Shown here piece by piece: positions 1-64,000 of a DNA stretch of 64,000 nt; within the stretch, counting starts at the first letter, position 1; every line of letters begins with the position of its first letter. Under the pieces are notes generated by a model. The model ran no database searches. It worked only from the letters and a program-made list of their open reading frames with translations, and was not told the DNA's origin. A program made the position numbers and the translations under genes. The DNA is from Wocania ichthyoenteri Th78 (GTDB lineage Bacteria > Bacteroidota > Bacteroidia > Flavobacteriales > Flavobacteriaceae), in the NCBI RefSeq assembly GCF_000789235.1, contig NZ_KN525716.1:3144100-3208099 (forward strand), given 5' to 3'.

Positions 1-2
1 TT

Positions 3-146
3 GTACTTACTTTTGGCGGACTTTATTTATTATGGAAAGGTATGCTTTGGATGAAGTATATTGTTATGTTTTCTGGTATATTAATGACGCTTACTTTTTC
101 GCTCTCGGTATTAATTATACTAAAACAATTACTTCAAAAAAGATAG
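3..146 (+). CDS. C-terminal end of a membrane protein (gene cut by window edge)
   Basis: An open frame enters from the left edge and stops with TAG at 144-146, giving the last 47 residues of a protein. The residues are strongly hydrophobic: two membrane-type segments (around VLTFGGLYLLW and IVMFSGILMTLTFSLSVLIIL) are followed by a basic tail, KQLLQKR. This is the usual look of the end of an integral membrane protein. The next gene starts 34 bases later on the same strand and no promoter is visible between them, so the two may be co-transcribed. The family cannot be named from this fragment. Confidence 0.55.
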   Translation, partial: VLTFGGLYLLWKGMLWMKYIVMFSGILMTLTFSLSVLIILKQLLQKR

Positions 147-180
147 CTTCAAATATATTTTCTCGTACTTTTATCAAGAC

Positions 181-885
181 ATGAGATGGATTTTAATTTT
201 TGCCTTTATTCTTTTTAATAATTCGGTTTCAGCCAAAGAATGGCGAAACCTAAGAACCTACCAAAACACCACTTTAAAACAAAACCTATCTCCATCCGAT
301 TGGTTAAAATCTGACCGACTAAAAAACACAATGGTTTGGCAGCTCGCTAATGAATATAATTTAACTAACAATTTACCAGATGAGTATTATAAAATAAATG
401 AACGAAAGGATTTTTACAAATGGTTGTATCAAGAACTCGATAAAAAAGGGCATGAAGTGGTTTGGGTAAAAATGGCACATTATATTTCTACTAAATTGCG
501 CAAAATGGAGTCTTTTCCATATTCATTATTTTTAAATATAAAGATTTTAGAATATGCTAATTCGGGCAGTAAACAGGTTTTTAATAAAGCCTTTGTGGAG
601 TTAAATTCAATTTACAAATCAAATAGAATTTATAAAGGAAATCTAGCCATAAAATGGGATGAAAACATGTTATACAAAGAGCAGTATAAATGGATTGATG
701 GTATTTATAAAACTATGGATAAAAGCAGTTTAAAGAAAATACAACGCATCGCAAAGGGAACATTTTTATACGGACTGGTTGTGCCTAAAGCAATTCGGTT
801 TAAAGGCAATCTTTCAAATGCTGAGGCACGATATAATTATGCCTTTAATTACCTTAGAGTATATTGCGAAAACAGATATAAATAA
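181..885 (+). CDS. Exported protein of unknown function
   Basis: The protein has 234 residues. A signal peptide is visible at residues 1-18 (basic start, hydrophobic core, then NNSVSA before KEW), so it should be exported to the periplasm or beyond. The mature part is rich in Trp, Tyr and Lys and seems mainly helical. I recognise no catalytic motif or named domain. It follows the truncated membrane protein closely and precedes guaB, which has its own promoter, so it probably belongs with the upstream gene. The ATG at 181 directly precedes the signal peptide, so the start is well supported. No function is proposed. Confidence 0.75.
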   Translation: MRWILIFAFILFNNSVSAKEWRNLRTYQNTTLKQNLSPSDWLKSDRLKNTMVWQLANEYNLTNNLPDEYYKINERKDFYKWLYQELDKKGHEVVWVKMAHYISTKLRKMESFPYSLFLNIKILEYANSGSKQVFNKAFVELNSIYKSNRIYKGNLAIKWDENMLYKEQYKWIDGIYKTMDKSSLKKIQRIAKGTFLYGLVVPKAIRFKGNLSNAEARYNYAFNYLRVYCENRYK

Positions 886-911
886 TTAACAATTACTTTA
901 TATAAATATTG

Positions 912-919
912 TATATTTG
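912..919 (+). promoter_or_regulatory. -7 promoter element of guaB
   Basis: TATATTTG matches the Bacteroidota housekeeping -7 consensus TAnnTTTG. It lies 25 bases before the guaB ATG, leaving a leader of roughly 20 bases. Confidence 0.75.
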
Positions 920-944
920 CACGCAATTATAACGTAATTGCACA

Positions 945-2417
945 ATGACTTCACATCAAAACAAATTAGTAGGAGAAGGTTTAACTTACGACGACGTACT
1001 TTTAGTTCCAGCATTCTCAGAAGTACTTCCGCGCGAAGTTAATATTCAAACAAAATTTACACGTAACATTACCATTAATGTCCCTATTATTTCGGCAGCC
1101 ATGGATACCGTTACAGAAAGTAAAATGGCAATAGCAATGGCGCAAGAAGGTGGTATTGGTGTGTTACATAAAAACATGACTATTGAGGCTCAAGCTTTAA
1201 AAGTTAGAAAGGTTAAGCGTGCAGAAAGTGGTATGATTATAGATCCAGTAACGTTGCCACTTACCGCTAAAGTTAGTGATGCTAAACAATATATGGCAGA
1301 GTATGGTATTGGAGGTATTCCTATTGTTACTGAGGATGGCACATTAAAAGGGATTGTAACTAATCGCGATTTACGTTTTGAGCATGATAATGCTAGACCA
1401 ATTGTTGAAGTTATGACAAGCGAAAATCTAGTAACATCTTCTATTGGAACCTCATTACAAGATGCCGAAAAAATTCTTCAACAACATAAAATCGAAAAGT
1501 TGCTTATTGTTGATGATAGTTTTAAACTTTCTGGGTTAATAACCTTTAGAGATATTACAAAAGTTACCCAAAAACCTATAGCAAATAAAGATGAATATGG
1601 GCGTTTACGTGTGGCTGCTGCTATTGGTGTTACTGGTGATGCTGTAGATAGAGCAGAAGCTTTAGTTAATGCAGGTGTAGATGCTGTGGTTATTGATACC
1701 GCTCACGGACATACAAAAGGAGTGGTAACCGTTTTAAAAGAAATAAAATCTAAATTCCCAGAACTTGAAGTTATTGTTGGAAACATTGCAACAGGTGCTG
1801 CTGCTAAATATTTAGTTGAGGCTGGCGCAGATGCGGTAAAAGTTGGTATTGGCCCAGGTTCAATCTGTACAACACGTGTGGTTGCAGGTGTTGGTTTTCC
1901 ACAGTTTTCTGCAGTATTAGAAGTTGCCGAAGCTATAAAAGGAACAGGTGTTCCGGTAATAGCAGATGGTGGAATTCGTTATACAGGTGATATTCCAAAA
2001 GCTATTGCAGCTGGAGCAGATACAGTGATGTTAGGTTCGCTTTTAGCAGGTACTAAAGAATCTCCAGGAGAAACTATTATTTACGAAGGAAGAAAGTTTA
2101 AGTCGTATCGTGGTATGGGGTCTGTTGAAGCTATGAAACAAGGTAGTAAAGATCGTTATTTTCAAGATGTTGAAGACGACATTAAAAAATTAGTACCTGA
2201 GGGTATTGTTGGTCGTGTACCTTATAAAGGCGATTTATACGAAAGTATTCACCAGTTTATAGGTGGTTTACGTGCAGGTATGGGCTATTGTGGAGCTAAA
2301 GATATTGCGACTCTAAAAGAAACTGGACAGTTTGTAAAAATTACAGCTAGTGGTATTAATGAAAGTCATCCACACGATGTAACTATTACTAAAGAATCTC
2401 CTAATTACTCGAGATAA
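945..2417 (+). CDS. guaB: Inosine-5'-monophosphate dehydrogenase
   Basis: GuaB oxidises IMP to XMP with NAD+, the first committed step of GMP synthesis, in the cytosol. At 490 residues it has the normal bacterial length. The N-terminal part ([19 protein letters not shown]) starts the TIM barrel. Two CBS domains are inserted at about residues 95-205. The catalytic loop reads GPGSICTTR, with the nucleophilic Cys at residue 308, and the flap region has SYRGMGS. The gene has its own TAnnTTTG promoter and ends at a strong palindromic terminator. Confidence 0.98.
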
Positions 2418-2450
2418 TTTCTAAGGGTTCGTTTAGTGGTTTTGTATATA

Positions 2451-2490
2451 AATAATAGCGATTTGAATTTAAATTCAAATCGCTATTATT
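2451..2490. terminator. Perfect 40-base palindrome, two-way terminator
   Basis: The two 20-base arms (AATAATAGCGATTTGAATTT and its exact complement) pair without mismatch. The element sits between the convergent ends of guaB and the AhpD-like gene, with A/T at both ends, and should stop transcription in both directions. Confidence 0.8.
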
Positions 2491-2510
2491 TATTAATCTT
2501 GTTTGTAACC

Positions 2511-2963
2511 TTATTTACTTACTTTGTAGTTTCCGGGAGTAAATTCAAAAGTTTTCATTAGTCTATTCCAAGTATTACTTTGAGATATAGTCAGTGTTAA
2601 ATAGCAAATTTCTTCTTTAGAAAAGTAACTAGTCAAATTATCAAATAATTCTTGAGAAATTGGACTACTTTTTAGTTTTGTTAATGTGTCAGTAAATAAC
2701 AAAACAAGTCTCTCTTTTTCTGAGAAATAAGGCGTTTCTTCCCAAACACATAAAGAAGATAATCTTAGTTCCGTTTCTTCAAAATGTTTCAACTCTTTGT
2801 AGTGCATATCTACACAGTAGGCACATCCATTCATTTGAGCAGTTCTTAATCTTATCATTTCTATCAATTTTCTATCTAAAGTAGAATTGATAATTGAGTC
2901 TTCAATAGTTCTTAAGTTTTCAAACATTCCATTTGGGATGTCTTGATAGGTAATTCGTTCCAT
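2511..2963 (-). CDS. AhpD-like / carboxymuconolactone decarboxylase family protein
   Basis: This is a small all-helical protein of the carboxymuconolactone decarboxylase superfamily. The motif NGCAYCVDMH carries the CxxC pair and the following His that act as a peroxidase-type redox centre in AhpD-like members. A role in peroxide or electrophile detoxification is therefore likely, but the substrate is unknown. The longest frame begins at a TTG at 2993, but that TTG lies inside a TAnnTTTG promoter element, so I place the start at the ATG at 2963 (150 residues). The Crp/Fnr regulator gene lies directly upstream on the same strand but has its own promoter. The pair probably forms a regulator-target unit. 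Confidence 0.88.
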   Translation of the reverse strand: MERITYQDIPNGMFENLRTIEDSIINSTLDRKLIEMIRLRTAQMNGCAYCVDMHYKELKHFEETELRLSSLCVWEETPYFSEKERLVLLFTDTLTKLKSSPISQELFDNLTSYFSKEEICYLTLTISQSNTWNRLMKTFEFTPGNYKVSK

Positions 2964-2990
2964 AATTTTATTGTTTAATGATTTATGAAG

Positions 2991-2998
2991 CAAATTTA
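2991..2998 (-). promoter_or_regulatory. -7 promoter element of the AhpD-like gene
   Basis: Read on the minus strand it is TAAATTTG (TAnnTTTG), 28 bases before the ATG at 2963. It overlaps the TTG that opens the longest frame, which rules that codon out as the start. Confidence 0.7.
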
Positions 2999-3046
2999 TT
3001 GTGTCTCGTTACTGTAATGATTAAGGTATCTTAAGAAATGAAATTT

Positions 3047-3613
3047 TTAATTTTTTCTCAGTTCGCTTAAATATTCAGGAGTGATTTCTAGGTAGGATGC
3101 TATCATATATTGTGGAACTCTTTGAATGAAGTTTGGGAAATGTTTTACTAAATCATTATATCTATTTTTACTTTTCATTTGTAAATAAATATCATTTTTA
3201 CGTTGAATAGCAATCAACATATTTTCAGTAATAATTCTGAACAGTCTTTCGAGTTTAGGAATAGAAATGTAGAGTTTTTCTAATTCCTTCTTATCAATTA
3301 TCAATATTTCAGTTTTCTCAAGTGCTTGAATAGATATAGTAGAGGGCGTTTTTTTTATAAAACTTTCCAAATTTGTTACCCACCAATTTTCAATGGCGAA
3401 TTGAGTTATTTTTTCATTGCCTTTGTTGTCAATATAAAATGAGCGAACTAAGCCACTTACAATAAAATATTTACTGTTGCATATTTTTCCTTCTTGAAGA
3501 ATGTAATCTTTCTTTTGAAATAATTTTGGTGTTAATTTCGAAAATATTTCATCTATTTCAGCATCACTAAATTTAACATATCGATTGAAATATGCTTTGA
3601 TTTGGTCTTTCAT
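3047..3613 (-). CDS. Crp/Fnr-family transcriptional regulator
   Basis: The 188-residue protein has the cyclic-nucleotide-binding beta-barrel fold in its N-terminal two thirds (YILQEGKICNSKYFIVSGLVRSFY resembles the Crp roll, given here as family knowledge). It ends in a helix-turn-helix at about residues 165-188 (MIASYLEITPEYLSELRKN). It lacks the Cys cluster of Fnr and the Arg-Ser phosphate cassette of true Crp, so it probably senses something other than cAMP or [4Fe-4S]. This short form is common in Bacteroidota. It lies just upstream of the AhpD-like gene, a likely target. Its own promoter is at 3641-3648. Confidence 0.9.
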   Translation of the reverse strand: MKDQIKAYFNRYVKFSDAEIDEIFSKLTPKLFQKKDYILQEGKICNSKYFIVSGLVRSFYIDNKGNEKITQFAIENWWVTNLESFIKKTPSTISIQALEKTEILIIDKKELEKLYISIPKLERLFRIITENMLIAIQRKNDIYLQMKSKNRYNDLVKHFPNFIQRVPQYMIASYLEITPEYLSELRKN

Positions 3614-3640
3614 TTAGGATGGTTTTTTATTGTTTTTATG

Positions 3641-3648
3641 CAAAGATA
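3641..3648 (-). promoter_or_regulatory. -7 promoter element of the Crp/Fnr-family gene
   Basis: The minus strand reads TATCTTTG (TAnnTTTG), 28 bases before the ATG at 3613. Confidence 0.7.
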
Positions 3649-3757
3649 AAGTTCCGCTTTAATGAACTTTATTGGATGTTAAATGAAGTTATAAGCTTTT
3701 TTCTTATAAAGTCAAATAGTTATTACGACAATTTTTAAATATATAATATAAACTTTA

Positions 3758-6115
3758 TCAAAAAGTAACACGAATACTTACATTTGGTGTAATGCCTAAA
3801 GAGTGGTTTTCAACTTTATTAATCATATTATCAGCATCTAAAGAGTAGTAAGTGTTAATTATGTTTTTTTGATTAAAAATATTCCAAACCGAAGCACCAA
3901 CAACAGCTCGCGATCTGTTAAAAATATTAAACGAGTAAGTTGTAGAACAATCTGCGCGTAAATAATTGTCTAAATTACTACCGTTTGGTGTGGTATAAGT
4001 AATGGTGTTATCGTCCGGATCATCATTTGCATAATCAGGCAATGTTGTAGGTTTTCCAGAGCGCCAATTTAACCCTAACGCAAATTTAATGTCATTATAC
4101 GTATACACTCCAGAAAGTGCTAAAGCATGACGAATATCAGCATTGTTAGGAAATGAAATACCGCTATTCAAATCAGGAAAGGTATAATCGTTTTTGCTGT
4201 AAGAATAGCTTAACCATGTGCTAAAAACATTATTAAATTGTTTGTTTACCAAAAAATCAACGCCTTTAATTTGGTAACTTCCAACACTGTTTACAAACTG
4301 ATATTGGTTTTGAAATCCTTGACTACGAGTACTAATACCATTAACTTTTTTAAGATAGCCTTCAGCGCTAATCATCAATTTGTTTTTGTTATAATGCAAA
4401 CCAACTGAAGCTTGTTTACTTTTTATAATAGGAACAGGTTGAATATTTTTATTGTTAATAGTAATAACCTCGGGGTTATTATTCGATAAAATCCATCGTC
4501 TGTTTTCAATCCCTAAAAAATCGTTTTGTAAATCGATAATTTGAGATGTGGTTTGGCTTTTAAGTTCGCTCAATAATTCAAATCTAAAATTGTTTAAAAA
4601 CCGCTGACTAAAACTTAAACGCGGTTCATTTATAGTCATGTTGAATTTCGGAAAATGGTTTATTCTATTCCCAAATTTCAAATTGGTTTTTGCATCGTTT
4701 GATAAAAAAGCAGCTTCGGCATAAAGTGAATGACTCCGCACAACATCTCTTATAAAGCTTCTAAAAATCGGATTATTTACATCTTCAAGGTTACTAATCC
4801 CAACTTCGGTAAATTGATAGCCTCCATTTAGTTTTAACTGATTATTGTGGTTGTAATTAATATCTAATTTTGCCGAACCATCAACGACTTCATTTTTTTG
4901 AATTAATCGTTGGTTGTTTATTATATCGAAATTAATAGCGTCTAAATCATAATTAGTAACATATACTTGCGCAGTGGTTGAAAGTTTTGAAGTCCAACCT
5001 CTGGTGTAGCTTAATCCTAATGCAGAATTACGTTGCGACAATTTGCTGTTTAAAGCTTCGTTTCTGTCATTAATATTGGCTAGTTCTTCATAATTTAATT
5101 TGTTGTTTGCGTTTAAAAAGTGAAACCGAATTTTATCTTTTTTAGTAATGTCATATAGAAATTTTGCAGTAATATCGTAGAAATAGAACTGTTCGTTTTT
5201 GTCAATAGCTTCATCATCTTGATTAAAATTGGTTAAATCTGAATCTTGAAAAACACGTTTTTTATAAAGATTGTAAGTTGGTGTGGTAATCAAATCTGTT
5301 ACCGAACGACGCATGGAAATTTGCAATTCGGTATTATACGATAAAGGAATTTTAGCAAAAACATCGGCATTAATTAAATTAAATCCACCGCCAGCTTTAA
5401 ACACATTGTCAATATCATTGGGTAATTGCATATCGATAATACTAGAAATACCATCGCCATATTTGGCGCGTGTTCCGTTTTTTGAAACGTTTACTTGTTT
5501 TGTGGTGTATGGATTGAATGCTGAAATTAATCCAAAAAAATGTCCAGATTGATACATTTTAATACCATCCCAAAGCAGCAAGTTTTGGTCGTGCGTACCT
5601 CCTCGAATATTAATATTCGACACGGTTTCGTCAATACTTAAAACTCCTGGAAGCGATTGAATGGTTTGTAAAACATCAGGTTCAATTAAACCTGGAAGAA
5701 TACCAAAAGTTTCTGGTTTTATGGTAATGGAGCCATCGTTTAATTTTGTAATCCCTGTGGTTAGATAGTTGGTTATTATGACTTCGTCGAGTTTTTGAAT
5801 GTTGTTTTGCAGACTTAACGGTTTATTAATTTTAATGGCGACAAATCGATTGTCTAACAATTCAAAATCTAGCTTCGTTTCATCTTTAAGAACATCTAAA
5901 ACTTCAATTAAAGTTAAATTTTCATCTGGAATTGTTGCTTTTTTATTATGAATGGTCGCATCAGCATAAGAAAAACTAATGTTATAGCGGGTTTCAATAA
6001 TTTTTAAAACGACAGTAAGTGGGTGCTTTTCTTTTTGAATAGTTTGAGAACTTAAATCCAAAACATTCAAAAAAAACAATAGTATAAAGATAGAACCTGT
6101 ACCTTTTCTACTCAC
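3758..6115 (-). CDS. TonB-dependent receptor with N-terminal signalling domain (system 1)
   Basis: A 785-residue outer-membrane receptor of the FecA type. A signal peptide (about residues 1-23) is followed by a short secretin/TonB (STN) signalling domain at about residues 28-95, a plug domain with the conserved IRGGTHDQNLLLWDGIKMY, and a 22-strand-type barrel ending in Phe (VSIRVTF). The STN domain should pass ligand occupancy to the FecR protein encoded just upstream; the two frames overlap by 8 bases. Compared with the paralogue at 32171-34717 it lacks the carboxypeptidase-regulatory-like beta domain between STN and plug. There is no SusD partner, so polysaccharide uptake is unlikely. The ligand is unknown; a metal chelate or peptide is possible. 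Confidence 0.93.
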   Translation of the reverse strand: MSRKGTGSIFILLFFLNVLDLSSQTIQKEKHPLTVVLKIIETRYNISFSYADATIHNKKATIPDENLTLIEVLDVLKDETKLDFELLDNRFVAIKINKPLSLQNNIQKLDEVIITNYLTTGITKLNDGSITIKPETFGILPGLIEPDVLQTIQSLPGVLSIDETVSNINIRGGTHDQNLLLWDGIKMYQSGHFFGLISAFNPYTTKQVNVSKNGTRAKYGDGISSIIDMQLPNDIDNVFKAGGGFNLINADVFAKIPLSYNTELQISMRRSVTDLITTPTYNLYKKRVFQDSDLTNFNQDDEAIDKNEQFYFYDITAKFLYDITKKDKIRFHFLNANNKLNYEELANINDRNEALNSKLSQRNSALGLSYTRGWTSKLSTTAQVYVTNYDLDAINFDIINNQRLIQKNEVVDGSAKLDINYNHNNQLKLNGGYQFTEVGISNLEDVNNPIFRSFIRDVVRSHSLYAEAAFLSNDAKTNLKFGNRINHFPKFNMTINEPRLSFSQRFLNNFRFELLSELKSQTTSQIIDLQNDFLGIENRRWILSNNNPEVITINNKNIQPVPIIKSKQASVGLHYNKNKLMISAEGYLKKVNGISTRSQGFQNQYQFVNSVGSYQIKGVDFLVNKQFNNVFSTWLSYSYSKNDYTFPDLNSGISFPNNADIRHALALSGVYTYNDIKFALGLNWRSGKPTTLPDYANDDPDDNTITYTTPNGSNLDNYLRADCSTTYSFNIFNRSRAVVGASVWNIFNQKNIINTYYSLDADNMINKVENHSLGITPNVSIRVTF

Positions 6116-7004
6116 GTTTTAATGTTATAGTATTGTTGGTTTTACTATGGGTTAAGTGTAAAGGTAAGGTAATAGATTCAATTGCAGTATCTAAACTATC
6201 GTGTGGAAAACCACCTGTAAATAGTTGATTGGTATCAACATTTGTTACATCAAAAGTAACGTTGTATTGTCTTTCAAATTCTGCAATAACTTCTTTAAAA
6301 GGTAAACTTTTAAATTGGCTTTCGTTATTTAACCACGAAGGTGTTGTACGGTTTTCTTTTTCTTTAACAATAATTTTCCCATCGATAATTAAAAAACGGT
6401 CTCCCAGTTTTAATTTTGTTTCTTGAGAATTGTGCGTTACGCCAACTAATCCTTCGTAGCAAATAACCTCAAAATAATTGTCCCGTTGTTTTACATTAAA
6501 TTGAGTACCATAAACCGTAACGGTTCCTGATTTTGTAATAACTTTAAATGAAGAGCCTTTGGCAACTTTAAAAAAAGCTTCGCCATTAAGTTCTACTTCG
6601 CGCTCGTGTTTCCAATTGTTTTTATTAAATGCTAACAACGATTTTGCATTAAGTGAAACACTAGAAGCGTCTGGTAATTCTATAGTCGTTTTTTGGGCAA
6701 ATTTAGTAGTAATCGTCGTGTCTAAAGTGGTTGTGTAATAGTATAAACTAAAACAAACAGCAAGTATTGCAGCAACACGCATTAATGGTTTTACCCAATG
6801 TATAGTCTGCTTTTTAGAGCGTTTAATTTTAGATAATACGGTTTCTAATTCGGTAGACGTATTAAAATTATCAGCCTTAAAAGCTTGCACGCTGTTATTT
6901 AACTTTACTAAATCATCGTAATCTTCAAGGTTTTTAAACGCTTCAAGTTCCTGATCATTTAGATTGTTATTTAACCATTTCGATATTAAAATTTCTTTGT
7001 CCAT
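6108..7004 (-). CDS. FecR-family anti-sigma factor / sigma regulator (system 1)
   Basis: This 298-residue inner-membrane protein has a cytosolic N-terminal region that should bind the sigma factor. One membrane helix follows at about residues 76-92 (VAAILAVCFSLYYY). The periplasmic FecR beta domain includes LPDASSVSLNAKSLLAFN, VELNGEAFFKVAK and VYGTQFNVK. The C-terminal domain (about residues 228-298) is of the type that contacts the receptor signalling domain. Its neighbours are the sigma factor and CDF transporter upstream and the receptor downstream. Between it and the CDF gene lies a degenerate copy of the ECF box (7025-7055), so it may be made under control of its own sigma factor. Confidence 0.92.
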   Translation of the reverse strand: MDKEILISKWLNNNLNDQELEAFKNLEDYDDLVKLNNSVQAFKADNFNTSTELETVLSKIKRSKKQTIHWVKPLMRVAAILAVCFSLYYYTTTLDTTITTKFAQKTTIELPDASSVSLNAKSLLAFNKNNWKHEREVELNGEAFFKVAKGSSFKVITKSGTVTVYGTQFNVKQRDNYFEVICYEGLVGVTHNSQETKLKLGDRFLIIDGKIIVKEKENRTTPSWLNNESQFKSLPFKEVIAEFERQYNVTFDVTNVDTNQLFTGGFPHDSLDTAIESITLPLHLTHSKTNNTITLKRE

Positions 7005-7024
7005 AATTCTTATACAACTATATA

Positions 7025-7055
7025 ACAGTTAACTTTTATTTTTTCCTACCCTTGG
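7025..7055 (-). promoter_or_regulatory. Degenerate ECF-type promoter before fecR of system 1
   Basis: On the minus strand AAGGGTAGG is followed after 11 bases by GTTAACTGT. It resembles the box at 8469-8497 (GTAGGGTAGG, 10 bases, GTTATCTTG) but has one extra spacer base and changes in both blocks. It lies about 20 bases before the fecR ATG. Confidence 0.4.
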
Positions 7056-7078
7056 AGTGATTTTTTTTAAATTAATAT

Positions 7079-7876
7079 TTACTTCCCAAGTTTTAATATT
7101 CTTATAGCGCCTTGAACTACTAAAATAAAAACGATAGTTCCAATGATCAAGTCAGGTTTATTCGAATTAAGCCAGTTGACTAATAATCCAGCAGAAATAA
7201 CACCTAAATTGATAATGATGTCATTTGAGGTGAAAATCATACTTGCCCTCATATGTGCTTCTTTTTTGCTTTTAGATTTTTGGAGAAGGTAAAGGCAAAC
7301 ACTATTTGCTATTAAAGCTAAAAAGGAAATAATAATCATGGTAGAAAAGTTGGGAAGATTTTCTGTGCCAAAAAAGCGCCTTAGTACTTCCAAAAAACCG
7401 ATAATGGCAAGCGTTATTTGAAAATAACCTGCAAGTTTTACTACACGCTTTTTTGTTGATAATGTTCTGCCAACTGCTAAAAGGCTTAACCCATATACGA
7501 ATGAATCAGCAAGCATGTCTAAACTATCTGCAACAAGTCCCATTGACTTGGAAATGATTCCAGTTGTCATTTCTAAAAGGAAAAACAAGAAGTTTATAGA
7601 TAAAACAGCCCAAAGTAGTTTTCTTTGGTTAGAATTTTCTATAAATTCAATTTGTTCACTGTGTTCGGTTTTTAATTTTTTTTCGCCTAAGTTTAATTGG
7701 GCTATAGATTTTTCAATTTGGTCAATTTTCCCAATATGAAAAACTGTTAATATTCGGTTAGGAATGTCAAATTCCAAATTTTTAATACTAGAAATTCCTT
7801 CTAATTTCATTCGAATTAAATTTTCTTCAGAAGGACAATCCATTTTATTGATTTGAAATAACGTTTTTTTCATCAT
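7079..7876 (-). CDS. Cation diffusion facilitator-type metal transporter with N-terminal HMA-like domain
   Basis: The N-terminal 65 residues follow the beta-alpha-beta-beta-alpha-beta pattern of a heavy-metal-associated domain, but the usual MxCxxC is reduced to MDCPSEE with one Cys. The rest has about five or six membrane helices of the CDF fold, with SMGLVADSLDMLADS carrying the paired Asp of the metal site and HMRASMIFTSND giving the second His/Asp pair. It should move Zn2+, Co2+, Cd2+ or a similar ion out of the cytosol. Its ATG overlaps the TGA of the sigma gene (TGATG), so translation is coupled. The system 2 operon has no such gene between sigma and fecR. The ATG at 7876 and the one at 7873 are both possible starts; the GTG at 7879 is less likely. 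Confidence 0.85.
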   Translation of the reverse strand: MMKKTLFQINKMDCPSEENLIRMKLEGISSIKNLEFDIPNRILTVFHIGKIDQIEKSIAQLNLGEKKLKTEHSEQIEFIENSNQRKLLWAVLSINFLFFLLEMTTGIISKSMGLVADSLDMLADSFVYGLSLLAVGRTLSTKKRVVKLAGYFQITLAIIGFLEVLRRFFGTENLPNFSTMIIISFLALIANSVCLYLLQKSKSKKEAHMRASMIFTSNDIIINLGVISAGLLVNWLNSNKPDLIIGTIVFILVVQGAIRILKLGK

Positions 7877-8391
7877 CACAACTCCTTAATATCCTCCCTC
7901 AATTTCGCCAAAGCACCATAAATCCGTTTTTCAACCGCTTTGGTCGATATGTCTAAAAGCTCTGCAATTTCTTTAAAACGTTTTCCTTCAACTCTATTCA
8001 TCATAAAAGCAACACGTTGTGATTCGGTTAAATTTGCTAAGGCTTTTTGTAACTTGTCATTATACTCAGTTTCCTGCATTAAAAACTCAGGGCTTTCGTT
8101 AGTAGACATTTTCGGTTTCGTTTGCTGGTATTTTAGCACTACTTTTTGGTGTGCCGCTTCATTCAACATTAAATTATTGGCGGTAGTAAATAAAAAACTT
8201 TTGGCTTTGTCTGGAGAAATCTTCGCGCAGTTTTGCCATAACTTTATAAAAGCTTCTTGCGTTTTGTCTTTTGGGTTTAGCAACTCGCCAAACTTATAGT
8301 ATAAAAAGTTGTGTAAATCTTTAGCGTGTTTATTAAATATGGAAGAAAAAATACGTTCCTCGCAAATATTATCGTGTAATTGTTTCTCCAT
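7876..8391 (-). CDS. ECF RNA polymerase sigma factor (system 1)
   Basis: The 171-residue protein has region 2 at about residues 20-85 (KDKTQEAFIKLWQN is the core-binding and -10 part). Region 4, at about residues 110-165, has the helix-turn-helix FKEIAELLDISTKAVEKRI. It is a close paralogue of the sigma factor at 30701-31216. It should be held by the FecR protein of the same operon and released when the TonB receptor is occupied. The gene is coupled to the CDF gene downstream. Its upstream region is shared with the divergent repeat lipoprotein and contains the ECF box at 8469-8497 on the opposite strand. Confidence 0.93.
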   Translation of the reverse strand: MEKQLHDNICEERIFSSIFNKHAKDLHNFLYYKFGELLNPKDKTQEAFIKLWQNCAKISPDKAKSFLFTTANNLMLNEAAHQKVVLKYQQTKPKMSTNESPEFLMQETEYNDKLQKALANLTESQRVAFMMNRVEGKRFKEIAELLDISTKAVEKRIYGALAKLREDIKEL

Positions 8392-8468
8392 TGTAATTAG
8401 CTGTTAATACTACTAAAATAAGCTTTTTTAGAGTTTATAATTTGGAATTTTTTAAATTTTTTTAAAAA

Positions 8469-8497
8469 GTAGGGTAGGAATTTTTAAAGTTATCTTG
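8469..8497 (+). promoter_or_regulatory. ECF-type promoter of the system 1 repeat lipoprotein
   Basis: GTAGGGTAGG (8469-8478), then 10 bases, then GTTATCTTG (8489-8497). The spacing is identical to the five system 2 boxes and most block positions match. It lies 43 bases before the lipoprotein ATG. On the other strand it lies in the sigma gene's upstream region and includes TACTTTTT, one base away from the -7 consensus. Confidence 0.65.
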
Positions 8498-8539
8498 TTT
8501 TATATTCAAAATGCTATGTTTAACCCAAATTTTAATATT

Positions 8540-10291
8540 ATGAAAACTAAAATTAGTACTTTATTGCTATTACCTTTTTTTGCCCTTTTAATGTTTACAT
8601 CTTGTCAGGAAGAAGTTGTTGACATTACACCACCAGCAGAGACTGAAGCTCTTACAGCTAGTGCTCCATTAACGGCGCTAATGAGTTCTGCTTCTAAAAT
8701 GGATGGCTCTAAAGACAATATTATTGACAGAGCAAGTTGTTTATCTATTAAATTACCTGTTACGGTTGTTGTTAACGGACTCGAAATTATTATAGATTCA
8801 GAAGAAGACTATAAAGTGATTGAAGCTATTTTTAATGAGTTTGAAGAAGATGACGATCGTTTAGATATCATCTTTCCTATTACAATTATTACAGCAGAAC
8901 ATGACGATATTGTAATCAATAATGCCGCTGAATTAAAAGAATTTGTTGATGAATGTAAAGGTGAAAATGAAAATGACGACGATATAGAATGTATCGATTT
9001 TAAATATCCAATTTCTTTTTCGATTTACGATGCTAACTTTCAAGTTATTGATGTGATTACTGTTGAAAATGATAGACAATTGTATAAATTCATTAAACGT
9101 GTAAAAGAAGGAGAAGTGTTTGCAAGTCTTAACTTTCCTGTAACTATGGTTTTAGCTGATGGCACAGAAATAGTTGTAAATAATAACCAAGAGCTAGAAA
9201 GCACTATTAATGAAGCTAAAGACACTTGTGATGAAGATGATGATAACGATTATGGCGACGACGATTTTACAAAAGAACGTTTAGACGAATATTTAAAAAT
9301 TTGCCCATGGGTTGTACATGAGTTTAAAAGAAACAATCAAGATAACACTACTGATTATAAAGAGTATGCTTTAAACTTTAAAGAAGATGGTGTTGTGAAA
9401 ATGCGTGCTAGAAATGGTGATATATTAACTGGTACTTGGAGTACTCGTGTAACCCCTAGAGGCGCACTTTTAAAATTAGAATTCGACACCTTAGCAGACT
9501 TTACTTTAGAATGGATTGTTTACGATATTGAATACGGTAAAATAAAACTATACGAAGAAGGTGGAAATAGAATTATCATGAAGAAAAACTGTGATGTGGT
9601 TATTGACATTACTAAAGAAAGAATTGAAAACTACTTACAAGAATGTTTGTGGAGAGTTGCCAGATTACAGGTTGATGGTAACGATAATGATAAAAATTAT
9701 ATAGGAACACCATTAAAATTCTTTGCTAATAATGTTGTTAAAATTCGTGTAAATGGAGAGTTTGTTGAAGGTACTTACGAAATAGGAGTTAGAAACGCTG
9801 GTTTCATCTTACAAATTACTTTAGATGGCAGACCAAATTTAAAATTAGAATGGTTTATTACATTCTTAGAGCCAGGTGTGATTAAGCTTGAAAATGATAA
9901 CAATCAAATGGTTTTAAGAAGACACTGTCCAGATGGTGATAGCGATATAAATTATATTGATGATGTACTTGTAACTGGAGAATGGGAAATAGCTTTATAT
10001 AAAGATGGCGATGTAAATAAAACGGATGAATACTTTATGTATACAATTAATTTCTTAGAAAACGGATGGATTAAAGTAACCGATCCTAATAACGGAATTA
10101 TTGATGGTAATTGGTTAGCTTATAGATATGAAGGTTTGCATTTAGGAATGCATTATGGTATTGAGCCACCGTTTCAAGTGTTAAACCACAGATGGAAGAT
10201 TTTAGAAATTAATCCAAATAGAATAGAGTTAAAAGATTTAAGCTCAACAGGAGAAATAGAACGCATATTAGTCCTTGAAAAGAAAGCATAA
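8540..10291 (+). CDS. Acidic repeat lipoprotein (system 1)
   Basis: A 583-residue lipoprotein with lipobox LMFTSC and Cys22 as the anchor. Residues from about 65 to 230 hold four related units of about 35-45 residues, each with a hydrophobic strand of the kind LPVTVVV, FPITIIT, YPISFSI or FPVTMVL, then an Asn/Asp turn and an Ile-Val strand. Acidic stretches such as EEDDDR and EDDDNDYGDDD link the units. Three larger beta-rich repeats of about 105 residues follow, each opening with a Trp (CPWVVHEF, CLWRVARL, GEWEIALY). Two lipoproteins of system 2 share both repeat types. The longest frame starts at a TTG at 8495 that lies inside the ECF -10 block, so the ATG at 8540 is used. Function is unknown; metal or Ca2+ binding and a role as receptor partner are inferences. 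Confidence 0.88.
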   Translation: MKTKISTLLLLPFFALLMFTSCQEEVVDITPPAETEALTASAPLTALMSSASKMDGSKDNIIDRASCLSIKLPVTVVVNGLEIIIDSEEDYKVIEAIFNEFEEDDDRLDIIFPITIITAEHDDIVINNAAELKEFVDECKGENENDDDIECIDFKYPISFSIYDANFQVIDVITVENDRQLYKFIKRVKEGEVFASLNFPVTMVLADGTEIVVNNNQELESTINEAKDTCDEDDDNDYGDDDFTKERLDEYLKICPWVVHEFKRNNQDNTTDYKEYALNFKEDGVVKMRARNGDILTGTWSTRVTPRGALLKLEFDTLADFTLEWIVYDIEYGKIKLYEEGGNRIIMKKNCDVVIDITKERIENYLQECLWRVARLQVDGNDNDKNYIGTPLKFFANNVVKIRVNGEFVEGTYEIGVRNAGFILQITLDGRPNLKLEWFITFLEPGVIKLENDNNQMVLRRHCPDGDSDINYIDDVLVTGEWEIALYKDGDVNKTDEYFMYTINFLENGWIKVTDPNNGIIDGNWLAYRYEGLHLGMHYGIEPPFQVLNHRWKILEINPNRIELKDLSSTGEIERILVLEKKA

Positions 10292-10365
10292 TTATGTTTT
10301 TGGTGAAAAAGGAAACTCATCTTTTCGGTTGGTTAGGTTAATTATTAAGTAAGTTTCCTTTATAT

Positions 10366-10398
10366 AGGCTGTCAAATTAAAATTTGGCAGCCTTTTTT
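10366..10398 (+). terminator. Intrinsic terminator after the system 1 lipoprotein
   Basis: AGGCTGTCAAATT and AATTTGGCAGCC form a stem with one mismatch, followed by a run of T. A second inverted pair, AAGGAAACT at 10309-10317 and AGTTTCCTT at 10352-10360, lies just before it. Confidence 0.8.
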
Positions 10399-10446
10399 AT
10401 TCTTCTTTTTTATAGAATGTTACTTCTATAATACGCTTCAAATCCT

Positions 10447-10454
10447 TAAATTTG
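10447..10454 (+). promoter_or_regulatory. -7 promoter element of ffh
   Basis: TAAATTTG matches TAnnTTTG and ends 26 bases before the ffh ATG. Confidence 0.7.
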
Positions 10455-10480
10455 CATTTCTTAAAATTTCAATAAAAATT

Positions 10481-11809
10481 ATGTTTAATAATTTAAGCGA
10501 TAAATTAGATAAAGCCTTACACGTTCTTAAAGGACATGGAAGCATTACAGAGGTAAATGTTGCCGAAACTTTAAAAGAAGTTCGTCGTGCTTTACTTGAT
10601 GCCGATGTTAACTTTAAAATAGCCAAAGAGTTTACCAATAGAGTTAAAGAAAAAGCTTTAGGGCAAAACGTACTAACAACGCTTCAACCAGGGCAACTTA
10701 TGGTTAAGATTGTTAAAGACGAACTTACCGAACTTATGGGAGGTGATGCCGAGGGTATTAATCTTTCTGGTGCGCCAAGTGTTATTTTAATGTCGGGTTT
10801 ACAAGGTTCTGGTAAAACAACGTTTTCTGGTAAGCTTGCTAATTATCTTAAAAATAAAAAAACTAAGAAGCCACTTTTAGTAGCCTGTGATGTGTACCGT
10901 CCAGCGGCGATAGACCAATTACATGTGGTTGGAGAGCAAATTGGTGTTGAGGTTTTCAGCGATAGAGGAAACAACAATCCGGTTGCCATTTCTAAAGCTG
11001 GTATTGCTCATGCTAAAGCTAACGGGTTTAATGTGGTAATTATAGATACCGCAGGTCGTTTAGCTGTTGATGAGGTGATGATGACCGAAATATCGAACAT
11101 ACATAAAGCCATTCAACCGCAAGAAACATTGTTTGTTGTAGACTCTATGACAGGGCAAGATGCAGTAAATACAGCGAAAGCCTTTAATGATACGTTGAAT
11201 TTTGATGGTGTTATTTTAACCAAATTAGATGGTGATACACGAGGTGGAGCTGCTATTTCAATTAAATCTGTAGTTAATAAACCTATTAAGTTTATTGGTA
11301 CGGGAGAGAAAATGGAAGCTATTGATGTGTTCTATCCATCGCGTATGGCAGACCGTATTCTCGGAATGGGAGATGTGGTGTCGTTAGTTGAAAGAGCACA
11401 AGAACAATTTGATGAAGTTGAAGCTAGAAAACTTCAAAAGAAAATAGCGAAGAACCAGTTTGGTTTTGATGATTTCTTAAAACAGATTCAGCAAATCAAG
11501 AAAATGGGTAACATGAAAGACCTTGTTGGAATGATTCCAGGTGCTGGAAAAATGATTAAAGATGTTGATATTGATGATGATGCTTTTAAAGGTATTGAAG
11601 CGATTATTCATTCTATGACACCTAAAGAGCGAAGTAACCCTTCTGTTATTGACGCGAGTAGAAAAAAACGCATTGGTAAAGGATCGGGTACATCAGTTCA
11701 ACAAGTAAATCAGTTGTTAAAACAATTCAACCAAATGAGCAAAATGATGAAGATGATGCAAGGTGGTGGCGGTAAAAAAATGATGCAAGCTATGAAAAAC
11801 ATGCGTTAA
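10481..11809 (+). CDS. ffh: Signal recognition particle protein Ffh
   Basis: Ffh binds 4.5S RNA and signal sequences emerging from the ribosome and brings the ribosome to FtsY at the membrane. In the 442-residue protein the N domain (about 1-95) precedes the GTPase G domain with Walker A GLQGSGKTT at 106-114, DVYRPAAIDQL, DTAGRL and TKLDGDTRGGA. The C-terminal M domain is Met-rich and Gly-rich (QMSKMMKMMQGGGGKKMMQ), as needed for signal-sequence and RNA binding. It has its own promoter. In many flavobacteria ffh is followed directly by folD; here a four-helix-bundle gene lies between them. Confidence 0.98.
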   Translation: MFNNLSDKLDKALHVLKGHGSITEVNVAETLKEVRRALLDADVNFKIAKEFTNRVKEKALGQNVLTTLQPGQLMVKIVKDELTELMGGDAEGINLSGAPSVILMSGLQGSGKTTFSGKLANYLKNKKTKKPLLVACDVYRPAAIDQLHVVGEQIGVEVFSDRGNNNPVAISKAGIAHAKANGFNVVIIDTAGRLAVDEVMMTEISNIHKAIQPQETLFVVDSMTGQDAVNTAKAFNDTLNFDGVILTKLDGDTRGGAAISIKSVVNKPIKFIGTGEKMEAIDVFYPSRMADRILGMGDVVSLVERAQEQFDEVEARKLQKKIAKNQFGFDDFLKQIQQIKKMGNMKDLVGMIPGAGKMIKDVDIDDDAFKGIEAIIHSMTPKERSNPSVIDASRKKRIGKGSGTSVQQVNQLLKQFNQMSKMMKMMQGGGGKKMMQAMKNMR

Positions 11810-11858
11810 ATAAGTAAACAGCATTCAGTAGCAGTACTCAGAATAAAAAATAAAATTC

Positions 11859-12233
11859 ATGGATTTTAAAAAACTTATGGCTTATCAAAAATCGTTTGAT
11901 TTAGCTATGCTAGTTTTTGAAATCTCAAAATCCTTCCCTAAAGAAGAAATCTATTCTTTGACAGATCAAATTAGAAGAAGTTCACGTTCAGTATGTGCAA
12001 ATATCTCGGAAGCTTATAGAAAAAGGAGATATCCGAAACATTTTATAAGTAAACTTACAGATGCTGATGGCGAGAATTCCGAAACCAATACATGGTTAGA
12101 TTTCGCATTGGCTTGTAACTATATTTCGTCTGAAGATTATACGAAATGTTCAGAAGAAGGTAAAGAAATTGGGAAGCTAATAAATTATATGATTAACAAT
12201 CCAGGGAAATTTGGAGTAAAAAGTGAAAACTAA
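11859..12233 (+). CDS. Four-helix bundle protein (23S rRNA intervening-sequence family)
   Basis: The 124-residue protein fits the four-helix-bundle family first found in 23S rRNA intervening sequences: MAYQKSFDLAMLVFEISKSFPKEE, then LTDQIRRSSRSVCANISEAYRKR, then KLTDADGENSETNTWLDFA are the family landmarks in order. The biochemical function is unknown; members form pentamers with a basic surface. Such genes occur scattered and in several copies per genome and behave as mobile cargo. The gene separates ffh from folD and is followed by short GACTGC repeats near 12270, which fits insertion at this site. Confidence 0.9.
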   Translation: MDFKKLMAYQKSFDLAMLVFEISKSFPKEEIYSLTDQIRRSSRSVCANISEAYRKRRYPKHFISKLTDADGENSETNTWLDFALACNYISSEDYTKCSEEGKEIGKLINYMINNPGKFGVKSEN

Positions 12234-12301
12234 TTATAAGCATGAGTAAGTTGACAGAGTAAGAAACTGTGACTGCGACTGCGACTGAAAACTATTTTAT
12301 A

Positions 12302-13180
12302 ATGACAATTTTAGACGGAAAAAAGACTAGTAACGACATTAAAGAAGAGATAGCTGATCATGTAAAGTCTATGGTTTCAAAAGGAGAAAGAGTACCGCAC
12401 CTAGCTGCAATTCTAGTGGGGTCTGATGGTGCAAGTATGACTTATGTAAATGCCAAAGTAAAAGCTTGTAAGCTTGTTGGATTTAATTCTACACTTATAG
12501 AGTTGCCAGAATACACTTCTGAAGAAGCTTTACTTGAAAAAATAAATGATTTAAACACAAATGATGAAATTGATGGGTTTATTGTGCAATTACCTTTACC
12601 AGAACAAATTGATGAGCAAAAAGTTTTAATGGCAGTAAATCCTGATAAAGATGTTGATGGATTTCACCCTACAAATGTTGGAAAGATGGCTTTAAGTTTA
12701 CCAACTTTTTTACCAGCAACACCTTACGGAATACTTGAGTTATTAGAACGCTATCAGGTTGAAACTTCAGGTAAAAATGTTGTGGTTATGGGAAGAAGCC
12801 ATATTGTTGGTCGCCCTATGAGTATACTGATGAGTCAAAAAAGAAAAGCAGGTGATGCTACAGTAACCGTGGTTCATAGCCGATCAAAAAACTTATTAGA
12901 CATTACCAAAAAAGCAGATATTATAGTTGCAGCTATTGGGATTTCGGAATTTTTAACAGGCGATATGGTTAAAGAAGATGTGGTTATTGTTGATGTAGGA
13001 ATCACTCGTGTTCCTGATGCTACAAAGAAAAACGGATATAGATTAGCAGGCGATGTGCATTTTGAAAGTGTAAGCAAAAAAGCAAGTTATATTACTCCAG
13101 TTCCAGGAGGCGTTGGTCCTATGACGATTGCAATGCTACTTAAAAATACATTGTTAGCAAGAGAAAGACACTCAAATTAA
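12302..13180 (+). CDS. folD: Bifunctional methylenetetrahydrofolate dehydrogenase / cyclohydrolase
   Basis: FolD interconverts 5,10-methylene-THF, methenyl-THF and 10-formyl-THF in the cytosol, supplying one-carbon units for purines and formyl-Met. The 292-residue protein has the substrate-site Tyr and Lys in SMTYVNAKVKACK, the family signature DGFIVQLPLPEQ, PDKDVDGFHP, the NADP-binding GRSHIVGRP and the C-terminal TPVPGGVGPMT. The longest frame begins at 12269 with a low-complexity MTATATENYF segment read from the GACTGC repeat, so the start is set at the ATG at 12302, which gives the standard N terminus MTILDGK. Confidence 0.97.
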   Translation: MTILDGKKTSNDIKEEIADHVKSMVSKGERVPHLAAILVGSDGASMTYVNAKVKACKLVGFNSTLIELPEYTSEEALLEKINDLNTNDEIDGFIVQLPLPEQIDEQKVLMAVNPDKDVDGFHPTNVGKMALSLPTFLPATPYGILELLERYQVETSGKNVVVMGRSHIVGRPMSILMSQKRKAGDATVTVVHSRSKNLLDITKKADIIVAAIGISEFLTGDMVKEDVVIVDVGITRVPDATKKNGYRLAGDVHFESVSKKASYITPVPGGVGPMTIAMLLKNTLLARERHSN

Positions 13181-13186
13181 TACATA

Positions 13187-13194
13187 TACTTTTG
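13187..13194 (+). promoter_or_regulatory. -7 promoter element of the TIGR02206-type membrane protein gene
   Basis: TACTTTTG lies 7 bases after the folD stop and 12 bases before the ATG at 13207. The TTG at 13192 that opens the longest frame is part of this element. The leader would be only about 6 bases. Confidence 0.6.
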
Positions 13195-13206
13195 TTAAAT
13201 TGCGTT

Positions 13207-13953
13207 ATGGATTATCTTATTTATAACGTAATTTTTTTATTTAAAAGAGTTGCTATTGGTAGTTTTGAGCATATACTACCAATTCTTTTTTCGGTTATAT
13301 TTTGTATTTTATTTATTAAATACTCCAGACAAAAATTAAGTAAAAAGCAACAGCAGAAAGCGTTACACGTATTTGGGTGGTTGGTTTCTTTTACCGTACT
13401 AGCATTTCATTTATACAGCATAGGTATGGGTAATTACAACATTACCACAGATTTGCCTTTGTATTTGTGCAGTTTAATAGCATTGTTAGTTCCCATATTT
13501 ACTCACTACAGAAAATTTTGGATGTTCGAAATATTAACATTTTGGATTATTGCAGGAACCACACAAGGCGTTTTAACACCAGATATTCATGAAGGATTTC
13601 CAACATTCGACTATTTTAGGTATTGGGTAGTTCACCTAGGGCTTTTAATAATAATTTTTTATGCCATTTTTGTATTTAAAATGAAACCAACTTTTAAAAG
13701 TATTTTTAAATCGTTTTTTGCATTGCAGTTCTACGTTATCTTTATGGTAATTATCAATTTCACATTAAATGCCAATTATTTTTATTTGAATGAAAAACCA
13801 CAATCGGCATCCGTATTAGATTATTTTGGGGAATGGCCATTTTATATAATAGTTGTGCAAATAATAATAATCCCCTATTTTTTACTGATTTATTTTCCTT
13901 TTTATATAATTGAAAAAAGACGTAAAAGAAACTATCAGTTATTTAGCAAATAA
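13207..13953 (+). CDS. Integral membrane protein of the TIGR02206 (YwaF-like) family
   Basis: About 248 residues with six or seven membrane helices and the family features LPLYLCSL and the conserved HxGL in YWVVHLGLL, by my recognition. The biochemical role of the family is not known. It has a short-leader promoter of its own right after folD. Its 3' end overlaps the convergent VOC-family gene by 15 bases, so the C terminus FSK is read through the other gene's stop region. Confidence 0.8.
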
Positions 13954-14355
13954 CTGATTTATATCTTTAAAGGCTTTAAACTCTAAAGCATTACCAGATG
14001 GATCATAAAAAAACATAGTGGCTTTTTCGCCTACTAAACCTTCAAACCTAATGTAAGGCTCTATAACAAATTCAATATTTTTACTTTTTAAATCCTCCGC
14101 GAAAGCGTGAAAAATGTCCCAATCTAAAACTACGCCAAAGTGGGGTACAGGAACAGCCTTTCCGTCAACAGCATTGGTGTGTAAATCACTATCAGATTTT
14201 GGTTTGTAATGAATAACTAATTGATGCCCAAAAAAGTTAAAATCTACCCAATGGTCACCACTTCGCCCTTCTTCACAATTTAAAATATCACGATAAAACG
14301 TTCTACAAGTTTCTAAATTGTAAACTGGAATTGCTAAATGAAAAGGTGATGCCAT
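13939..14355 (-). CDS. VOC-family (glyoxalase-like) protein
   Basis: A 138-residue single-subunit vicinal oxygen chelate protein with two beta-alpha-beta-beta-beta modules: [21 protein letters not shown] opens the first and [19 protein letters not shown] the second. Likely metal ligands are His6, the His of PHFGV and the Glu in GNALEFKAF. The reaction cannot be told from sequence; dioxygenase or resistance-type activities are possible. The gene is 13 bases downstream of rluF on the same strand and probably co-transcribed. Confidence 0.85.
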
Positions 14356-14368
14356 GTTGGATATACTT

Positions 14369-15127
14369 TTACTTTTTTATTCTATTTGTAGATGCTATAT
14401 ATTCTTTGTTAGATGTGCTAATTAATCGATTTAATTCACTAAGCTCATCTTTGGTGAGTTCCCTGTATCCGCCTAAAGGCATATCGAGTTTTATATTCAT
14501 TATTCGAATACGTTTTAAGGTTTCAACCTCGTAAGTTAAATATTCGCACATACGACGAATTTGCCTGTTTAATCCTTGAGTTAAAATGATGCTAAACGTA
14601 TTTGAATTTATTTTTTTGACTTCACATTTTTTTGTCGTTTTCCCTAAATCTTCAAGATAAATACCGCTAGACATTCTATTAATAAACGTTTGCGAAATAG
14701 GTTTATCAACCGTAACAATATATTCTTTTTCGTGATTATTACTGGCTCGAAGAATCTTGTTTACAATATCGCCATCGTCTGTTAAAAGGATTAAACCTTC
14801 GCTGGGTTTGTCTAATCTACCAATAGGAAAAATGCGTTTTGGATAGTTAATATAATCGATAATATTATCTTTTTCCACACTTGTATCTGTGGTGCAAACT
14901 ATTCCGACGGGTTTGTTAAACGCTAAGTAAACAAAAGATTCTTTAGTGTTTTTAATTTCTTTTCCATCAACATGTACAATATCATTTAGCGAGATTTTTG
15001 TTCCCATTTCTGGCACTACACCGTTAATGGTAACTCTACCAGCTTCAATTAATTTATCTGCTTCTCTACGCGAGCAATATCCAGCTTCGCTTAAAAATTT
15101 GTTGATTCGTTTTAATGCTTCACTCAT
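14369..15127 (-). CDS. rluF: 23S rRNA pseudouridine synthase, RluF type
   Basis: The 252-residue enzyme has an N-terminal S4 RNA-binding domain ([20 protein letters not shown]) and the RsuA/RluF-type catalytic domain with [18 protein letters not shown], where Asp is the nucleophile, and the signature [16 protein letters not shown]. By similarity it isomerises uridines near U2604 of 23S rRNA; RluB or RluE specificity cannot be excluded. The -7 element TACTTTTG ends only four bases before the ATG, so the mRNA is probably leaderless. Confidence 0.9.
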
Positions 15128-15131
15128 GGCT

Positions 15132-15139
15132 CAAAAGTA
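15132..15139 (-). promoter_or_regulatory. -7 promoter element of rluF giving a leaderless mRNA
   Basis: The minus strand reads TACTTTTG, then AGCC, then the ATG. Transcription would begin at or next to the start codon. Confidence 0.65.
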
Positions 15140-15147
15140 CAATAAAC

Positions 15148-15975
15148 TTAGGTGTTTAAAAATTCTATTATATGATTATAGACTTTATCTGATTTGAGTC
15201 CGTGACCAAACCCCATGGTTTTAATTAGTTCGGCATTTTGGTAATGTTTTTTAATTTCTAAAGCATCTCTGTAAGGAATAATCCTGTCTTTTTTATCGTG
15301 AATAATTAACCCCTTTGCTTGAATATTTTTCGAAAAATTTGCTACAGTAAAATATTCTGGTAAATAACCAAAATGTTTTAAATAGTATGTGTTAATAGCT
15401 TTAATAACATTTTTATTAAACCCCATCATGCTATTATAACTTTTAACCAAGCCAATAAAGTTTGAAGGAGCTCCTAGTGAAATTAATTTTTTAATCGATA
15501 ATTTATTGTTACTATCTAATGCAATAGCACTAGCAGTACCACCAACAGAGTGCCCAATAATAGTATCGACTTTAAACTGCTTTAGAGTAACATTAATGCA
15601 TTCTGAGTATAACAAAGCGTTGAATGTTTTGCTGCCAGAATTACCATGAGCAGGTGCATCTAAGGCAATAACGGTATAATCTAAATTTCGAAGTATCTCG
15701 ATTAAATCTTTCCACCTAAAAGAGTTGCTTTCCCAACCATGTGCAAGTAGAACGGTTTCTTTATTTCCTTTCCAGTGATATGTTTTTAGCGTAAAATCAT
15801 TGTAAATAATGTCTTTTTCTATAGCAGATTTTAAATAGTTTATTTCCTCTTCTTTTAGCTTACCTTTTCTTGGTTTTGAAAAAATATAAATGGCTATTTT
15901 TGCTGCACGTGAAGATGAAAAATAACTTATAAGGTTTATAGAAAAACCAATAATTTTTGGAAGATACTGCTTCAT
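15148..15975 (-). CDS. Alpha/beta hydrolase
   Basis: A 275-residue serine hydrolase. The oxyanion strand reads LLAHGWESNSFRW, the nucleophile elbow is GHSVGG, the acid is likely the Asp of HDKKDRIIPY and the base the His of GFGHGL. The first 25 residues contain a hydrophobic stretch that may anchor the protein, though it is not a clear signal peptide. The substrate is unknown. Its ATG directly abuts the stop of the cupin gene, so the two form an operon. Confidence 0.88.
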   Translation of the reverse strand: MKQYLPKIIGFSINLISYFSSSRAAKIAIYIFSKPRKGKLKEEEINYLKSAIEKDIIYNDFTLKTYHWKGNKETVLLAHGWESNSFRWKDLIEILRNLDYTVIALDAPAHGNSGSKTFNALLYSECINVTLKQFKVDTIIGHSVGGTASAIALDSNNKLSIKKLISLGAPSNFIGLVKSYNSMMGFNKNVIKAINTYYLKHFGYLPEYFTVANFSKNIQAKGLIIHDKKDRIIPYRDALEIKKHYQNAELIKTMGFGHGLKSDKVYNHIIEFLNT

Positions 15976-16344
15976 TTAATCCTCTCTATTTACTAAATTC
16001 ATAGAAAATGCAGGCGTGCAAATGGCAATATATTCGCAAGTTTCTTTAAACGGATTGGAATATTGTACTCTTGTATTTTTTTTAATTTTGATAGATTCAC
16101 CAGCTTTTAAAACAATGGTTTCGCCATCAATAATAAATTGTTTTTTGCCTTTGATAATGAATGTGTATTCATCAAATTCTGGAGTTTGAAAAGGCTCGCT
16201 CCAACCTGCTGGCGCTTTCATATGCGCGAGACTTATTTTAGAATTCCTATCGGTTGCTATTCCAAAATGTTCACTTATAATTTTACCATCTGTAGTTGGT
16301 ACAACAAAAGGCTTATTTTGTATGGTGTATTTTTTTTGAGGCAT
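15976..16344 (-). CDS. Cupin-domain protein
   Basis: A single small beta-barrel of about 122 residues with cupin motif 1 degenerate around AHMKAPAGWSEPFQTPEFDEYTF and motif 2 around AGESIKIKKNTRVQYSNP. The metal-binding His residues of the standard motif are mostly missing, so it may bind a ligand without a metal. The ATG at 16344 is preferred to the TTG at 16362 that opens the longest frame. It is joined to the alpha/beta hydrolase gene with no gap. Confidence 0.8.
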   Translation of the reverse strand: MPQKKYTIQNKPFVVPTTDGKIISEHFGIATDRNSKISLAHMKAPAGWSEPFQTPEFDEYTFIIKGKKQFIIDGETIVLKAGESIKIKKNTRVQYSNPFKETCEYIAICTPAFSMNLVNRED

Positions 16345-16377
16345 ATTTTTATTGTAATACAATTTTTGTTAATTCGA

Positions 16378-17349
16378 TTATTTCATCGGTTTCTTCTTAA
16401 TCATTCCTCCTTTTAAATCTTTAACAACACCCATAATAACAAAGGCTTTTTCGTCAATCTTATCAATTTCAGTTTGTAGTTTAGCAAGTTCTAATCGTGT
16501 AACAATAGTATAAATTATGTCTTTATTGTAGCTTTCACCATTACTTCCAAAGCCACCTTTTCCTGCATAAATGGTGCAAGCACGTTGTAATTTTTTTACA
16601 ATCATAAGTCGCAACTCTTCATGTTTGTTCGAGATTATAGTAACGCCTACATATTCTTCAACACCATCAACCACAAAATCTACGGTTTTTGCTGCTGCTA
16701 AATATGTTAAAATAGCATAAAGCGCTGTTTCCATAGATAAAATATAACCACCTATAGAGAAGATTATAATGTTAATAAGTAACAATACATCGCCAATAGT
16801 AAGCGATAATTTTCTGCCCAAATAAATGGCTAAAACTTCGGTGCCGTCAATAACGCTTCCACCTCGCATAGACATTCCAATTCCTAAACCTAAAAAGAAA
16901 CCACCAAAAACGGCAATTAATAATTTGTCCTCTGTAATAATTGGATAGTCTACAAAATGAACAACAAATGCTAAAAGTGTAATGGCTGCAATACTTCTTA
17001 AAGCAAACTTATTGCCTATGGTTTTAGAAGCTAGAAATACAAAAGGAAGGTTAACTAAGACTAATAATAATCCTAAATTTAGGGATGTTATATGTTCTAA
17101 TAATAGTGAGATTCCTGTGGCGCCACCATCTATAAATTTATTAGGCAATAAAAAACCTTTTAAACCAAAACCAGCAGAAAATACACCAATTAATATGAAA
17201 ATATATTCTTTGATACCATGAGATAATTCTACTTTTAGTTTTCTAACAGCAGGAGCAAGTTCATTTATATTTACTGGTTTGTGTGTGTTTTTATCTTCAA
17301 GCCTTTTGCGAGCGATATTAACTAAAAGCTTTGAGAATAAAGGGTTCAT
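16378..17349 (-). CDS. YitT-family membrane protein
   Basis: The 323-residue protein has a cytosolic N terminus, about five or six membrane helices with the family signature GLKGFLLPNKFIDGGATGISLL, SMRGGSVIDGTEVLAIYLG, and the C-terminal soluble DUF2179 domain (about 235-315). The transport substrate of the family is not established. The end MIKKKPMK and the start are normal for the family. It follows the lipoprotein gene at 17364 by 14 bases and is probably in the same transcription unit. Confidence 0.92.
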   Translation of the reverse strand: MNPLFSKLLVNIARKRLEDKNTHKPVNINELAPAVRKLKVELSHGIKEYIFILIGVFSAGFGLKGFLLPNKFIDGGATGISLLLEHITSLNLGLLLVLVNLPFVFLASKTIGNKFALRSIAAITLLAFVVHFVDYPIITEDKLLIAVFGGFFLGLGIGMSMRGGSVIDGTEVLAIYLGRKLSLTIGDVLLLINIIIFSIGGYILSMETALYAILTYLAAAKTVDFVVDGVEEYVGVTIISNKHEELRLMIVKKLQRACTIYAGKGGFGSNGESYNKDIIYTIVTRLELAKLQTEIDKIDEKAFVIMGVVKDLKGGMIKKKPMK

Positions 17350-17363
17350 AAAGTTTTCTTTTA

Positions 17364-17924
17364 TTATAGTTTACTCCAATTTAAAAAAAAGTATTTTACT
17401 TTTGCATCATCAGGAATATGTGCAGATTCAATATTTAAATTCATATCGAAACGAAGGTTTGCAGGTAATTCTTTCTTATCAATTGTAAAAGCAGCATTAA
17501 TGTCGTTTACAGAAATTACAATAGAATTTATTAAATTATCTATTCTTGAAATTTTATAATTATTAGTGATGTCTTTAAAAGTGCTTAAAGTTGTTATGTT
17601 TTTATCGGTTTTAAAACGAGGATCGAAAATTTGAACACTTTCAATAACCGAAGTAGAATCTAAAGATTGTCTTGGGGTTAACGATAATAGTTTTTTACCA
17701 CCCTTTTCAAAAATTTTAACGTCACTATTGTTGCCAGTAAATTCATCACCACTAATAAATTTTACAACTGAATCTTTACTGAAAACAAATTCTAAATCTT
17801 TAACTTGTGTAGAATCGGTTAGTGATCCAATATGATGCTTACTAATTTGAAATGGGTCTTGTTCCTTTTTACAACTAACTACAAATAGGGTTAAGATTAT
17901 GAGGCTGAAAATTGATTTGTGCAT
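17364..17924 (-). CDS. Lipoprotein of unknown function
   Basis: A 186-residue protein with a lipoprotein signal peptide (LTLFVVSC, anchor Cys18) followed by KKEQD. The mature part is mixed strand and coil, with DSTSVIESVQIFDPRF and the end YFFLNWSKL. I recognise no domain. It lies between the HerA-like ATPase and the YitT gene on the same strand. Confidence 0.8.
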   Translation of the reverse strand: MHKSIFSLIILTLFVVSCKKEQDPFQISKHHIGSLTDSTQVKDLEFVFSKDSVVKFISGDEFTGNNSDVKIFEKGGKKLLSLTPRQSLDSTSVIESVQIFDPRFKTDKNITTLSTFKDITNNYKISRIDNLINSIVISVNDINAAFTIDKKELPANLRFDMNLNIESAHIPDDAKVKYFFLNWSKL

Positions 17925-17965
17925 TGATTATTTTTTATTAGAATTATTGAAGTGTTGATATGCGA

Positions 17966-19507
17966 TTATTTTTTTAAGACTTTATTTAAAATGCCAAAAA
18001 CACTTCTTATAAATGTAGCACTTGTAAGTACTTTTACTACGGGATTAATACGTGTACTCCTTTGTCTGGATGTTGATACGCGTTGTTTAGATTCAGCTTT
18101 TTTGAGTGCTTCTCTTTCACGTTGTGCCTTTTCTTTGGCTTCTTCTGCTTCGGCTTGTTTTATTTTTTCGTTAAGCATTTCGTAAGCACTTTCTCTATCA
18201 ATAGTTTCATTATATTTTTTAACCATTTTAGATTCAGATAATAAATTACTCAATTCGCCATCGGTTAAAACATCCATTCTGCTCATTGGTGCACGCATCA
18301 TGGTTGCGGCAAGTGGCGTTGGTCGTCCTTTTTCATCTAAAGCCGAGACTAAAGCTTCACCAATACCTAAGGATGTTAAAACTTCGGTAGTATCGTAATA
18401 CTCAGAATCTGGATAATTTTGCGCCGTTAATTTAATGGCTTTTCTATCTTTTGCCGTAAAAGCTCTTAAAGCATGTTGCACTTTTAAACCTAACTGACTT
18501 AAAACAGCTTCGGGGACATCGGTTGGGTTTTGGGTTACAAAATACAATCCGACACCTTTACTACGAATCAATTTTACTATGCTTTCAATTTGATTTAATA
18601 ATGCTTTTGATGCTTCGTTAAAAATTAAATGTGCTTCGTCAATAAACATGATAAGTTCTGGTCTATCGCTATCGCCTTGTTCTGGGAAAGTTGAATAAAT
18701 TTCAGCCAATAAACTTAACATAAATGTCGAAAATAATTTTGGTCTATCTTGAATATCGGTAAGTCTAATAATGTTAATATAACCTCTACCATTATCATCA
18801 ACTCGTAATAAATCGTCAACATCAAAAGAGGTTTCGCCAAAAAACAAATCAGCACCTTGCTGTTCAAGTTCTACAACTTTACGTAAAATAGCACCTGTTG
18901 ATGCTGTTGATATTCTGCCATAAGCTTCGGTAAATTCTTTCTTACCTTCATTTGTAGCGTATTGTAGTATTTTTTTAAAATCTTTTAAATCAAGAATTGG
19001 GTATTTATTATCATCACAGTATTGAAAAATAACAGCAACAACACCGGATTGCGTTTCGGATAAATCTAGGATACGCGATAATAAAACAGGCCCAAATTCA
19101 CTAACAGTTGCTCTTAGTCTAACTCCATCTTGCTCAGAAAGTGTTAAAATTTCAACAGGAAATGATTTAGATTCAAACGGCAATCCAATTTTTTCGTGAC
19201 GTTCATCAATTTTAGGATGCCCAGGACTTGGTTGCGCTAATCCGCTTAAATCACCTTTTATATCCATAAGTAAAACGGGAATACCTTTATCACTCAAGTT
19301 TTCGGCTAAAACTTGTAACGATTTGGTTTTTCCTGTTCCAGTAGCTCCTGCAATTAAACCATGGCGGTTCATGGTTTTTAAAGGAATTTTTACATGTGCA
19401 CCTGTAACAGTTTCACCATTTAACATTGCAGCTCCAATAGGAATAAAATCGCCTTTGGTGGTGTTGCCCTCAGAGATATGCTTAAAAAAAATGTCCTTAT
19501 TACTCAT
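17966..19507 (-). CDS. HerA-like ATPase, DUF853 family (YjgR-like)
   Basis: The 513-residue protein is a FtsK/HerA-type P-loop ATPase with Walker A GATGTGKT at residues 54-61, LLMDIKGDLSGLAQ, and Walker B MFIDEAHLIFNEA. An Ala/Glu/Lys-rich coiled segment (about 440-490) precedes a basic C-terminal tail. YjgR/DUF853 members are widespread, but their role (DNA or protein translocation) is not settled. It is about 40 bases upstream of the lipoprotein gene. No nuclease partner (NurA) or defence gene is nearby, so I do not read it as a defence system. Confidence 0.92.
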   Translation of the reverse strand: MSNKDIFFKHISEGNTTKGDFIPIGAAMLNGETVTGAHVKIPLKTMNRHGLIAGATGTGKTKSLQVLAENLSDKGIPVLLMDIKGDLSGLAQPSPGHPKIDERHEKIGLPFESKSFPVEILTLSEQDGVRLRATVSEFGPVLLSRILDLSETQSGVVAVIFQYCDDNKYPILDLKDFKKILQYATNEGKKEFTEAYGRISTASTGAILRKVVELEQQGADLFFGETSFDVDDLLRVDDNGRGYINIIRLTDIQDRPKLFSTFMLSLLAEIYSTFPEQGDSDRPELIMFIDEAHLIFNEASKALLNQIESIVKLIRSKGVGLYFVTQNPTDVPEAVLSQLGLKVQHALRAFTAKDRKAIKLTAQNYPDSEYYDTTEVLTSLGIGEALVSALDEKGRPTPLAATMMRAPMSRMDVLTDGELSNLLSESKMVKKYNETIDRESAYEMLNEKIKQAEAEEAKEKAQREREALKKAESKQRVSTSRQRSTRINPVVKVLTSATFIRSVFGILNKVLKK

Positions 19508-19580
19508 GCCTAATAATTTTGCATAAAAATACAGGAAAAATGAAGAAGAAAAAAATAAGGTTTTTAGTAAATAAAGTTAA

Positions 19581-20306
19581 TTATTTTATTCTTTCAATGT
19601 AAATATTTGAGGTACCAACACTTCTAAAATTTGCTGGAGCACTATTTCCACCTCTTATGGTTTGTACACTTATGGTTTGTCCAGCTATAATATTAAAAAC
19701 CTCGGTTATATGTAATGATGCTTCATTATGGTTATTAGCACGCCTTACATAGCCTGTATTGGCAATAGCTCCTGTTGGTGTTCCATTAATTGCTAATCGA
19801 GCCTCTACAGAAACACGCTGATGAGCACTGTTACCCACACTTGGCACAGTGTAAGCAATATTAGCAGTAATTTTATACCTTCCAGTAGTGTTTATAGTTA
19901 TTGTATTTCCAGATTGGGAATACAACGTAGTATCATCATTCCAATCTAATAACCCAAAAATAGGAATATTAGTATATGACGAAGAGTTTAAATTAGACGT
20001 TATATCTATGTTACTATATTTTACAGAGTTTCCATGAGAAATTTTGCTCCAGTCTGGTATTGCCGTGGTACCACAATTAAACTGAAACTCATTTAAATCA
20101 GTATTATATATCATTAACCCGTTAGCTGGATTAACTATAGCATTAATTTGAACTGTAGTAAGTCTAGGGATAAGAACACCTTTGTCTGTAGATTCTACAT
20201 CAAGTATAGACGATTGATCTGGATTTGTTGTGCCAATACCAACTTGAGCGGCACTGTAATAATAGCTGCAGCAAAGCAGTATTATTAAATACGCAGTTTT
20301 TTTCAT
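19581..20306 (-). CDS. Exported VGIGTTNP-type protein with a C1q/TNF-like C-terminal domain
   Basis: The 241-residue protein starts with a signal peptide (residues 1-20) directly followed by QVGIGTTNPDQSSILDVES and GVLIPRLTTVQ, a head common to flavobacterial surface proteins and to phage tail-fibre-like proteins. Residues of about 95-241 form a predicted jelly roll of the C1q/TNF type (YKITANIAYTV, AGQTISVQTIRGG, NIYIERIK). The likely place is the cell surface or outside the cell, perhaps as a trimer. No sorting (T9SS) tail is seen. Function is unknown. Confidence 0.8.
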   Translation of the reverse strand: MKKTAYLIILLCCSYYYSAAQVGIGTTNPDQSSILDVESTDKGVLIPRLTTVQINAIVNPANGLMIYNTDLNEFQFNCGTTAIPDWSKISHGNSVKYSNIDITSNLNSSSYTNIPIFGLLDWNDDTTLYSQSGNTITINTTGRYKITANIAYTVPSVGNSAHQRVSVEARLAINGTPTGAIANTGYVRRANNHNEASLHITEVFNIIAGQTISVQTIRGGNSAPANFRSVGTSNIYIERIK

Positions 20307-20409
20307 TTGAGAGAGAGGTTGAGAGCAATTTACTTTATGATTTTAATAAGACACGAAAGTAGGTAATTTCATTTGGAAATCAAAATAGCAAATTTATAAT
20401 AGGAATACG

Positions 20410-20417
20410 TATCTTTG
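20410..20417 (+). promoter_or_regulatory. -7 promoter element of queE giving a leaderless mRNA
   Basis: TATCTTTG ends six bases before the queE ATG at 20424, so transcription should start at or within a base or two of the start codon. The TTG of the longest frame (20415) lies inside the element. Confidence 0.65.
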
Positions 20418-20423
20418 CAAACT

Positions 20424-21053
20424 ATGAAAAAAGAGCTTCAAAGTTTAGTTGATAAAGGTGAAATGTTACCATTAATGGAAGAGTTTTATACTATCCAAGG
20501 AGAAGGGTATCATAAAGGAACTGCGGCTTATTTTATCAGAATTGGAGGATGCGATGTTGGATGTCATTGGTGCGATGTAAAAGAAAGCTGGAATGCCGAT
20601 TTACATCCGCCAACCCATACAAACAAAATTGTAGAAAATGCAAAAAAATATAGTGACACTATTGTAATAACTGGAGGAGAACCTTTAACTTGGGATATGA
20701 CACTTTTAACTAATAAGCTTAAAGCTGAAGGCTTACAAATACATATTGAAACCTCTGGCGCTTATAAATTGACAGGAACTTGGGATTGGATTTGTTTGTC
20801 TCCGAAAAAAATGAAACTTCCAACTAAAGAGGTTTACGAAAAAGCACACGAACTTAAAGTGATTGTTTATAATAAAGATGATTTTCGCTTCGCTGAAGAA
20901 CAAGCTTCTAAAGTAAATAAAGATTGCATTTTATATTTGCAACCCGAATGGAGTAAACGTGATAAAGTTGTTCCAGAAATTGTAGATTATGTAATGGCAA
21001 ATCCTAAATGGAAAGTGTCGCTACAAACACATAAGTATTTAAATATCCCATAA
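20424..21053 (+). CDS. queE: 7-carboxy-7-deazaguanine synthase
   Basis: QueE is a radical SAM enzyme that contracts the ring of 6-carboxytetrahydropterin to 7-carboxy-7-deazaguanine on the way to queuosine in tRNA. In the 209-residue protein Cys43, Cys47 and Cys50 form the CxxxCxxC cluster site of GGCDVGCHWCDVKESW. FYTIQGEGYHKG is the substrate-side signature and ITGGEPLTW the SAM-binding GGEP motif. No other que gene is in the window. The start follows from the promoter element. Confidence 0.96.
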   Translation: MKKELQSLVDKGEMLPLMEEFYTIQGEGYHKGTAAYFIRIGGCDVGCHWCDVKESWNADLHPPTHTNKIVENAKKYSDTIVITGGEPLTWDMTLLTNKLKAEGLQIHIETSGAYKLTGTWDWICLSPKKMKLPTKEVYEKAHELKVIVYNKDDFRFAEEQASKVNKDCILYLQPEWSKRDKVVPEIVDYVMANPKWKVSLQTHKYLNIP

Positions 21054-21061
21054 ATTAAAAA

Positions 21062-21089
21062 AGCCTTGAATTTTCAAGGCTTTTTTTAT
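21062..21089. terminator. Two-way terminator between queE and the DUF2911 gene
   Basis: AGCCTTGAA and TTCAAGGCT pair around a four-base loop, with A before and T after. Confidence 0.85.
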
Positions 21090-21097
21090 ATTTGTAA

Positions 21098-21643
21098 TTA
21101 CTTAGTAAAAGGAACAGTTAATCTTGCGGTTCCCCAACCCAAATGCATATTTACACCATTGTCAGCTTTATCAAATGCTATAGAGAAAGCTTCTATGGAT
21201 TCTTCTGATGAATTTAAAGGCACCGACAAGCGAGCAACATCATTAGCTTCCTTATAAAAATAAGAACCCCAAACATTTAAATCTTTACTTATTATTGCAG
21301 TACATTCTTCTTCTCCAGGAATTATGTAAAATGTGTAAGTGCCAGCTTTTACAGTTTTGTTACCTAATTTCATATCTGTATAAAGCGTTAATTCTGCTGC
21401 TTCATTGGCACCAGTTCTCCAAACCTTTCCATTAGGAGCTAGAGTTTCTAAGTCTCTTCCTTTTAATTGTGGTCTGCTGTAAATAATTTTTATAAGCTTA
21501 TTTGATTCTTTATAGCTAGCAGGATAAGCAGCAGCATCCATTGGACTTTTGTCCATTTTAGGAAACTCTTGGGCATTCACATTAGTAGCCAATAGCATAA
21601 TAAATGCAAAGGCAATAGTTGTAATACATGATAATTTTTTCAT
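21098..21643 (-). CDS. DUF2911 family exported protein
   Basis: A 181-residue protein with a signal peptide (about residues 1-24, ending VNAQ). The DUF2911 features are seen in order: IKIIYSRPQLKGRD, APNGKVWRTGANEAAELTLYTD, AGTYTFYIIPGEEECTAIISK and the closing GWGTARLTVPF. The domain is common in Bacteroidota. Its function is unknown, but it is predicted to be a periplasmic beta-sandwich. The gene stands alone, with a shared terminator towards queE. Confidence 0.9.
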   Translation of the reverse strand: MKKLSCITTIAFAFIMLLATNVNAQEFPKMDKSPMDAAAYPASYKESNKLIKIIYSRPQLKGRDLETLAPNGKVWRTGANEAAELTLYTDMKLGNKTVKAGTYTFYIIPGEEECTAIISKDLNVWGSYFYKEANDVARLSVPLNSSEESIEAFSIAFDKADNGVNMHLGWGTARLTVPFTK

Positions 21644-21905
21644 AATGAGTTTTTAAGTTTTTATAATGGTTTAAAGGTAAAGCGTTATTGTCTTAAAGTT
21701 TTTATAAAAGTCATTTCAGTATGTTAAAGTTTACAATATTCAATAAAATATTTATAAAATACAATGTTTTAGTTTCATATTTATGTTAATATTAACTATT
21801 TGATTTTAAATTGAAACTAATTAGTCGACTTATGTTTTTATAATAAAACTATAATAGCATTTTTGTATCATTAATTAGAATAAAATATATTAAAAGATAA
21901 AGATT

Positions 21906-23570
21906 ATGTGTGGAATTGTATGTGCATTCGATTTAAAGCAAAAGGCTGAAGATTTAAGACCTCAAATATTAGAAATGTCTAAAACCATTCGTCATCGTGG
22001 ACCAGATTGGAGCGGAATCTATAGTGACGACAAAGCAATAATGGCACATGAGCGTTTGGCTATAGTAGATCCAGCCTCAGGAAAGCAGCCACTATTTAGT
22101 GAAGATAAAAAGTTAATTCTAGCAGCAAACGGTGAGATTTATAACCACAGAGAATTACGTAAACAGTTTGAAGGTAAATATACATTTCAAACAGAAAGCG
22201 ATTGCGAAGTTATTTTGGCATTGTATAAAGAAAAGGGAGTAGATTTTGTAGATGAAATGAACGGTATTTTTGGCTTCGCTATTTACGATGTTGAAAAAGA
22301 TGAATATTTTGTAGCAAGAGACCACATGGGAATTATTCCACTTTATATAGGTTGGGATCAAAACGGAACATTCTATGTAGCTTCAGAATTAAAAGCTTTA
22401 GAAGGTGTTTGTACTAAAATAGAATTGTTCCCTCCAGGTCATTATTTAAGCAGTAAAGATGGTGAGTTTGTAAAATGGTATAACAGAGAATGGACAGAAT
22501 ATGATGCTGTTAAAGATAACGAAACCAGTATCAGCGAGATAAAAGAAGCGCTTGAAGCTGCTGTACACAGACAATTAATGAGTGATGTACCTTATGGTGT
22601 TTTGTTATCTGGTGGTTTAGATTCATCTGTTACTTCAGCAATAGCGAAAAAATATGCAGAAAAACGTATAGAGTCTGATGACAAACAAGCGGCATGGTGG
22701 CCACAATTACACAGTTTTTCAGTTGGGTTAGAAGGCTCGCCAGATTTAGCTGCAGCACAAAAAGTAGCAGACCATATTGGAACCATTCACCACGAAATAA
22801 AGTTTACTATTCAAGAAGGATTAGATGCTATTCGTGATGTGATTTATAACCTAGAAACTTACGATATTACTACGATTAGAGCTAGTACGCCTATGTATTT
22901 AATGGCTCGTGTTATTAAATCGATGGGAATTAAAATGGTGTTATCTGGAGAAGGAGCAGATGAGTTGTTTGGTGGTTATTTGTACTTTCATAAAGCACCT
23001 AATGCTCAAGAATTTCATGAAGAAACGGTACGTAAATTAAGTAAGCTGCACATGTACGACTGCTTACGTGCTAACAAAAGTTTAGCAGCTTGGGGAATTG
23101 AAGGTCGTGTTCCATTTTTAGATAAAGAATTTATGGATGTTGCGATGAGGATTAACCCTCAAGACAAGATGATTAACGGTGAGCGTATGGAAAAATGGGT
23201 AGTACGTAAAGCTTTTGAAGATATGTTGCCAGAAAGTGTAGCTTGGAGGCAAAAAGAGCAATTTAGCGATGGTGTTGGTTATAGTTGGATTGACACGCTT
23301 AAAGAGGTTGTTGACGAAGCTGTAAGCGATGAGCAGATCCAAAATGCACATTTCAGATTTCCAATTCAAACACCGCAAAACAAAGAAGAGTTTTATTACC
23401 GTTCTATTTTCGAAGAGCATTTTCCGAGTGATGCAGCAGCTTTATGCGTACCACAAGAGCCTAGTGTAGCTTGTAGTACTAAAATAGCTTTAGAATGGGA
23501 TGAGGCCTTTAAAAACATGAATGACCCATCGGGTAGAGCAGTAGCAAAAGTTCACGATGATGCGTATTAA
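21906..23570 (+). CDS. asnB: Asparagine synthase B (glutamine-hydrolysing)
   Basis: AsnB makes asparagine from aspartate, ATP and glutamine. The protein has 554 residues. The mature N terminus begins with Cys2, the glutaminase nucleophile (MCGIVCAFD), followed by RHRGPDWSG and AANGEIYNH. The synthetase half has the pyrophosphatase loop LLSGGLDSS and the conserved SGEGADELFGGY. Length and motifs match the E. coli AsnB type. A weak -7-like sequence (CATTTTTG near 21858) lies about 45 bases upstream. A hairpin terminator follows at 23601. Confidence 0.97.
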   Translation: MCGIVCAFDLKQKAEDLRPQILEMSKTIRHRGPDWSGIYSDDKAIMAHERLAIVDPASGKQPLFSEDKKLILAANGEIYNHRELRKQFEGKYTFQTESDCEVILALYKEKGVDFVDEMNGIFGFAIYDVEKDEYFVARDHMGIIPLYIGWDQNGTFYVASELKALEGVCTKIELFPPGHYLSSKDGEFVKWYNREWTEYDAVKDNETSISEIKEALEAAVHRQLMSDVPYGVLLSGGLDSSVTSAIAKKYAEKRIESDDKQAAWWPQLHSFSVGLEGSPDLAAAQKVADHIGTIHHEIKFTIQEGLDAIRDVIYNLETYDITTIRASTPMYLMARVIKSMGIKMVLSGEGADELFGGYLYFHKAPNAQEFHEETVRKLSKLHMYDCLRANKSLAAWGIEGRVPFLDKEFMDVAMRINPQDKMINGERMEKWVVRKAFEDMLPESVAWRQKEQFSDGVGYSWIDTLKEVVDEAVSDEQIQNAHFRFPIQTPQNKEEFYYRSIFEEHFPSDAAALCVPQEPSVACSTKIALEWDEAFKNMNDPSGRAVAKVHDDAY

Positions 23571-23600
23571 TTGAGTATTCAGTTATATATTTTTATTAGT

Positions 23601-23629
23601 AAAGACCAGCATTTTTGTTGGTCTTTTTC
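23601..23629 (+). terminator. Terminator of asnB
   Basis: AAAGACCAGC and GTTGGTCTTT pair around ATTTTT (one G-T/C mismatch region near the loop), followed by T-rich sequence. Confidence 0.8.
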
Positions 23630-23820
23630 ATTATAATAAAATCTATAATATGCGATTTAAGGCGTTTTATAATTTTTTAAATTCAAGAATGATTAAAAAA
23701 GCATTAAAATTAATTTTAAGACACTTTTTAGTCGATTTAAGAGCGTTTTAAGTAATTAACAATTGTTGATAATTATTAAGTAAACTCGCTAAAAGGCTTT
23801 TTAAAGGCTTTGTAATTTTG

Positions 23821-23828
23821 TATATTTG
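23821..23828 (+). promoter_or_regulatory. -7 promoter element of gyrB
   Basis: TATATTTG, matching TAnnTTTG, lies 78 bases before the gyrB ATG and just upstream of the leader hairpin. Confidence 0.7.
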
Positions 23829-23842
23829 TTTGTATTCAAAAG

Positions 23843-23865
23843 GATGCTTTATAGCGTCTTTTTTT
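23843..23865 (+). promoter_or_regulatory. Terminator-like hairpin in the gyrB leader
   Basis: GATGC, loop TTTATA, GCGTC (five pairs, one of them G-U), then seven T. It lies between the gyrB promoter and the start codon, the position of an attenuator. The stem is short, so the call is tentative. Confidence 0.35.
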
Positions 23866-23887
23866 GTGAAAAAAATAACCAGAATAG

Positions 23888-25855
<1,968 letters not shown>

Positions 25856-25873
25856 ATAATAATTTATAAAATA

Positions 25874-25911
25874 AAAAAATAGGCTATCTTTTTTCTGATA
25901 GCCTATTTTTT
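25874..25911. terminator. Two-way terminator between gyrB and the His/Tyr-rich gene
   Basis: AATAGGCTATC and GATAGCCTATT pair around TTTTTTCT, with A tracts before and T tracts after. Confidence 0.88.
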
Positions 25912-25923
25912 ATTGTAATATGT

Positions 25924-26379
25924 TTAGAATAAGCCTAAACGTACATTTGGAGTACTTACGTTTACTCTCGTGTTTATAGTACTTCTTCTAGGATATCTCT
26001 CATAGTAATATCCATCGTACCTGTAATAATAAAATGTTGCGTGGTGATAATAATAATCACTATGATGACAATTATGGCTACAATGCTCGTAATGTTCTGC
26101 ATAGGCATCTTTTTTACCCTTCATATAAGCTTTATAGGCTTTTCTATCTTTTCTTTTTAAATTACTTTCATAATTTTTTTGATCTTTCCAAAAGGTTTCT
26201 TCTTCTGCTTTAGTTTCTGCACTAAATTGTTGTTCATATTTAGCATCTTCTAATGCTCTTTTTTGATAATATGATTTTTTATCAATTTTTGTTTCATTTG
26301 ACGATTCAGAATCTTGAGCTTGTATCACAAATGAAAAACTTAGAACAATAATAAATACTGATGTTTTAAATATTTTCAT
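25924..26379 (-). CDS. Small exported His/Cys/Tyr-rich protein under an ECF-type promoter
   Basis: A 151-residue protein with a signal peptide (residues 1-21, ending IQAQ). Residues of about 22-95 are charged and helical (Lys/Glu/Gln-rich, KKDAYAEHY). The tail has a striking cluster with two Cys and several His (EHCSHNCHHSDYYYHH), then alternating Tyr and Arg (YYYRYDGYYYERYP), and ends in a short strand-rich segment (VNVSTPNVRLGLF). The His/Cys cluster could bind Zn2+, Cu2+ or another soft metal; this is inference. It is preceded by a perfect copy of the system 2 ECF box at 26422-26450, so it probably belongs to that regulon although the operon genes are on its far side. Confidence 0.8.
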   Translation of the reverse strand: MKIFKTSVFIIVLSFSFVIQAQDSESSNETKIDKKSYYQKRALEDAKYEQQFSAETKAEEETFWKDQKNYESNLKRKDRKAYKAYMKGKKDAYAEHYEHCSHNCHHSDYYYHHATFYYYRYDGYYYERYPRRSTINTRVNVSTPNVRLGLF

Positions 26380-26421
26380 GACTTAATAATTTTAATGTTA
26401 TTAATAATTGACTTTCAATAT

Positions 26422-26450
26422 TAAGACACCTTAAACCTTTTTTACCCTAC
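26422..26450 (-). promoter_or_regulatory. ECF-type promoter of the His/Tyr-rich exported protein
   Basis: On the minus strand GTAGGGTAAA, 10 bases, GGTGTCTTA. This is identical in both blocks to the box before fecR2 and lies 43 bases before the ATG at 26379. Confidence 0.7.
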
Positions 26451-26530
26451 TATTATTTTAATTTAAATTTGAAAAGTGTAGTTTAAATTATACATCTATG
26501 ATTAATAAACCTCGTAGGTTTATATATAAA

Positions 26531-26568
26531 AAGACCATCAAAACTATTAGTTTTGATGGTCTTTTTGG
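26531..26568 (-). terminator. Terminator after the beta-barrel gene
   Basis: A 13-base arm, AAGACCATCAAAA, pairs perfectly with TTTTGATGGTCTT around CTATTAG, with A before and T after. It can act both ways. Confidence 0.85.
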
Positions 26569-26607
26569 TTTGAGTTCTTAAGTTTAAAAATCAAAGCCCA
26601 ATGAGAA

Positions 26608-27177
26608 TTACCATACTCTATTTTTTGGACTTCCTTCGTCGTAAACATTACCCATTCCTATATGATAACGAATGCCTAAAGATACTCCTGAGTTTGTTTT
26701 AAAACCACCACCTAAGTTTATACCCCAATCATAGTTGCTAGGGTTAAATTCTTGAGAGGTATCAAATAAACCAAAGCTGCTATCAAACTCTTCTTTATGA
26801 GAAATGGCTAAACCAATTTGAGGACCAGCTTCTAAAAAAAAGTTTTCACTTGGATATATTTTTAGTAGTAATGGTAGATTTATATAATTTAATTTTTGGG
26901 TAAAAGTGCCGCCATTATCTTGTAATTCGTAACCTTGTTGTGAGTATAATAATTCAATTTGAAGAGCAACACTTTCGTTTAAAAAAGATTCTCCATAAAA
27001 ACCCACATGAAATGCATGTCTTTGTCCGGTTTCAGTATCGCCATCAAAATTAACAGCTGCTAAATTATAGCCTAGTTTTATACCAGCATTAGACTTAGTT
27101 GAGTTTTTATTTTCTTGTGCTTTTGCATTAAAAAGCACCGTTATAATTAATATTGTTGTTAAAAATTTAGTTTTCAT
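26608..27177 (-). CDS. Small outer-membrane beta-barrel (porin-family) protein
   Basis: A 189-residue protein with a signal peptide (about residues 1-20, FNAKAQ) and alternating hydrophobic strands: GIKLGYNLAAVNFDG, QLNYINLPLLLKIYP, FFLEAGPQIGLAIS, YDWGINLGGGF and LGIRYHIGMGNV. This is the eight-stranded OMP_b-brl_2 pattern frequent in Bacteroidota. No substrate can be inferred. The gene follows the zincin lipoprotein by 27 bases and is surely in the same operon. Confidence 0.85.
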   Translation of the reverse strand: MKTKFLTTILIITVLFNAKAQENKNSTKSNAGIKLGYNLAAVNFDGDTETGQRHAFHVGFYGESFLNESVALQIELLYSQQGYELQDNGGTFTQKLNYINLPLLLKIYPSENFFLEAGPQIGLAISHKEEFDSSFGLFDTSQEFNPSNYDWGINLGGGFKTNSGVSLGIRYHIGMGNVYDEGSPKNRVW

Positions 27178-27204
27178 ATTTCTATAATTTTGAGTTAAAA
27201 AAAA

Positions 27205-27990
27205 TTATTTCCCGCCATTAGCTTGCAAATCAGCTATACATTGCGAATCTAATTGTGGGGCATTACTATTTCCAATTAAATTTGATAGACCATCTCCAGT
27301 TTCTGCAGACCAATACATTAAGCAGCTTTCAACATTACAATGTTTAGCATGCTCTGAATCTTCATGGTCATTAACCATATCTGAACCCAGGTTTGTAAGA
27401 CCTAAAATATGCCCAAACTCATGTGTTATAACTGTTGTTTCTAAAACACTTCTATCGGGTTCAAAAGTACTATTGCTTAAATCTTTAATAGTTTCTTCAA
27501 AAATCACAAAAGAGGTGTTTCTATAAGCAGTGCCTAAAACAGCACTATTATTAGTATTTTTGTCTGACTCTCCATCTGCAAAAAATGCCCAAACGGCTAT
27601 TTGATTATTTGTGTTGTATTTGGTTCTATTTGCATCTTCAATAGTTATAATATCTTGAATAGTGTATTTTGTTTTTCCAGTAGGTGTAAAAGCTCTTTTT
27701 TCAACAGTAATCCCATTAGGCTTAAAAGTTCGAGCTTCTAAAAATGATTTAAAATTATTAATAGTATTTTGGGTAGGTTCAAACCCTTCAACATAAACAA
27801 CTTCAATAACCATACTTTTAAATATATTATCAGATAAAAGATCGTTAGATGAAGATCCTGTTGCTTTTTGATTCGCAGTTATATTTACATTATCTGTACC
27901 ATTATCAAGGTCTGTATTAGTTATGTCTTCTTTAGAACAAGAATTTATAAAGGCTAAAAGCAAAAGTGTTATTAAAAATTTATGTTTCAT
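27205..27990 (-). CDS. Zinc metalloprotease-like lipoprotein
   Basis: A 261-residue lipoprotein (lipobox AFINSC, anchor Cys18). The motif HEFGHILGLTN fits HExxHxxGxxN, the zinc site of metzincin-like proteases, with Asn in place of the third His. A downstream CLMYWS matches the Met-turn. A Cys pair (CNVESC) just before it may form a disulfide. It is therefore probably an active periplasmic or surface zinc protease. The gene lies after the two repeat lipoproteins and before the beta-barrel on one strand. No own promoter is seen between it and the terminator at 28007-28041, so it may depend on read-through from the ECF-driven lipoprotein gene. Confidence 0.85.
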   Translation of the reverse strand: MKHKFLITLLLLAFINSCSKEDITNTDLDNGTDNVNITANQKATGSSSNDLLSDNIFKSMVIEVVYVEGFEPTQNTINNFKSFLEARTFKPNGITVEKRAFTPTGKTKYTIQDIITIEDANRTKYNTNNQIAVWAFFADGESDKNTNNSAVLGTAYRNTSFVIFEETIKDLSNSTFEPDRSVLETTVITHEFGHILGLTNLGSDMVNDHEDSEHAKHCNVESCLMYWSAETGDGLSNLIGNSNAPQLDSQCIADLQANGGK

Positions 27991-28006
27991 ATAGTTGTTT
28001 TTAATT

Positions 28007-28041
28007 GTTAAAAACAGCTGTCTATTCTTGACAGCTGTTTT
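28007..28041 (-). terminator. Terminator after repeat lipoprotein 2
   Basis: AAAACAGCTGTC pairs perfectly with GACAGCTGTTTT around a seven-base loop. The same stem sequence, slightly changed, follows the tandem paralogue (29299-29329), so the terminator was duplicated with the gene. Confidence 0.8.
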
Positions 28042-28074
28042 ACCATAACATACGTAACAAATGCGAATCTAGTT

Positions 28075-29127
28075 TTATATTTGGGCTAATACTAGAGTTA
28101 TTGCAGCATTTGTTGTGCTTTGCAGAGAGATCGAACTTTCGGAGTGGCTTGTAACTTCCCATGTATTATTTAATAATTCGAAAGTAGCATTTCCTGAAAA
28201 AGTTAGATTTAAAAACACTTCAAGCTCTGATGTTACGGCATATGTACCTTGTACATCATCAATAGTTGCATTTACTGTATGTTTTGCTAAACATGTTAAA
28301 TCGTTAGCAAAATCTATAGAATAGTTAGCATAATCATTAGCTGTATCAACACCAGCTGTTACAAATGATTCTACTTTAAATGCCCCATCAACTAAAACAC
28401 CTTCTAATGTATTAGCGTTTTCTTCAGCCTCTTCTTTTAGTTTGTCTGTAGCTAAACATTCAGTAATTTGAGTTTTTAAATCAATATCGCTTGTAATTTC
28501 TACTATAGTATCTCCATTTAAAGTAGCTGTTATTGGATAATTAATAGCAAACTTTTCATCATTACCAAAGTTATTCATATAGGTGTACAATTGTTGCTCA
28601 GATTCAATAACAACACTACCTGTTTGCTCTATGTTTAAGTTGTAAGTTAGAATGGTTATTGGGAAATCTATATCTAAGCAATTAATAGCATCTTCAGCAT
28701 TTTGTTCAGCCTGTTCGCAAGCATTCATAAGTGCATCATATTCCGTTTGATTTGCAATCTGTACTTCTGTATAATTACTTAACTTTACTGAAAGTGGGAA
28801 TTGAAATTCAATAGAATCTTGATCATTAGTAAGTTCTCCAAGTATGTTTAAAACTAAGTTATATTGAGATTCGCTAACAATAGTTATTTCCGTGTTGTTA
28901 ATTGTTGCTGTAACTGGTAATAAAATAGAAGAACAAGACATGCCATCTAAAAAATCGTCAAAACTACCATCGTACATTGATGAGCGTTCTAAATTACTTG
29001 CTGTTTCTGAGTTTGCTGAATTTGTGTTTGGATTTTGTCCATTTTCATTATCAATTTCATCTTGACAAGATGTTAATCCTAAAAATGATAGAAATAAGAT
29101 TGCTGTAAATAATTTTAAGGTTTTCAT
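28075..29127 (-). CDS. Repeat lipoprotein, tandem copy A (system 2)
   Basis: A 350-residue lipoprotein (lipobox LGLTSC, anchor Cys21). After an Asn/Ser-rich linker come four related units of 35-45 residues opening with strands such as LLPVTATI, FPLSVKL, FPITILT and YPITATL, each followed by an Asn-x-Thr turn, an Ile strand and a helix. An acidic/Ala-rich helix (KLKEEAEENAN) leads to one C-terminal beta-rich repeat. Both repeat types are shared with the lipoproteins at 29359 and 8540. Function is unknown. It has its own ECF box (29199-29227), so it is a predicted target of sigma 2. Confidence 0.87.
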   Translation of the reverse strand: MKTLKLFTAILFLSFLGLTSCQDEIDNENGQNPNTNSANSETASNLERSSMYDGSFDDFLDGMSCSSILLPVTATINNTEITIVSESQYNLVLNILGELTNDQDSIEFQFPLSVKLSNYTEVQIANQTEYDALMNACEQAEQNAEDAINCLDIDFPITILTYNLNIEQTGSVVIESEQQLYTYMNNFGNDEKFAINYPITATLNGDTIVEITSDIDLKTQITECLATDKLKEEAEENANTLEGVLVDGAFKVESFVTAGVDTANDYANYSIDFANDLTCLAKHTVNATIDDVQGTYAVTSELEVFLNLTFSGNATFELLNNTWEVTSHSESSISLQSTTNAAITLVLAQI

Positions 29128-29174
29128 AATACTAATTCTTTTTTTTTGGGTTTATATATTTTTTCTTTTTCATA

Positions 29175-29187
29175 GCGATTTTTTCGC
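29175..29187 (-). promoter_or_regulatory. Leader mini-hairpin, copy A
   Basis: On the minus strand GCGA, AAAAA, TCGC. The same 13 bases occur at the same place in the leader of the tandem paralogue (30440-30452). All three repeat lipoprotein genes also share AACCCAAA a few bases before a TTAnTAT-type sequence and the ATG. Confidence 0.45.
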
Positions 29188-29198
29188 CTTTCTGTAGA

Positions 29199-29227
29199 TA
29201 AGACAACTGTATTTAAATTTACCCTAC
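29199..29227 (-). promoter_or_regulatory. ECF-type promoter of repeat lipoprotein copy A
   Basis: On the minus strand GTAGGGTAAA, 10 bases, GTTGTCTTA, 72 bases before the ATG at 29127. Confidence 0.7.
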
Positions 29228-29298
29228 CATAAACTGATATTTTTTTTAATTACTTTATATAACTTAATGTTTTTAGCATAATTGTGTTTTTCAAATTA

Positions 29299-29329
29299 AA
29301 AACAGCTGCCAAATTTTGGCAGCTGTTTT
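29299..29329 (-). terminator. Terminator after repeat lipoprotein copy B
   Basis: A near-perfect palindrome: AAAACAGCTGCCAAA pairs with TTTGGCAGCTGTTTT around one T. Confidence 0.8.
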
Positions 29330-29358
29330 CATAACATAAGTTACAAATGCAAACTTAA

Positions 29359-30411
29359 TTATATTTGGGCTAAAACTAAAGTTACAGCCGCATTTGTTGT
29401 GCTTTGTAAAGAAATTGAGCTCTGAGAATAACTTGTTACTTCCCAAGAATTATTTAGTAATTCGAAAGTAGCATTCCCAGAAAAGGTTAAGTTAAAATAC
29501 ACTTCTGTTTGTGAGGTTACCTCGTAAGTACCTTGTACATCTTCAACTGTTGAATCTACTGTATTCTGTGCAGTACAAGATAAATTGCCAGCTAAATCAA
29601 TGGTATAATTGGCATAATCATTTGCTTTTTCAATACTTGCATCAATAAACGATTGTACTTTAAAGGTTCCTTCAACTAAAATAGCTTCTACAGTTTTAGC
29701 ATCTTCTTCAGCTTCTTCCATCTCATCTTCTATAGCAATGCATTCAGTAATTTTAGTTTGTAAGTCTAAGTCGCTTGTAATACTAATTACTGTATCACTG
29801 TTTAAAGTTGCAGTAATTGGGTAATTAACGGTGAAATATTTATCGTTACCAAAGTCATTGATGTAAGCATATAATTCTTCTTCAGATTCTATAACAACAC
29901 TACCATTTTGATTAAAATTTAAATTATAAGTGAATATAGTGATTGGGAAATTGATATCTAAACAATTAATAGCGTCTTTAGCAGTATTTTCAGCTTGGTT
30001 ACATGCAATTATTAACGCATCATATTCTATTTGATTTGCTATTTGAATTTCTGTGTAATTGCTTAATTGAACAGATATTGGAAAATGTAAAACAACTTCA
30101 TCGTCATCGTTATTGTATTCAGATAAAATATCTATCACTGTTGAATAATCAGACTCGCTAATTACATTAACTTCAGTTCCATTAACGGTAGCCGTAACTG
30201 GTAATAATATAGATGAACAAGATACGTTATCTAAAAAGTCATCAAAACTACCATCATGCATAGACGATCGTTCTAAATTTTGTGCTGTTTGAGAGTCTGC
30301 TGCATTTGCCTTCGAATTGTCTCCATTAATTTTATCGTCTTCATCTTGACAAGATGTAAATCCTAATAAAGACATAAATAAGATTGCTGTAATAAATTTT
30401 AAATTTTTCAT
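29359..30411 (-). CDS. Repeat lipoprotein, tandem copy B (system 2)
   Basis: A 350-residue lipoprotein (lipobox LGFTSC, anchor Cys21), the same length as copy A and clearly similar along its whole length (for instance NLERSSM, then DGSFDDFLD, then SCSSILLPVTATV). The gene was duplicated together with promoter, leader hairpin and terminator. It carries four N-terminal strand-turn-helix units and one C-terminal beta-rich repeat ending TLVLAQI. It is more acidic than copy A in the second unit (NNDDDE). Two ECF boxes point towards it, at 30463-30491 and 30627-30655. Confidence 0.87.
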   Translation of the reverse strand: MKNLKFITAILFMSLLGFTSCQDEDDKINGDNSKANAADSQTAQNLERSSMHDGSFDDFLDNVSCSSILLPVTATVNGTEVNVISESDYSTVIDILSEYNNDDDEVVLHFPISVQLSNYTEIQIANQIEYDALIIACNQAENTAKDAINCLDINFPITIFTYNLNFNQNGSVVIESEEELYAYINDFGNDKYFTVNYPITATLNSDTVISITSDLDLQTKITECIAIEDEMEEAEEDAKTVEAILVEGTFKVQSFIDASIEKANDYANYTIDLAGNLSCTAQNTVDSTVEDVQGTYEVTSQTEVYFNLTFSGNATFELLNNSWEVTSYSQSSISLQSTTNAAVTLVLAQI

Positions 30412-30439
30412 GATATTAATTTTTTGGGTTATTATTTTT

Positions 30440-30452
30440 GCGATTTTTTCGC
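30440..30452 (-). promoter_or_regulatory. Leader mini-hairpin, copy B
   Basis: Identical 13 bases to 29175-29187 in the corresponding place of the transcript leader. Confidence 0.45.
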
Positions 30453-30462
30453 TTTCTAGAAG

Positions 30463-30491
30463 TAAGACAACTCTTTTTAAGTTTACCCTAC
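30463..30491 (-). promoter_or_regulatory. ECF-type promoter of repeat lipoprotein copy B
   Basis: On the minus strand GTAGGGTAAA, 10 bases, GTTGTCTTA, 52 bases before the ATG at 30411. Both blocks are identical to the copy A box. Confidence 0.7.
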
Positions 30492-30534
30492 TTTTTAAAA
30501 TATTAATTCAATTATTAAATGAATTGAAACTAAA

Positions 30535-30630
30535 ATGCAAATTGTTAATATTATTTTTAAAATGATTTCAATTACTTTAATTATAATTTCGTTTTTCATA
30601 GCATACTTTATGATTTCATACAAACTATAG
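30535..30630 (+). CDS. Possible 31-residue single-span membrane peptide
   Basis: ATG to TAG gives 31 residues with one long hydrophobic stretch (MISITLIIISFFIAYFM) and a basic end (YKL). It fills the space between the two ECF boxes on the strand opposite to the lipoprotein gene, and its stop overlaps the -10 block of the distal box. No -7 element is seen before it, and AT-rich sequence often gives such frames by chance, so the call is weak. Confidence 0.2.
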   Translation: MQIVNIIFKMISITLIIISFFIAYFMISYKL

Positions 30631-30655
30631 ACAGCTAAAAATAAATTTACCCTAC
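30627..30655 (-). promoter_or_regulatory. Distal ECF-type box overlapping the sigma 2 promoter
   Basis: On the minus strand GTAGGGTAAA, 10 bases, GCTGTCTAT. The -35 block shares bases with the plus-strand -7 element TACTTTTG at 30653-30660 that should drive the sigma gene. Binding of the ECF holoenzyme here could block or compete with sigma synthesis. Confidence 0.55.
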
Positions 30656-30660
30656 TTTTG
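30653..30660 (+). promoter_or_regulatory. -7 promoter element of the system 2 sigma gene
   Basis: TACTTTTG fits TAnnTTTG and lies 41 bases before the sigma ATG, overlapping the reversed ECF box by three bases. Confidence 0.6.
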
Positions 30661-30700
30661 TAATTGTTTTTTAATTTTAAGATTTAGATACCTATTTAGA

Positions 30701-31216
30701 ATGACAAATAATGACTCCAAACTTTGTGAAGAGACTTACTTTAATAAATTTTATTTAGAGCACATTCAGCATGCTAGTAATTTTGCGTACTATAAATGTG
30801 GTGATAAGAATAATGCATTAGACTTGGTTCAAGATGCATTTTCTAAAATTTGGGAGAATTGTTCTAAAATAGATTTTACAAAGGCAAAAACATATTTATT
30901 TACTACAGTTAATAATTTGTTTTTAAATAAAGTAAAACATAATAAAGTAGTTTTAGAATACGCAAAAGCTGCTCCTTATATTGATAAAACAATTGAAAGT
31001 CCAGAATATTTATTAGAAGAGGAAGAGTTTAAAAAGAAATTACAAAATGCCATATCATTATTAACTGAAGCACAGCGTGAAGTTTTTTTATTAAATAGAA
31101 TAGACGGAAAAAAATATAGAGAAATAGCTGAATTGTTAGAGATTTCTCAAAAAGCAGTTGAAAAAAGAATGTCTGGCGCACTAAAAATTTTAAGAGCACA
31201 TATAGAAAATATTTAA
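30701..31216 (+). CDS. ECF RNA polymerase sigma factor (system 2)
   Basis: A 171-residue sigma factor, the same length as the system 1 paralogue. Region 2 includes ALDLVQDAFSKIWENCSKI, and region 4 has LTEAQREVFLLNRIDGKKYREIAELLEISQKAVEKRM in the positions of the -35-binding helix-turn-helix, here named by its parts LTEAQREVF and IAELLEISQKAVEKRM. It should be controlled by the adjacent FecR. Its own promoter is of the housekeeping type, while fecR downstream has an ECF box, so the sigma gene would be constitutive and fecR plus receptor induced. Confidence 0.93.
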   Translation: MTNNDSKLCEETYFNKFYLEHIQHASNFAYYKCGDKNNALDLVQDAFSKIWENCSKIDFTKAKTYLFTTVNNLFLNKVKHNKVVLEYAKAAPYIDKTIESPEYLLEEEEFKKKLQNAISLLTEAQREVFLLNRIDGKKYREIAELLEISQKAVEKRMSGALKILRAHIENI

Positions 31217-31221
31217 TTAGG

Positions 31222-31250
31222 GTAGGGTAAATATATATATAGGTGTCTTA
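31222..31250 (+). promoter_or_regulatory. ECF-type promoter of fecR and receptor (system 2)
   Basis: GTAGGGTAAA, 10 bases, GGTGTCTTA, in the gap between the sigma stop and the fecR ATG (20 bases after the box). Confidence 0.7.
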
Positions 31251-31269
31251 GTTATAGAATGAATTAAAA

Positions 31270-32184
31270 ATGAACAAAGAAAGCGACATATTAAAATGGT
31301 TTGACGGAGAAATCTCTACTATTGAGATTAAAAAGTTATATCCAGATGAAGACTTTTCTGTACTAGAAAAGGCAGGCTTTTATTCCAAGCAAATTGATGC
31401 GCCTAAAGTTGATGTACAAAAAGCTTTATCAGATTTTAAAACTAGAACATTTAAAAAAGAAGAGCCTAAAGTAATTCCTTTAAATTTTCAATCGTTTTTA
31501 AAGATAGCTGCCATTTTGGTTGTTATGTTAACATCGTCTTATTTTTTATTCTTTAACAATACAAAATCATATTCAACAGAAATTGCCCAAACAGAAACGT
31601 TTAAACTGCCAGATGATTCTGAAGTTATTTTAAACGCACAATCTAAGCTATCCTTTAATAAAAAAGAATGGAAAAAAAGCAGAAGTCTTGATTTAGATGG
31701 TGAAGCATTTTTTAAAGTAATAAAAGGAGAGAAATTTACCGTTCATACAGATGTAGGTAGCATTCAAGTTTTAGGAACACAGTTTAATGTAAAAGAGCGT
31801 GCAAATTATTTTGAAGTACAATGTTATGAAGGCTCTGTAAGTGTTACACATAATAAAGAAAAAGTGATACTTACACCAGGAAAATCATTTAGAGTTATTA
31901 ATAACGAAATTGATTTAACTAAAGACTTTAATGCTGAAAACCCATCTTGGTTAGCTAAAGAGTCTTCATTTGATAATGTGCCACTTTGGCAAGTTATTAA
32001 TGAATTAGAAATTCAATATAATATAATTATTGATGCTTCAAAGGTCGATGTTACTAAAGCTTTTTCAGGAAGCTTTACGCACGTCGATAAAAATATTGCG
32101 TTGCAGTCTGTAACCATTCCGCTTAAATTAAGCTATAAAATAAATGGCAATAAAGTTGAGTTCTATAACTATGCTAAGAACTAA
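31270..32184 (+). CDS. FecR-family anti-sigma factor / sigma regulator (system 2)
   Basis: A 304-residue inner-membrane protein with a cytosolic N-terminal sigma-binding part, one membrane helix at about residues 80-96 (IAAILVVMLTSSYFLFF), the FecR periplasmic core (FKLPDDSEVILNAQSKLSF, LDGEAFFKVIKGEKF, VLGTQFNVKERANYF) and a C-terminal domain for receptor contact. It is a paralogue of the protein at 6108-7004. It has its own ECF box and overlaps the receptor gene by 14 bases. Confidence 0.92.
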   Translation: MNKESDILKWFDGEISTIEIKKLYPDEDFSVLEKAGFYSKQIDAPKVDVQKALSDFKTRTFKKEEPKVIPLNFQSFLKIAAILVVMLTSSYFLFFNNTKSYSTEIAQTETFKLPDDSEVILNAQSKLSFNKKEWKKSRSLDLDGEAFFKVIKGEKFTVHTDVGSIQVLGTQFNVKERANYFEVQCYEGSVSVTHNKEKVILTPGKSFRVINNEIDLTKDFNAENPSWLAKESSFDNVPLWQVINELEIQYNIIIDASKVDVTKAFSGSFTHVDKNIALQSVTIPLKLSYKINGNKVEFYNYAKN

Positions 32185-34717
32185 ATACCTAATAATTTTA
32201 TTTACTGCCTATTGTTCTTTTTCCTTTGGTTTTCAAACTGAAGAAAGGATGCCTTTATTGGATTTAATGCAGAAATTAGAAAAACAATTTGATGTTAAGT
32301 TTTCCTATTCGGTAAATGATGTAAGTGGTGTTTTGGTTAACACACCGAACAAATCAGATACATTAAACCAAATTATTGACACTTTAAATGCTACAACACT
32401 TTTAAATTTTAAATTTCTTAACGAGCGTTATGTAACCGTTTCTACCATCAATAAAACTATATCTATTTGTGGCGTTTTGGTTTCAGAAAAAAACAAAGAA
32501 CCTTTACTTGGAGCTTCAGTTTTAATTAGGAATACAACAAAAGGTGTTATTACAAATATTGACGGCGCTTTTAATTTGAATGAAGTTGATGTAAATGAAA
32601 CTATAATCATATCCTTTTTAGGTTTTGAAACACAACTTTTTAAAGCTGCGGATTTAATGTTATTGCAAAACACTTGCAAAACAATAGAAATGCAAGTGAA
32701 AAATGAAGAACTCAATCAGGTTTTAATATCAAAGTTTTTAACCACTGGTTTACAAAAACGCATAGATGGGAGCACTATTTTAAATACGGAGAAGTTTGGC
32801 ATTTTACCAGGGCTTACAGAACCAGATATTATGCAATCTATTCAAGCTTTACCAGGGGTAGAAAGTGTTAACGAAAGTATTGCAAACATTAATGTCCGAG
32901 GAGGTACGAATGACCAAAACCTAATACTTTGGGATGACATTAAAATGTATCATTCTGGACATTTTTTCGGGCTTATATCTGCTTATAACCCTTATTTAAC
33001 AAACAAAGTTACAGTTGCCAAAAACGGTACTTCAAGCGAATTTAGTGATGGTGTTTCTAGTACCATTAGTATGTCAACAAAAAACAAAATAGAGGACGTT
33101 TTTACTGGCGGTTTAGGTATTAATTTAATACATGCCGATGCTTTTTTTGAAATACCATTAAGTGAAAAATTAGCGTTGCATATATCTGGAAGGCGATCAT
33201 TTACAGATGTTTTTAACTCACCGACTTACGATACTTATTTTGAGCGTAGTTTTCAAGATAGTGAGTTGACTACTAACAGCGATAATATAAGTGAAAGCAA
33301 CAAGTCGTCTGAGTTTTTCTTTTACGATTATACAGCAAAACTGCTTTTTGATTTTAATGAGAATCATAAATTTAGAGCCAATATTATTGGCATAAATAAT
33401 AATTTAGATTACACTGAAAGCTATACCAATACTGATGATGAAACGGAATCTAAAACTAGTAACTTAAAGCAACAAAATTTAGGTATTGGAGCTAGCTGGA
33501 ATGCCCTTTGGAGTAATAAGTTTACAACAAATTTTAATGTTTTTTACTCAAAATATAATGTTGATGCTGTTGATTATAGAATTGAAACCGATCAAAAACT
33601 AACGCAAGCAAATGAAGTATTAGAAACTGGAATTAAGCTTAAAACTAATTTAAAGATTAATAATTACTTAAACCTTTTGAGTGGTTATCAATTTAGTGAA
33701 ATTGGTATTTTGAACGAAACCACTGTAAGTGCACCTTCTTATGATAAAACTAAAAAAGATGTATTGTTAAATCATGCGATTTTTAGCGAAATAGAATTTA
33801 AAAAACATAATACTTATCTCAGATTAGGGGTTAGAGGGAATTATTTTCAAAAATTCAATAAAATTTTGATAGAGCCTAGATTAAATTTTAGGCAAAAACT
33901 AAGTCATTATTTTGCATTAAAGTTACAAGGCGAATTTAAAAACCAATCTGCAACTCAGATTATAGATTTTCAAGATGATTTTTTAGGAGTTGAAAACCGC
34001 CGTTGGATTTTAGCTAATGAAAAAGAAATAAAGATTTCTGAAAGCAAACAAGCCTCTTTAGGTTTTGAGTATAATCAAAACAATCTAGTGATAGATGTAG
34101 AAGGTTTTTATAAAGTTGTTGAAGGAATTACAGCTTCTAATCAAGGGTTTTATAATAATTTTCAATACTTAAATGCTACAGGAAGTTATCATGTAAAAGG
34201 AGTAGAATTTCTTATAAACAAAACAGCAAATAAATATAGTACATGGTTAAGTTATACTTATAGTATTAATGATTACAAATTTGAAAGTTTTACGCCATCC
34301 GTTTTTCCCAATAATGTAGATATTAGACATTCGGTGTCTTTGGCTTTTAATTATGATATTGTAGATAACTTAAAAATATCAATTGGTGGTATTTGGAGAT
34401 CTGGTCATCCCTACACAAAACCAGTTGAAGGAAATGAAACCATACAGAATGGTAATAACACAGTAGTCAATTACGATTTGCCTAATAATGAAAATTTAGA
34501 TAATTTCATGAGATTAGATGCTTCGGTTAAATATAATTTTAATATTTCAAACACCACTAATGCCTCTATAAGTGCAGGAGTTATTAATCTTATTAATAAG
34601 AAAAACAGTATTAACAGATATTATGAGGTAGATCCAGAGAACTCTAACTCAGCTATTCAAATAAACAATAAATCCCTTGGTTTAACCCCAAATTTAAGTC
34701 TAAGAATAAATTTTTAA
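32171..34717 (+). CDS. TonB-dependent receptor with signalling and carboxypeptidase-like domains (system 2)
   Basis: An outer-membrane receptor of about 848 residues with a signal peptide (MLRTKYLIILF to FGFQ), an STN signalling domain at about residues 25-90, a carboxypeptidase-regulatory-like beta domain at about 100-185 (SICGVLVSEKNKEPLLGASV), a plug (INVRGGTNDQNLILWDDIKMY) and a barrel ending in Phe (LSLRINF). The plug and barrel resemble the system 1 receptor closely. There is no SusD gene. The start is set at the ATG at 32171 because it directly opens the signal peptide; the frame extends upstream to 32144 inside fecR. Confidence 0.94.
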   Translation: MLRTKYLIILFTAYCSFSFGFQTEERMPLLDLMQKLEKQFDVKFSYSVNDVSGVLVNTPNKSDTLNQIIDTLNATTLLNFKFLNERYVTVSTINKTISICGVLVSEKNKEPLLGASVLIRNTTKGVITNIDGAFNLNEVDVNETIIISFLGFETQLFKAADLMLLQNTCKTIEMQVKNEELNQVLISKFLTTGLQKRIDGSTILNTEKFGILPGLTEPDIMQSIQALPGVESVNESIANINVRGGTNDQNLILWDDIKMYHSGHFFGLISAYNPYLTNKVTVAKNGTSSEFSDGVSSTISMSTKNKIEDVFTGGLGINLIHADAFFEIPLSEKLALHISGRRSFTDVFNSPTYDTYFERSFQDSELTTNSDNISESNKSSEFFFYDYTAKLLFDFNENHKFRANIIGINNNLDYTESYTNTDDETESKTSNLKQQNLGIGASWNALWSNKFTTNFNVFYSKYNVDAVDYRIETDQKLTQANEVLETGIKLKTNLKINNYLNLLSGYQFSEIGILNETTVSAPSYDKTKKDVLLNHAIFSEIEFKKHNTYLRLGVRGNYFQKFNKILIEPRLNFRQKLSHYFALKLQGEFKNQSATQIIDFQDDFLGVENRRWILANEKEIKISESKQASLGFEYNQNNLVIDVEGFYKVVEGITASNQGFYNNFQYLNATGSYHVKGVEFLINKTANKYSTWLSYTYSINDYKFESFTPSVFPNNVDIRHSVSLAFNYDIVDNLKISIGGIWRSGHPYTKPVEGNETIQNGNNTVVNYDLPNNENLDNFMRLDASVKYNFNISNTTNASISAGVINLINKKNSINRYYEVDPENSNSAIQINNKSLGLTPNLSLRINF

Positions 34718-34793
34718 AAAAAGAATCATTATAAAAAAATCGACAAAAAGTAATATTTTAACGATTAAACGTTGTTTTATGTGATTTTTTTTA

Positions 34794-34801
34794 TATTTTT
34801 G
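34794..34801 (+). promoter_or_regulatory. -7 promoter element of the DUF6588-like gene
   Basis: TATTTTTG fits TAnnTTTG, 24 bases before the ATG at 34825. No ECF box is present, so this gene is probably outside the sigma 2 regulon. Confidence 0.55.
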
Positions 34802-34824
34802 TCAAACCTAAATCTTAAAATAAA

Positions 34825-35859
34825 ATGAAAAAGTTAACTCTACTTATGTTGTTTTGTATAGCAACAATTACTTCAAAAGCACAAGATATTGATGCACTTC
34901 TTGCTGCTGGTGTCGATAACGCAGAACGATTTGCTAATGATTATTTAGCACCTGGAACAGATGGTTTAATATATAGTATGAATGCCAACTGGTTTAATAC
35001 GGCTGATGCTAAACCTTTGGGAGGTTTTGAAATTTCTATTATTGCTAATGCTGCAACAATACAAAATAGCCACAAATCATTTTTAATGAATATTGCTGAT
35101 TATAACAGTAATCCAGATCAGGATTTTACAGTTGAGTTTGCTGATCAATCCAATACAAAAATGGTAGCAACTGCTTTAGGTGAAAATAGTTCAGATATAA
35201 ACATTGTAGTAACTTATGATGATCCTATTTTAGGAGAGCAACAAGAAACTATTACCTTGCCTAGTGGTATTGGTTCGGGTACTGCCAATCTATTGCCAAC
35301 AGCATTTATTCAAGGCGCATTAGGACTTAGTAAAGGCATAGAAATTAAAGCGCGTTTTATTCCTAAAATTGATACTGATGATGTGGATTTAAGTATGTAC
35401 GGAGCTGGATTGCAAATGGAATTTACAAAATGGCTACCTGCAGATAAACTACTGCCAGTAGCAATATCTGGTTTAGTTGCTTACACGCATTTAGATGGCT
35501 CTTACGATTTAACAGATTCATCTGGAATAAGTGGAAATAATCAACGCTTAGAAAATGATACAAATACTTGGTTGTTTCAATTAATAGCCTCTACCAAATT
35601 ACCAATAATTAACTTTTATGGTGGTTTAGGATATATCAAGGGTAAGTCTGAATCGGATTTATTAGGAACTTATACTGTTAATAACGGGCCTTTATTTTCT
35701 GAGACAATAACCGATCCTTTTTCAGTGTCAAGCGAAGTGTCTGGAGTTAGAGGGACTATTGGTACCAAATTAAAATTAGGCTTTTTCAGATTGAATGCCG
35801 AATACCATTTAGCCGAATTTAATGCCTTTTCAGTAGGTATAAACTTTGGGTTTAGATAA
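34825..35859 (+). CDS. DUF6588-like exported outer-membrane protein
   Basis: A 344-residue protein with a signal peptide (residues 1-19, TSKAQ), then DIDALLAAGVDNAERFANDYLAPGTDGLIYSMNANWFNTA, of which the DAxxFxxDYLxPxxxG and NxxWFNTA parts are typical of a Bacteroidota family I recall as DUF6588. The second half is beta-barrel-like and ends in Phe-Arg (VGINFGFR). Likely an outer-membrane protein of unknown function. It follows the system 2 receptor but has its own promoter and terminator. Confidence 0.78.
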   Translation: MKKLTLLMLFCIATITSKAQDIDALLAAGVDNAERFANDYLAPGTDGLIYSMNANWFNTADAKPLGGFEISIIANAATIQNSHKSFLMNIADYNSNPDQDFTVEFADQSNTKMVATALGENSSDINIVVTYDDPILGEQQETITLPSGIGSGTANLLPTAFIQGALGLSKGIEIKARFIPKIDTDDVDLSMYGAGLQMEFTKWLPADKLLPVAISGLVAYTHLDGSYDLTDSSGISGNNQRLENDTNTWLFQLIASTKLPIINFYGGLGYIKGKSESDLLGTYTVNNGPLFSETITDPFSVSSEVSGVRGTIGTKLKLGFFRLNAEYHLAEFNAFSVGINFGFR

Positions 35860-35936
35860 AACTCTTTTTTGTAAAATAAAAAAAAGATATTTTAATAATT
35901 TATGTTTTAGTTAGTTTATATTAGTTATTTGAATTT

Positions 35937-35967
35937 AAAGTGCAGGATTTAATCTTGCACTTTTTTT
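35937..35967 (+). terminator. Terminator after the DUF6588-like gene
   Basis: AAAGTGCAGGATT and AATCTTGCACTTT pair with one mismatch, followed by seven T. Confidence 0.85.
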
Positions 35968-35987
35968 ATTTACAGCATTTAAATTCA

Positions 35988-35995
35988 TACTTTTG
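35988..35995 (+). promoter_or_regulatory. -7 promoter element of mdh
   Basis: TACTTTTG lies 114 bases before the mdh ATG. The long AT-rich leader contains TTAAAACA and TGTTTTAA as an inverted pair near 36020. Confidence 0.55.
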
Positions 35996-36109
35996 TTAAC
36001 CAAAATTAATAGCTTTTAAAACAAACAAAAGTCATGTTTTAAGTAAATAAAAAGCATGAATTTTGACTAGAATTTATAACAAATCACAAATCATTTAAAA
36101 AATAAACTT

Positions 36110-37036
36110 ATGAAAGTTACAGTAGTTGGAGCAGGTGCAGTTGGCGCTAGTTGTGCAGAATATATTGCAATTAAAGACTTCGCTTCGGAAGTTGTTTTGC
36201 TAGACATTAAAGAGGGCTATGCCGAAGGTAAAGCTATGGATTTAATGCAATGTGCATCTTTAAACGGGTTTGATACTAAGATTACAGGTATCACAAACGA
36301 TTATAGTAAAACAGCAGATAGCGATATTTGTGTAATTACTTCTGGAATTCCTCGTAAACCAGGAATGACTCGCGAAGAATTAATTGGGATTAATGCAGGT
36401 ATAGTAAAATCAGTATCGTCAAGTTTAATTGAGCATTCTCCAAATACAATTATTATAGTAGTAAGTAATCCTATGGATACGATGACGTATTTAGTTCATA
36501 AATCAACTAACCTTCCTAAAAACAGAATTATAGGCATGGGTGGTGCTTTAGATTCTGCTCGTTTTAAATACAGATTAGCCGAAGCTTTAGAAGCTCCAAT
36601 TAGCGATGTAGACGGTATGGTAATTGGTGGACATAGCGATACTGGTATGGTGCCATTAACATCACATGCTACACGAAACAGTATAAAAGTATCTGAATTT
36701 TTAAGTGAAGACAGATTAAATCAAGTAAAAGAAGACACCAAAGTTGGTGGAGCAACATTAACTAAATTATTAGGTACCTCGGCTTGGTATGCACCAGGTG
36801 CAGCAGTTTCTGGATTAGTACAAGCTATTGCTTGCGATCAAAAGAAAATGTTTCCATGTTCAACTTTATTAGAAGGTGAATATGGTTTAAGCGATTTATG
36901 TATTGGTGTACCAGTAGTTTTAGGCAGAAATGGTATAGAACGTATTGTAAATATAGAACTTAGTGATGCCGAAAAAGCACATATGCAACAAAGTGCTGAA
37001 GGTGTTAAGAAAACTAATGGCTTACTTGAGTTTTAA
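36110..37036 (+). CDS. mdh: Malate dehydrogenase
   Basis: Mdh interconverts malate and oxaloacetate with NAD+ in the TCA cycle. The 308-residue protein is of the LDH-like type found in Bacteroidota: NAD-binding VTVVGAGAVGAS, substrate-binding Arg residues in SGIPRKPGMTR, the NPMD segment, Arg in LDSARFKYRLAE and catalytic His in VIGGHSDTGMVPL. Arg at the substrate-discriminating loop (RKPGMTR) favours malate over lactate. It has its own promoter and a long leader. Confidence 0.96.
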   Translation: MKVTVVGAGAVGASCAEYIAIKDFASEVVLLDIKEGYAEGKAMDLMQCASLNGFDTKITGITNDYSKTADSDICVITSGIPRKPGMTREELIGINAGIVKSVSSSLIEHSPNTIIIVVSNPMDTMTYLVHKSTNLPKNRIIGMGGALDSARFKYRLAEALEAPISDVDGMVIGGHSDTGMVPLTSHATRNSIKVSEFLSEDRLNQVKEDTKVGGATLTKLLGTSAWYAPGAAVSGLVQAIACDQKKMFPCSTLLEGEYGLSDLCIGVPVVLGRNGIERIVNIELSDAEKAHMQQSAEGVKKTNGLLEF

Positions 37037-37223
37037 AATTAAATCTTTTAAAATAGATATTTACGTAAAGACTGTAGAAATACAGTCTTTATTTTTTATA
37101 TACTCAAAAAAAAAATAGGATTTCGGAGAATTTAGGGTTGACATTTTTTCTTTTATCGAAGCAAAATTTTAAAGCATAGCTGTAGTTACGGAGATAAATT
37201 TTAATAAAGAGAAAAGGAAAAAG

Positions 37224-37886
37224 ATGGGTATAAAAATTAGGAATACTATTAGTTTTGAGTATATTTGGCGCATGAAGGCAAAATGGTACATTAGTGCTTT
37301 AATTATTATACTTACTCTATTTGGTGCTATTTCTCAGCAGCAAATTACTGTGCCAAATCAAGAAATTGTATTACAGTTTACAAATACTTCCATAACATCT
37401 CAGGACACTCAAAATACTATTGCTATTGTAAAAAAGCAATTGCAAGATTTAGGTGTTAGTAATATTAAAATAAAGGAAGAAGAAAACGGAAAGCTAGTAA
37501 TTACTTATTACAGTGATACTGATGTAGCCAGTATAAAAAAGACCTTTACAAAAGAAAAAAACATAGTTTTAGATTATGCTTTTAGTAATCAAAATGAAGA
37601 CTCTTCAAAGCTTCCTTTTGATGAAGAGAAAATCAGCTATAATCTTGATGTTTATGAAATTCAAAACGGAAGTGATGTTGAATGGGATTTAAACGGTGTT
37701 TCTGTTGTTGAGTTAAAAGCTGAAAGCAATAGATTTTCAAATCCAAATATATATGCTTTTATTAATGCTGTTGAAATAAACAAAAGCATTGAAAAAGTAG
37801 CCTATAAAATACACTATAATATTGCCATTGCAATAGACAATACTTCATATAAAATACCTGAAGTTAGAGCTGGACCTTTAGCTTAA
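37224..37886 (+). CDS. Candidate Sec-monitoring arrest peptide upstream of secDF
   Basis: A 220-residue protein with one hydrophobic anchor or signal segment at about residues 22-36 (YISALIIILTLFGAI) behind basic residues. Residues 60-120 resemble the P1 region of SecD: IAIVKKQLQDLGVSNIK then NGKLVITYY and DVASIKK can be laid beside the VLRKRIDEFGV, NIQRLGNSGRILVELPG and DVERATG of the SecDF encoded next. The C terminus reads IPEVRAGPLA and stops. R-A-G-P (codons 37866-37877) is the end of the E. coli SecM arrest motif. The gene precedes secDF by 157 bases on the same strand with no TAnnTTTG promoter between. SecM, VemP and RAPP-type peptides hold the same place and logic in other phyla. Stalling itself is inferred. 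The ATG at 37224 has AGGAAAAAG before it. The ATG at 37272, preceded by TATATTTG at 37260-37267, is an alternative leaderless start giving 204 residues. Confidence 0.72.
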   Translation: MGIKIRNTISFEYIWRMKAKWYISALIIILTLFGAISQQQITVPNQEIVLQFTNTSITSQDTQNTIAIVKKQLQDLGVSNIKIKEEENGKLVITYYSDTDVASIKKTFTKEKNIVLDYAFSNQNEDSSKLPFDEEKISYNLDVYEIQNGSDVEWDLNGVSVVELKAESNRFSNPNIYAFINAVEINKSIEKVAYKIHYNIAIAIDNTSYKIPEVRAGPLA

Positions 37887-37892
37887 ATTCAG

Positions 37893-38043
37893 AAAAATTA
37901 GCTTTTATAATCAACCCAAGAGCTATCAAAATTATTAAAACATAAAATTGTCAAATCCCACGAAGTCAAAGATTCATGAATATAATATTATGAATTAAGA
38001 ATCAATAAATAAAGTGGGAAACTAAAACACAAAAAAACACAAA
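37893..38043 (+). promoter_or_regulatory. Structured region between the RAGP gene and secDF
   Basis: Nested inverted pairs are seen: TCCCAC 37956-37961 with GTGGGA 38014-38019, GATTC 37971-37975 with GAATC 37999-38003, and ATTCAT 37972-37977 with ATGAAT 37990-37995 (the last two share bases, so they are partly alternative). A smaller possible stem joins AGCTTTT near 37900 with AAGAGCT near 37918. No terminator T run and no -7 element are present. Such a structure could couple ribosome position on the RAGP gene to initiation at secDF, whose ATG is 24 bases after the last arm. Confidence 0.45.
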
Positions 38044-41031
38044 ATGCAAAATAAAGGATTAGTAAAATTATTTGCGCTTTTGTTTGGTTTGGTAAGTATT
38101 TACCAATTATCATTCACATTCAAAGCCAATCAAATTGAGAGCGAAGCTCAAGAAATCGCTATAAATAAAATAGCCGATACAGAGGAAAACTACAGAGCAA
38201 AAAGAAGCATTGAAGAAACAAACTACTTAGAATCTATAGCCACCGATACCGTTTATAATATAGGTATTGCAAAATTCACTTATAATGATGTGAAGCAAAA
38301 AGCTATGAATCTAGGTTTAGATTTAAAAGGAGGTATTAACGTAATTTTACAAGTATCGGTTAAAGATATCTTAAAAGGATTGGCTAATAATACTAAAGAC
38401 CCTGTTTTTAATAAAGCATTAGATGATGCTACAGAGCTTCAAAAAGATAGCCAAAATACGTATTTAGAAGATTTTTTCGTAGCATTTGATGCGATTAAAG
38501 GCGATACCAAATTAGCATCTCCGGATATATTTTATACCAAAGCATTAGATGGTGAGATAGATGGAAGTATGACTGATGATGAGGTTAAAGGTATCATAGA
38601 AACTAAGATTGATGAATCTATTGTATCTGCTTTCGAGGTATTGCGCAAACGTATTGATGAGTTTGGTGTAACGTCTCCAAACATACAACGTTTAGGGAAT
38701 TCTGGTCGTATTTTAGTAGAATTACCAGGAGTTAAAGATGTTGAGCGTGCTACGGGATTATTACAAAGTACGGCACAATTAGAGTTTTGGGATGCTTATA
38801 AAGGTGAACAATTCTTTCCGTTTTTAGTACAAGCTAATGAGGTTTTAAAAGACATTGTTAAAGTTGATGAAGTGGTTGAGGATGTTGAGTCTCAAGATGA
38901 AGAAAGTGCAGAAGATTCACAAATTGATGCGCTTTTAGGAGAAGCTGAAACCGATTCAACTGCAGTTGCAACAGTAAACCCATTATTCGATTTAATAAAA
39001 GGTCAAGGCTATCAAGGAGGTCCAGTTATTGCAAGCTTCGAATTAAAAGATAGAGAAACAGTATTAAACTATTTAAGTTTACCCCAAGTTAGAGCTTTAT
39101 TACCAGCAGAACAACGTTATGCGAAATTTGCATTTGGTAAACCAGACAAGGACAGTGAGCTTGTAGACTTATATGCTTTAGTTGGTAATAGAGAAGATGT
39201 ACCGCAATTAAGTGGTGCTGTGGTAACTGATGCTAGTAACGAATTTAGTCCAGTAGGTAATAAGTCTGAAGTTGCCATGCAAATGAATGCAAAAGGGGCT
39301 AAGATTTGGGAAGAAATGACTGGTAGAGCATTTACTCAAGGCAGTCAAATAGCCATTGTTTTAGATAATATTGTGTATTCTGCTCCGGGGGTAACTACAG
39401 GACCAATTTCTGGAGGGCGTTCTTCAATCTCAGGAGATTTTACATTAAACGAAGCGATAGATTTAGCAAACGTATTACGTGCTGGTAAATTACCAGCATC
39501 AGCAGATATTATTCAAAGTGAAGTGGTAGGGCCGTCATTAGGTCAAGAAGCTATTGATAGTGGTACTAAATCATTTATGATTGCATTAGCATTAGTTTTA
39601 CTTTGGATGATTTTTTACTATGGTAAAGCAGGTGGATTTGCAGATGTTGCTATGATATTAAACATCTTATTAATCTTTGGTATTTTATCGGGGTTAGGAG
39701 CTGTATTAACATTGCCTGGTATTGCAGGTATTGTATTGACTATTGGTATGTCGGTTGATGCCAACGTACTTATCTTCGAGCGTATTCGAGAAGAAATAGT
39801 TAAAGGTAAAGGGCAAAAAGAAGCCATTCAAGATGGATTTAAAAATGCCTTATCTTCAATTTTAGATGCGAATATTACAACAGGTTTAACGGCATTAATC
39901 TTATTTATTTTTGGTACAGGACCAATTAAAGGATTTGCAACTACCTTATTAATTGGTATTGGAACATCGTTATTTACGGCTATTTTTATTACAAGATTAT
40001 TGGTAGACTGGTATGTAAACAAAGGCGGAAAATTAGATTTCTCAACAGGATTAACTAAAAACCTGTTTAGAAATATTAGTATTGAATTCTTAAAGAAACG
40101 TAAAGTAGCTTATATTATTTCTGCAACATTTATTATAGTAAGTTTAGGTTCTCTATTTACTAATAGTTTAGACCAAGGTGTCGATTTTGTTGGAGGTAGA
40201 ACCTACCAAGTACGTTTTGCACAAGATGTTAGTGCTTCAGAAATTACATCAGCGCTTTCTGATGCTTTTGGTAGTGCAGATGCTAAAACCTTTGGTGATG
40301 CTAATCAATTAAAAATTACAACTAAGTATAAAGTAAACGAAACTGGAGCTGAGGTTGATGAAGAATTAAGAAAAGCATTATATACAGCATTAATACCACA
40401 TTTAGATGGTGTGTCTTACGAAGATTTTATTAGTGATGCCGATACGAAAACGGTTGGCTTAATGAAGTATTATAAAGTAAGTCCAACCATTGCCGATGAT
40501 ATTAAACAAGCCTCATTTTGGGCTATTTTAGGGTCGTTAATTGTAGTATTCCTTTATATCTTATTGCGTTTTAAGAAATGGCAATACTCATTAGGTGCAG
40601 TAGCAGCTGTTTTTCATGATGTATTAATTGTATTAGGTGTATTCTCATTAACCTATAAGTTTATGCCATTTAGTATGGAAATAGATCAAGCATTTATCGC
40701 TGCTATATTAACGGTTATTGGTTATTCATTAAATGATACAGTGGTAGTATTCGATAGAATTCGTGAATTCTTTAACGAGCACACAGCTTGGAAATTCGAT
40801 AAAGTGGTTAACGTATCATTAAGTAGTACATTAAGTAGAACACTAAATACATCATTAACAACGTTAGTAGTATTATTAGCCATCTTTATTTTTGGTGGTG
40901 ATTCTATTAGAGGCTTTATGTTCGCCTTAATTGTAGGTGTAATAGTTGGTACCTACTCATCGTTATTTATTGCAACGCCAATAATGTACGATTCAGTAAA
41001 TAAATTAGAAGGAAAAAAGAAGAAAGACTAA
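38044..41031 (+). CDS. secDF: Fused protein translocase SecDF
   Basis: A 995-residue fusion of SecD and SecF, the usual Bacteroidota form. It uses the proton gradient to help pull preproteins through SecYEG. The SecD half has the first membrane helix, the large periplasmic P1 region (KAMNLGLDLKGGINVILQV, VLRKRIDEFGVTSPNIQRLG, the AQLEFWDAYKG part) and five further helices including GMSVDANVLIFERIREE. The SecF half starts near residue 680 (KVAYIISATFIIVSLGS, GVDFVGGRTYQV) and has GYSLNDTVVVFDRIREF. The P1 part has an acidic insert (about 280-300, EDVESQDEESAEDSQ). It is the predicted target of the RAGP protein upstream. Confidence 0.98.
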   Translation: MQNKGLVKLFALLFGLVSIYQLSFTFKANQIESEAQEIAINKIADTEENYRAKRSIEETNYLESIATDTVYNIGIAKFTYNDVKQKAMNLGLDLKGGINVILQVSVKDILKGLANNTKDPVFNKALDDATELQKDSQNTYLEDFFVAFDAIKGDTKLASPDIFYTKALDGEIDGSMTDDEVKGIIETKIDESIVSAFEVLRKRIDEFGVTSPNIQRLGNSGRILVELPGVKDVERATGLLQSTAQLEFWDAYKGEQFFPFLVQANEVLKDIVKVDEVVEDVESQDEESAEDSQIDALLGEAETDSTAVATVNPLFDLIKGQGYQGGPVIASFELKDRETVLNYLSLPQVRALLPAEQRYAKFAFGKPDKDSELVDLYALVGNREDVPQLSGAVVTDASNEFSPVGNKSEVAMQMNAKGAKIWEEMTGRAFTQGSQIAIVLDNIVYSAPGVTTGPISGGRSSISGDFTLNEAIDLANVLRAGKLPASADIIQSEVVGPSLGQEAIDSGTKSFMIALALVLLWMIFYYGKAGGFADVAMILNILLIFGILSGLGAVLTLPGIAGIVLTIGMSVDANVLIFERIREEIVKGKGQKEAIQDGFKNALSSILDANITTGLTALILFIFGTGPIKGFATTLLIGIGTSLFTAIFITRLLVDWYVNKGGKLDFSTGLTKNLFRNISIEFLKKRKVAYIISATFIIVSLGSLFTNSLDQGVDFVGGRTYQVRFAQDVSASEITSALSDAFGSADAKTFGDANQLKITTKYKVNETGAEVDEELRKALYTALIPHLDGVSYEDFISDADTKTVGLMKYYKVSPTIADDIKQASFWAILGSLIVVFLYILLRFKKWQYSLGAVAAVFHDVLIVLGVFSLTYKFMPFSMEIDQAFIAAILTVIGYSLNDTVVVFDRIREFFNEHTAWKFDKVVNVSLSSTLSRTLNTSLTTLVVLLAIFIFGGDSIRGFMFALIVGVIVGTYSSLFIATPIMYDSVNKLEGKKKKD

Positions 41032-41056
41032 CTCAAATTTTTTTCTTTATAGTGAG

Positions 41057-41088
41057 AAGCCTATCATGTATTTGATAGGCTTTTTTTT
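41057..41088 (+). terminator. Terminator of secDF
   Basis: AAGCCTATCA and TGATAGGCTT pair around TGTATT, followed by eight T. Confidence 0.88.
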
Positions 41089-41172
41089 ATTGTTTTACTC
41101 ATTATTTTATAAAAAGACCTATAGGATTTTTAAGACCTAACAAGTATAAAGTTGAGGTGTAAATCTCTATTT

Positions 41173-41832
41173 TTAATGGTTTTCTTTTAAAAACGCTTTA
41201 GGAAATTTAGACTTAAACCTATTTAATCTAGGGATAGATACATTTCTGATATAAGAATTATTAGGATTTAATTTTTCATAATCTTGGTGGTAATCTTCGG
41301 CTACCCAAAATTTTTGAAAAGGATATACTTCAGCTGCGATTTGGGCATTCAAGGCTTCAGCTAGAGCTTCTTTTTTCTTTAAAATAATTTGCTTTTGAGT
41401 TTCATTTTGATAAAAAATAATAGAACGGTATTGAGAGCCTATATCATTGCCTTGTCCGTTTACTTGTGTAACATTCTGTGAAGCAAAATATACATCAACT
41501 AAAGTTTTAAAACTTACAATTTTTGGATCGTAAATTATTTCAACAGCTTCGGCATGACCTGTTCTCCCTGTATTACTTGATGCATAAGTTGGGTTTTTTG
41601 TATGTCCGCCAGCATATCCTGAAATAGATTCTTCAACGCCTTTAACACTTTCGTAAATAGCTTCAACACACCAAAAACAACCGCTAGCAAAATAAGCACG
41701 AGCTTTACCATTTTTAATGGGTACTTCAATCGGTTTAGCATTAATTACATCTTGTTGCTTTTTGTTAACCTGTGCTGTGTTTTGGCAACTAAATAATAAG
41801 ACTACTATAAATAAAGGAATCAACTTGTTCAT
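41173..41832 (-). CDS. msrA: Peptide-methionine (S)-S-oxide reductase, lipoprotein form
   Basis: MsrA repairs methionine-S-sulfoxide in oxidised proteins. The 219-residue protein has a lipoprotein signal (VVLLFSC, anchor Cys16), so it should act in the periplasm. The catalytic site is SGCFWC, followed by GYAGGHTKNPTY and HAEAVEIIYDP, and the substrate pocket region VAEDYHQDYEKLNP. The resolving Cys of E. coli MsrA is not seen near the end, so recycling may use one Cys and an external thiol. No MsrB gene is adjacent. Confidence 0.95.
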   Translation of the reverse strand: MNKLIPLFIVVLLFSCQNTAQVNKKQQDVINAKPIEVPIKNGKARAYFASGCFWCVEAIYESVKGVEESISGYAGGHTKNPTYASSNTGRTGHAEAVEIIYDPKIVSFKTLVDVYFASQNVTQVNGQGNDIGSQYRSIIFYQNETQKQIILKKKEALAEALNAQIAAEVYPFQKFWVAEDYHQDYEKLNPNNSYIRNVSIPRLNRFKSKFPKAFLKENH

Positions 41833-41910
41833 TTTGTGTTTTTCTTTTTTTCAATAGACGAATAAAAATACAAAACCTTAATAATTAGTGTGTAAAAGTT
41901 TTATTAAATA

Positions 41911-41938
41911 AAAAAGCCTTTCGTTACGAAAGGCTTTT
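41911..41938 (-). terminator. Terminator of the Nif3/coiled-coil operon
   Basis: AAAAGCCTTTCG and CGAAAGGCTTTT pair perfectly around TTA. Confidence 0.88.
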
Positions 41939-41963
41939 AAAAATTTATGTTTTTAAACTGGAA

Positions 41964-42743
41964 TTAAAGTTTTGCAAACATTTTTTCCATTTTTGCTTTT
42001 TGCTCATCTGCTAAAGCAGCATCAACTAAAATACGACCACTATGCTCGTCTGTAATTACTTTTTTACGTGAAGCAATTTCTACTTGAACTTGCGGCGGAA
42101 TAGTAAAGAAAGATCCTCCAGAAGCACCTCTTTCAATAGCTACTACTGCTAAACCGTTCTTAACGTTTTTGCGAATTCTATTATAGGCAGATACTAAGCG
42201 CTCTTCAATTTGTGTTTTATAATCTTCAGATTTTGAGATTAAAGCTTGTTCTTCTTTTTCTGTTTCTGCTAAAATAGCATCTAACTCACTCTTTTTGTGC
42301 TTAAGGTGGTTTTCTCGCTCTTTTACACGTTCTTTAGTCTCAGCTATAACTTCTTTTTTCTGTTCTATTTGAACTTTGAATTCTTTGATATGCTTTTCAG
42401 CTAATTCAATTTCTAATTCTTGAAATTCAACTTCTTTAGTAAGCGAATTAAACTCTCTGTTATTCCTAACATTTTTTTGTTGCTCGCTATACTTTTTAAT
42501 TAAGGCTTTAGCTTCTTCAATAAGATTTTTCTTTGAAGTAATATCGTTATCAATTACTTCTAAACTACCCATAAGTTTTTCTAACCTAATGTTTAGTCCA
42601 GCAACTTCATCTTCTAAATCACGAACTTCTAATGGAAGTTCTCCACGAACATTTCTTATTTCATCTATACGAGAGTCGATGAGTTGTAAATCGTATAAAG
42701 CTCTTAAGCGCTCTTCTACAGTTACTTCTTTCTTTTTAGCCAT
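41964..42743 (-). CDS. Coiled-coil protein of the C4 zinc-ribbon family with the Cys residues lost
   Basis: A 259-residue protein made almost wholly of an antiparallel-type coiled coil (residues 5-190, rich in Glu, Lys and Leu) and a short C-terminal domain. That domain has the shape of the family's zinc ribbon (NGLAVVAIERGASGGSFF then TIPPQVQVEI and ITDEHSGRILVDA), but all four zinc Cys are replaced by Ser, Phe, Asp or His-Ser. It may bind RNA or a protein partner; function is not known. The gene follows the Nif3 gene by three bases, a pairing common in bacteria. Confidence 0.88.
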   Translation of the reverse strand: MAKKKEVTVEERLRALYDLQLIDSRIDEIRNVRGELPLEVRDLEDEVAGLNIRLEKLMGSLEVIDNDITSKKNLIEEAKALIKKYSEQQKNVRNNREFNSLTKEVEFQELEIELAEKHIKEFKVQIEQKKEVIAETKERVKERENHLKHKKSELDAILAETEKEEQALISKSEDYKTQIEERLVSAYNRIRKNVKNGLAVVAIERGASGGSFFTIPPQVQVEIASRKKVITDEHSGRILVDAALADEQKAKMEKMFAKL

Positions 42744-42746
42744 ACT

Positions 42747-43841
42747 TTAAAAATACTTAACAGGATTGGTATTTGTCTTTGATAAAACGACTGCAAAATT
42801 AGTAATTTTTTTTGTAAGATATGCTACTAAAAGGTTTTTTGTGAACTGTTCGCTTTCATAATGTCCAATATCTGCCAAAAGTATGCTGCTTTCTGCTATA
42901 AAAAAATCATGATATTTTAAATCAGCAGTTATAAATGCATCAGCACCAGAGGCTTTAGCTGCTTGGATTGCAAAACTACCCGAACCGCCCAAAACAGCTA
43001 CTTTTTTTATGGGTTTGTTTGTAAAATCAGAATGTCTAATGCATGCGGTATTCATTTTAGTTTTTACGTGATTTAAAAAGCTTGATGCTTCCATTGCTTC
43101 TTTAAATTCACCAATCATACCCATACCAATATTTTGGTTTTTATTTTCTAAAGTCGTTATTTCATAAGCAACTTCTTCATAACTATGAGTTTTAAAAAGC
43201 GTTTTGAGTATTTTAGATTCTAAATGCTTAGGGTAAGTGATAGATATTTGAGTTTCTTCTTCGGTATTTAAAATATCTTTTTCGCCAATAGTTGGATTTG
43301 AATTTTCGTTGCCTTTGTATGTTCCTAATCCTTCAATATTAAAGCTGCAATCATTATAATTACCAATATTTCCTGCACCCACATTAAATAAAGCAGTTCG
43401 CAATTGTTCTGCTTCATTTTTTGGTGCATAAGTTATTAATTTTTTTATGGTTTCGCTTTGGGGAATTAAAATTTGTTTGTTTATTAATTCTAATTGATTA
43501 CAAATCATATCGTTTACACCTTGTAAAGCATTATCTAAAGCGGTATGTATAGCGTAAATAGCGATGTCGTTTTTAATGGCTTTTAAAACCACACGCTCTA
43601 CATAATTTTTGCCGGTGAGCTTTTTTAAACCTTTAAAAATGATAGGGTGGAAGCTAACAATGAGATTGCAGTTTTTTTCAATAGCTTCGTCTACAACAGT
43701 TTCAAGTGTGTCTAAAGTGGCTAAAACACCAGTTATTTTTGCGTTTTTATCACCTACTAAAAGCCCTACATTATCAAAATCTTCGGCGTAAGCCAAAGGC
43801 GCGAGTGTTTCTAAATGATTTATGACATCTTGAACTATCAT
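42747..43841 (-). CDS. Nif3-like dinuclear metal centre hexameric protein
   Basis: The 364-residue protein is a NIF3/YbgI family member with the extra central domain (about 125-230) seen in the longer bacterial form. Metal ligands are expected in SFHPIIFKG, the IHTALDN motif and the C-terminal ADIGHYESEQ. Such proteins form toroidal hexamers; the reaction is unsettled, with GTP cyclohydrolase I type 2 as the older annotation. Its operon continues into the coiled-coil gene. The promoter is on the minus strand at 43867-43874. Confidence 0.93.
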   Translation of the reverse strand: MIVQDVINHLETLAPLAYAEDFDNVGLLVGDKNAKITGVLATLDTLETVVDEAIEKNCNLIVSFHPIIFKGLKKLTGKNYVERVVLKAIKNDIAIYAIHTALDNALQGVNDMICNQLELINKQILIPQSETIKKLITYAPKNEAEQLRTALFNVGAGNIGNYNDCSFNIEGLGTYKGNENSNPTIGEKDILNTEEETQISITYPKHLESKILKTLFKTHSYEEVAYEITTLENKNQNIGMGMIGEFKEAMEASSFLNHVKTKMNTACIRHSDFTNKPIKKVAVLGGSGSFAIQAAKASGADAFITADLKYHDFFIAESSILLADIGHYESEQFTKNLLVAYLTKKITNFAVVLSKTNTNPVKYF

Positions 43842-43866
43842 ATTATTTTTTGGTATTGATTTAAAA

Positions 43867-43874
43867 CAAATATA
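43867..43874 (-). promoter_or_regulatory. -7 promoter element of the Nif3 operon
   Basis: The minus strand reads TATATTTG, 26 bases before the ATG at 43841. Confidence 0.65.
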
Positions 43875-43894
43875 AATATTATATTTTCGTAGCT

Positions 43895-44899
43895 GTGAAG
43901 CTAATTAGAAAAATATTATTCCCGCTTGTTCCTATATATTATTTAGTGACTTGGTTGCGAAACAAATTATATGACTTAGGAATTAAAAAATCTGTATCAT
44001 ATAATTTCCCTGTAATATGTGTTGGTAATTTAAGTGTTGGTGGTACTGGTAAAACACCTATGATTGAGTATTTAATTAAACTGCTTAAAAATGATTTTAA
44101 ATTGGCTACACTAAGCCGAGGTTATAAACGTAAAACAAAAGGATTTCAATTGGCTGATGTAAATTCGACTGCAGAGTCTATTGGTGATGAACCTTTTCAG
44201 TTTTATAATAAGTTTAAAAATGATATTTTGGTAGCTGTTGATTCGGATAGAAATAATGGCATTAAAAACTTAAGAAATTTAGAAAATAAACCTGAGGTTA
44301 TTTTACTTGATGATGCGTTTCAGCACCGCAAAGTAATAGCTAGTTTTAATATTTTACTAACTACTTACAATAATATTTATACTGAAGATTTTGTGTTGCC
44401 AACTGGTAATTTACGCGAGCCTAAAAGTGGTGCCAAACGTGCAAATGTTATTATTGTTACTAAATGCCCGAATGATTTAAAAGAGTCTGAGAAAGTTGTT
44501 ATTTTAAATAAATTGAAATTACAAAGTTACCAGTTTGCTTTTTTTAGCTCAATAGCATATTCAAATGAAGTTTTTTCTAATGATACATCTAAAAATTTTG
44601 AATCTTTACATGATTTTACTTTGGTTACTGGAATAGCAAATGCAAAACCTTTAGTTGATTTTTTAGAAGCTAAAAATTTGAGATTTGAACATTTAGACTT
44701 TAAAGACCACCACGAGTTTTCGCAACAAGATATTGTTCTTTTAGAAAAGCAAGAATTAATTATTACAACTGAAAAAGATTATATGCGACTAAAACAGCAT
44801 GAATCTTTAAAAGATAAACTGTTTTATTTACCAATAACTGTTGTTATAGATAATAAGATAAAGTTTAATGAATTAATTAAGCAAGCAGTTAAGCACTAG
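43895..44899 (+). CDS. lpxK: Tetraacyldisaccharide 4'-kinase
   Basis: LpxK phosphorylates the 4' position of the lipid A disaccharide at the inner membrane. The 334-residue protein has a basic, hydrophobic N-terminal membrane-association helix, the P-loop VGNLSVGGTGKTP, SRGYKRKTKG, GDEPF and LLDDAFQHRKV, all typical of the family. The start is a GTG at 43895; TATTTTCG about 20 bases upstream is close to the -7 consensus, so the leader is very short. The 3' end overlaps the convergent histidine kinase gene by 11 bases. Confidence 0.95.
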   Translation: MKLIRKILFPLVPIYYLVTWLRNKLYDLGIKKSVSYNFPVICVGNLSVGGTGKTPMIEYLIKLLKNDFKLATLSRGYKRKTKGFQLADVNSTAESIGDEPFQFYNKFKNDILVAVDSDRNNGIKNLRNLENKPEVILLDDAFQHRKVIASFNILLTTYNNIYTEDFVLPTGNLREPKSGAKRANVIIVTKCPNDLKESEKVVILNKLKLQSYQFAFFSSIAYSNEVFSNDTSKNFESLHDFTLVTGIANAKPLVDFLEAKNLRFEHLDFKDHHEFSQQDIVLLEKQELIITTEKDYMRLKQHESLKDKLFYLPITVVIDNKIKFNELIKQAVKH

Positions 44900-47126
44900 T
44901 AGAAGAGTTCTTTTTTGAAGCTAATGCATTATAGAGTTTTTTCTCAAACTCTTCTTGCTTGAATGGTTTAGGTATAATATCTGTAAAACCTGCTTCTTCA
45001 AACTCATGCATTTTATCTTCAATAGTTACAGCGGTTAATGCAAAAATGGTTAGTTCTTTATCAAAACTTCTAACAATTTTAGTAGCTTCAATTCCACTTA
45101 TTCCTGGCATGTGTATATCCATCAAAATAATGTTATACGCATTGGTTTTAATCATTTCTACAGCAGCCTCACCATTATCAATAATATCGCATTTAAGATT
45201 CATTTTAGTAAGAATCTTTTTAGTTATCATTTGATTTATTTTATTGTCCTCAACTACTAAAATTTTAACATTAGTTAAATCTAATTCGCTGGTGTCTCCG
45301 CTAAAATAAGTTGGTGCTTTTTCTTTAATTTCTTCTACAGATGTGTATTCTAAAGGAATTTCAAAATAAAAAGTTGTGCCTTGTCCTAATTCACTTTTTA
45401 AATAAATATCCCCTTTTAAAATCTCAATTAAGCCTTTAACAATAGAAAGTCCTAAACCAGTGCCACCATATTTTCTATTAATTTGAATAGAGCCTTGGGA
45501 GAAACTTTCAAACATATTGTCTTGCTTTTCTTGGCTAATACCAATACCATTATCTTCTACTTCAAAACGTAAAGTATAGGTGTTATCACTTTGGTCAATT
45601 TTATAAACTCTAATCCAAATATCTCCATCTTTTGTAAATTTAATAGAGTTACCAATTAAGTTTATGAGTATTTGAGAAATCTTTAATTGATCTGCTATAA
45701 AGTTTTCAGGTAAATCTGCATCGTACTCAAAATGAATTTTAATATTGTTGTCTGAAGCTGAGTTATTTAATGCTAAAACAATATTGTTTATTTTCTTTTT
45801 TAAGTTGAAGGATTCTGGCTCGATATCTACTTTATTCGCTTCAATTTTATTTATTTGAAGAATATCATTTATAAATGTAAGTAGATAATCTCCTGAAAAT
45901 TTAAGTGATTTTAAATGCTGAACTTGTTCTGGTTTTGGGTTTTCGTCTAGTAACATATTGCTTAAACCCGTTACAGCATATAGAGGTGTACGTAATTCGT
46001 GTGTCACTGTAGATAAGAAATTAGCCTTAGTTTTTGATGCTAATTCTGCCTTTTCTTTTGCAATAATAAGTTCTCCATTTTTTTTATGAAGCATATTGTT
46101 GGTTTTTAACCTTATGTTATTGTTTTTGTAAAGTGATAAGGTTAATAGGGACAATATGGTAATTAATGCGACACTTAAAATGGATATTAAAGTACTTAAA
46201 TCGTTTTTGTTATTAGCTTCTTCTAATTCTTTAGCTTGTTTTTTGTTTTCCTCTGTTTTATCAGCAATTAAATACTGAACCTTTTTATCTGGCGATAAAT
46301 TTGCTCGTTTAACAGCTCTAAGAGAATCTGATAGTTTTATATGTGCTTTTAAATAATTATTAGATAGTTTATAATCTCCAATGTTTTGATTTATCTCACT
46401 TAAAATTAAATAACCATCATTTAAAATATTGGCATATTTATTTTCTTTAGCAATTTGTATACCTTCACTAGCAAATTCTAATGCTTTTTCATTATCACCT
46501 AAGACACTATATATTTTACCATGATTTACTAATCCGTTACTTTGAATTTTTAAATAGTTATTCCTTTTTGCTAATGCAACTGCTTGCTCATTAAGTACTC
46601 TAGCTTTTCTAAAGTTTTTTAAACTCATATAAGTTTGTGCTTCGGCAAGTAAAACTTCACCTAAATTTTTGTTTAGTTCTTCTTCTTGAAATTTAGATTT
46701 TGCTGCGGTATATTGATCTAATGCTTGATAGTAGTTCTTTTTGCTTAAATAAATATCGCCAAAAACTTTACGGGATTTACCAATATTTATATTATCGTTT
46801 ATTATATTTTGTACTTCTATTGCTTTATTTATAGATTTTATAGCATTATCTTCTTCTTCAATAATAAGTTGTAATTCTCCTTTTATTGCATAAATAATAC
46901 CTTCGCTTTTTTTGTTGTTTGCATTTATTGCAATTTCTAAAGCTTCGTCAAGTTTTTTTTGAGCTTCGTAATAGTCGTAGCTTTCTATATCGTATTTAGC
47001 TTGCGTAATACGATAATCTATGTTGTTTTGAATAATTTCAGGGTCGTTTTCAATAGTGTTTTGAGAGTACAAGCTGAAGCTTATCAACATTAAAAAAGCA
47101 TATATATAATTTTTTGTCTGGGGCAT
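44889..47126 (-). CDS. Hybrid sensor histidine kinase with periplasmic TPR repeats
   Basis: A 745-residue inner-membrane kinase. After a signal peptide (about 1-21) come helical TPR-type repeats at about 30-275 (EALEIAINANNKKSEGIIY, ALEFASEGIQIAKEN and similar), one membrane helix at about 310-332, a HisKA domain with the phosphorylated His376 (THELRTPLY), a HATPase domain with DNGIGISQEKQD and GGTGLGLSIVKG, and a C-terminal receiver with Asp670 (LMDIHMPG). There is no HPt domain or output domain, so it probably signals to a separate HPt or regulator. The ligand is unknown. The promoter lies at 47146-47153. Confidence 0.95.
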   Translation of the reverse strand: MPQTKNYIYAFLMLISFSLYSQNTIENDPEIIQNNIDYRITQAKYDIESYDYYEAQKKLDEALEIAINANNKKSEGIIYAIKGELQLIIEEEDNAIKSINKAIEVQNIINDNINIGKSRKVFGDIYLSKKNYYQALDQYTAAKSKFQEEELNKNLGEVLLAEAQTYMSLKNFRKARVLNEQAVALAKRNNYLKIQSNGLVNHGKIYSVLGDNEKALEFASEGIQIAKENKYANILNDGYLILSEINQNIGDYKLSNNYLKAHIKLSDSLRAVKRANLSPDKKVQYLIADKTEENKKQAKELEEANNKNDLSTLISILSVALITILSLLTLSLYKNNNIRLKTNNMLHKKNGELIIAKEKAELASKTKANFLSTVTHELRTPLYAVTGLSNMLLDENPKPEQVQHLKSLKFSGDYLLTFINDILQINKIEANKVDIEPESFNLKKKINNIVLALNNSASDNNIKIHFEYDADLPENFIADQLKISQILINLIGNSIKFTKDGDIWIRVYKIDQSDNTYTLRFEVEDNGIGISQEKQDNMFESFSQGSIQINRKYGGTGLGLSIVKGLIEILKGDIYLKSELGQGTTFYFEIPLEYTSVEEIKEKAPTYFSGDTSELDLTNVKILVVEDNKINQMITKKILTKMNLKCDIIDNGEAAVEMIKTNAYNIILMDIHMPGISGIEATKIVRSFDKELTIFALTAVTIEDKMHEFEEAGFTDIIPKPFKQEEFEKKLYNALASKKNSSTSA

Positions 47127-47145
47127 TTATATTTATTATTCTCGA

Positions 47146-47153
47146 CAAATATA
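47146..47153 (-). promoter_or_regulatory. -7 promoter element of the histidine kinase gene
   Basis: The minus strand reads TATATTTG, squeezed between the gapA stop and the kinase ATG 20 bases downstream. Confidence 0.65.
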
Positions 47154-47154
47154 A

Positions 47155-48171
47155 TTATTTTATCGATAAAAGCACATTTTTTTCCGACAAATTACACATT
47201 AAGTCGATTATTCTTTTAGAATATCCAGTTTCATTATCGTACCAACCTATTATTTTTACCATATTTCCGATAACAGATGTCATTTGAGAATCAAATATAC
47301 AAGAATGTGCGTTTCCAACAATATCTATTGAAACTATTGGGTCTTCCGTATATTCTATAATGTCTCTATATTGGTTTTTTGAAGCTTCTTTAAATGCTTC
47401 ATTTATGGTTTCAATAGAAACTTCTTTTTTTACATTAAAAGTAATATCTGTTAGCGAGCCATTTATGACAGGGACTCTAATACCGCAACCTCCAATGACA
47501 TTGGCAAGATCGGGAAAAATTTTTGTTAATGCTTTAGCTGCACCAGTTGTTGTTGGTACAATAGATTGACTTGCTGCTCTTGATCGACGTAAATCGCGAT
47601 GAGGCTGGTCGTGTAAACTTTGGTCTGTTGTGTATGAGTGTACCGTTGTTATGTAAGCTTGATTAATACCACAAAGTTTATTGATTACATCAATCATTGG
47701 TGCCGCATTGTTGGTGGTACACGAGGCGTTTGAAATAATGGTCTCTGTACCATCAATAATAGTATCATTTACACCAAGTACAATAGTTTTAATATCATCT
47801 TCTGCAGGTGGTACGCTTAAAATGATACGTTTTGCGCCATTATTTATATGATGTTGTAAATCGGGGAGAGTTTTAAATTTCCCCGAAGCTTCAATTACAA
47901 AATCAACATTAAAAGGTGTCCAATCTATTTGTTTTGGATGATTAGAATTTAAAAGTGGGATTTTTTTATTATTTACAATAATATTATTCTCATCATGAGA
48001 AACAGTACCATTAAATAACCCGTGAACACTATCGTATTTAAGTAGATGGCTTAAAGTTTTCGTGTCTGCTAAATCGTTTATAACAACAACTTGGATGTTT
48101 TTATAGTCTTGTAGTAATCTAAAAACACGTCTGCCAATTCTTCCAAAGCCATTAATGGCAACTTTAATCAT
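47155..48171 (-). CDS. gapA: Glyceraldehyde-3-phosphate dehydrogenase, type I
   Basis: GAPDH converts glyceraldehyde-3-phosphate, NAD(P)+ and phosphate to 1,3-bisphosphoglycerate. The 338-residue protein has INGFGRIGR, catalytic Cys151 in SNASCTTNN, the His of TVHSYTTDQ and the end WYDNETGYSKRI. Asp in VINDLAD at the cofactor site fits NAD+. Flavobacteria often have more than one GAPDH; whether this is the glycolytic copy is not clear from here. A TAAA tandem repeat separates it from lipA upstream. Confidence 0.94.
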   Translation of the reverse strand: MIKVAINGFGRIGRRVFRLLQDYKNIQVVVINDLADTKTLSHLLKYDSVHGLFNGTVSHDENNIIVNNKKIPLLNSNHPKQIDWTPFNVDFVIEASGKFKTLPDLQHHINNGAKRIILSVPPAEDDIKTIVLGVNDTIIDGTETIISNASCTTNNAAPMIDVINKLCGINQAYITTVHSYTTDQSLHDQPHRDLRRSRAASQSIVPTTTGAAKALTKIFPDLANVIGGCGIRVPVINGSLTDITFNVKKEVSIETINEAFKEASKNQYRDIIEYTEDPIVSIDIVGNAHSCIFDSQMTSVIGNMVKIIGWYDNETGYSKRIIDLMCNLSEKNVLLSIK

Positions 48172-48192
48172 AAATAAATAAATAAATAAATA
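48171..48192. repeat. TAAA tetranucleotide repeat, about five units
   Basis: Five TAAA units directly upstream of the gapA start codon, filling nearly the whole gap to lipA. Length changes here would alter the spacing before gapA. Confidence 0.8.
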
Positions 48193-48193
48193 A

Positions 48194-49072
48194 TTAATTA
48201 ATGTGTTTTTGAGCTTTATATGACGAGCGTACTAAAGCACTACTTTCTACATGACGAAAACCTAACTCTAAACCAATGTCTTCAAACTCTTTAAACTGCT
48301 CTGGATTAATAAATTGTTTTACAGGTAAATGCTTTTTACTAGGTTGGAGGTATTGCCCAATGGTAACTACATCAACATCATTGTCTTTAAGGTCATGAAG
48401 CGTAGCGATAACTTCTTCTCTAGTTTCGCCTAAACCAAGCATAATACCAGATTTTGTTCTGCGTTGCCCTTGTTGCTTTAAATATTTTAAAACACCTAAG
48501 CTTCTATCGTATTTTGCTTGTATGCGCACTTCGCGTGTTAGGCGTCTAACGGTTTCAATATTATGAGAGACTACTTCTGGAGCGACATCAATAATTCTAT
48601 CAATATGTTGTTCAATCCCTTGAAAATCTGGAATTAAAGTTTCTAAAGTCGTTTCAGGATTCATTCGTCGAACAGCTTTTACAGTTTCTGCCCACATAAT
48701 GCTTCCCATGTCTTTTAAATCATCTCTATCAACGCTAGTTAAAACTGCATGTTTAATCTTCATTAATTTAATAGAGCGTGCCACTTTTTCTGGTTCGTCC
48801 CAATCTACCGTTTCTGGTCGTCCAGTTTTAACACCGCAAAACCCGCAAGAACGTGTACAAATATTACCTAAAATCATAAAAGTTGCAGTGCCTTCTCCCC
48901 AGCATTCACCCATATTTGGACAGCTTCCTGAAGTACAAATGGTATTTAATTTGTATTTGTCGACTAAACTTCTTAGTTCGGTATATTTCTTTCCTGTTGG
49001 AAGTTTAACGCGTAGCCATTTTGGTTTAGCCTGTCTTTTGGGTAATATATTTGAAGCTGTATCTGTGTTCAT
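48194..49072 (-). CDS. lipA: Lipoyl synthase
   Basis: LipA is a radical SAM enzyme that inserts two sulfurs into octanoyl groups on lipoyl domains. The 292-residue protein has both cluster sites: the auxiliary [12 protein letters not shown] and the SAM-binding CTRSCGFC, plus the conserved C-terminal [10 protein letters not shown] with the Ser ligand of the auxiliary cluster. It has its own promoter (minus strand TATCTTTG at 49096-49103). lipB is not in the window. gapA follows at 22 bases. Confidence 0.97.
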
Positions 49073-49095
49073 CTAAATATCGAATTTCAAAAGCA

Positions 49096-49103
49096 CAAAG
49101 ATA
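49096..49103 (-). promoter_or_regulatory. -7 promoter element of lipA
   Basis: The minus strand reads TATCTTTG, 24 bases before the lipA ATG at 49072. Confidence 0.65.
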
Positions 49104-49126
49104 CAAAGTATTCTATTAAAAGTATC

Positions 49127-50347
49127 TTATAAAGTAGTTAGAAACCAAAGACTAAAACCTATTAAAAAAGCAATGCCTAGCCAGCTTAAAGCATCTAGTT
49201 TCTTTGATGGACGCCATTCTTTGGGTGTATGTTTACTAGAAATAAGTATATAATTTACTATGGCGAAAAATGGTGCTGTTAAGAATGATAGTATAGTAGC
49301 AATTTTAATAAGTAAACCCATTTCTGAAGCTAAAAAAATAAAAATGCCAATAGTTCCTAATGAAAGAAGTCCTATCCAAAATAGATAACCAAAATTTGTA
49401 TGTTTTTTAAAAAGTAGTTTTGTTGTTTTCGCCATGGCTCTAGGTGTGGCATCTAGTGTTGTTAAAGTTGTACTAAACATAGTTGTAAAAGCTGCAATAC
49501 CAATAATAATATATGCCCAACTCCAATTACCTAAACTAGTTTTGTACATATTTATTAGCTGATTAGAAAATTTACCTGCTGAATTACTAAATGATTCTCC
49601 ACTGTTAAACATAACTAATGCACCTAATAGTAAAAAACCTATTCCTAGTATAATGGTACTAATATAACCAACATTAAAATCAAATATTGCAGATTTCGGA
49701 CCAAATTTTTTAATGTTTTTTTTCTTTTCTACAACCCAAAGTGAGTTAATTACAGAAATATCTAATGGCGCTGGCATCCAACCCATAAAGGCTATCAAAA
49801 ATGCAATTTCAATACTGTTTATTGGAAGTACTTGATTAAAATTAATAGGTTCTGTATTATTAATTAATGCTAAACTTACTGCTAAAATTGTAGTAATAGT
49901 TAATATTATAATTATAACCTTCATAAGGTTATCTAATAATTTATATTTCCCAGCAATAAGCAGGATTAAACAAATAATTATAATAATAACAGTCCATATT
50001 TCTATACTAAAAAAAATTCCAAATAGTGACGAAGCTAAACCTGCGGTTACAATAGTTACAGCGGTTTGAATTGTAAACATTGTTGCAAAAGTTATAATAT
50101 AGTAAGTGACTAAAACGCCTTTTCCTAATTTTTTGTAACCATCCAAAAGGCTTTCTCCAGTAGCAGATGCATATCTTGGTCCAAATTGAAAAAAGGGATA
50201 TTTAAATAAGTTTATTAATAGTAATGCCCATAATAAACCCAAGCCAAAATCGGCACCAGCACGAGTAGATTGTACTAAATGTGAAACACCTATAGCTGCA
50301 CCAGCAAATAGCAAACCTGGACCAAGGTTTTTGAGTTTGCTAATCAT
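49127..50347 (-). CDS. Nramp-related transporter with a changed metal site
   Basis: A 406-residue membrane protein with about eleven helices and the Nramp layout (GPGLLFAGAAIGVSHLVQ in the first helix, MGWMPAPLD in the sixth). The DPGN motif of true Nramp (helix 1) is replaced by GVSHL and MPH (helix 6) by MPAP, so the classic Mn2+/Fe2+ ligands are partly missing. The substrate may differ from Mn2+ or Fe2+. The gene overlaps the ECF sigma gene by four bases and is translated with it. Confidence 0.88.
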   Translation of the reverse strand: MISKLKNLGPGLLFAGAAIGVSHLVQSTRAGADFGLGLLWALLLINLFKYPFFQFGPRYASATGESLLDGYKKLGKGVLVTYYIITFATMFTIQTAVTIVTAGLASSLFGIFFSIEIWTVIIIIICLILLIAGKYKLLDNLMKVIIIILTITTILAVSLALINNTEPINFNQVLPINSIEIAFLIAFMGWMPAPLDISVINSLWVVEKKKNIKKFGPKSAIFDFNVGYISTIILGIGFLLLGALVMFNSGESFSNSAGKFSNQLINMYKTSLGNWSWAYIIIGIAAFTTMFSTTLTTLDATPRAMAKTTKLLFKKHTNFGYLFWIGLLSLGTIGIFIFLASEMGLLIKIATILSFLTAPFFAIVNYILISSKHTPKEWRPSKKLDALSWLGIAFLIGFSLWFLTTL

Positions 50348-50892
50348 TGCTTTTTATTAATAATTTCTGCCAATAACTTTTTAGCGCGAAGAAGCTTAAC
50401 TTTAACATTATTTATTGGTTCTTTAAGTTCTGCTGAAATTTCTTTATAGCTTAACTCTTGAAAATACCTTAAATTTATAACTTCTTGATAATGAGGTTTT
50501 AGTTTTTTAATATCGCGAAGTAATTTGGCTAAATGTTGCTCGGTAATTAACTTATCTTCTGGCGAAGGAGATTCGTCTAAAACTTTAAATGCGTCTCGAT
50601 CATCTTTTGAAATAACTTGAGTGATTGAGTTTTTTTCCTTCCGCAGTAAATCAATATGAATATTTTTTGAAATGGTAATTAACCAGGTTTTAAACTTGTA
50701 ATTATCATCAAACGTTTTAATTTTATCAAAGGCCTTTGAGAATGTTTGAATAGTGATGTCTTCAGCATCATTCTCATTTTCAGTACGTTTTAATTGAAAT
50801 CCATAAACGTTATCCCAAAACATATCCAATAAATAGTTGAATGCTTTTTGATCATTTTTTTTAGCGCGTTTTATTGCTTCCTCTATTTCCAA
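50344..50892 (-). CDS. ECF RNA polymerase sigma factor in a transporter operon
   Basis: A 182-residue sigma factor with region 2 (ENDAEDITIQTFSKAFDKI, FKTWLITISKNIHIDLLR) and region 4 (HYQEVINLRYFQELSYKEI and PINNVKVKLLRAKKLL). It overlaps the glycosyltransferase gene upstream (10 bases) and the Nramp-like gene downstream (4 bases), so all three are co-translated. No anti-sigma gene is adjacent; the Nramp-like membrane protein or another factor could hold it. It is not closely similar to the two FecR-linked sigma factors. Confidence 0.92.
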   Translation of the reverse strand: MEIEEAIKRAKKNDQKAFNYLLDMFWDNVYGFQLKRTENENDAEDITIQTFSKAFDKIKTFDDNYKFKTWLITISKNIHIDLLRKEKNSITQVISKDDRDAFKVLDESPSPEDKLITEQHLAKLLRDIKKLKPHYQEVINLRYFQELSYKEISAELKEPINNVKVKLLRAKKLLAEIINKKQ

Positions 50893-52001
50893 TGGTTAGG
50901 TTTTGAAATAAGATTGTTTATAAAGATAGTTAATTGTGCAATAATTAAAAAGATTTCTAAGAAAGGAATCAAAATCAAAAGGTCTTCTTCATTTAATTTT
51001 TTTGTTGAAAACCCAAGAGTAAAATATTGCACAATGATTCGTAATAAAAGTAAAGAAATTACTATTTGCCAATTAAAATGAAACACCAATAATATTGAGG
51101 CTAAAACCCAGAACAGTAAGTTTAAAAGATAGATTAAAGCCAATAAAATTTTATGGCTTAGTTTATAATATTTGGCTGTAGAAACATGTCGCCTTTTCTG
51201 TTTAAACCAGTTTTTAAATGTTGTTTCTGGATTAGATTTTGTAAAACTATGTTTTGAAAAACAAATTGAAGTATTAGTTATGTTCGAAGCTTGGTTTATG
51301 AATAAATCATCATCACCAGATCGAACTTTCATGTGACTCATAAAGCCATTTGCATTAAAAAACTCGGTTTTAGTATAAGCTAAATTTCTACCAACACCCA
51401 TATATGGAATACCTATTTTCGCAAACGAAAAATATTGAATAGCAGTAATTAAGGTTTCAAATCTAATAAGTTTATTTAAAAATGAATTTTTAATTTTTGA
51501 ATACGCACCATAACCTAGAACAATTGTCTTTTTTGTGTTAAAATGAGAACACATTTCAGTAATCCAATGTTTTGAAACTGGCTTACAGTCAGCATCTGTA
51601 AATAATAAATGATTGTGTTTAGCTGCTTTTATGCCTAGTGTTAAAGCATACTTTTTGTTGCCCCAAAAGGCTTCGTTGTTTTTTACATCAACTATTTTTA
51701 TGTTAGAATGTTGAAGTGCAAAGGCTTCCATTACTTGAAGTGTTTCATCATGTGAAGCATCATTAATTAATACAACCTCAAAAGTTGAATAATTTTGAGA
51801 TATAATTGAAGGTAAAAATGTTTTTAAATTTTCAGCTTCATTTTTGGCGCAAATAATAACTGAAACAGGAAGGTTTTGTAGAGTACTCTTCTTTTGCTTT
51901 AGAAAAGCAAATTGCCCTAAAATAAATAAATAATAAATAACTTGAAAAAAAACTACAACAATAAATGTGTAGAATAAATAATCAAGAAAACCCATAAACA
52001 A
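50883..52001 (-). CDS. Family 2 glycosyltransferase, membrane-bound
   Basis: A 372-residue inner-membrane enzyme with an N-terminal helix, a GT-A domain (SVIICAKNEAENL, LINDASHDETL, LLFTDADCKPVS with the metal-binding DAD) and the acceptor region RSGDDDLFINQ and KQKRRHVSTAKYY (a QxxRW-like element). Two or three C-terminal helices follow. The layout is that of processive or lipid-linked GT2 enzymes; the sugar and acceptor are unknown. It is the second gene of the operon that starts at 52205. Confidence 0.9.
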   Translation of the reverse strand: MFMGFLDYLFYTFIVVVFFQVIYYLFILGQFAFLKQKKSTLQNLPVSVIICAKNEAENLKTFLPSIISQNYSTFEVVLINDASHDETLQVMEAFALQHSNIKIVDVKNNEAFWGNKKYALTLGIKAAKHNHLLFTDADCKPVSKHWITEMCSHFNTKKTIVLGYGAYSKIKNSFLNKLIRFETLITAIQYFSFAKIGIPYMGVGRNLAYTKTEFFNANGFMSHMKVRSGDDDLFINQASNITNTSICFSKHSFTKSNPETTFKNWFKQKRRHVSTAKYYKLSHKILLALIYLLNLLFWVLASILLVFHFNWQIVISLLLLRIIVQYFTLGFSTKKLNEEDLLILIPFLEIFLIIAQLTIFINNLISKPNHWK

Positions 52002-52205
52002 TTAAGAGTGTTGAGGTTCGTTACAGTCACTAAATTGATCAGGTGTTTTTCCACAAAAACCACAAGCTTCTCCATCTTTATTTAATACAGGGTTTTGACT
52101 TGCACAAGTGCCAGCAAACTTGCCATCTTTTTTTGCCCAAATTTTTATGGCAATTCCAGCAATTGCTATACCTAGTAAAGCAATGGTAATTAAAAGGAGT
52201 TTCAT
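52002..52205 (-). CDS. Small single-span membrane protein with a Cys-rich tail
   Basis: A 67-residue protein with a hydrophobic N-terminal helix (residues 1-23) and a tail with four Cys (GTCASQNP, EACGFCGK, DCNEP). The CxxC pair and lone Cys could bind a metal or be redox active. I recognise it as a small flavobacterial family often labelled membrane or secreted protein, with no known function. Its stop directly abuts the glycosyltransferase ATG. The promoter is minus-strand TATCTTTG at 52226-52233. Confidence 0.82.
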   Translation of the reverse strand: MKLLLITIALLGIAIAGIAIKIWAKKDGKFAGTCASQNPVLNKDGEACGFCGKTPDQFSDCNEPQHS

Positions 52206-52225
52206 TTAGATAAAAATATTTTGTG

Positions 52226-52233
52226 CAAAGATA
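52226..52233 (-). promoter_or_regulatory. -7 promoter element of the 52205-49127 operon
   Basis: The minus strand reads TATCTTTG, 21 bases before the ATG at 52205. It would drive the Cys-rich protein, glycosyltransferase, sigma factor and Nramp-like gene. Confidence 0.65.
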
Positions 52234-52349
52234 AAGCTTTTAACACTAATTTTTAAAGCGTTTAATGTGTTTAATGTGACATTGTTGCTTTTTCGTGTCT
52301 AACGTTTAATTATTATATTTAATCATCTAACCATTAAAATTATTTAATT

Positions 52350-53036
52350 ATGAAAAAATTATTTGCAGAATTTTTCGGAACATTTTGGCTTGTTTTTGGA
52401 GGCTGTGGTAGTGCTATTTTTGCTGCTGGTTATCCAGATTTAGGAATAGGTTTTGTGGGCGTTTCTTTAGCATTTGGACTTACAGTTTTAACTATGGCTT
52501 ATGCCGTTGGACATGTGTCTGGAGCACATTTTAATCCTGCGGTGTCTTTAGGTTTATGGGCAGGAGGTAAGTTTCCTGCAAAAGATTTATTAAGTTATAT
52601 TATTGCTCAAGTTATTGGCGCTATCGCTGCAGCAGGCGTATTATTCTTAATAGTTTCTGGTAAATCTGATTTTATTGATATTGGTAGTTTTGCTGCCAAT
52701 GGTTATGGTGATTTGTCACCAGGAGGTTATAGTATGGTGTCGGTTTTGGTTACTGAATTTGTTTTAACCATGTTTTTCTTATTAATTATTTTAGGAAGTA
52801 CGTACCCTAAGGCACCTAAAGGGTTTGCGGGTATTGCAATTGGTTTAGCGTTAACGTTAATACATTTAATAAGTATTCCAATTTCTAATACGTCTGTTAA
52901 CCCTGCTCGCTCAACAAGTCAAGCATTATTTGCAGGAGGCGAGTTCACTAGTCAACTATGGTTATTCTGGGTAGCTCCAATTGCGGGTGCCATAATTGCT
53001 GGTTTTATCCATAAAGTTTTTTTTGATAAAGAATAG
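52350..53036 (+). CDS. aqpZ: Aquaporin Z
   Basis: A 228-residue water channel with six membrane helices and the two half-helix NPA motifs (HFNPAVSLG and [13 protein letters not shown]). The residues around the second NPA, with Arg after it, and the small pore-lining residues fit a water-specific AqpZ rather than a glycerol facilitator (no GLYxx or Asp after the second NPA). A strong terminator follows. Confidence 0.95.
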
Positions 53037-53062
53037 TGAAAAAACTAAGAATTTTATAGCAT

Positions 53063-53103
53063 AAAAAAGCCTTATTTTATTAAATAAAATAAGGCTTTTT
53101 TTT
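53063..53103. terminator. Two-way terminator between aqpZ and the anti-sigma gene
   Basis: GCCTTATTTTATT and its near-complement pair around a short A loop, with A6 before and T8 after. Confidence 0.88.
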
Positions 53104-53125
53104 AATTATTCCTATTAATTTATTG

Positions 53126-53914
53126 CTATTGCAGACTAATTTGTGCCACAGAGTTTTCTACTGATGCAATACTATTTCCGCCTTTAGGCTCAATAGTAAT
53201 TTTTAAGGCTAACGCATCTTCTGTATAAGGAAGTGATTTAAGTTGTCTGTCAGCTTCACTTAAAATACCTAAACTCACCATTTTGCCTTGCAATTCAGCC
53301 CAAATTTGGTAACATTGCTCTTCTGGCAATTGAGGTAGCGAAACCACATCAATCATAGATGTTTTTTCTTTAGGGTTTATGTAGGCTACAGTTTTTAAAT
53401 CTTTTGCACGCTCGTTTCCTTTAATAATGTATTTTTCGGTTTCAGGATTATTAAGCTTTAAAAGCTGTCTCATCACATTATCAAGCATTTTATTGTTTTG
53501 TGCAATATCACTACGTAAATCAAAAATTTCATCTACAACTACTTGGTTTTCTTCAGAGAGCTTTTGATTTTGAGAGTAAAACAAATAAGATGTCCCAGCA
53601 AAAATTAGTGCAGCAATACTAGCAGCAACACTAAATTTGTACCATTTCTTAGATTTGTATGAGGTGTTTAATTTAACAACAGGTTTCTCATCAAGGGCTT
53701 CTAAAATATTATTTAAGATGCCTTTAGGTGCTTCAACAGCATTGCTTTTTGCAACTATTTCTAAGTTGTTTTGTAACGTGTTGTATGTGTTCTGTACTTC
53801 TGGGTATTTTAAAATATAAGTTTCAACCATTTCTGTTTCAGCAGAAGTAGTTTCACCTAGTAGATATTTTTCCAATAGGCCAGAACTTAAAAAAGTATTT
53901 ATTTTCTCATTCAT
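53126..53914 (-). CDS. Anti-sigma factor (RskA-type)
   Basis: A 262-residue inner-membrane protein with an N-terminal zinc-less anti-sigma domain (LLEKYLLGETTSAETEMVETY), one membrane helix at about residues 90-108 (VAASIAALIFAGTSYLFY), a short coiled coil (SEENQVVVDEIFDLRSDIAQ) and the C-terminal RskA domain (LPQLPEEQCYQIWAELQGK, KITIEPKGGNSI). It is paired with the sigma gene 11 bases upstream and should hold that factor at the membrane. Confidence 0.93.
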   Translation of the reverse strand: MNEKINTFLSSGLLEKYLLGETTSAETEMVETYILKYPEVQNTYNTLQNNLEIVAKSNAVEAPKGILNNILEALDEKPVVKLNTSYKSKKWYKFSVAASIAALIFAGTSYLFYSQNQKLSEENQVVVDEIFDLRSDIAQNNKMLDNVMRQLLKLNNPETEKYIIKGNERAKDLKTVAYINPKEKTSMIDVVSLPQLPEEQCYQIWAELQGKMVSLGILSEADRQLKSLPYTEDALALKITIEPKGGNSIASVENSVAQISLQ

Positions 53915-53925
53915 GACTTTATTTT

Positions 53926-54456
53926 TTAAGGATTATATATTTTTTTCAATTCTCGTAATCCAATTTTTAATCTCGATTTTATAGTTCCCAACGGAATATC
54001 TAATTCGTCGCTGGCTTCTTGTTGTGTCATGCCCTCAAAAAAGAGTGCATTAATCACTATTTGATATTTCTCATCTAAACTACTAAGGTGTTTTTTTATA
54101 TCTAAAACATCTTGATTTAATTCTCCTGACGATACTTTATATACGGCAGAAGTCTCCATTTGGACTTCTTTTCCTGTTTTATTCTTTAAAGAGCGAATTT
54201 TGTCGATAGATGTATTATAAGCTATTCTGTATAACCAAGTAAACAATTTTGCTTTGCTAGCATCATATTTTTTTGAATATCTCCAAATCTTTACGAAAGT
54301 TTCTTGTAGTACATCTTGTGCCGTATCATCATCTGCTATTACTTTTTTAATAACACCGTATAATGCATCTGCATAGTTTTCATATAATAATGTTATGGCT
54401 TTTTTATCGCCATTTTCAAGTAAATTAACTATGTCTTTTTCTATGGGTGAAATCAA
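53926..54456 (-). CDS. ECF RNA polymerase sigma factor (SigK-like)
   Basis: A 176-residue sigma factor with region 2 (DTAQDVLQETFVKIWRY, LFTWLYRIAYNTSID) and region 4 (LFFEGMTQQEASDELDIPLGTIKSRLKIG). It lies upstream of an RskA-type anti-sigma gene. No in-frame ATG or GTG exists before the conserved core, and a stop lies five codons upstream of the TTG at 54456, so TTG is the likely true start. The promoter is the minus-strand TAACTTTG at 54502-54509. Confidence 0.92.
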   Translation of the reverse strand: MISPIEKDIVNLLENGDKKAITLLYENYADALYGVIKKVIADDDTAQDVLQETFVKIWRYSKKYDASKAKLFTWLYRIAYNTSIDKIRSLKNKTGKEVQMETSAVYKVSSGELNQDVLDIKKHLSSLDEKYQIVINALFFEGMTQQEASDELDIPLGTIKSRLKIGLRELKKIYNP

Positions 54457-54501
54457 GATAAATTTGGTTTAAACAAGATGTTTATAGGTTAGTAATAAAA
54501 T

Positions 54502-54509
54502 CAAAGTTA
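54502..54509 (-). promoter_or_regulatory. -7 promoter element of the SigK-like gene
   Basis: The minus strand reads TAACTTTG (TAnnTTTG), 46 bases before the TTG start. It lies just before the murB stop. Confidence 0.6.
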
Positions 54510-54524
54510 GAAATTTCTTTTAGA

Positions 54525-55538
54525 TTATAAGATATTTACTTCAGCTTCTATTGAAATACCAAAGAGTCTTTTAATGGTTTTTTGAATTAATTTTGAAAGA
54601 TTTAAAATGTCTGAACCTTTGGCATTTCCATAGTTTACTAGTACTAAAGCTTGATTTTTGTGTACGCCATAATCGCCAAAACGTTTGCCTTTAAAACCTG
54701 CCTTTTCAATAAGCCAACCCGCAGGAATTTTTATTTCATCTTCAGAAATTGTATAATTTGGGATGTCTTTAAAATTCTGGACTAAAGTATTATAATGCGC
54801 TTTTGAAACTATTGGGTTTTTGAAAAAACTACCACTATTTCCAATCTCTTTTGGGTTTGGTAATTTGCTTTCGCGAATAGCTATAACTGCTTTTGAAACC
54901 TCTTGAATTGTTGGACTTGTAATTTGCATTAATTCAAGCTGAGAAGTAATACTTCCGTAATTAATATTGAGTTTATGTGTTTCTTTTGAAAGTTTAAAAG
55001 TTACATTAGTAATAATGTATTTTCCTTTTTCGTGTTGTTTGAAAATGGAATTTCGATAACCAAAATTGCAATCCGCTCTTGAAAATGATTTTATTGTATT
55101 GCTTTCTAAAGAAAGACCTTCGCAAGCTATAAACGTATCTTTTAATTCCACACCATAGGCACCAATATTTTGAATAGGTGCAGTACCAACATTACCAGGA
55201 ATTAATGATAAATTTTCAATACCACCAAAATCATGATTTAAACACCAAAGTACAAATTCGTGCCAGTTTTCTCCAGCATTTGCTTTTACTATTACTGAGT
55301 TTTCATCTTCAGAGATTATAAAAATGCCTTTTAAATTAACATGAATAACTAAGGCTTCTTGGTTTTTGGTAAGTAACATATTACTGCCGCCTCCTAAAAT
55401 AAGTTTGTCTGGGTAACCCTTTAGTAATAGAATGTTTTTTAATTCATCAAGATTAGAAACCGATACAAAATGTTTTGCAAGCACATCAATACCAAAAGTA
55501 TTGTAAGGTTTTAAAGATATGTTTTCTTTAATCTTCAC
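54525..55538 (-). CDS. murB: UDP-N-acetylenolpyruvoylglucosamine reductase
   Basis: MurB makes UDP-MurNAc with NADPH and FAD for peptidoglycan synthesis. The 337-residue protein has NTFGIDVLAKHF, the FAD-binding LILGGGSNMLLTK, GENWHEFVLWCL, IPGNVGTAPIQNIGAYGVE and the catalytic Ser/Glu part (NSGSFFKNP, with the Glu expected in SIEAEVNIL). It is the type I E. coli-like form. Its ATG overlaps the last base of the aminotransferase stop, so the two are in one operon. Confidence 0.96.
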   Translation of the reverse strand: MKIKENISLKPYNTFGIDVLAKHFVSVSNLDELKNILLLKGYPDKLILGGGSNMLLTKNQEALVIHVNLKGIFIISEDENSVIVKANAGENWHEFVLWCLNHDFGGIENLSLIPGNVGTAPIQNIGAYGVELKDTFIACEGLSLESNTIKSFSRADCNFGYRNSIFKQHEKGKYIITNVTFKLSKETHKLNINYGSITSQLELMQITSPTIQEVSKAVIAIRESKLPNPKEIGNSGSFFKNPIVSKAHYNTLVQNFKDIPNYTISEDEIKIPAGWLIEKAGFKGKRFGDYGVHKNQALVLVNYGNAKGSDILNLSKLIQKTIKRLFGISIEAEVNIL

Positions 55539-56728
55539 TAGTCTTTATAAACCTTTAAGGCTTCTTTTAAAATATTTACGGCTTTAACTAGGCTTTCTTT
55601 TTTAAGTACATAGGCAATACGTATTTGGTTTAAACCAACACCCGGAGTTGAGTAAAACCCACCTGCTGGAGCAACCATAACGGTTTCGCCATTAACATCA
55701 AAATCTTCTAAAAGCCATTGCGCAAAATCATCCGAATTTTTTACAGGTAATTCTGCTATGCAATAAAAAGCACCTTTTGGTTTTGCTACTTTAACACCAT
55801 CAATTTTTTGTAATTCGCTAATTACAATGTTTCTTCTTTCAACATATTCTTCAATAACATCATCAAAATAACTTTGTGGTGTTTCTAAAGCAGCTTCACT
55901 TGCAATTTGTGCTAATGTTGGCGGACTTAAACGTGCTTGAGCAAATTTTAATGCCGTTTGTATAACCACTTTATTTTTAGATACTAAACAACCAATGCGT
56001 GCACCACACATGCTGTACCGTTTAGAAACTGAATCAATCATTATAGCATAATCATCTAAACCAGTTTCTTGCATTATAGAATAATGAGTGTTACCATCGT
56101 AAGCAAATTCTCGATAAACTTCGTCGGCAATTAAAAATAAATCATGCTTTTTAACAATAGCAGCAAGTTTTTTAATTTCTTCTTTAGAGTATAAATACCC
56201 CGTTGGATTTCCGGGATTACAAATTAAAATAGCCTTAGTTTTTGAAGTAATAAGCTTTTCGAACTCCTCAATTGGAGGTAATGCAAAATTATCTTCAATT
56301 TTAGAAATTACAGGTACTACTTTAACACCTGAAGCTGTTGAAAACCCATTATAATTGGCATAAAAAGGCTCGGGGATAATTATTTCGTCATCTACATCCA
56401 TAATGCTACCAAAGGCAAATAACAAGGCTTCGCTTCCACCAGTGGTTACAATAATATCATCGTGGTTAACATTAATATCATGCTTTTTGTAGTAAGCCGA
56501 AATTTTTTGTCTATAAACCTCCGATCCTTCAGATCTTGAATAAGCCAAAACATCAATATTACTATTTTTTACAGCTTGTAAAGCAATTTCTGGAGTTTTA
56601 ATATCGGGTTGCCCAATATTCAAATAATATATATACTTACCATTTTTTACAGCTTGTTCAGCAAATGGAACTAATTTCCGTATAGGAGATTGAGGCATTA
56701 ATAGCCCTTTTTTCGAGATTGTTGGCAT
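55538..56728 (-). CDS. Class I/II pyridoxal-phosphate aminotransferase
   Basis: A 396-residue fold-type I enzyme of the aspartate aminotransferase family, with the N-terminal NIGQPDIKTPE, NPGNPTGYLYS, the cofactor Lys in SVSKRYSMCGARIG and the substrate Arg in NQIRIAYVL. Likely substrates are aspartate, an aromatic amino acid or a keto acid partner; the exact one is not clear. It precedes murB with a one-base overlap. Confidence 0.92.
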   Translation of the reverse strand: MPTISKKGLLMPQSPIRKLVPFAEQAVKNGKYIYYLNIGQPDIKTPEIALQAVKNSNIDVLAYSRSEGSEVYRQKISAYYKKHDINVNHDDIIVTTGGSEALLFAFGSIMDVDDEIIIPEPFYANYNGFSTASGVKVVPVISKIEDNFALPPIEEFEKLITSKTKAILICNPGNPTGYLYSKEEIKKLAAIVKKHDLFLIADEVYREFAYDGNTHYSIMQETGLDDYAIMIDSVSKRYSMCGARIGCLVSKNKVVIQTALKFAQARLSPPTLAQIASEAALETPQSYFDDVIEEYVERRNIVISELQKIDGVKVAKPKGAFYCIAELPVKNSDDFAQWLLEDFDVNGETVMVAPAGGFYSTPGVGLNQIRIAYVLKKESLVKAVNILKEALKVYKD

Positions 56729-56851
56729 TTAAAAGTATTTAAAGTACAAAGTTGAGAAAATTATCTTAAAGTTTTTTTAAAAAATAGCTATAAATGAGAA
56801 AGCTATTGTAAAGATTAGTAAATTGATAAGAGAAATATTTAGCATGTGTAT

Positions 56852-58189
56852 ATGAAAAAAGGCTTAGCTCTTATTTTGTTGTTTTTTTGTTTGAGTAATC
56901 TTGCGTATTCACAAGGAAAATTTGTTATCCAAAATAAAAAAAGATCAGATAAAATAAAGTTTAGATTAATAAATAATTTAATTGTTATTCCTGTTGAAAT
57001 TAATGGTGTAGAGTTGTCATTTTTATTAGATACAGGTGTTAGTAAGCCTATTATTTTTAATTTTTTAAATGTTTCTGATACTTTAAAAATTAAAGACACT
57101 AAGAAAATATTTTTAAGAGGTTTAGGCGAAGGCGAGTCAGTCGAGGCTTTAAAGTCAAAAAATAATGTTTTTAAAATTGGAGATGCTATTAAGTTAAACC
57201 AAGACTTATATGCAGTATACGATGCTAATTTAAATTTTGCACCAAGATTAGGCGTTCCAATTCACGGTATTTTAGGTTTCGATTTTTTTAAAGATTTAAT
57301 TGTAGAAATAAACTATTCTCATAAGTATTTAAAAATAACGGAACCAATTAGTTATCGGTATAAGGGGTGCAGAAAATGTGAAAGATTTAATCTGGAGTTT
57401 TACAACAATAAACCCTATATAAATACGAAGGTTAGAATAAATAACAAATTAATTCCTGTAAAGTTATTAATCGATTCTGGCGGTAGTGATGCGTTGTGGT
57501 TATTTGAAGATGATAGTTTAGGAATAGTGTCTAATAATAAATATTTTGAAGATTTTTTAGGACATGGACTAAGTGGGAGTGTGTATGGCAAACGTTCTAA
57601 AATTGACGAATTTTATTTAAAAAGTTTTGTTTTTAAAAAAGCAAATGTGGCATATCCAGATTCTACATCTATTTCCTTTGCAAAAAAGTTTACTGGGCGT
57701 AATGGAAGTTTAGCTGGTAATATTTTAAAACGGTTCAATATTATAATGGATTATAGAAATGCCATAGTAACCTTTAAAAAGAATGGATATTTTCAAGAAA
57801 AGTTTAGCTATAATAAAAGTGGAATAGAATTAGCACATGATGGTGTTAGGTTTGTAAAGGAAAGAGAAAATTTCGTTCCAAGTAATAATAATTTGAGTAA
57901 TGAAACTAATCAAAACGGAACAAGAATTGTTTTTGATGCACGTTACAAATTTTCACTTAAACCTGCTTACGCAATAGTAGAGCTTAGGATAGATTCGCCA
58001 GCGTATAGAGCTGGATTAAAAAATGGTGATATTGTTTTATCAATTAATGGAAAGCCAGCCCATCAATACACATTACAGCAAATAATGTATATGTTTTATG
58101 ATGATGATGGAAAAAGAATAAAACTAAGAATAGATAGAGAAGGCATTATTTTAAACTACTCATTTTTGCTAGAAGATTTTTTTAAATAA
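56852..58189 (+). CDS. Exported aspartyl protease-like protein with PDZ domain
   Basis: A protein of about 445 residues with a signal peptide (residues 1-20, LAYSQ). Two retropepsin-like halves carry FLLDTGVSKP and LLIDSGGSDA, so both catalytic Asp are present in one chain. A C-terminal PDZ domain (about 365-440) has SPAYRAGLKNGDIVLSINGKPA. A Cys pair (GCRKCERF) lies between the halves. It should act in the periplasm; substrates are unknown. The start is the ATG at 56852; the GTG at 56846 is less likely. Confidence 0.88.
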   Translation: MKKGLALILLFFCLSNLAYSQGKFVIQNKKRSDKIKFRLINNLIVIPVEINGVELSFLLDTGVSKPIIFNFLNVSDTLKIKDTKKIFLRGLGEGESVEALKSKNNVFKIGDAIKLNQDLYAVYDANLNFAPRLGVPIHGILGFDFFKDLIVEINYSHKYLKITEPISYRYKGCRKCERFNLEFYNNKPYINTKVRINNKLIPVKLLIDSGGSDALWLFEDDSLGIVSNNKYFEDFLGHGLSGSVYGKRSKIDEFYLKSFVFKKANVAYPDSTSISFAKKFTGRNGSLAGNILKRFNIIMDYRNAIVTFKKNGYFQEKFSYNKSGIELAHDGVRFVKERENFVPSNNNLSNETNQNGTRIVFDARYKFSLKPAYAIVELRIDSPAYRAGLKNGDIVLSINGKPAHQYTLQQIMYMFYDDDGKRIKLRIDREGIILNYSFLLEDFFK

Positions 58190-58191
58190 AA

Positions 58192-58227
58192 AAGTCCAAA
58201 CACTAATAGTGTTTGGACTTAATTTTT
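58192..58227. terminator. Two-way terminator after the aspartyl protease gene
   Basis: AAGTCCAAACAC pairs perfectly with GTGTTTGGACTT around TAATA, with A and T tracts at the sides. Confidence 0.88.
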
Positions 58228-58242
58228 AAGACTATTAAAGTA

Positions 58243-58668
58243 CTATTGTTCCATAACACTTTTGTTTTTCTTATCTAGTACACTTTCTTTGCTAGAATCT
58301 ACAACAAGTCCTTTTATTTTTAAGGCAACTGTTGGCGTTTCAGCATTAGAAATAACAGTAATAGTTTTTCTTATAGGCATAACTCTTTTTGTGTCATATT
58401 TTACTTCTATTTTGCCAGTTTTTCCAGGTAAAATTGGTTCTTCTGGTTTTTTAGGTATAGTACAACCACAAGTAGAAGATACTTTCGAGATTATAAGTGG
58501 CGCATCACCAGTATTTGTAAATTCAAAAACTCTTACACCATCAGCTCCTTTTTCAATAGTTCCATAATCTATAGTATCCGATTTAAACTCTATTTTCGCT
58601 ACTTTGTCTTGCGCATTTACTGAGAAACTAATCAGTCCGATAAATAAAATTGTAATTAATTGTTTCAT
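58243..58668 (-). CDS. DUF1573 family exported protein
   Basis: A 141-residue protein with a signal peptide (MKQLITILFIGLISFSVNAQ) and one DUF1573 Ig-like domain: FEFTNTGDAPLIISKVSSTCGCT then GKTGKIEVKYDTKR. The conserved CGC is present. The family is common in Bacteroidota as periplasmic proteins of unknown function. The longest frame starts at 58722, but the -7 element TATGTTTG (58692-58699) lies inside that extension, so the ATG at 58668 is used. Confidence 0.9.
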   Translation of the reverse strand: MKQLITILFIGLISFSVNAQDKVAKIEFKSDTIDYGTIEKGADGVRVFEFTNTGDAPLIISKVSSTCGCTIPKKPEEPILPGKTGKIEVKYDTKRVMPIRKTITVISNAETPTVALKIKGLVVDSSKESVLDKKNKSVMEQ

Positions 58669-58691
58669 TACTTTTAATTTTAAATTCAAGT

Positions 58692-58699
58692 CAAACATA
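58692..58699 (-). promoter_or_regulatory. -7 promoter element of the DUF1573 gene
   Basis: The minus strand reads TATGTTTG, 24 bases before the ATG at 58668. Confidence 0.65.
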
Positions 58700-58953
58700 C
58701 TTACTTTTTCTACAATCTGCAAAAATATTAGATGTAATGCACGTATGTTAACATATTCAACTTAGTTATAAGTACATACAACTTTTCTTTATTTGCAATT
58801 AAAATAATAAAGAATCACCTTTATCAATGACAGTTATAACTTTCGTCTGATGGTTTATATTTGATATAATTATCAAACGTAATTCATATTTCAAGAGTTC
58901 AAACTAAATGTAAACTTTTCATCATGCTCATTTCATAGAAAAAGAAATATAAG

Positions 58954-58961
58954 TACTTTTG
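58954..58961 (+). promoter_or_regulatory. -7 promoter element of valS
   Basis: TACTTTTG lies 31 bases before the ATG at 58992. The TTG at 58959 that opens the longest frame is part of it. Confidence 0.68.
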
Positions 58962-58991
58962 CACATCAACATTCAAAAACTATTCCAAAGT

Positions 58992-61625
58992 ATGCAAATT
59001 CCATCAAAATACGATGCAAGAGAGGTAGAAGGTAAGTGGTACGATTACTGGATGAAACATAATTATTTTCATTCAGAGCCAGACGAAAGAGAGCCATATA
59101 CCATTGTAATTCCACCACCAAACGTTACGGGCGTATTACACATGGGGCATATGTTGAATAATACCATTCAGGATGTGTTAATTCGCCGTGCACGTTTACA
59201 AGGAAAAAATGCATGTTGGGTTCCTGGTACAGACCACGCATCTATTGCTACCGAGGCTAAAGTAGTTGCTAAATTAAAGGAGCAGGGTATTGACAAAAAT
59301 GACTTATCACGAGATGAATTTTTAAAACATGCTTGGGATTGGACGCACGAATATGGTGGTGTTATTCTAGAACAGTTAAAAAAACTAGGTTGTTCGTGCG
59401 ATTGGGATAGAACAAAATTCACCATGGATGACGACATGAGTGAAGCCGTTATTAAGGTTTTTGTTGATTTATATGAAAAAGGCTTGATTTACCGCGGATA
59501 TCGTATGGTGAATTGGGACCCTGAAGCTAAAACAACTTTGTCAGACGAAGAAGTAAATCATGTTGAACGGACTGACAAATTGTACTATGTAAAGTATAAA
59601 ATTGAAGACGAAGATGGATTTATAACTATTGCAACAACACGTCCTGAAACTATTTTAGGTGATACTGCTGTTTGTATAAACCCAAATGATGAACGTTTTA
59701 CAAGTTTAAAAGGTAAAAAGGTAATTGTACCAATTTGTAATCGAATTATTCCCATTATTGAAGACGATTATGTTGATATTGAGTTTGGTACAGGATGCCT
59801 AAAAGTAACACCTGCTCACGATGTTAACGATAAAGAAATAGGCGATAGGCATAATCTTGAAATTATAGATATCCTTAATGAGGATGCTTCGTTAAATAGC
59901 TACGGATTGCACCATGAAGGTAAAGATAGAGTAGTTGCTAGAAAAGATATAGCCAAAGAATTAGACGATATGGAAATTTTGGTTAAAACCGAAGATATTA
60001 CCCATAAAGTTGGGACTAGCGAGCGTACACATGCTGTAATTGAGCCCCGTTTAAGCGATCAATGGTTTTTAAAAATGGAAGAATTAGCTAAACCAGCTTT
60101 AAAGGCAGTTTTAGATGAAAATCCTGAAATTAAGCTATTCCCTAAAAAGTTTGAAAATACCTATCGCCATTGGATGGAAAATGTTCGCGATTGGAATATC
60201 TCACGTCAATTACTTTGGGGTCAACAAATCCCAGCATACTATTATGGTGACGGAAAAGAAGATTTTGTTGTAGCAGACACTATTGATGTAGCTGTTGAAA
60301 AAGCTAAAGAAAAAACTAACAACCCCCAGCTAACAACTAATGATTTGCGTCAAGAAACAGACGCACTTGACACTTGGTTCTCGTCTTGGTTATGGCCAAT
60401 GAGTGTGTTTGATGGTATTAGAAACCCAGAAAATGAGGACATAAAATACTATTACCCAACCAACGATTTAGTTACTGGGCCAGATATTTTATTCTTTTGG
60501 GTAGCGCGAATGATTGTTGCTGGTTATGAGTATAAAAACGAAAAACCTTTCGAGAATGTATATTTAACAGGTTTGGTGCGTGATAAACAACGCCGTAAAA
60601 TGAGTAAGCAATTAGGGAATTCTCCTGATGCTTTAAAACTTATTGAACAATATGGAGCTGATGGTGTTCGCGTTGGGTTATTATTAAGTAGTGCAGCAGG
60701 AAACGATTTAATGTTCGACGAAGCCTTATGTAATCAAGGTAAAGGATTTGCTAATAAAATATGGAATGCTTTCAGATTAATTAATGGTTGGGATGTAGCT
60801 GATATTGAGCAACCAAAGTCCTCTAAAGTAGCAATTGATTGGTTTGAAACTAAATTTCAAAAAGCTTTAACTGAAATTGAAGATCATTTTAGTAAATACC
60901 GTTTGAGTGATGCTCTAATGAGCATGTATAAGTTAATTTATGACGATTTTTGTGGATGGTTTTTAGAAATGATAAAACCAGCATATCAACAACCTATTGA
61001 TAAGAAAACTTACGATGCTGCCATTTCTATTTTAGAAAATAATTTAAAGATATTGCATCCGTTTATGCCATTTTTAACCGAAGAAATCTGGCAACATATT
61101 ACAGAACGTACTCCAGATGAAGCTTTAATAGTAGCAAAATGGCCAGAAAATAAAACGGTGAATAATACGTTAATTTCTGAGTTTGATTTTGCATCCGAAG
61201 TTATTTCAGGCATTCGTACCATTAGAAAACAAAAAAATATAGCTTTTAAAGATGCTATTGGATTTTCGATAATTAATAATGAAAATTCAGGTAAAACCTT
61301 TGATGCTATTATAGCTAAATTAGGTAATCTCGAAAATGTTGATTATGTTTCTGAACCAGTTGAAGGCGCTTTAACTTTTAGAGTAAAATCGAATGAGTAT
61401 TTTGTGCCCATGGCTGGAGCCATTGATGTTGAAGCTGAAGTTAAAAAGTTAACCGAAGAGTTAAACTATACCGAAGGCTTTTTGAAATCGGTACAAAAGA
61501 AACTCTCTAACGAACGTTTTGTAGCTGGTGCACCCGAGCAAGTTGTAGCAAGCGAAAAGAAAAAAGAAGCAGATGCTTTGGCAAAGATTGAAACATTAAA
61601 AGCTAGTTTAATAAGTTTAAAGTAA
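58992..61625 (+). CDS. valS: Valine--tRNA ligase
   Basis: ValS charges tRNA-Val and edits mischarged threonine. The 877-residue protein has the class I HIGH region [14 protein letters not shown], the CP1 editing domain ([25 protein letters not shown]), the KMSKS loop [13 protein letters not shown], an anticodon-binding helical domain and the C-terminal coiled coil (about 815-875) typical of ValS. The standard N terminus [17 protein letters not shown] fixes the start at 58992. Confidence 0.98.
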
Positions 61626-61648
61626 ACTGATTGGCTTTCGTAGTTTTT

Positions 61649-61656
61649 TAATTTTG
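61649..61656 (+). promoter_or_regulatory. -7 promoter element of the NlpC/P60 lipoprotein gene
   Basis: TAATTTTG, with TTGG 18 bases upstream as a possible -33 element. It lies 25 bases before the ATG at 61681. Confidence 0.6.
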
Positions 61657-61680
61657 TTTCTTTATAAAATAAATTTAATT

Positions 61681-62880
61681 ATGAAAAAAATTTTTATAAA
61701 ACTACTATATACTTTTATAGTATTACTAATTTTTACTTCTTGTAAGGAAAATGATGCTATAAAACAAAATGCATTAAATGATGCCATATCAGTAGTTAAA
61801 ACTGAATACGCTCCAGATAAGCGAGTTGCACTATTTAATGTAGAAGCTATAAAACAAAAGGGAAGTTATTTATTAAAAGGAGAAAGTAACTTAACCAAAG
61901 CTGTTAGTGCATTAAAAGACAAATTAAAGGCGAAAAGCATCAGCTTTATTGATAGTATTCAAATGTTACCTTCAAAAGAATTAAATGGAAACATATTTGG
62001 TTTGGTTAATATTTCAGTTGCAAATTTAAGAAGCAAGCCAAAACATTCAGCAGAATTAGCAACTCAAGCGCTTTTAGGAACGCCTGTTAATATACTTAAG
62101 AGAGAAGGTAGCTGGTCGTTAATACAGACCCCAGATAAGTATTTAGCTTGGGTTGATGATGGAGGAATTGTAGCAATCACTACATCCGATTTATCATTTT
62201 GGAAATCTTTACCTAAAGTTATATATACAAATATAACAGGGAGTACTTATTCAAAATCAAATAAGGAGTCTCAAATTATTTCAGATATAGTTGCTGGTAA
62301 TATTCTAGTTCTTTTAGATGAAGAAAATGGATTTTACAAGGTAGAATATCCTGATGGTAGAATAGCTTTTATCAACAAAAACGAAGCGCAGTTATATAAA
62401 GATTGGTTACAAAAAACGAAGCCATCAGCAGAGTCTTTAATTGCTACGTCAAAAAAACTAATGGGCTTACCCTATCTATGGGGGGGGACATCAACAAAAG
62501 GTGTTGATTGTAGTGGATTTACAAAAACAGTTTATTTTTTAAACGGTATGGTTATTCCAAGAGATGCTTCGCAGCAAGTTCATACTGGTGAATTAACTGA
62601 TGAAACAAAGGATTTTACTCAATTAGCCTCTGGTGATTTATTGTTTTTTGGTAGAAAAGCAACCGATTCTACTGCAGAAAGAGTAGTTCATGTAGGGATG
62701 TGGATTGGTAACAATGAGTTTATTCATTCTTCTGGAAAAGTAAAAATAAGTAGTTTCAATAAAAATGCTTCAAACTTTGATGAGCATAACTTAAATAGAT
62801 ATCTACGTTCTAAAAGAATTTTAAACAGTAAAAGTGATGCTATTATTAACTTAAGTAGCACTGCTCTTTTTAAAGATTAA
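61681..62880 (+). CDS. NlpC/P60 (C40) peptidoglycan hydrolase lipoprotein with SH3-like domains
   Basis: A 399-residue lipoprotein (lipobox LIFTSC, anchor Cys21) with two bacterial SH3-like domains (about 105-165, GLVNISVANLRSKP, and 180-240) and a C-terminal NlpC/P60 domain. The catalytic Cys is in GVDCSGFTK and the His in RVVHVGMWIG. It should cut stem peptides between D-Glu and the diamino acid. A run of eight G (62480-62487) encodes Trp-Gly-Gly just before the catalytic Cys; slippage there would destroy the enzyme. Confidence 0.92.
   Translation: MKKIFIKLLYTFIVLLIFTSCKENDAIKQNALNDAISVVKTEYAPDKRVALFNVEAIKQKGSYLLKGESNLTKAVSALKDKLKAKSISFIDSIQMLPSKELNGNIFGLVNISVANLRSKPKHSAELATQALLGTPVNILKREGSWSLIQTPDKYLAWVDDGGIVAITTSDLSFWKSLPKVIYTNITGSTYSKSNKESQIISDIVAGNILVLLDEENGFYKVEYPDGRIAFINKNEAQLYKDWLQKTKPSAESLIATSKKLMGLPYLWGGTSTKGVDCSGFTKTVYFLNGMVIPRDASQQVHTGELTDETKDFTQLASGDLLFFGRKATDSTAERVVHVGMWIGNNEFIHSSGKVKISSFNKNASNFDEHNLNRYLRSKRILNSKSDAIINLSSTALFKD
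62480..62487 (+). repeat. G8 homopolymer inside the NlpC/P60 domain
   Basis: Eight G in a row in a genome with few long G tracts. The codons TGG GGG GGG use the G-rich Gly codon twice although GGA and GGT are the common ones here. Confidence 0.85.
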
Positions 62881-62909
62881 AATCAGGGTTTTAAGTAGTT
62901 AATGTACCG

Positions 62910-63176
62910 TTACTTTCTATACAAAAAGTAATTGTTTACCAAGTTTATATATTCTTGTTTGGCTTCGTCTTCGGTAATGTTTTCAGTTTGAAATAGAGCA
63001 TTGGTTTTAAAGGCATTAATTATGGGCTTTTTGCTCCGTGGTTTCCCATAATCATTGGTGGCTCTTTTGTAGTAAGCGTAGAGCTTTAAAAGCGTATCAG
63101 CAGGAAAAGGATCAGTATGTGCATTTACACGATTAACTGCATCTAGAAACTCTATGTCTAATTCACTATTACTCAT
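62910..63176 (-). CDS. Acyl-CoA-binding protein
   Basis: An 88-residue four-helix protein with the ACBP signature FPADTLLKLYAYYKRATNDYGKP, where the Tyr and Lys residues contact acyl-CoA. It would buffer or deliver long-chain acyl-CoA in the cytosol. The longest frame starts at a GTG-type extension at 63206; the ATG at 63176, which overlaps the psd stop by eight bases, is preferred. Its link with psd and cdsA points to phospholipid synthesis. Confidence 0.88.
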   Translation of the reverse strand: MSNSELDIEFLDAVNRVNAHTDPFPADTLLKLYAYYKRATNDYGKPRSKKPIINAFKTNALFQTENITEDEAKQEYINLVNNYFLYRK

Positions 63177-63825
63177 TAATTTCTGCAATAATACTTTCTC
63201 CACCACGTACTTTTTGGTTAAGCTGCACTTTTATTTTGGTGTTTAAAGGTAAAAATAAATCAACCCTCGAGCCAAATTTTATAAATCCAGAATCTGCACC
63301 TTGAATAGCTTTGTCGTTTTGTTTTGCATAATTAACAATACGTTTTGCTAAAGCACCAGCAATTTGCCTATAAAGTACTTTTCCATAGGTTTCATTTTCT
63401 ACAACAACGGTTGTTCGCTCGTTTTCTTCACTTGCTTTAGGATGCCATGCTACTAAATATTTACCCGGGTGATATTTACTAAAAATCACATTTCCACTGA
63501 TTGGATAACGCGTTACATGTACATTTATTGGCGACATAAACACGCTGACTTGTAGGCGTTTTTCTTTAAAATATTCTTTTTCAAAAACTTCTTCAATAAC
63601 CACAACTTTACCATCAACTGGAGAAACTACTTGCTTATCGTTAAAAGAAGTAAGTCGTTTTGGGTTTCTAAAAAACTGTAGAATCAATATAAAGAAAGCT
63701 AGAAGCACAATTAAAACAAGAGTTCGTAGCCACGAAATATTTATAAAACTATCAACTAGTAAAAACGTTGCAACAATTATAACCAGTGTTACAAATATAA
63801 TTTTATGTCCTTCTTTATGAAACAT
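63169..63825 (-). CDS. psd: Phosphatidylserine decarboxylase, short form
   Basis: Psd makes phosphatidylethanolamine from phosphatidylserine. The 218-residue proenzyme has one or two N-terminal membrane helices (about 10-48), [30 protein letters not shown] and the self-cleavage site in [11 protein letters not shown], where cleavage before Ser makes the pyruvoyl group. It overlaps cdsA upstream by 11 bases and the ACBP gene downstream by eight, so the three are tightly coupled. Confidence 0.95.
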
Positions 63826-64000
63826 ATTGTAAAATTCTTAAAAATAAATAAATAAATGGCGCAGCAAAAATAATACTATCTAGTCTATCTAGCAATCCAC
63901 CATGTCCAGGCATAATAATGCCACTGTCTTTAACATGGGCTTGTCGTTTAAATTTCGACTCAATTAAATCGCCCAAGGTTCCAAATACACTAATAATAAT
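63815..64000 (-). CDS. cdsA: Phosphatidate cytidylyltransferase, C-terminal part (gene cut by window edge)
   Basis: The last 61 residues of CdsA are present on the minus strand. They contain the family signature [34 protein letters not shown] and a last membrane helix. CdsA makes CDP-diacylglycerol from phosphatidic acid and CTP in the inner membrane. The 5' part lies beyond the right edge. Confidence 0.93.

Follow-up and report, generated by a model that had tools for sequence, protein, structure and literature searches.

The window, a 64,000-nt stretch of the Wocania ichthyoenteri Th78 genome, contains a short open reading frame between the malate dehydrogenase gene mdh (36110-37036) and secDF (38044..41031); unless noted otherwise, the features described below lie on the plus strand. 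Downstream of mdh is an intrinsic terminator (37065..37092), the sole terminator-like site within 37000-38100, and in many relatives a similar hairpin is found upstream of the corresponding short frame. As first called, this upstream ORF (uORF) runs from 37224 to 37886 and ends in ...IPEVRAGPLA-stop, with secDF—its putative regulatory target—as the next gene. In these respects an earlier reading of the sequence alone (hereafter, the sequence-only reading) was accurate: the ORF coordinates, the C-terminal EVRAGPLA and the neighbouring secDF are as it gave them. Elsewhere in the window, two adjacent ORFs on the minus strand (28075-29127 and 29359-30411), both of 350 aa, possibly represent a tandem duplication.

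The uORF most likely starts at the ATG at 37272 (204 aa; 37272..37886) rather than at 37224, since 98 of 115 homologues have ATG and 12 have GTG at the aligned codon, 106 of them lack an upstream in-frame ATG within 40 codons, and a promoter -7 box occupies 37260-37267. The reading frame itself opens fewer than 16 codons before the aligned start in 46 of the 115 homologues. We annotate the revised frame as a putative arrest-peptide gene derived from the SecD P1 domain. It encodes a single N-terminal hydrophobic stretch (37275..37334; residues 18-37 when counted from 37224), predicted from the sequence to be a transmembrane or signal segment. This segment aligns with the N terminus of a P1 lipoprotein introduced below and is predicted to be the counterpart of either SecD TM1 or the lipoprotein signal. 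An N-terminal SecD-P1-like subdomain (37359..37571) is followed by a C-terminal one (37638..37877), which in hhalign comparisons ends at the loop equivalent to SAPxVxxGP. Here, ~180 residues after the hydrophobic segment, lies the putative arrest motif IPEVRAGP (37854..37877), the last four codons of which specify R215 (37866-37868), A216 (37869-37871), G217 (37872-37874) and P218 (37875-37877). The protein has no Pfam match above cutoff. Its dN/dS of 0.15-0.23 against three relatives reveals purifying selection across the whole domain, which would be compatible with a function of the finished protein.

Searching the uORF protein against 299 genomes of the window's family returned matches in 132 genomes at E ≤ 0.01, some of the weak ones sitting in frames of ~1000 aa that correspond to SecDF, and 116 homologous uORF loci were collected from the 299 genomes. 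RAGP is present in every one of the 115 homologues with a complete C terminus (in the 116th, a contig end cuts the sequence after ...PEVR), with zero entropy at all four positions; nearby, P212 is conserved in 113/115, E213 and V214 in 103/115 each, and I211 in 97/115. This invariance persists despite identities to the window protein as low as 26%, the use of all six Arg codons and of all four codons each for Ala, Gly and Pro, and a variable tail after the proline (two residues in 71/115 loci, 3-13 in the remainder), which indicates that selection acts on the peptide. A profile stripped of the motif (residues 1-118) recovered the identical 116 genomes from the same set of 299 and added four weak matches, whose frames span 299-329 aa (G179, G198, G186 and G088), those in G179 and G198 being P1 lipoproteins. 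Even with this motif-free profile, no RAGP-less uORF homologue was seen in the 299 family genomes. From composition, RAGP is expected within the last 15 residues at a chance of ~4e-5 per ORF, and it occurs there in one of the 76 window ORFs of at least 60 aa. The sequence-only reading had worried about a chance match of four residues and had suggested aligning the C termini encoded upstream of flavobacterial secDF; the outcome of that alignment is strongly positive, with RAGP-less homologues numbering 0/115, and this conservation puts the motif beyond chance.

The linkage to secDF is equally regular, secDF being the next gene, 102-267 nt away, in 114/114 loci with enough contig. A sample of 296 genomes from the order, counted irrespective of family, yielded no full-length homologue outside the window's family. 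A scan of named genomes found 302 relatives, the best 80 of which were kept for analysis, and included Flaviramulus, Wocania, Gaetbulibacter, Flavivirga, Algibacter, Aquimarina, Psychroserpens, Lacinutrix, Gelidibacter and other genera; the 302 were left out of the invariance claim because one search pattern includes RAGP. As a comparison set we used 20 uORF-less loci, a non-random sample of genomes whose SecDF matched the family protein or profile, with 8/20 from genus g127. None of the 20 carries RAGP, RAPG, RAPP or RGPP upstream of secDF, and mdh directly precedes secDF in 16 of them. Two further observations concern the surroundings of the motif and gene. In L126, L134, L136, L141, L142, L147 and other named loci, the uORF is immediately preceded by a different ORF of ~217-225 aa that has a signal-like start. 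Where exactly two residues follow RAGP (71/115), the stop codon occupies +13 to +15 relative to the P site, positions that a stalled ribosome usually covers.

Arrest by peptides of this kind is largely known at the level of the group. Fujiwara et al. 2024 (PMC10987492) searched the uORFs of secA, secDF and yidC with RAGP among the query motifs, and their uDF_RQH_Flavobacteriales arrested translation in vitro, B. subtilis ribosomes being stalled efficiently and those of E. coli less so. Judged by order, position and motif, the window's uORF family would be this group. Three features of RQH members are found in the window: a small (<300 aa; here 204 aa) and unannotated uORF that immediately precedes a sec gene; an N-terminal signal, read from the sequence, with a spacer of more than 30 aa to the motif; and a RAPP-like motif near the C terminus, conserved in 115/115. 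In the same work, RQH members were grouped by order for want of overall similarity, the P site of the stalled ribosome contained the third motif residue in the members toeprinted, and most RAPP-like stretches of common E. coli and B. subtilis proteins failed to arrest efficiently. On this precedent, Gly217 and Pro218 of the window peptide are predicted to occupy the P and A sites of the stalled ribosome. A further study (PMC12992588), whose main text does not mention Flavobacteria, reports RAGP to be under-represented in bacterial proteomes. The sequence-only reading had proposed a SecM-like arrest peptide. That interpretation is upheld in part. Its arrest component is supported by the invariant RAGP and by the published Flavobacteriales group, which stalls ribosomes in vitro (PMC10987492), and is not new; the uORF is no SecM homologue and has only [V/I]RAGP in common with SecM.

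By its sequence, the uORF protein looks like a truncated relative of the periplasmic P1 domain of SecD, a kinship that the sequence-only reading overlooked. Two NCBIfam SecD results point weakly in this direction (51/113 and 34/113 members matched at E ≤ 0.1), the strongest hit to a SecDF model across all members having E 1.2e-8, while the commonest non-Sec NCBIfam model matches 7/113 members; Pfam SecD-TM1 is weakly matched by 8/113. Profile-profile comparison by hhalign aligned the uORF family with SecDF at a probability of 89% (E 2.2e-6, score 51), whereas none of 40 column shuffles scored above 19.2 and the reversed profile reached 22. The alignment is colinear, the N-terminal half of the uORF falling on profile columns 177-257 and the C-terminal half on columns 382-470. 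When the uORF profile was cut before residue 190, removing the last 14 residues, the score dropped to 30.6 (probability 14%), and the N-terminal half alone scored 27.3 (probability 10%). The loop region therefore carries much of the SecDF signal, and the P1 homology is weak on the SecDF side once the C-terminal loop is taken away. In alignments both to SecDF and to the P1 lipoprotein, RAGP is placed on SecD's SAPxVxxGP loop.

Among 799 ORFs from the window and 80 named loci, the uORF profile matched 71/81 SecDF proteins and 17/638 others at E < 0.1. The window's own SecDF reached only E 0.17 in this set and was not listed at E ≤ 10 when the profile was run against the window genome. Structure-based searches contributed little: the AF2 model of the uORF protein is poor (mean pLDDT 56.5, with ~75-80 only in residues 31-90) and was rejected as evidence on the whole protein, Foldseek returned no match at E ≤ 0.001 (SecDF 5xam ranked fifth, at E 0.088), and a PDB sequence search gave two matches (E 0.11 and 0.13), neither of them SecD.

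At least 14 of the 17 non-SecDF matches are products of a third gene, which encodes a free SecD P1 domain. This protein of 300-327 aa is encoded between mdh and the uORF in 15 of the 80 named loci (the best 80 of 302), for example at L166:4044-4958 and L159:3953-4906 and in 13 further named loci; in L128 and L146 another ORF separates it from the uORF. In 14/15 of these P1 proteins a Ser-Cys pair lies near the N terminus, which we take to be a lipoprotein-like lipobox. All 10 of the 15 that were scanned match a SecDF model (E 4.7e-31 to 1.3e-59), and when the 15 were combined into a profile, it could be aligned to the uORF family across 205 columns (E 6.9e-12). One locus, L249 (G198, reverse strand), has the P1 lipoprotein between mdh and secDF and lacks the uORF; in the window, no P1 lipoprotein ORF was seen between mdh and the uORF. 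From these sequence relationships, the lipoprotein is a possible surviving intermediate between SecD and the uORF. Possibly a further relative is a 480-aa ORF from a different family of the order (L252:2954-4393, reverse strand; G340), whose start is lipoprotein-like and which matches the uORF profile at E 2e-7 over query positions 6-69.

This ancestry raises the question of whether the uORF simply encodes a membrane-anchored, periplasmic accessory of SecDF, with RAGP as a loop remnant that stalls nothing. Its SecD homology, the purifying selection over the entire domain and the sibling lipoprotein, which sits in the same neighbourhood without RAGP, would all fit such a protein. However, RAGP is special to the uORF, being absent from 83 partial SecDF sequences, 81 SecDF ORFs and 15 P1 lipoproteins. 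SecDF proteins and lipoproteins vary exactly where the uORF keeps R, A, G and P invariant: the letters found across the two groups include TTGA, TTGP, SNGA, SSGP and others, with TTGA in 27/81 and TTGP in 25/81 SecDF proteins and SAGP in one P1 lipoprotein. Furthermore, the uORF chain stops 2-13 residues after RAGP, and the published Flavobacteriales group does stall ribosomes (PMC10987492). We regard an ordinary accessory protein as very unlikely.

Transcription of the uORF would start immediately at its coding sequence. A sigma-A -7 box, TATATTTG (37260..37267; promoter P1), lies 4 nt before the start codon; across the family, TAnnTTTG ends 4-6 nt before the start in 106/115 loci and exactly 4 nt before it in 99/115. 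The whole stretch TATATTTG-GCGC-ATG (37260-37274 in the window) is strongly conserved over the 115 loci. In F. johnsoniae, probable promoters have their transcription start site 4 or 5 nt past TAnnTTTG and a weak -33 element (PMC6847099), and in F. psychrophilum 5.5% of mRNAs are leaderless (PMC9723704). Given the box spacing and the F. johnsoniae start-site distance, the uORF mRNA is predicted to be leaderless, starting at or next to the AUG.

A promoter-like element of secDF itself (P2), TATATTTGC with a TTG ~20 nt before it, was recognised in 72/114 loci, sitting 40-62 nt upstream of the secDF ATG in 69 of the 72. Counting exact -7 boxes between the uORF stop and secDF, and leaving out L087 for its ambiguous secDF start, 79/113 loci have one and 34/113, including the window, have none, as compared to uORF-less loci, where an exact box lies within 230 nt of secDF in 20/20. 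The exact box is thus missing from 34/113 loci with the uORF versus 0/20 without it (Fisher p 0.002, kinship ignored). In the window, TTGTCAAATC (37948..37957) reads as a relic of the P2 -33 element, and the -7 position (37972-37979, at a 24-nt spacing taken from the relative L002) reads ATTCATGA, the box being lost. No plus-strand TAnnTTTG occurs in the window between 37268 and 38043, and from the mdh terminator to secDF the only plus-strand instances are the uORF box and TAGTTTTG at 37250-37257. The assertion, made from the sequence alone, that no housekeeping promoter separates the two genes is hence correct for the window but does not extend to most relatives, where the box is present.

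The RNA between the stall codon and secDF folds better than shuffled sequences (mean z -2.2, 82% below -1; 113 loci), with a z of -2.66 for the window (37872-38058). A hairpin predicted upstream of secDF in the window (37956..38019; arms 37956-37961 UCCCAC and 38014-38019 GUGGGA) is likely the counterpart of a conserved GUCAAAUU/AAUUUGAC stem, which in the 97/113 loci that pass an arm-consensus filter stops 11-19 nt short of the secDF ATG; the window locus, L001, fails this filter and is hence outside the 97. Over the 97 loci, 638 of 776 stem cells pair, versus a mean of 618.9 and a largest value of 635 in 1000 exchanges of the 3' arms. Within 62/113 loci chosen by arm consensus and a loop of 29-37, 93.1% of stem cells pair and both-side changes occur in 4/7 pairs; such changes fill 13 cells as compared to 3.4 in shuffles, none of 500 shuffles being as high. 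We also anchored the search on the promoter, using loci with a P2 box within 75 nt (74/113 with and 13/20 without the uORF). A stem of at least 6 pairs, at least 2 of them G-C, was present in 51/74 uORF-containing versus 0/13 uORF-less loci (Fisher p 2e-6, kinship ignored, as in every count of loci given here), and when 3' ends were swapped between loci it was present in 36.9 of the 74 on average and never in more than 41. Generic best-stem scores near the secDF start hardly exceed those of shuffles (score of at least 15 in 67/113 loci with and 8/20 without the uORF, and in 139/565 shuffles), so only the arm-specific tests carry weight. No intrinsic terminator was found between the uORF and secDF in the window, and an Rfam scan gave three matches, all below the gathering score.

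The dyad might instead be a DNA operator around P2, unrelated to arrest. In most filter-passing loci the arms lie ~30 nt apart and flank the -7 box, and a symmetric operator could mimic part of the covariation and short-loop evidence. Set against this are the excess of both-side pair changes and the stem with a short loop where P2 is gone (a loop of 4 in L020 and of 6 in L038); for the latter reason we read the conserved dyad as more likely an RNA stem, and consider an operator somewhat unlikely. Since P2 transcripts would lack the 5' arm, the RNA stem would be formable only by the uORF transcript.

We then asked how a stall could be transmitted to secDF. Direct unmasking of secDF by the stalled ribosome was not supported: the predicted accessibility of 113 loci is 0.615 in the free and 0.601 in the stalled state, and changes above 0.1 amount to a rise in 5 and a fall in 11 loci. 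An attenuator-like competitor of the 5' stem arm was dismissed, as it occurs in 4/97 loci versus 7.5% in shuffles; the stall site lies a median of 127 nt upstream of this arm (97 loci). In the window fold, the stall-site codons pair with the secDF start, and this pairing is present in L001-L003, yet it failed as a general feature, with means of 11.58 for real and 11.62 for swapped sequences (113 loci). The proposal of the sequence-only reading that the stall may change access to secDF has the structured intergenic region and the uORF-linked stem on its side, but predicted accessibility is nearly unchanged by the stall, no pairing relay emerged, and a -7 box lies in between in 79/113 loci. Candidate routes from stall to secDF would be protection from Rho, mRNA stability, and coupling through further structures.

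These results bear on a scenario in which arrest is real but secDF is driven mainly by P2, such that the stall tunes only a minor read-through transcript or what becomes of it, with little effect on SecDF. The TAnnTTTG element between the genes in 79/113 loci, the missing 5' stem arm of P2 transcripts and the failure to find a folding relay speak for such a scenario. It accounts less well for the absence of the exact box in the window and 33 more of the 113 loci versus none of the 20 uORF-less ones, and for a stem that accompanies the uORF (51/74 versus 0/13 loci), and we hold it to be rather unlikely.

Altogether, we consider it probable that the uORF product is an arrest peptide of the RAGP/RAPP kind that monitors export, derives from SecD P1 and raises secDF expression when export is poor. 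A SecD P1 relative without the head insertion and everything past SAPxVxxGP would have given rise to the uORF, and the SAPxVxxGP loop would have turned into IPEVRAGP, now 2-13 residues from the stop. From an mRNA that would begin at or beside the AUG, the transmembrane or signal segment would engage Sec with about 180 residues still to follow. The ribosome would pause at RAGP, with Gly217 and Pro218 in the P and A sites, until Sec/SecDF pulls on the chain or the SecD-like domain folds outside; when export is poor it would wait there longer, and the uORF-initiated transcript would give more secDF expression. The sequence comparisons show the family, the invariant motif, its gene context, the SecD ancestry and the conserved promoter and stem; for the window locus, we infer stalling of the protein, leaderless transcription, release by pulling and secDF induction. 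More tentatively, and with rather more doubt than confidence, we suggest that the monitor mimics the machine it controls: the SecD P1 loop would have been converted in place to a stall motif, export and folding of the domain, which may itself need SecDF, would release the ribosome, the lipoprotein would be a surviving intermediate, and the leaderless transcript with its co-evolved stem would serve as the read-out.

In the literature searched, with supplements outside its scope, we found no report of a SecD-derived arrest peptide or of a SecD P1 lipoprotein, and the SecD origin of the arrest peptide seems to be new. Beside ancestry, the -7 box that predicts a leaderless mRNA, the uORF-linked covarying stem and the missing P2 box in 34/113 loci are new. 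Fujiwara et al. 2024 (PMC10987492) left the origin of such arrest peptides open because they share almost nothing beyond the motif, and favoured repeated independent emergence. Here, an arrest peptide may have an identifiable parent, the SecD periplasmic domain, with a possible intermediate extant in some genomes. As only one or two substitutions separate RAGP from sequences such as TTGP (25/81 SecDF) or SAGP (in one lipoprotein), the birth of an arrest peptide becomes testable by residue swaps in SecD-loop sequences. The cell may thus sense export trouble through a piece of its own export machine, by a gene found in many marine flavobacteria. In a phylum whose promoters and translation initiation are unusual, a conserved exported domain would be available as a reporter, and genomes with and without the uORF offer two natural states for studying secDF regulation.

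Among known systems, the closest is uDF_RQH_Flavobacteriales, likewise small and unannotated, with an N-terminal signal and a RAPP-like C-terminal motif, and located before secDF in the same order; in PMC10987492 we saw no mention of SecD ancestry, a leaderless promoter, a P1 lipoprotein or this stem. SecM of E. coli resembles the uORF in its N-terminal signal, in [V/I]RAGP a few residues before the stop and in the Sec gene downstream. However, SecM precedes secA and the uORF secDF, the uORF has a conserved SecD-like domain unlike SecM, and the SecM tunnel residues F-x4-W-I-x4-G are absent, the columns for F150, W155 and I156 being different, such that FxxxxWIxxxxGIRAGP is not matched and SecM membership was rejected. 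VemP of Vibrio is similar as an arrest peptide upstream of secD/F genes. To our knowledge, VemP has no RAGP and no SecD homology. The uDF_NAP-stop peptides share phylum and position before secDF with the uORF and stall at the stop codon after a terminal Pro (PMC10987492); membership in this class was rejected, as at least two residues follow the RAGP proline in 115/115. Finally, compared with SecD itself, the uORF has neither the head insertion nor the end of P1, nor any of the later transmembrane segments, its product ending 2-13 residues past the loop, while it has in common with SecD P1 and SecDF a colinear homology over the P1 base, with RAGP on the SAPxVxxGP loop.
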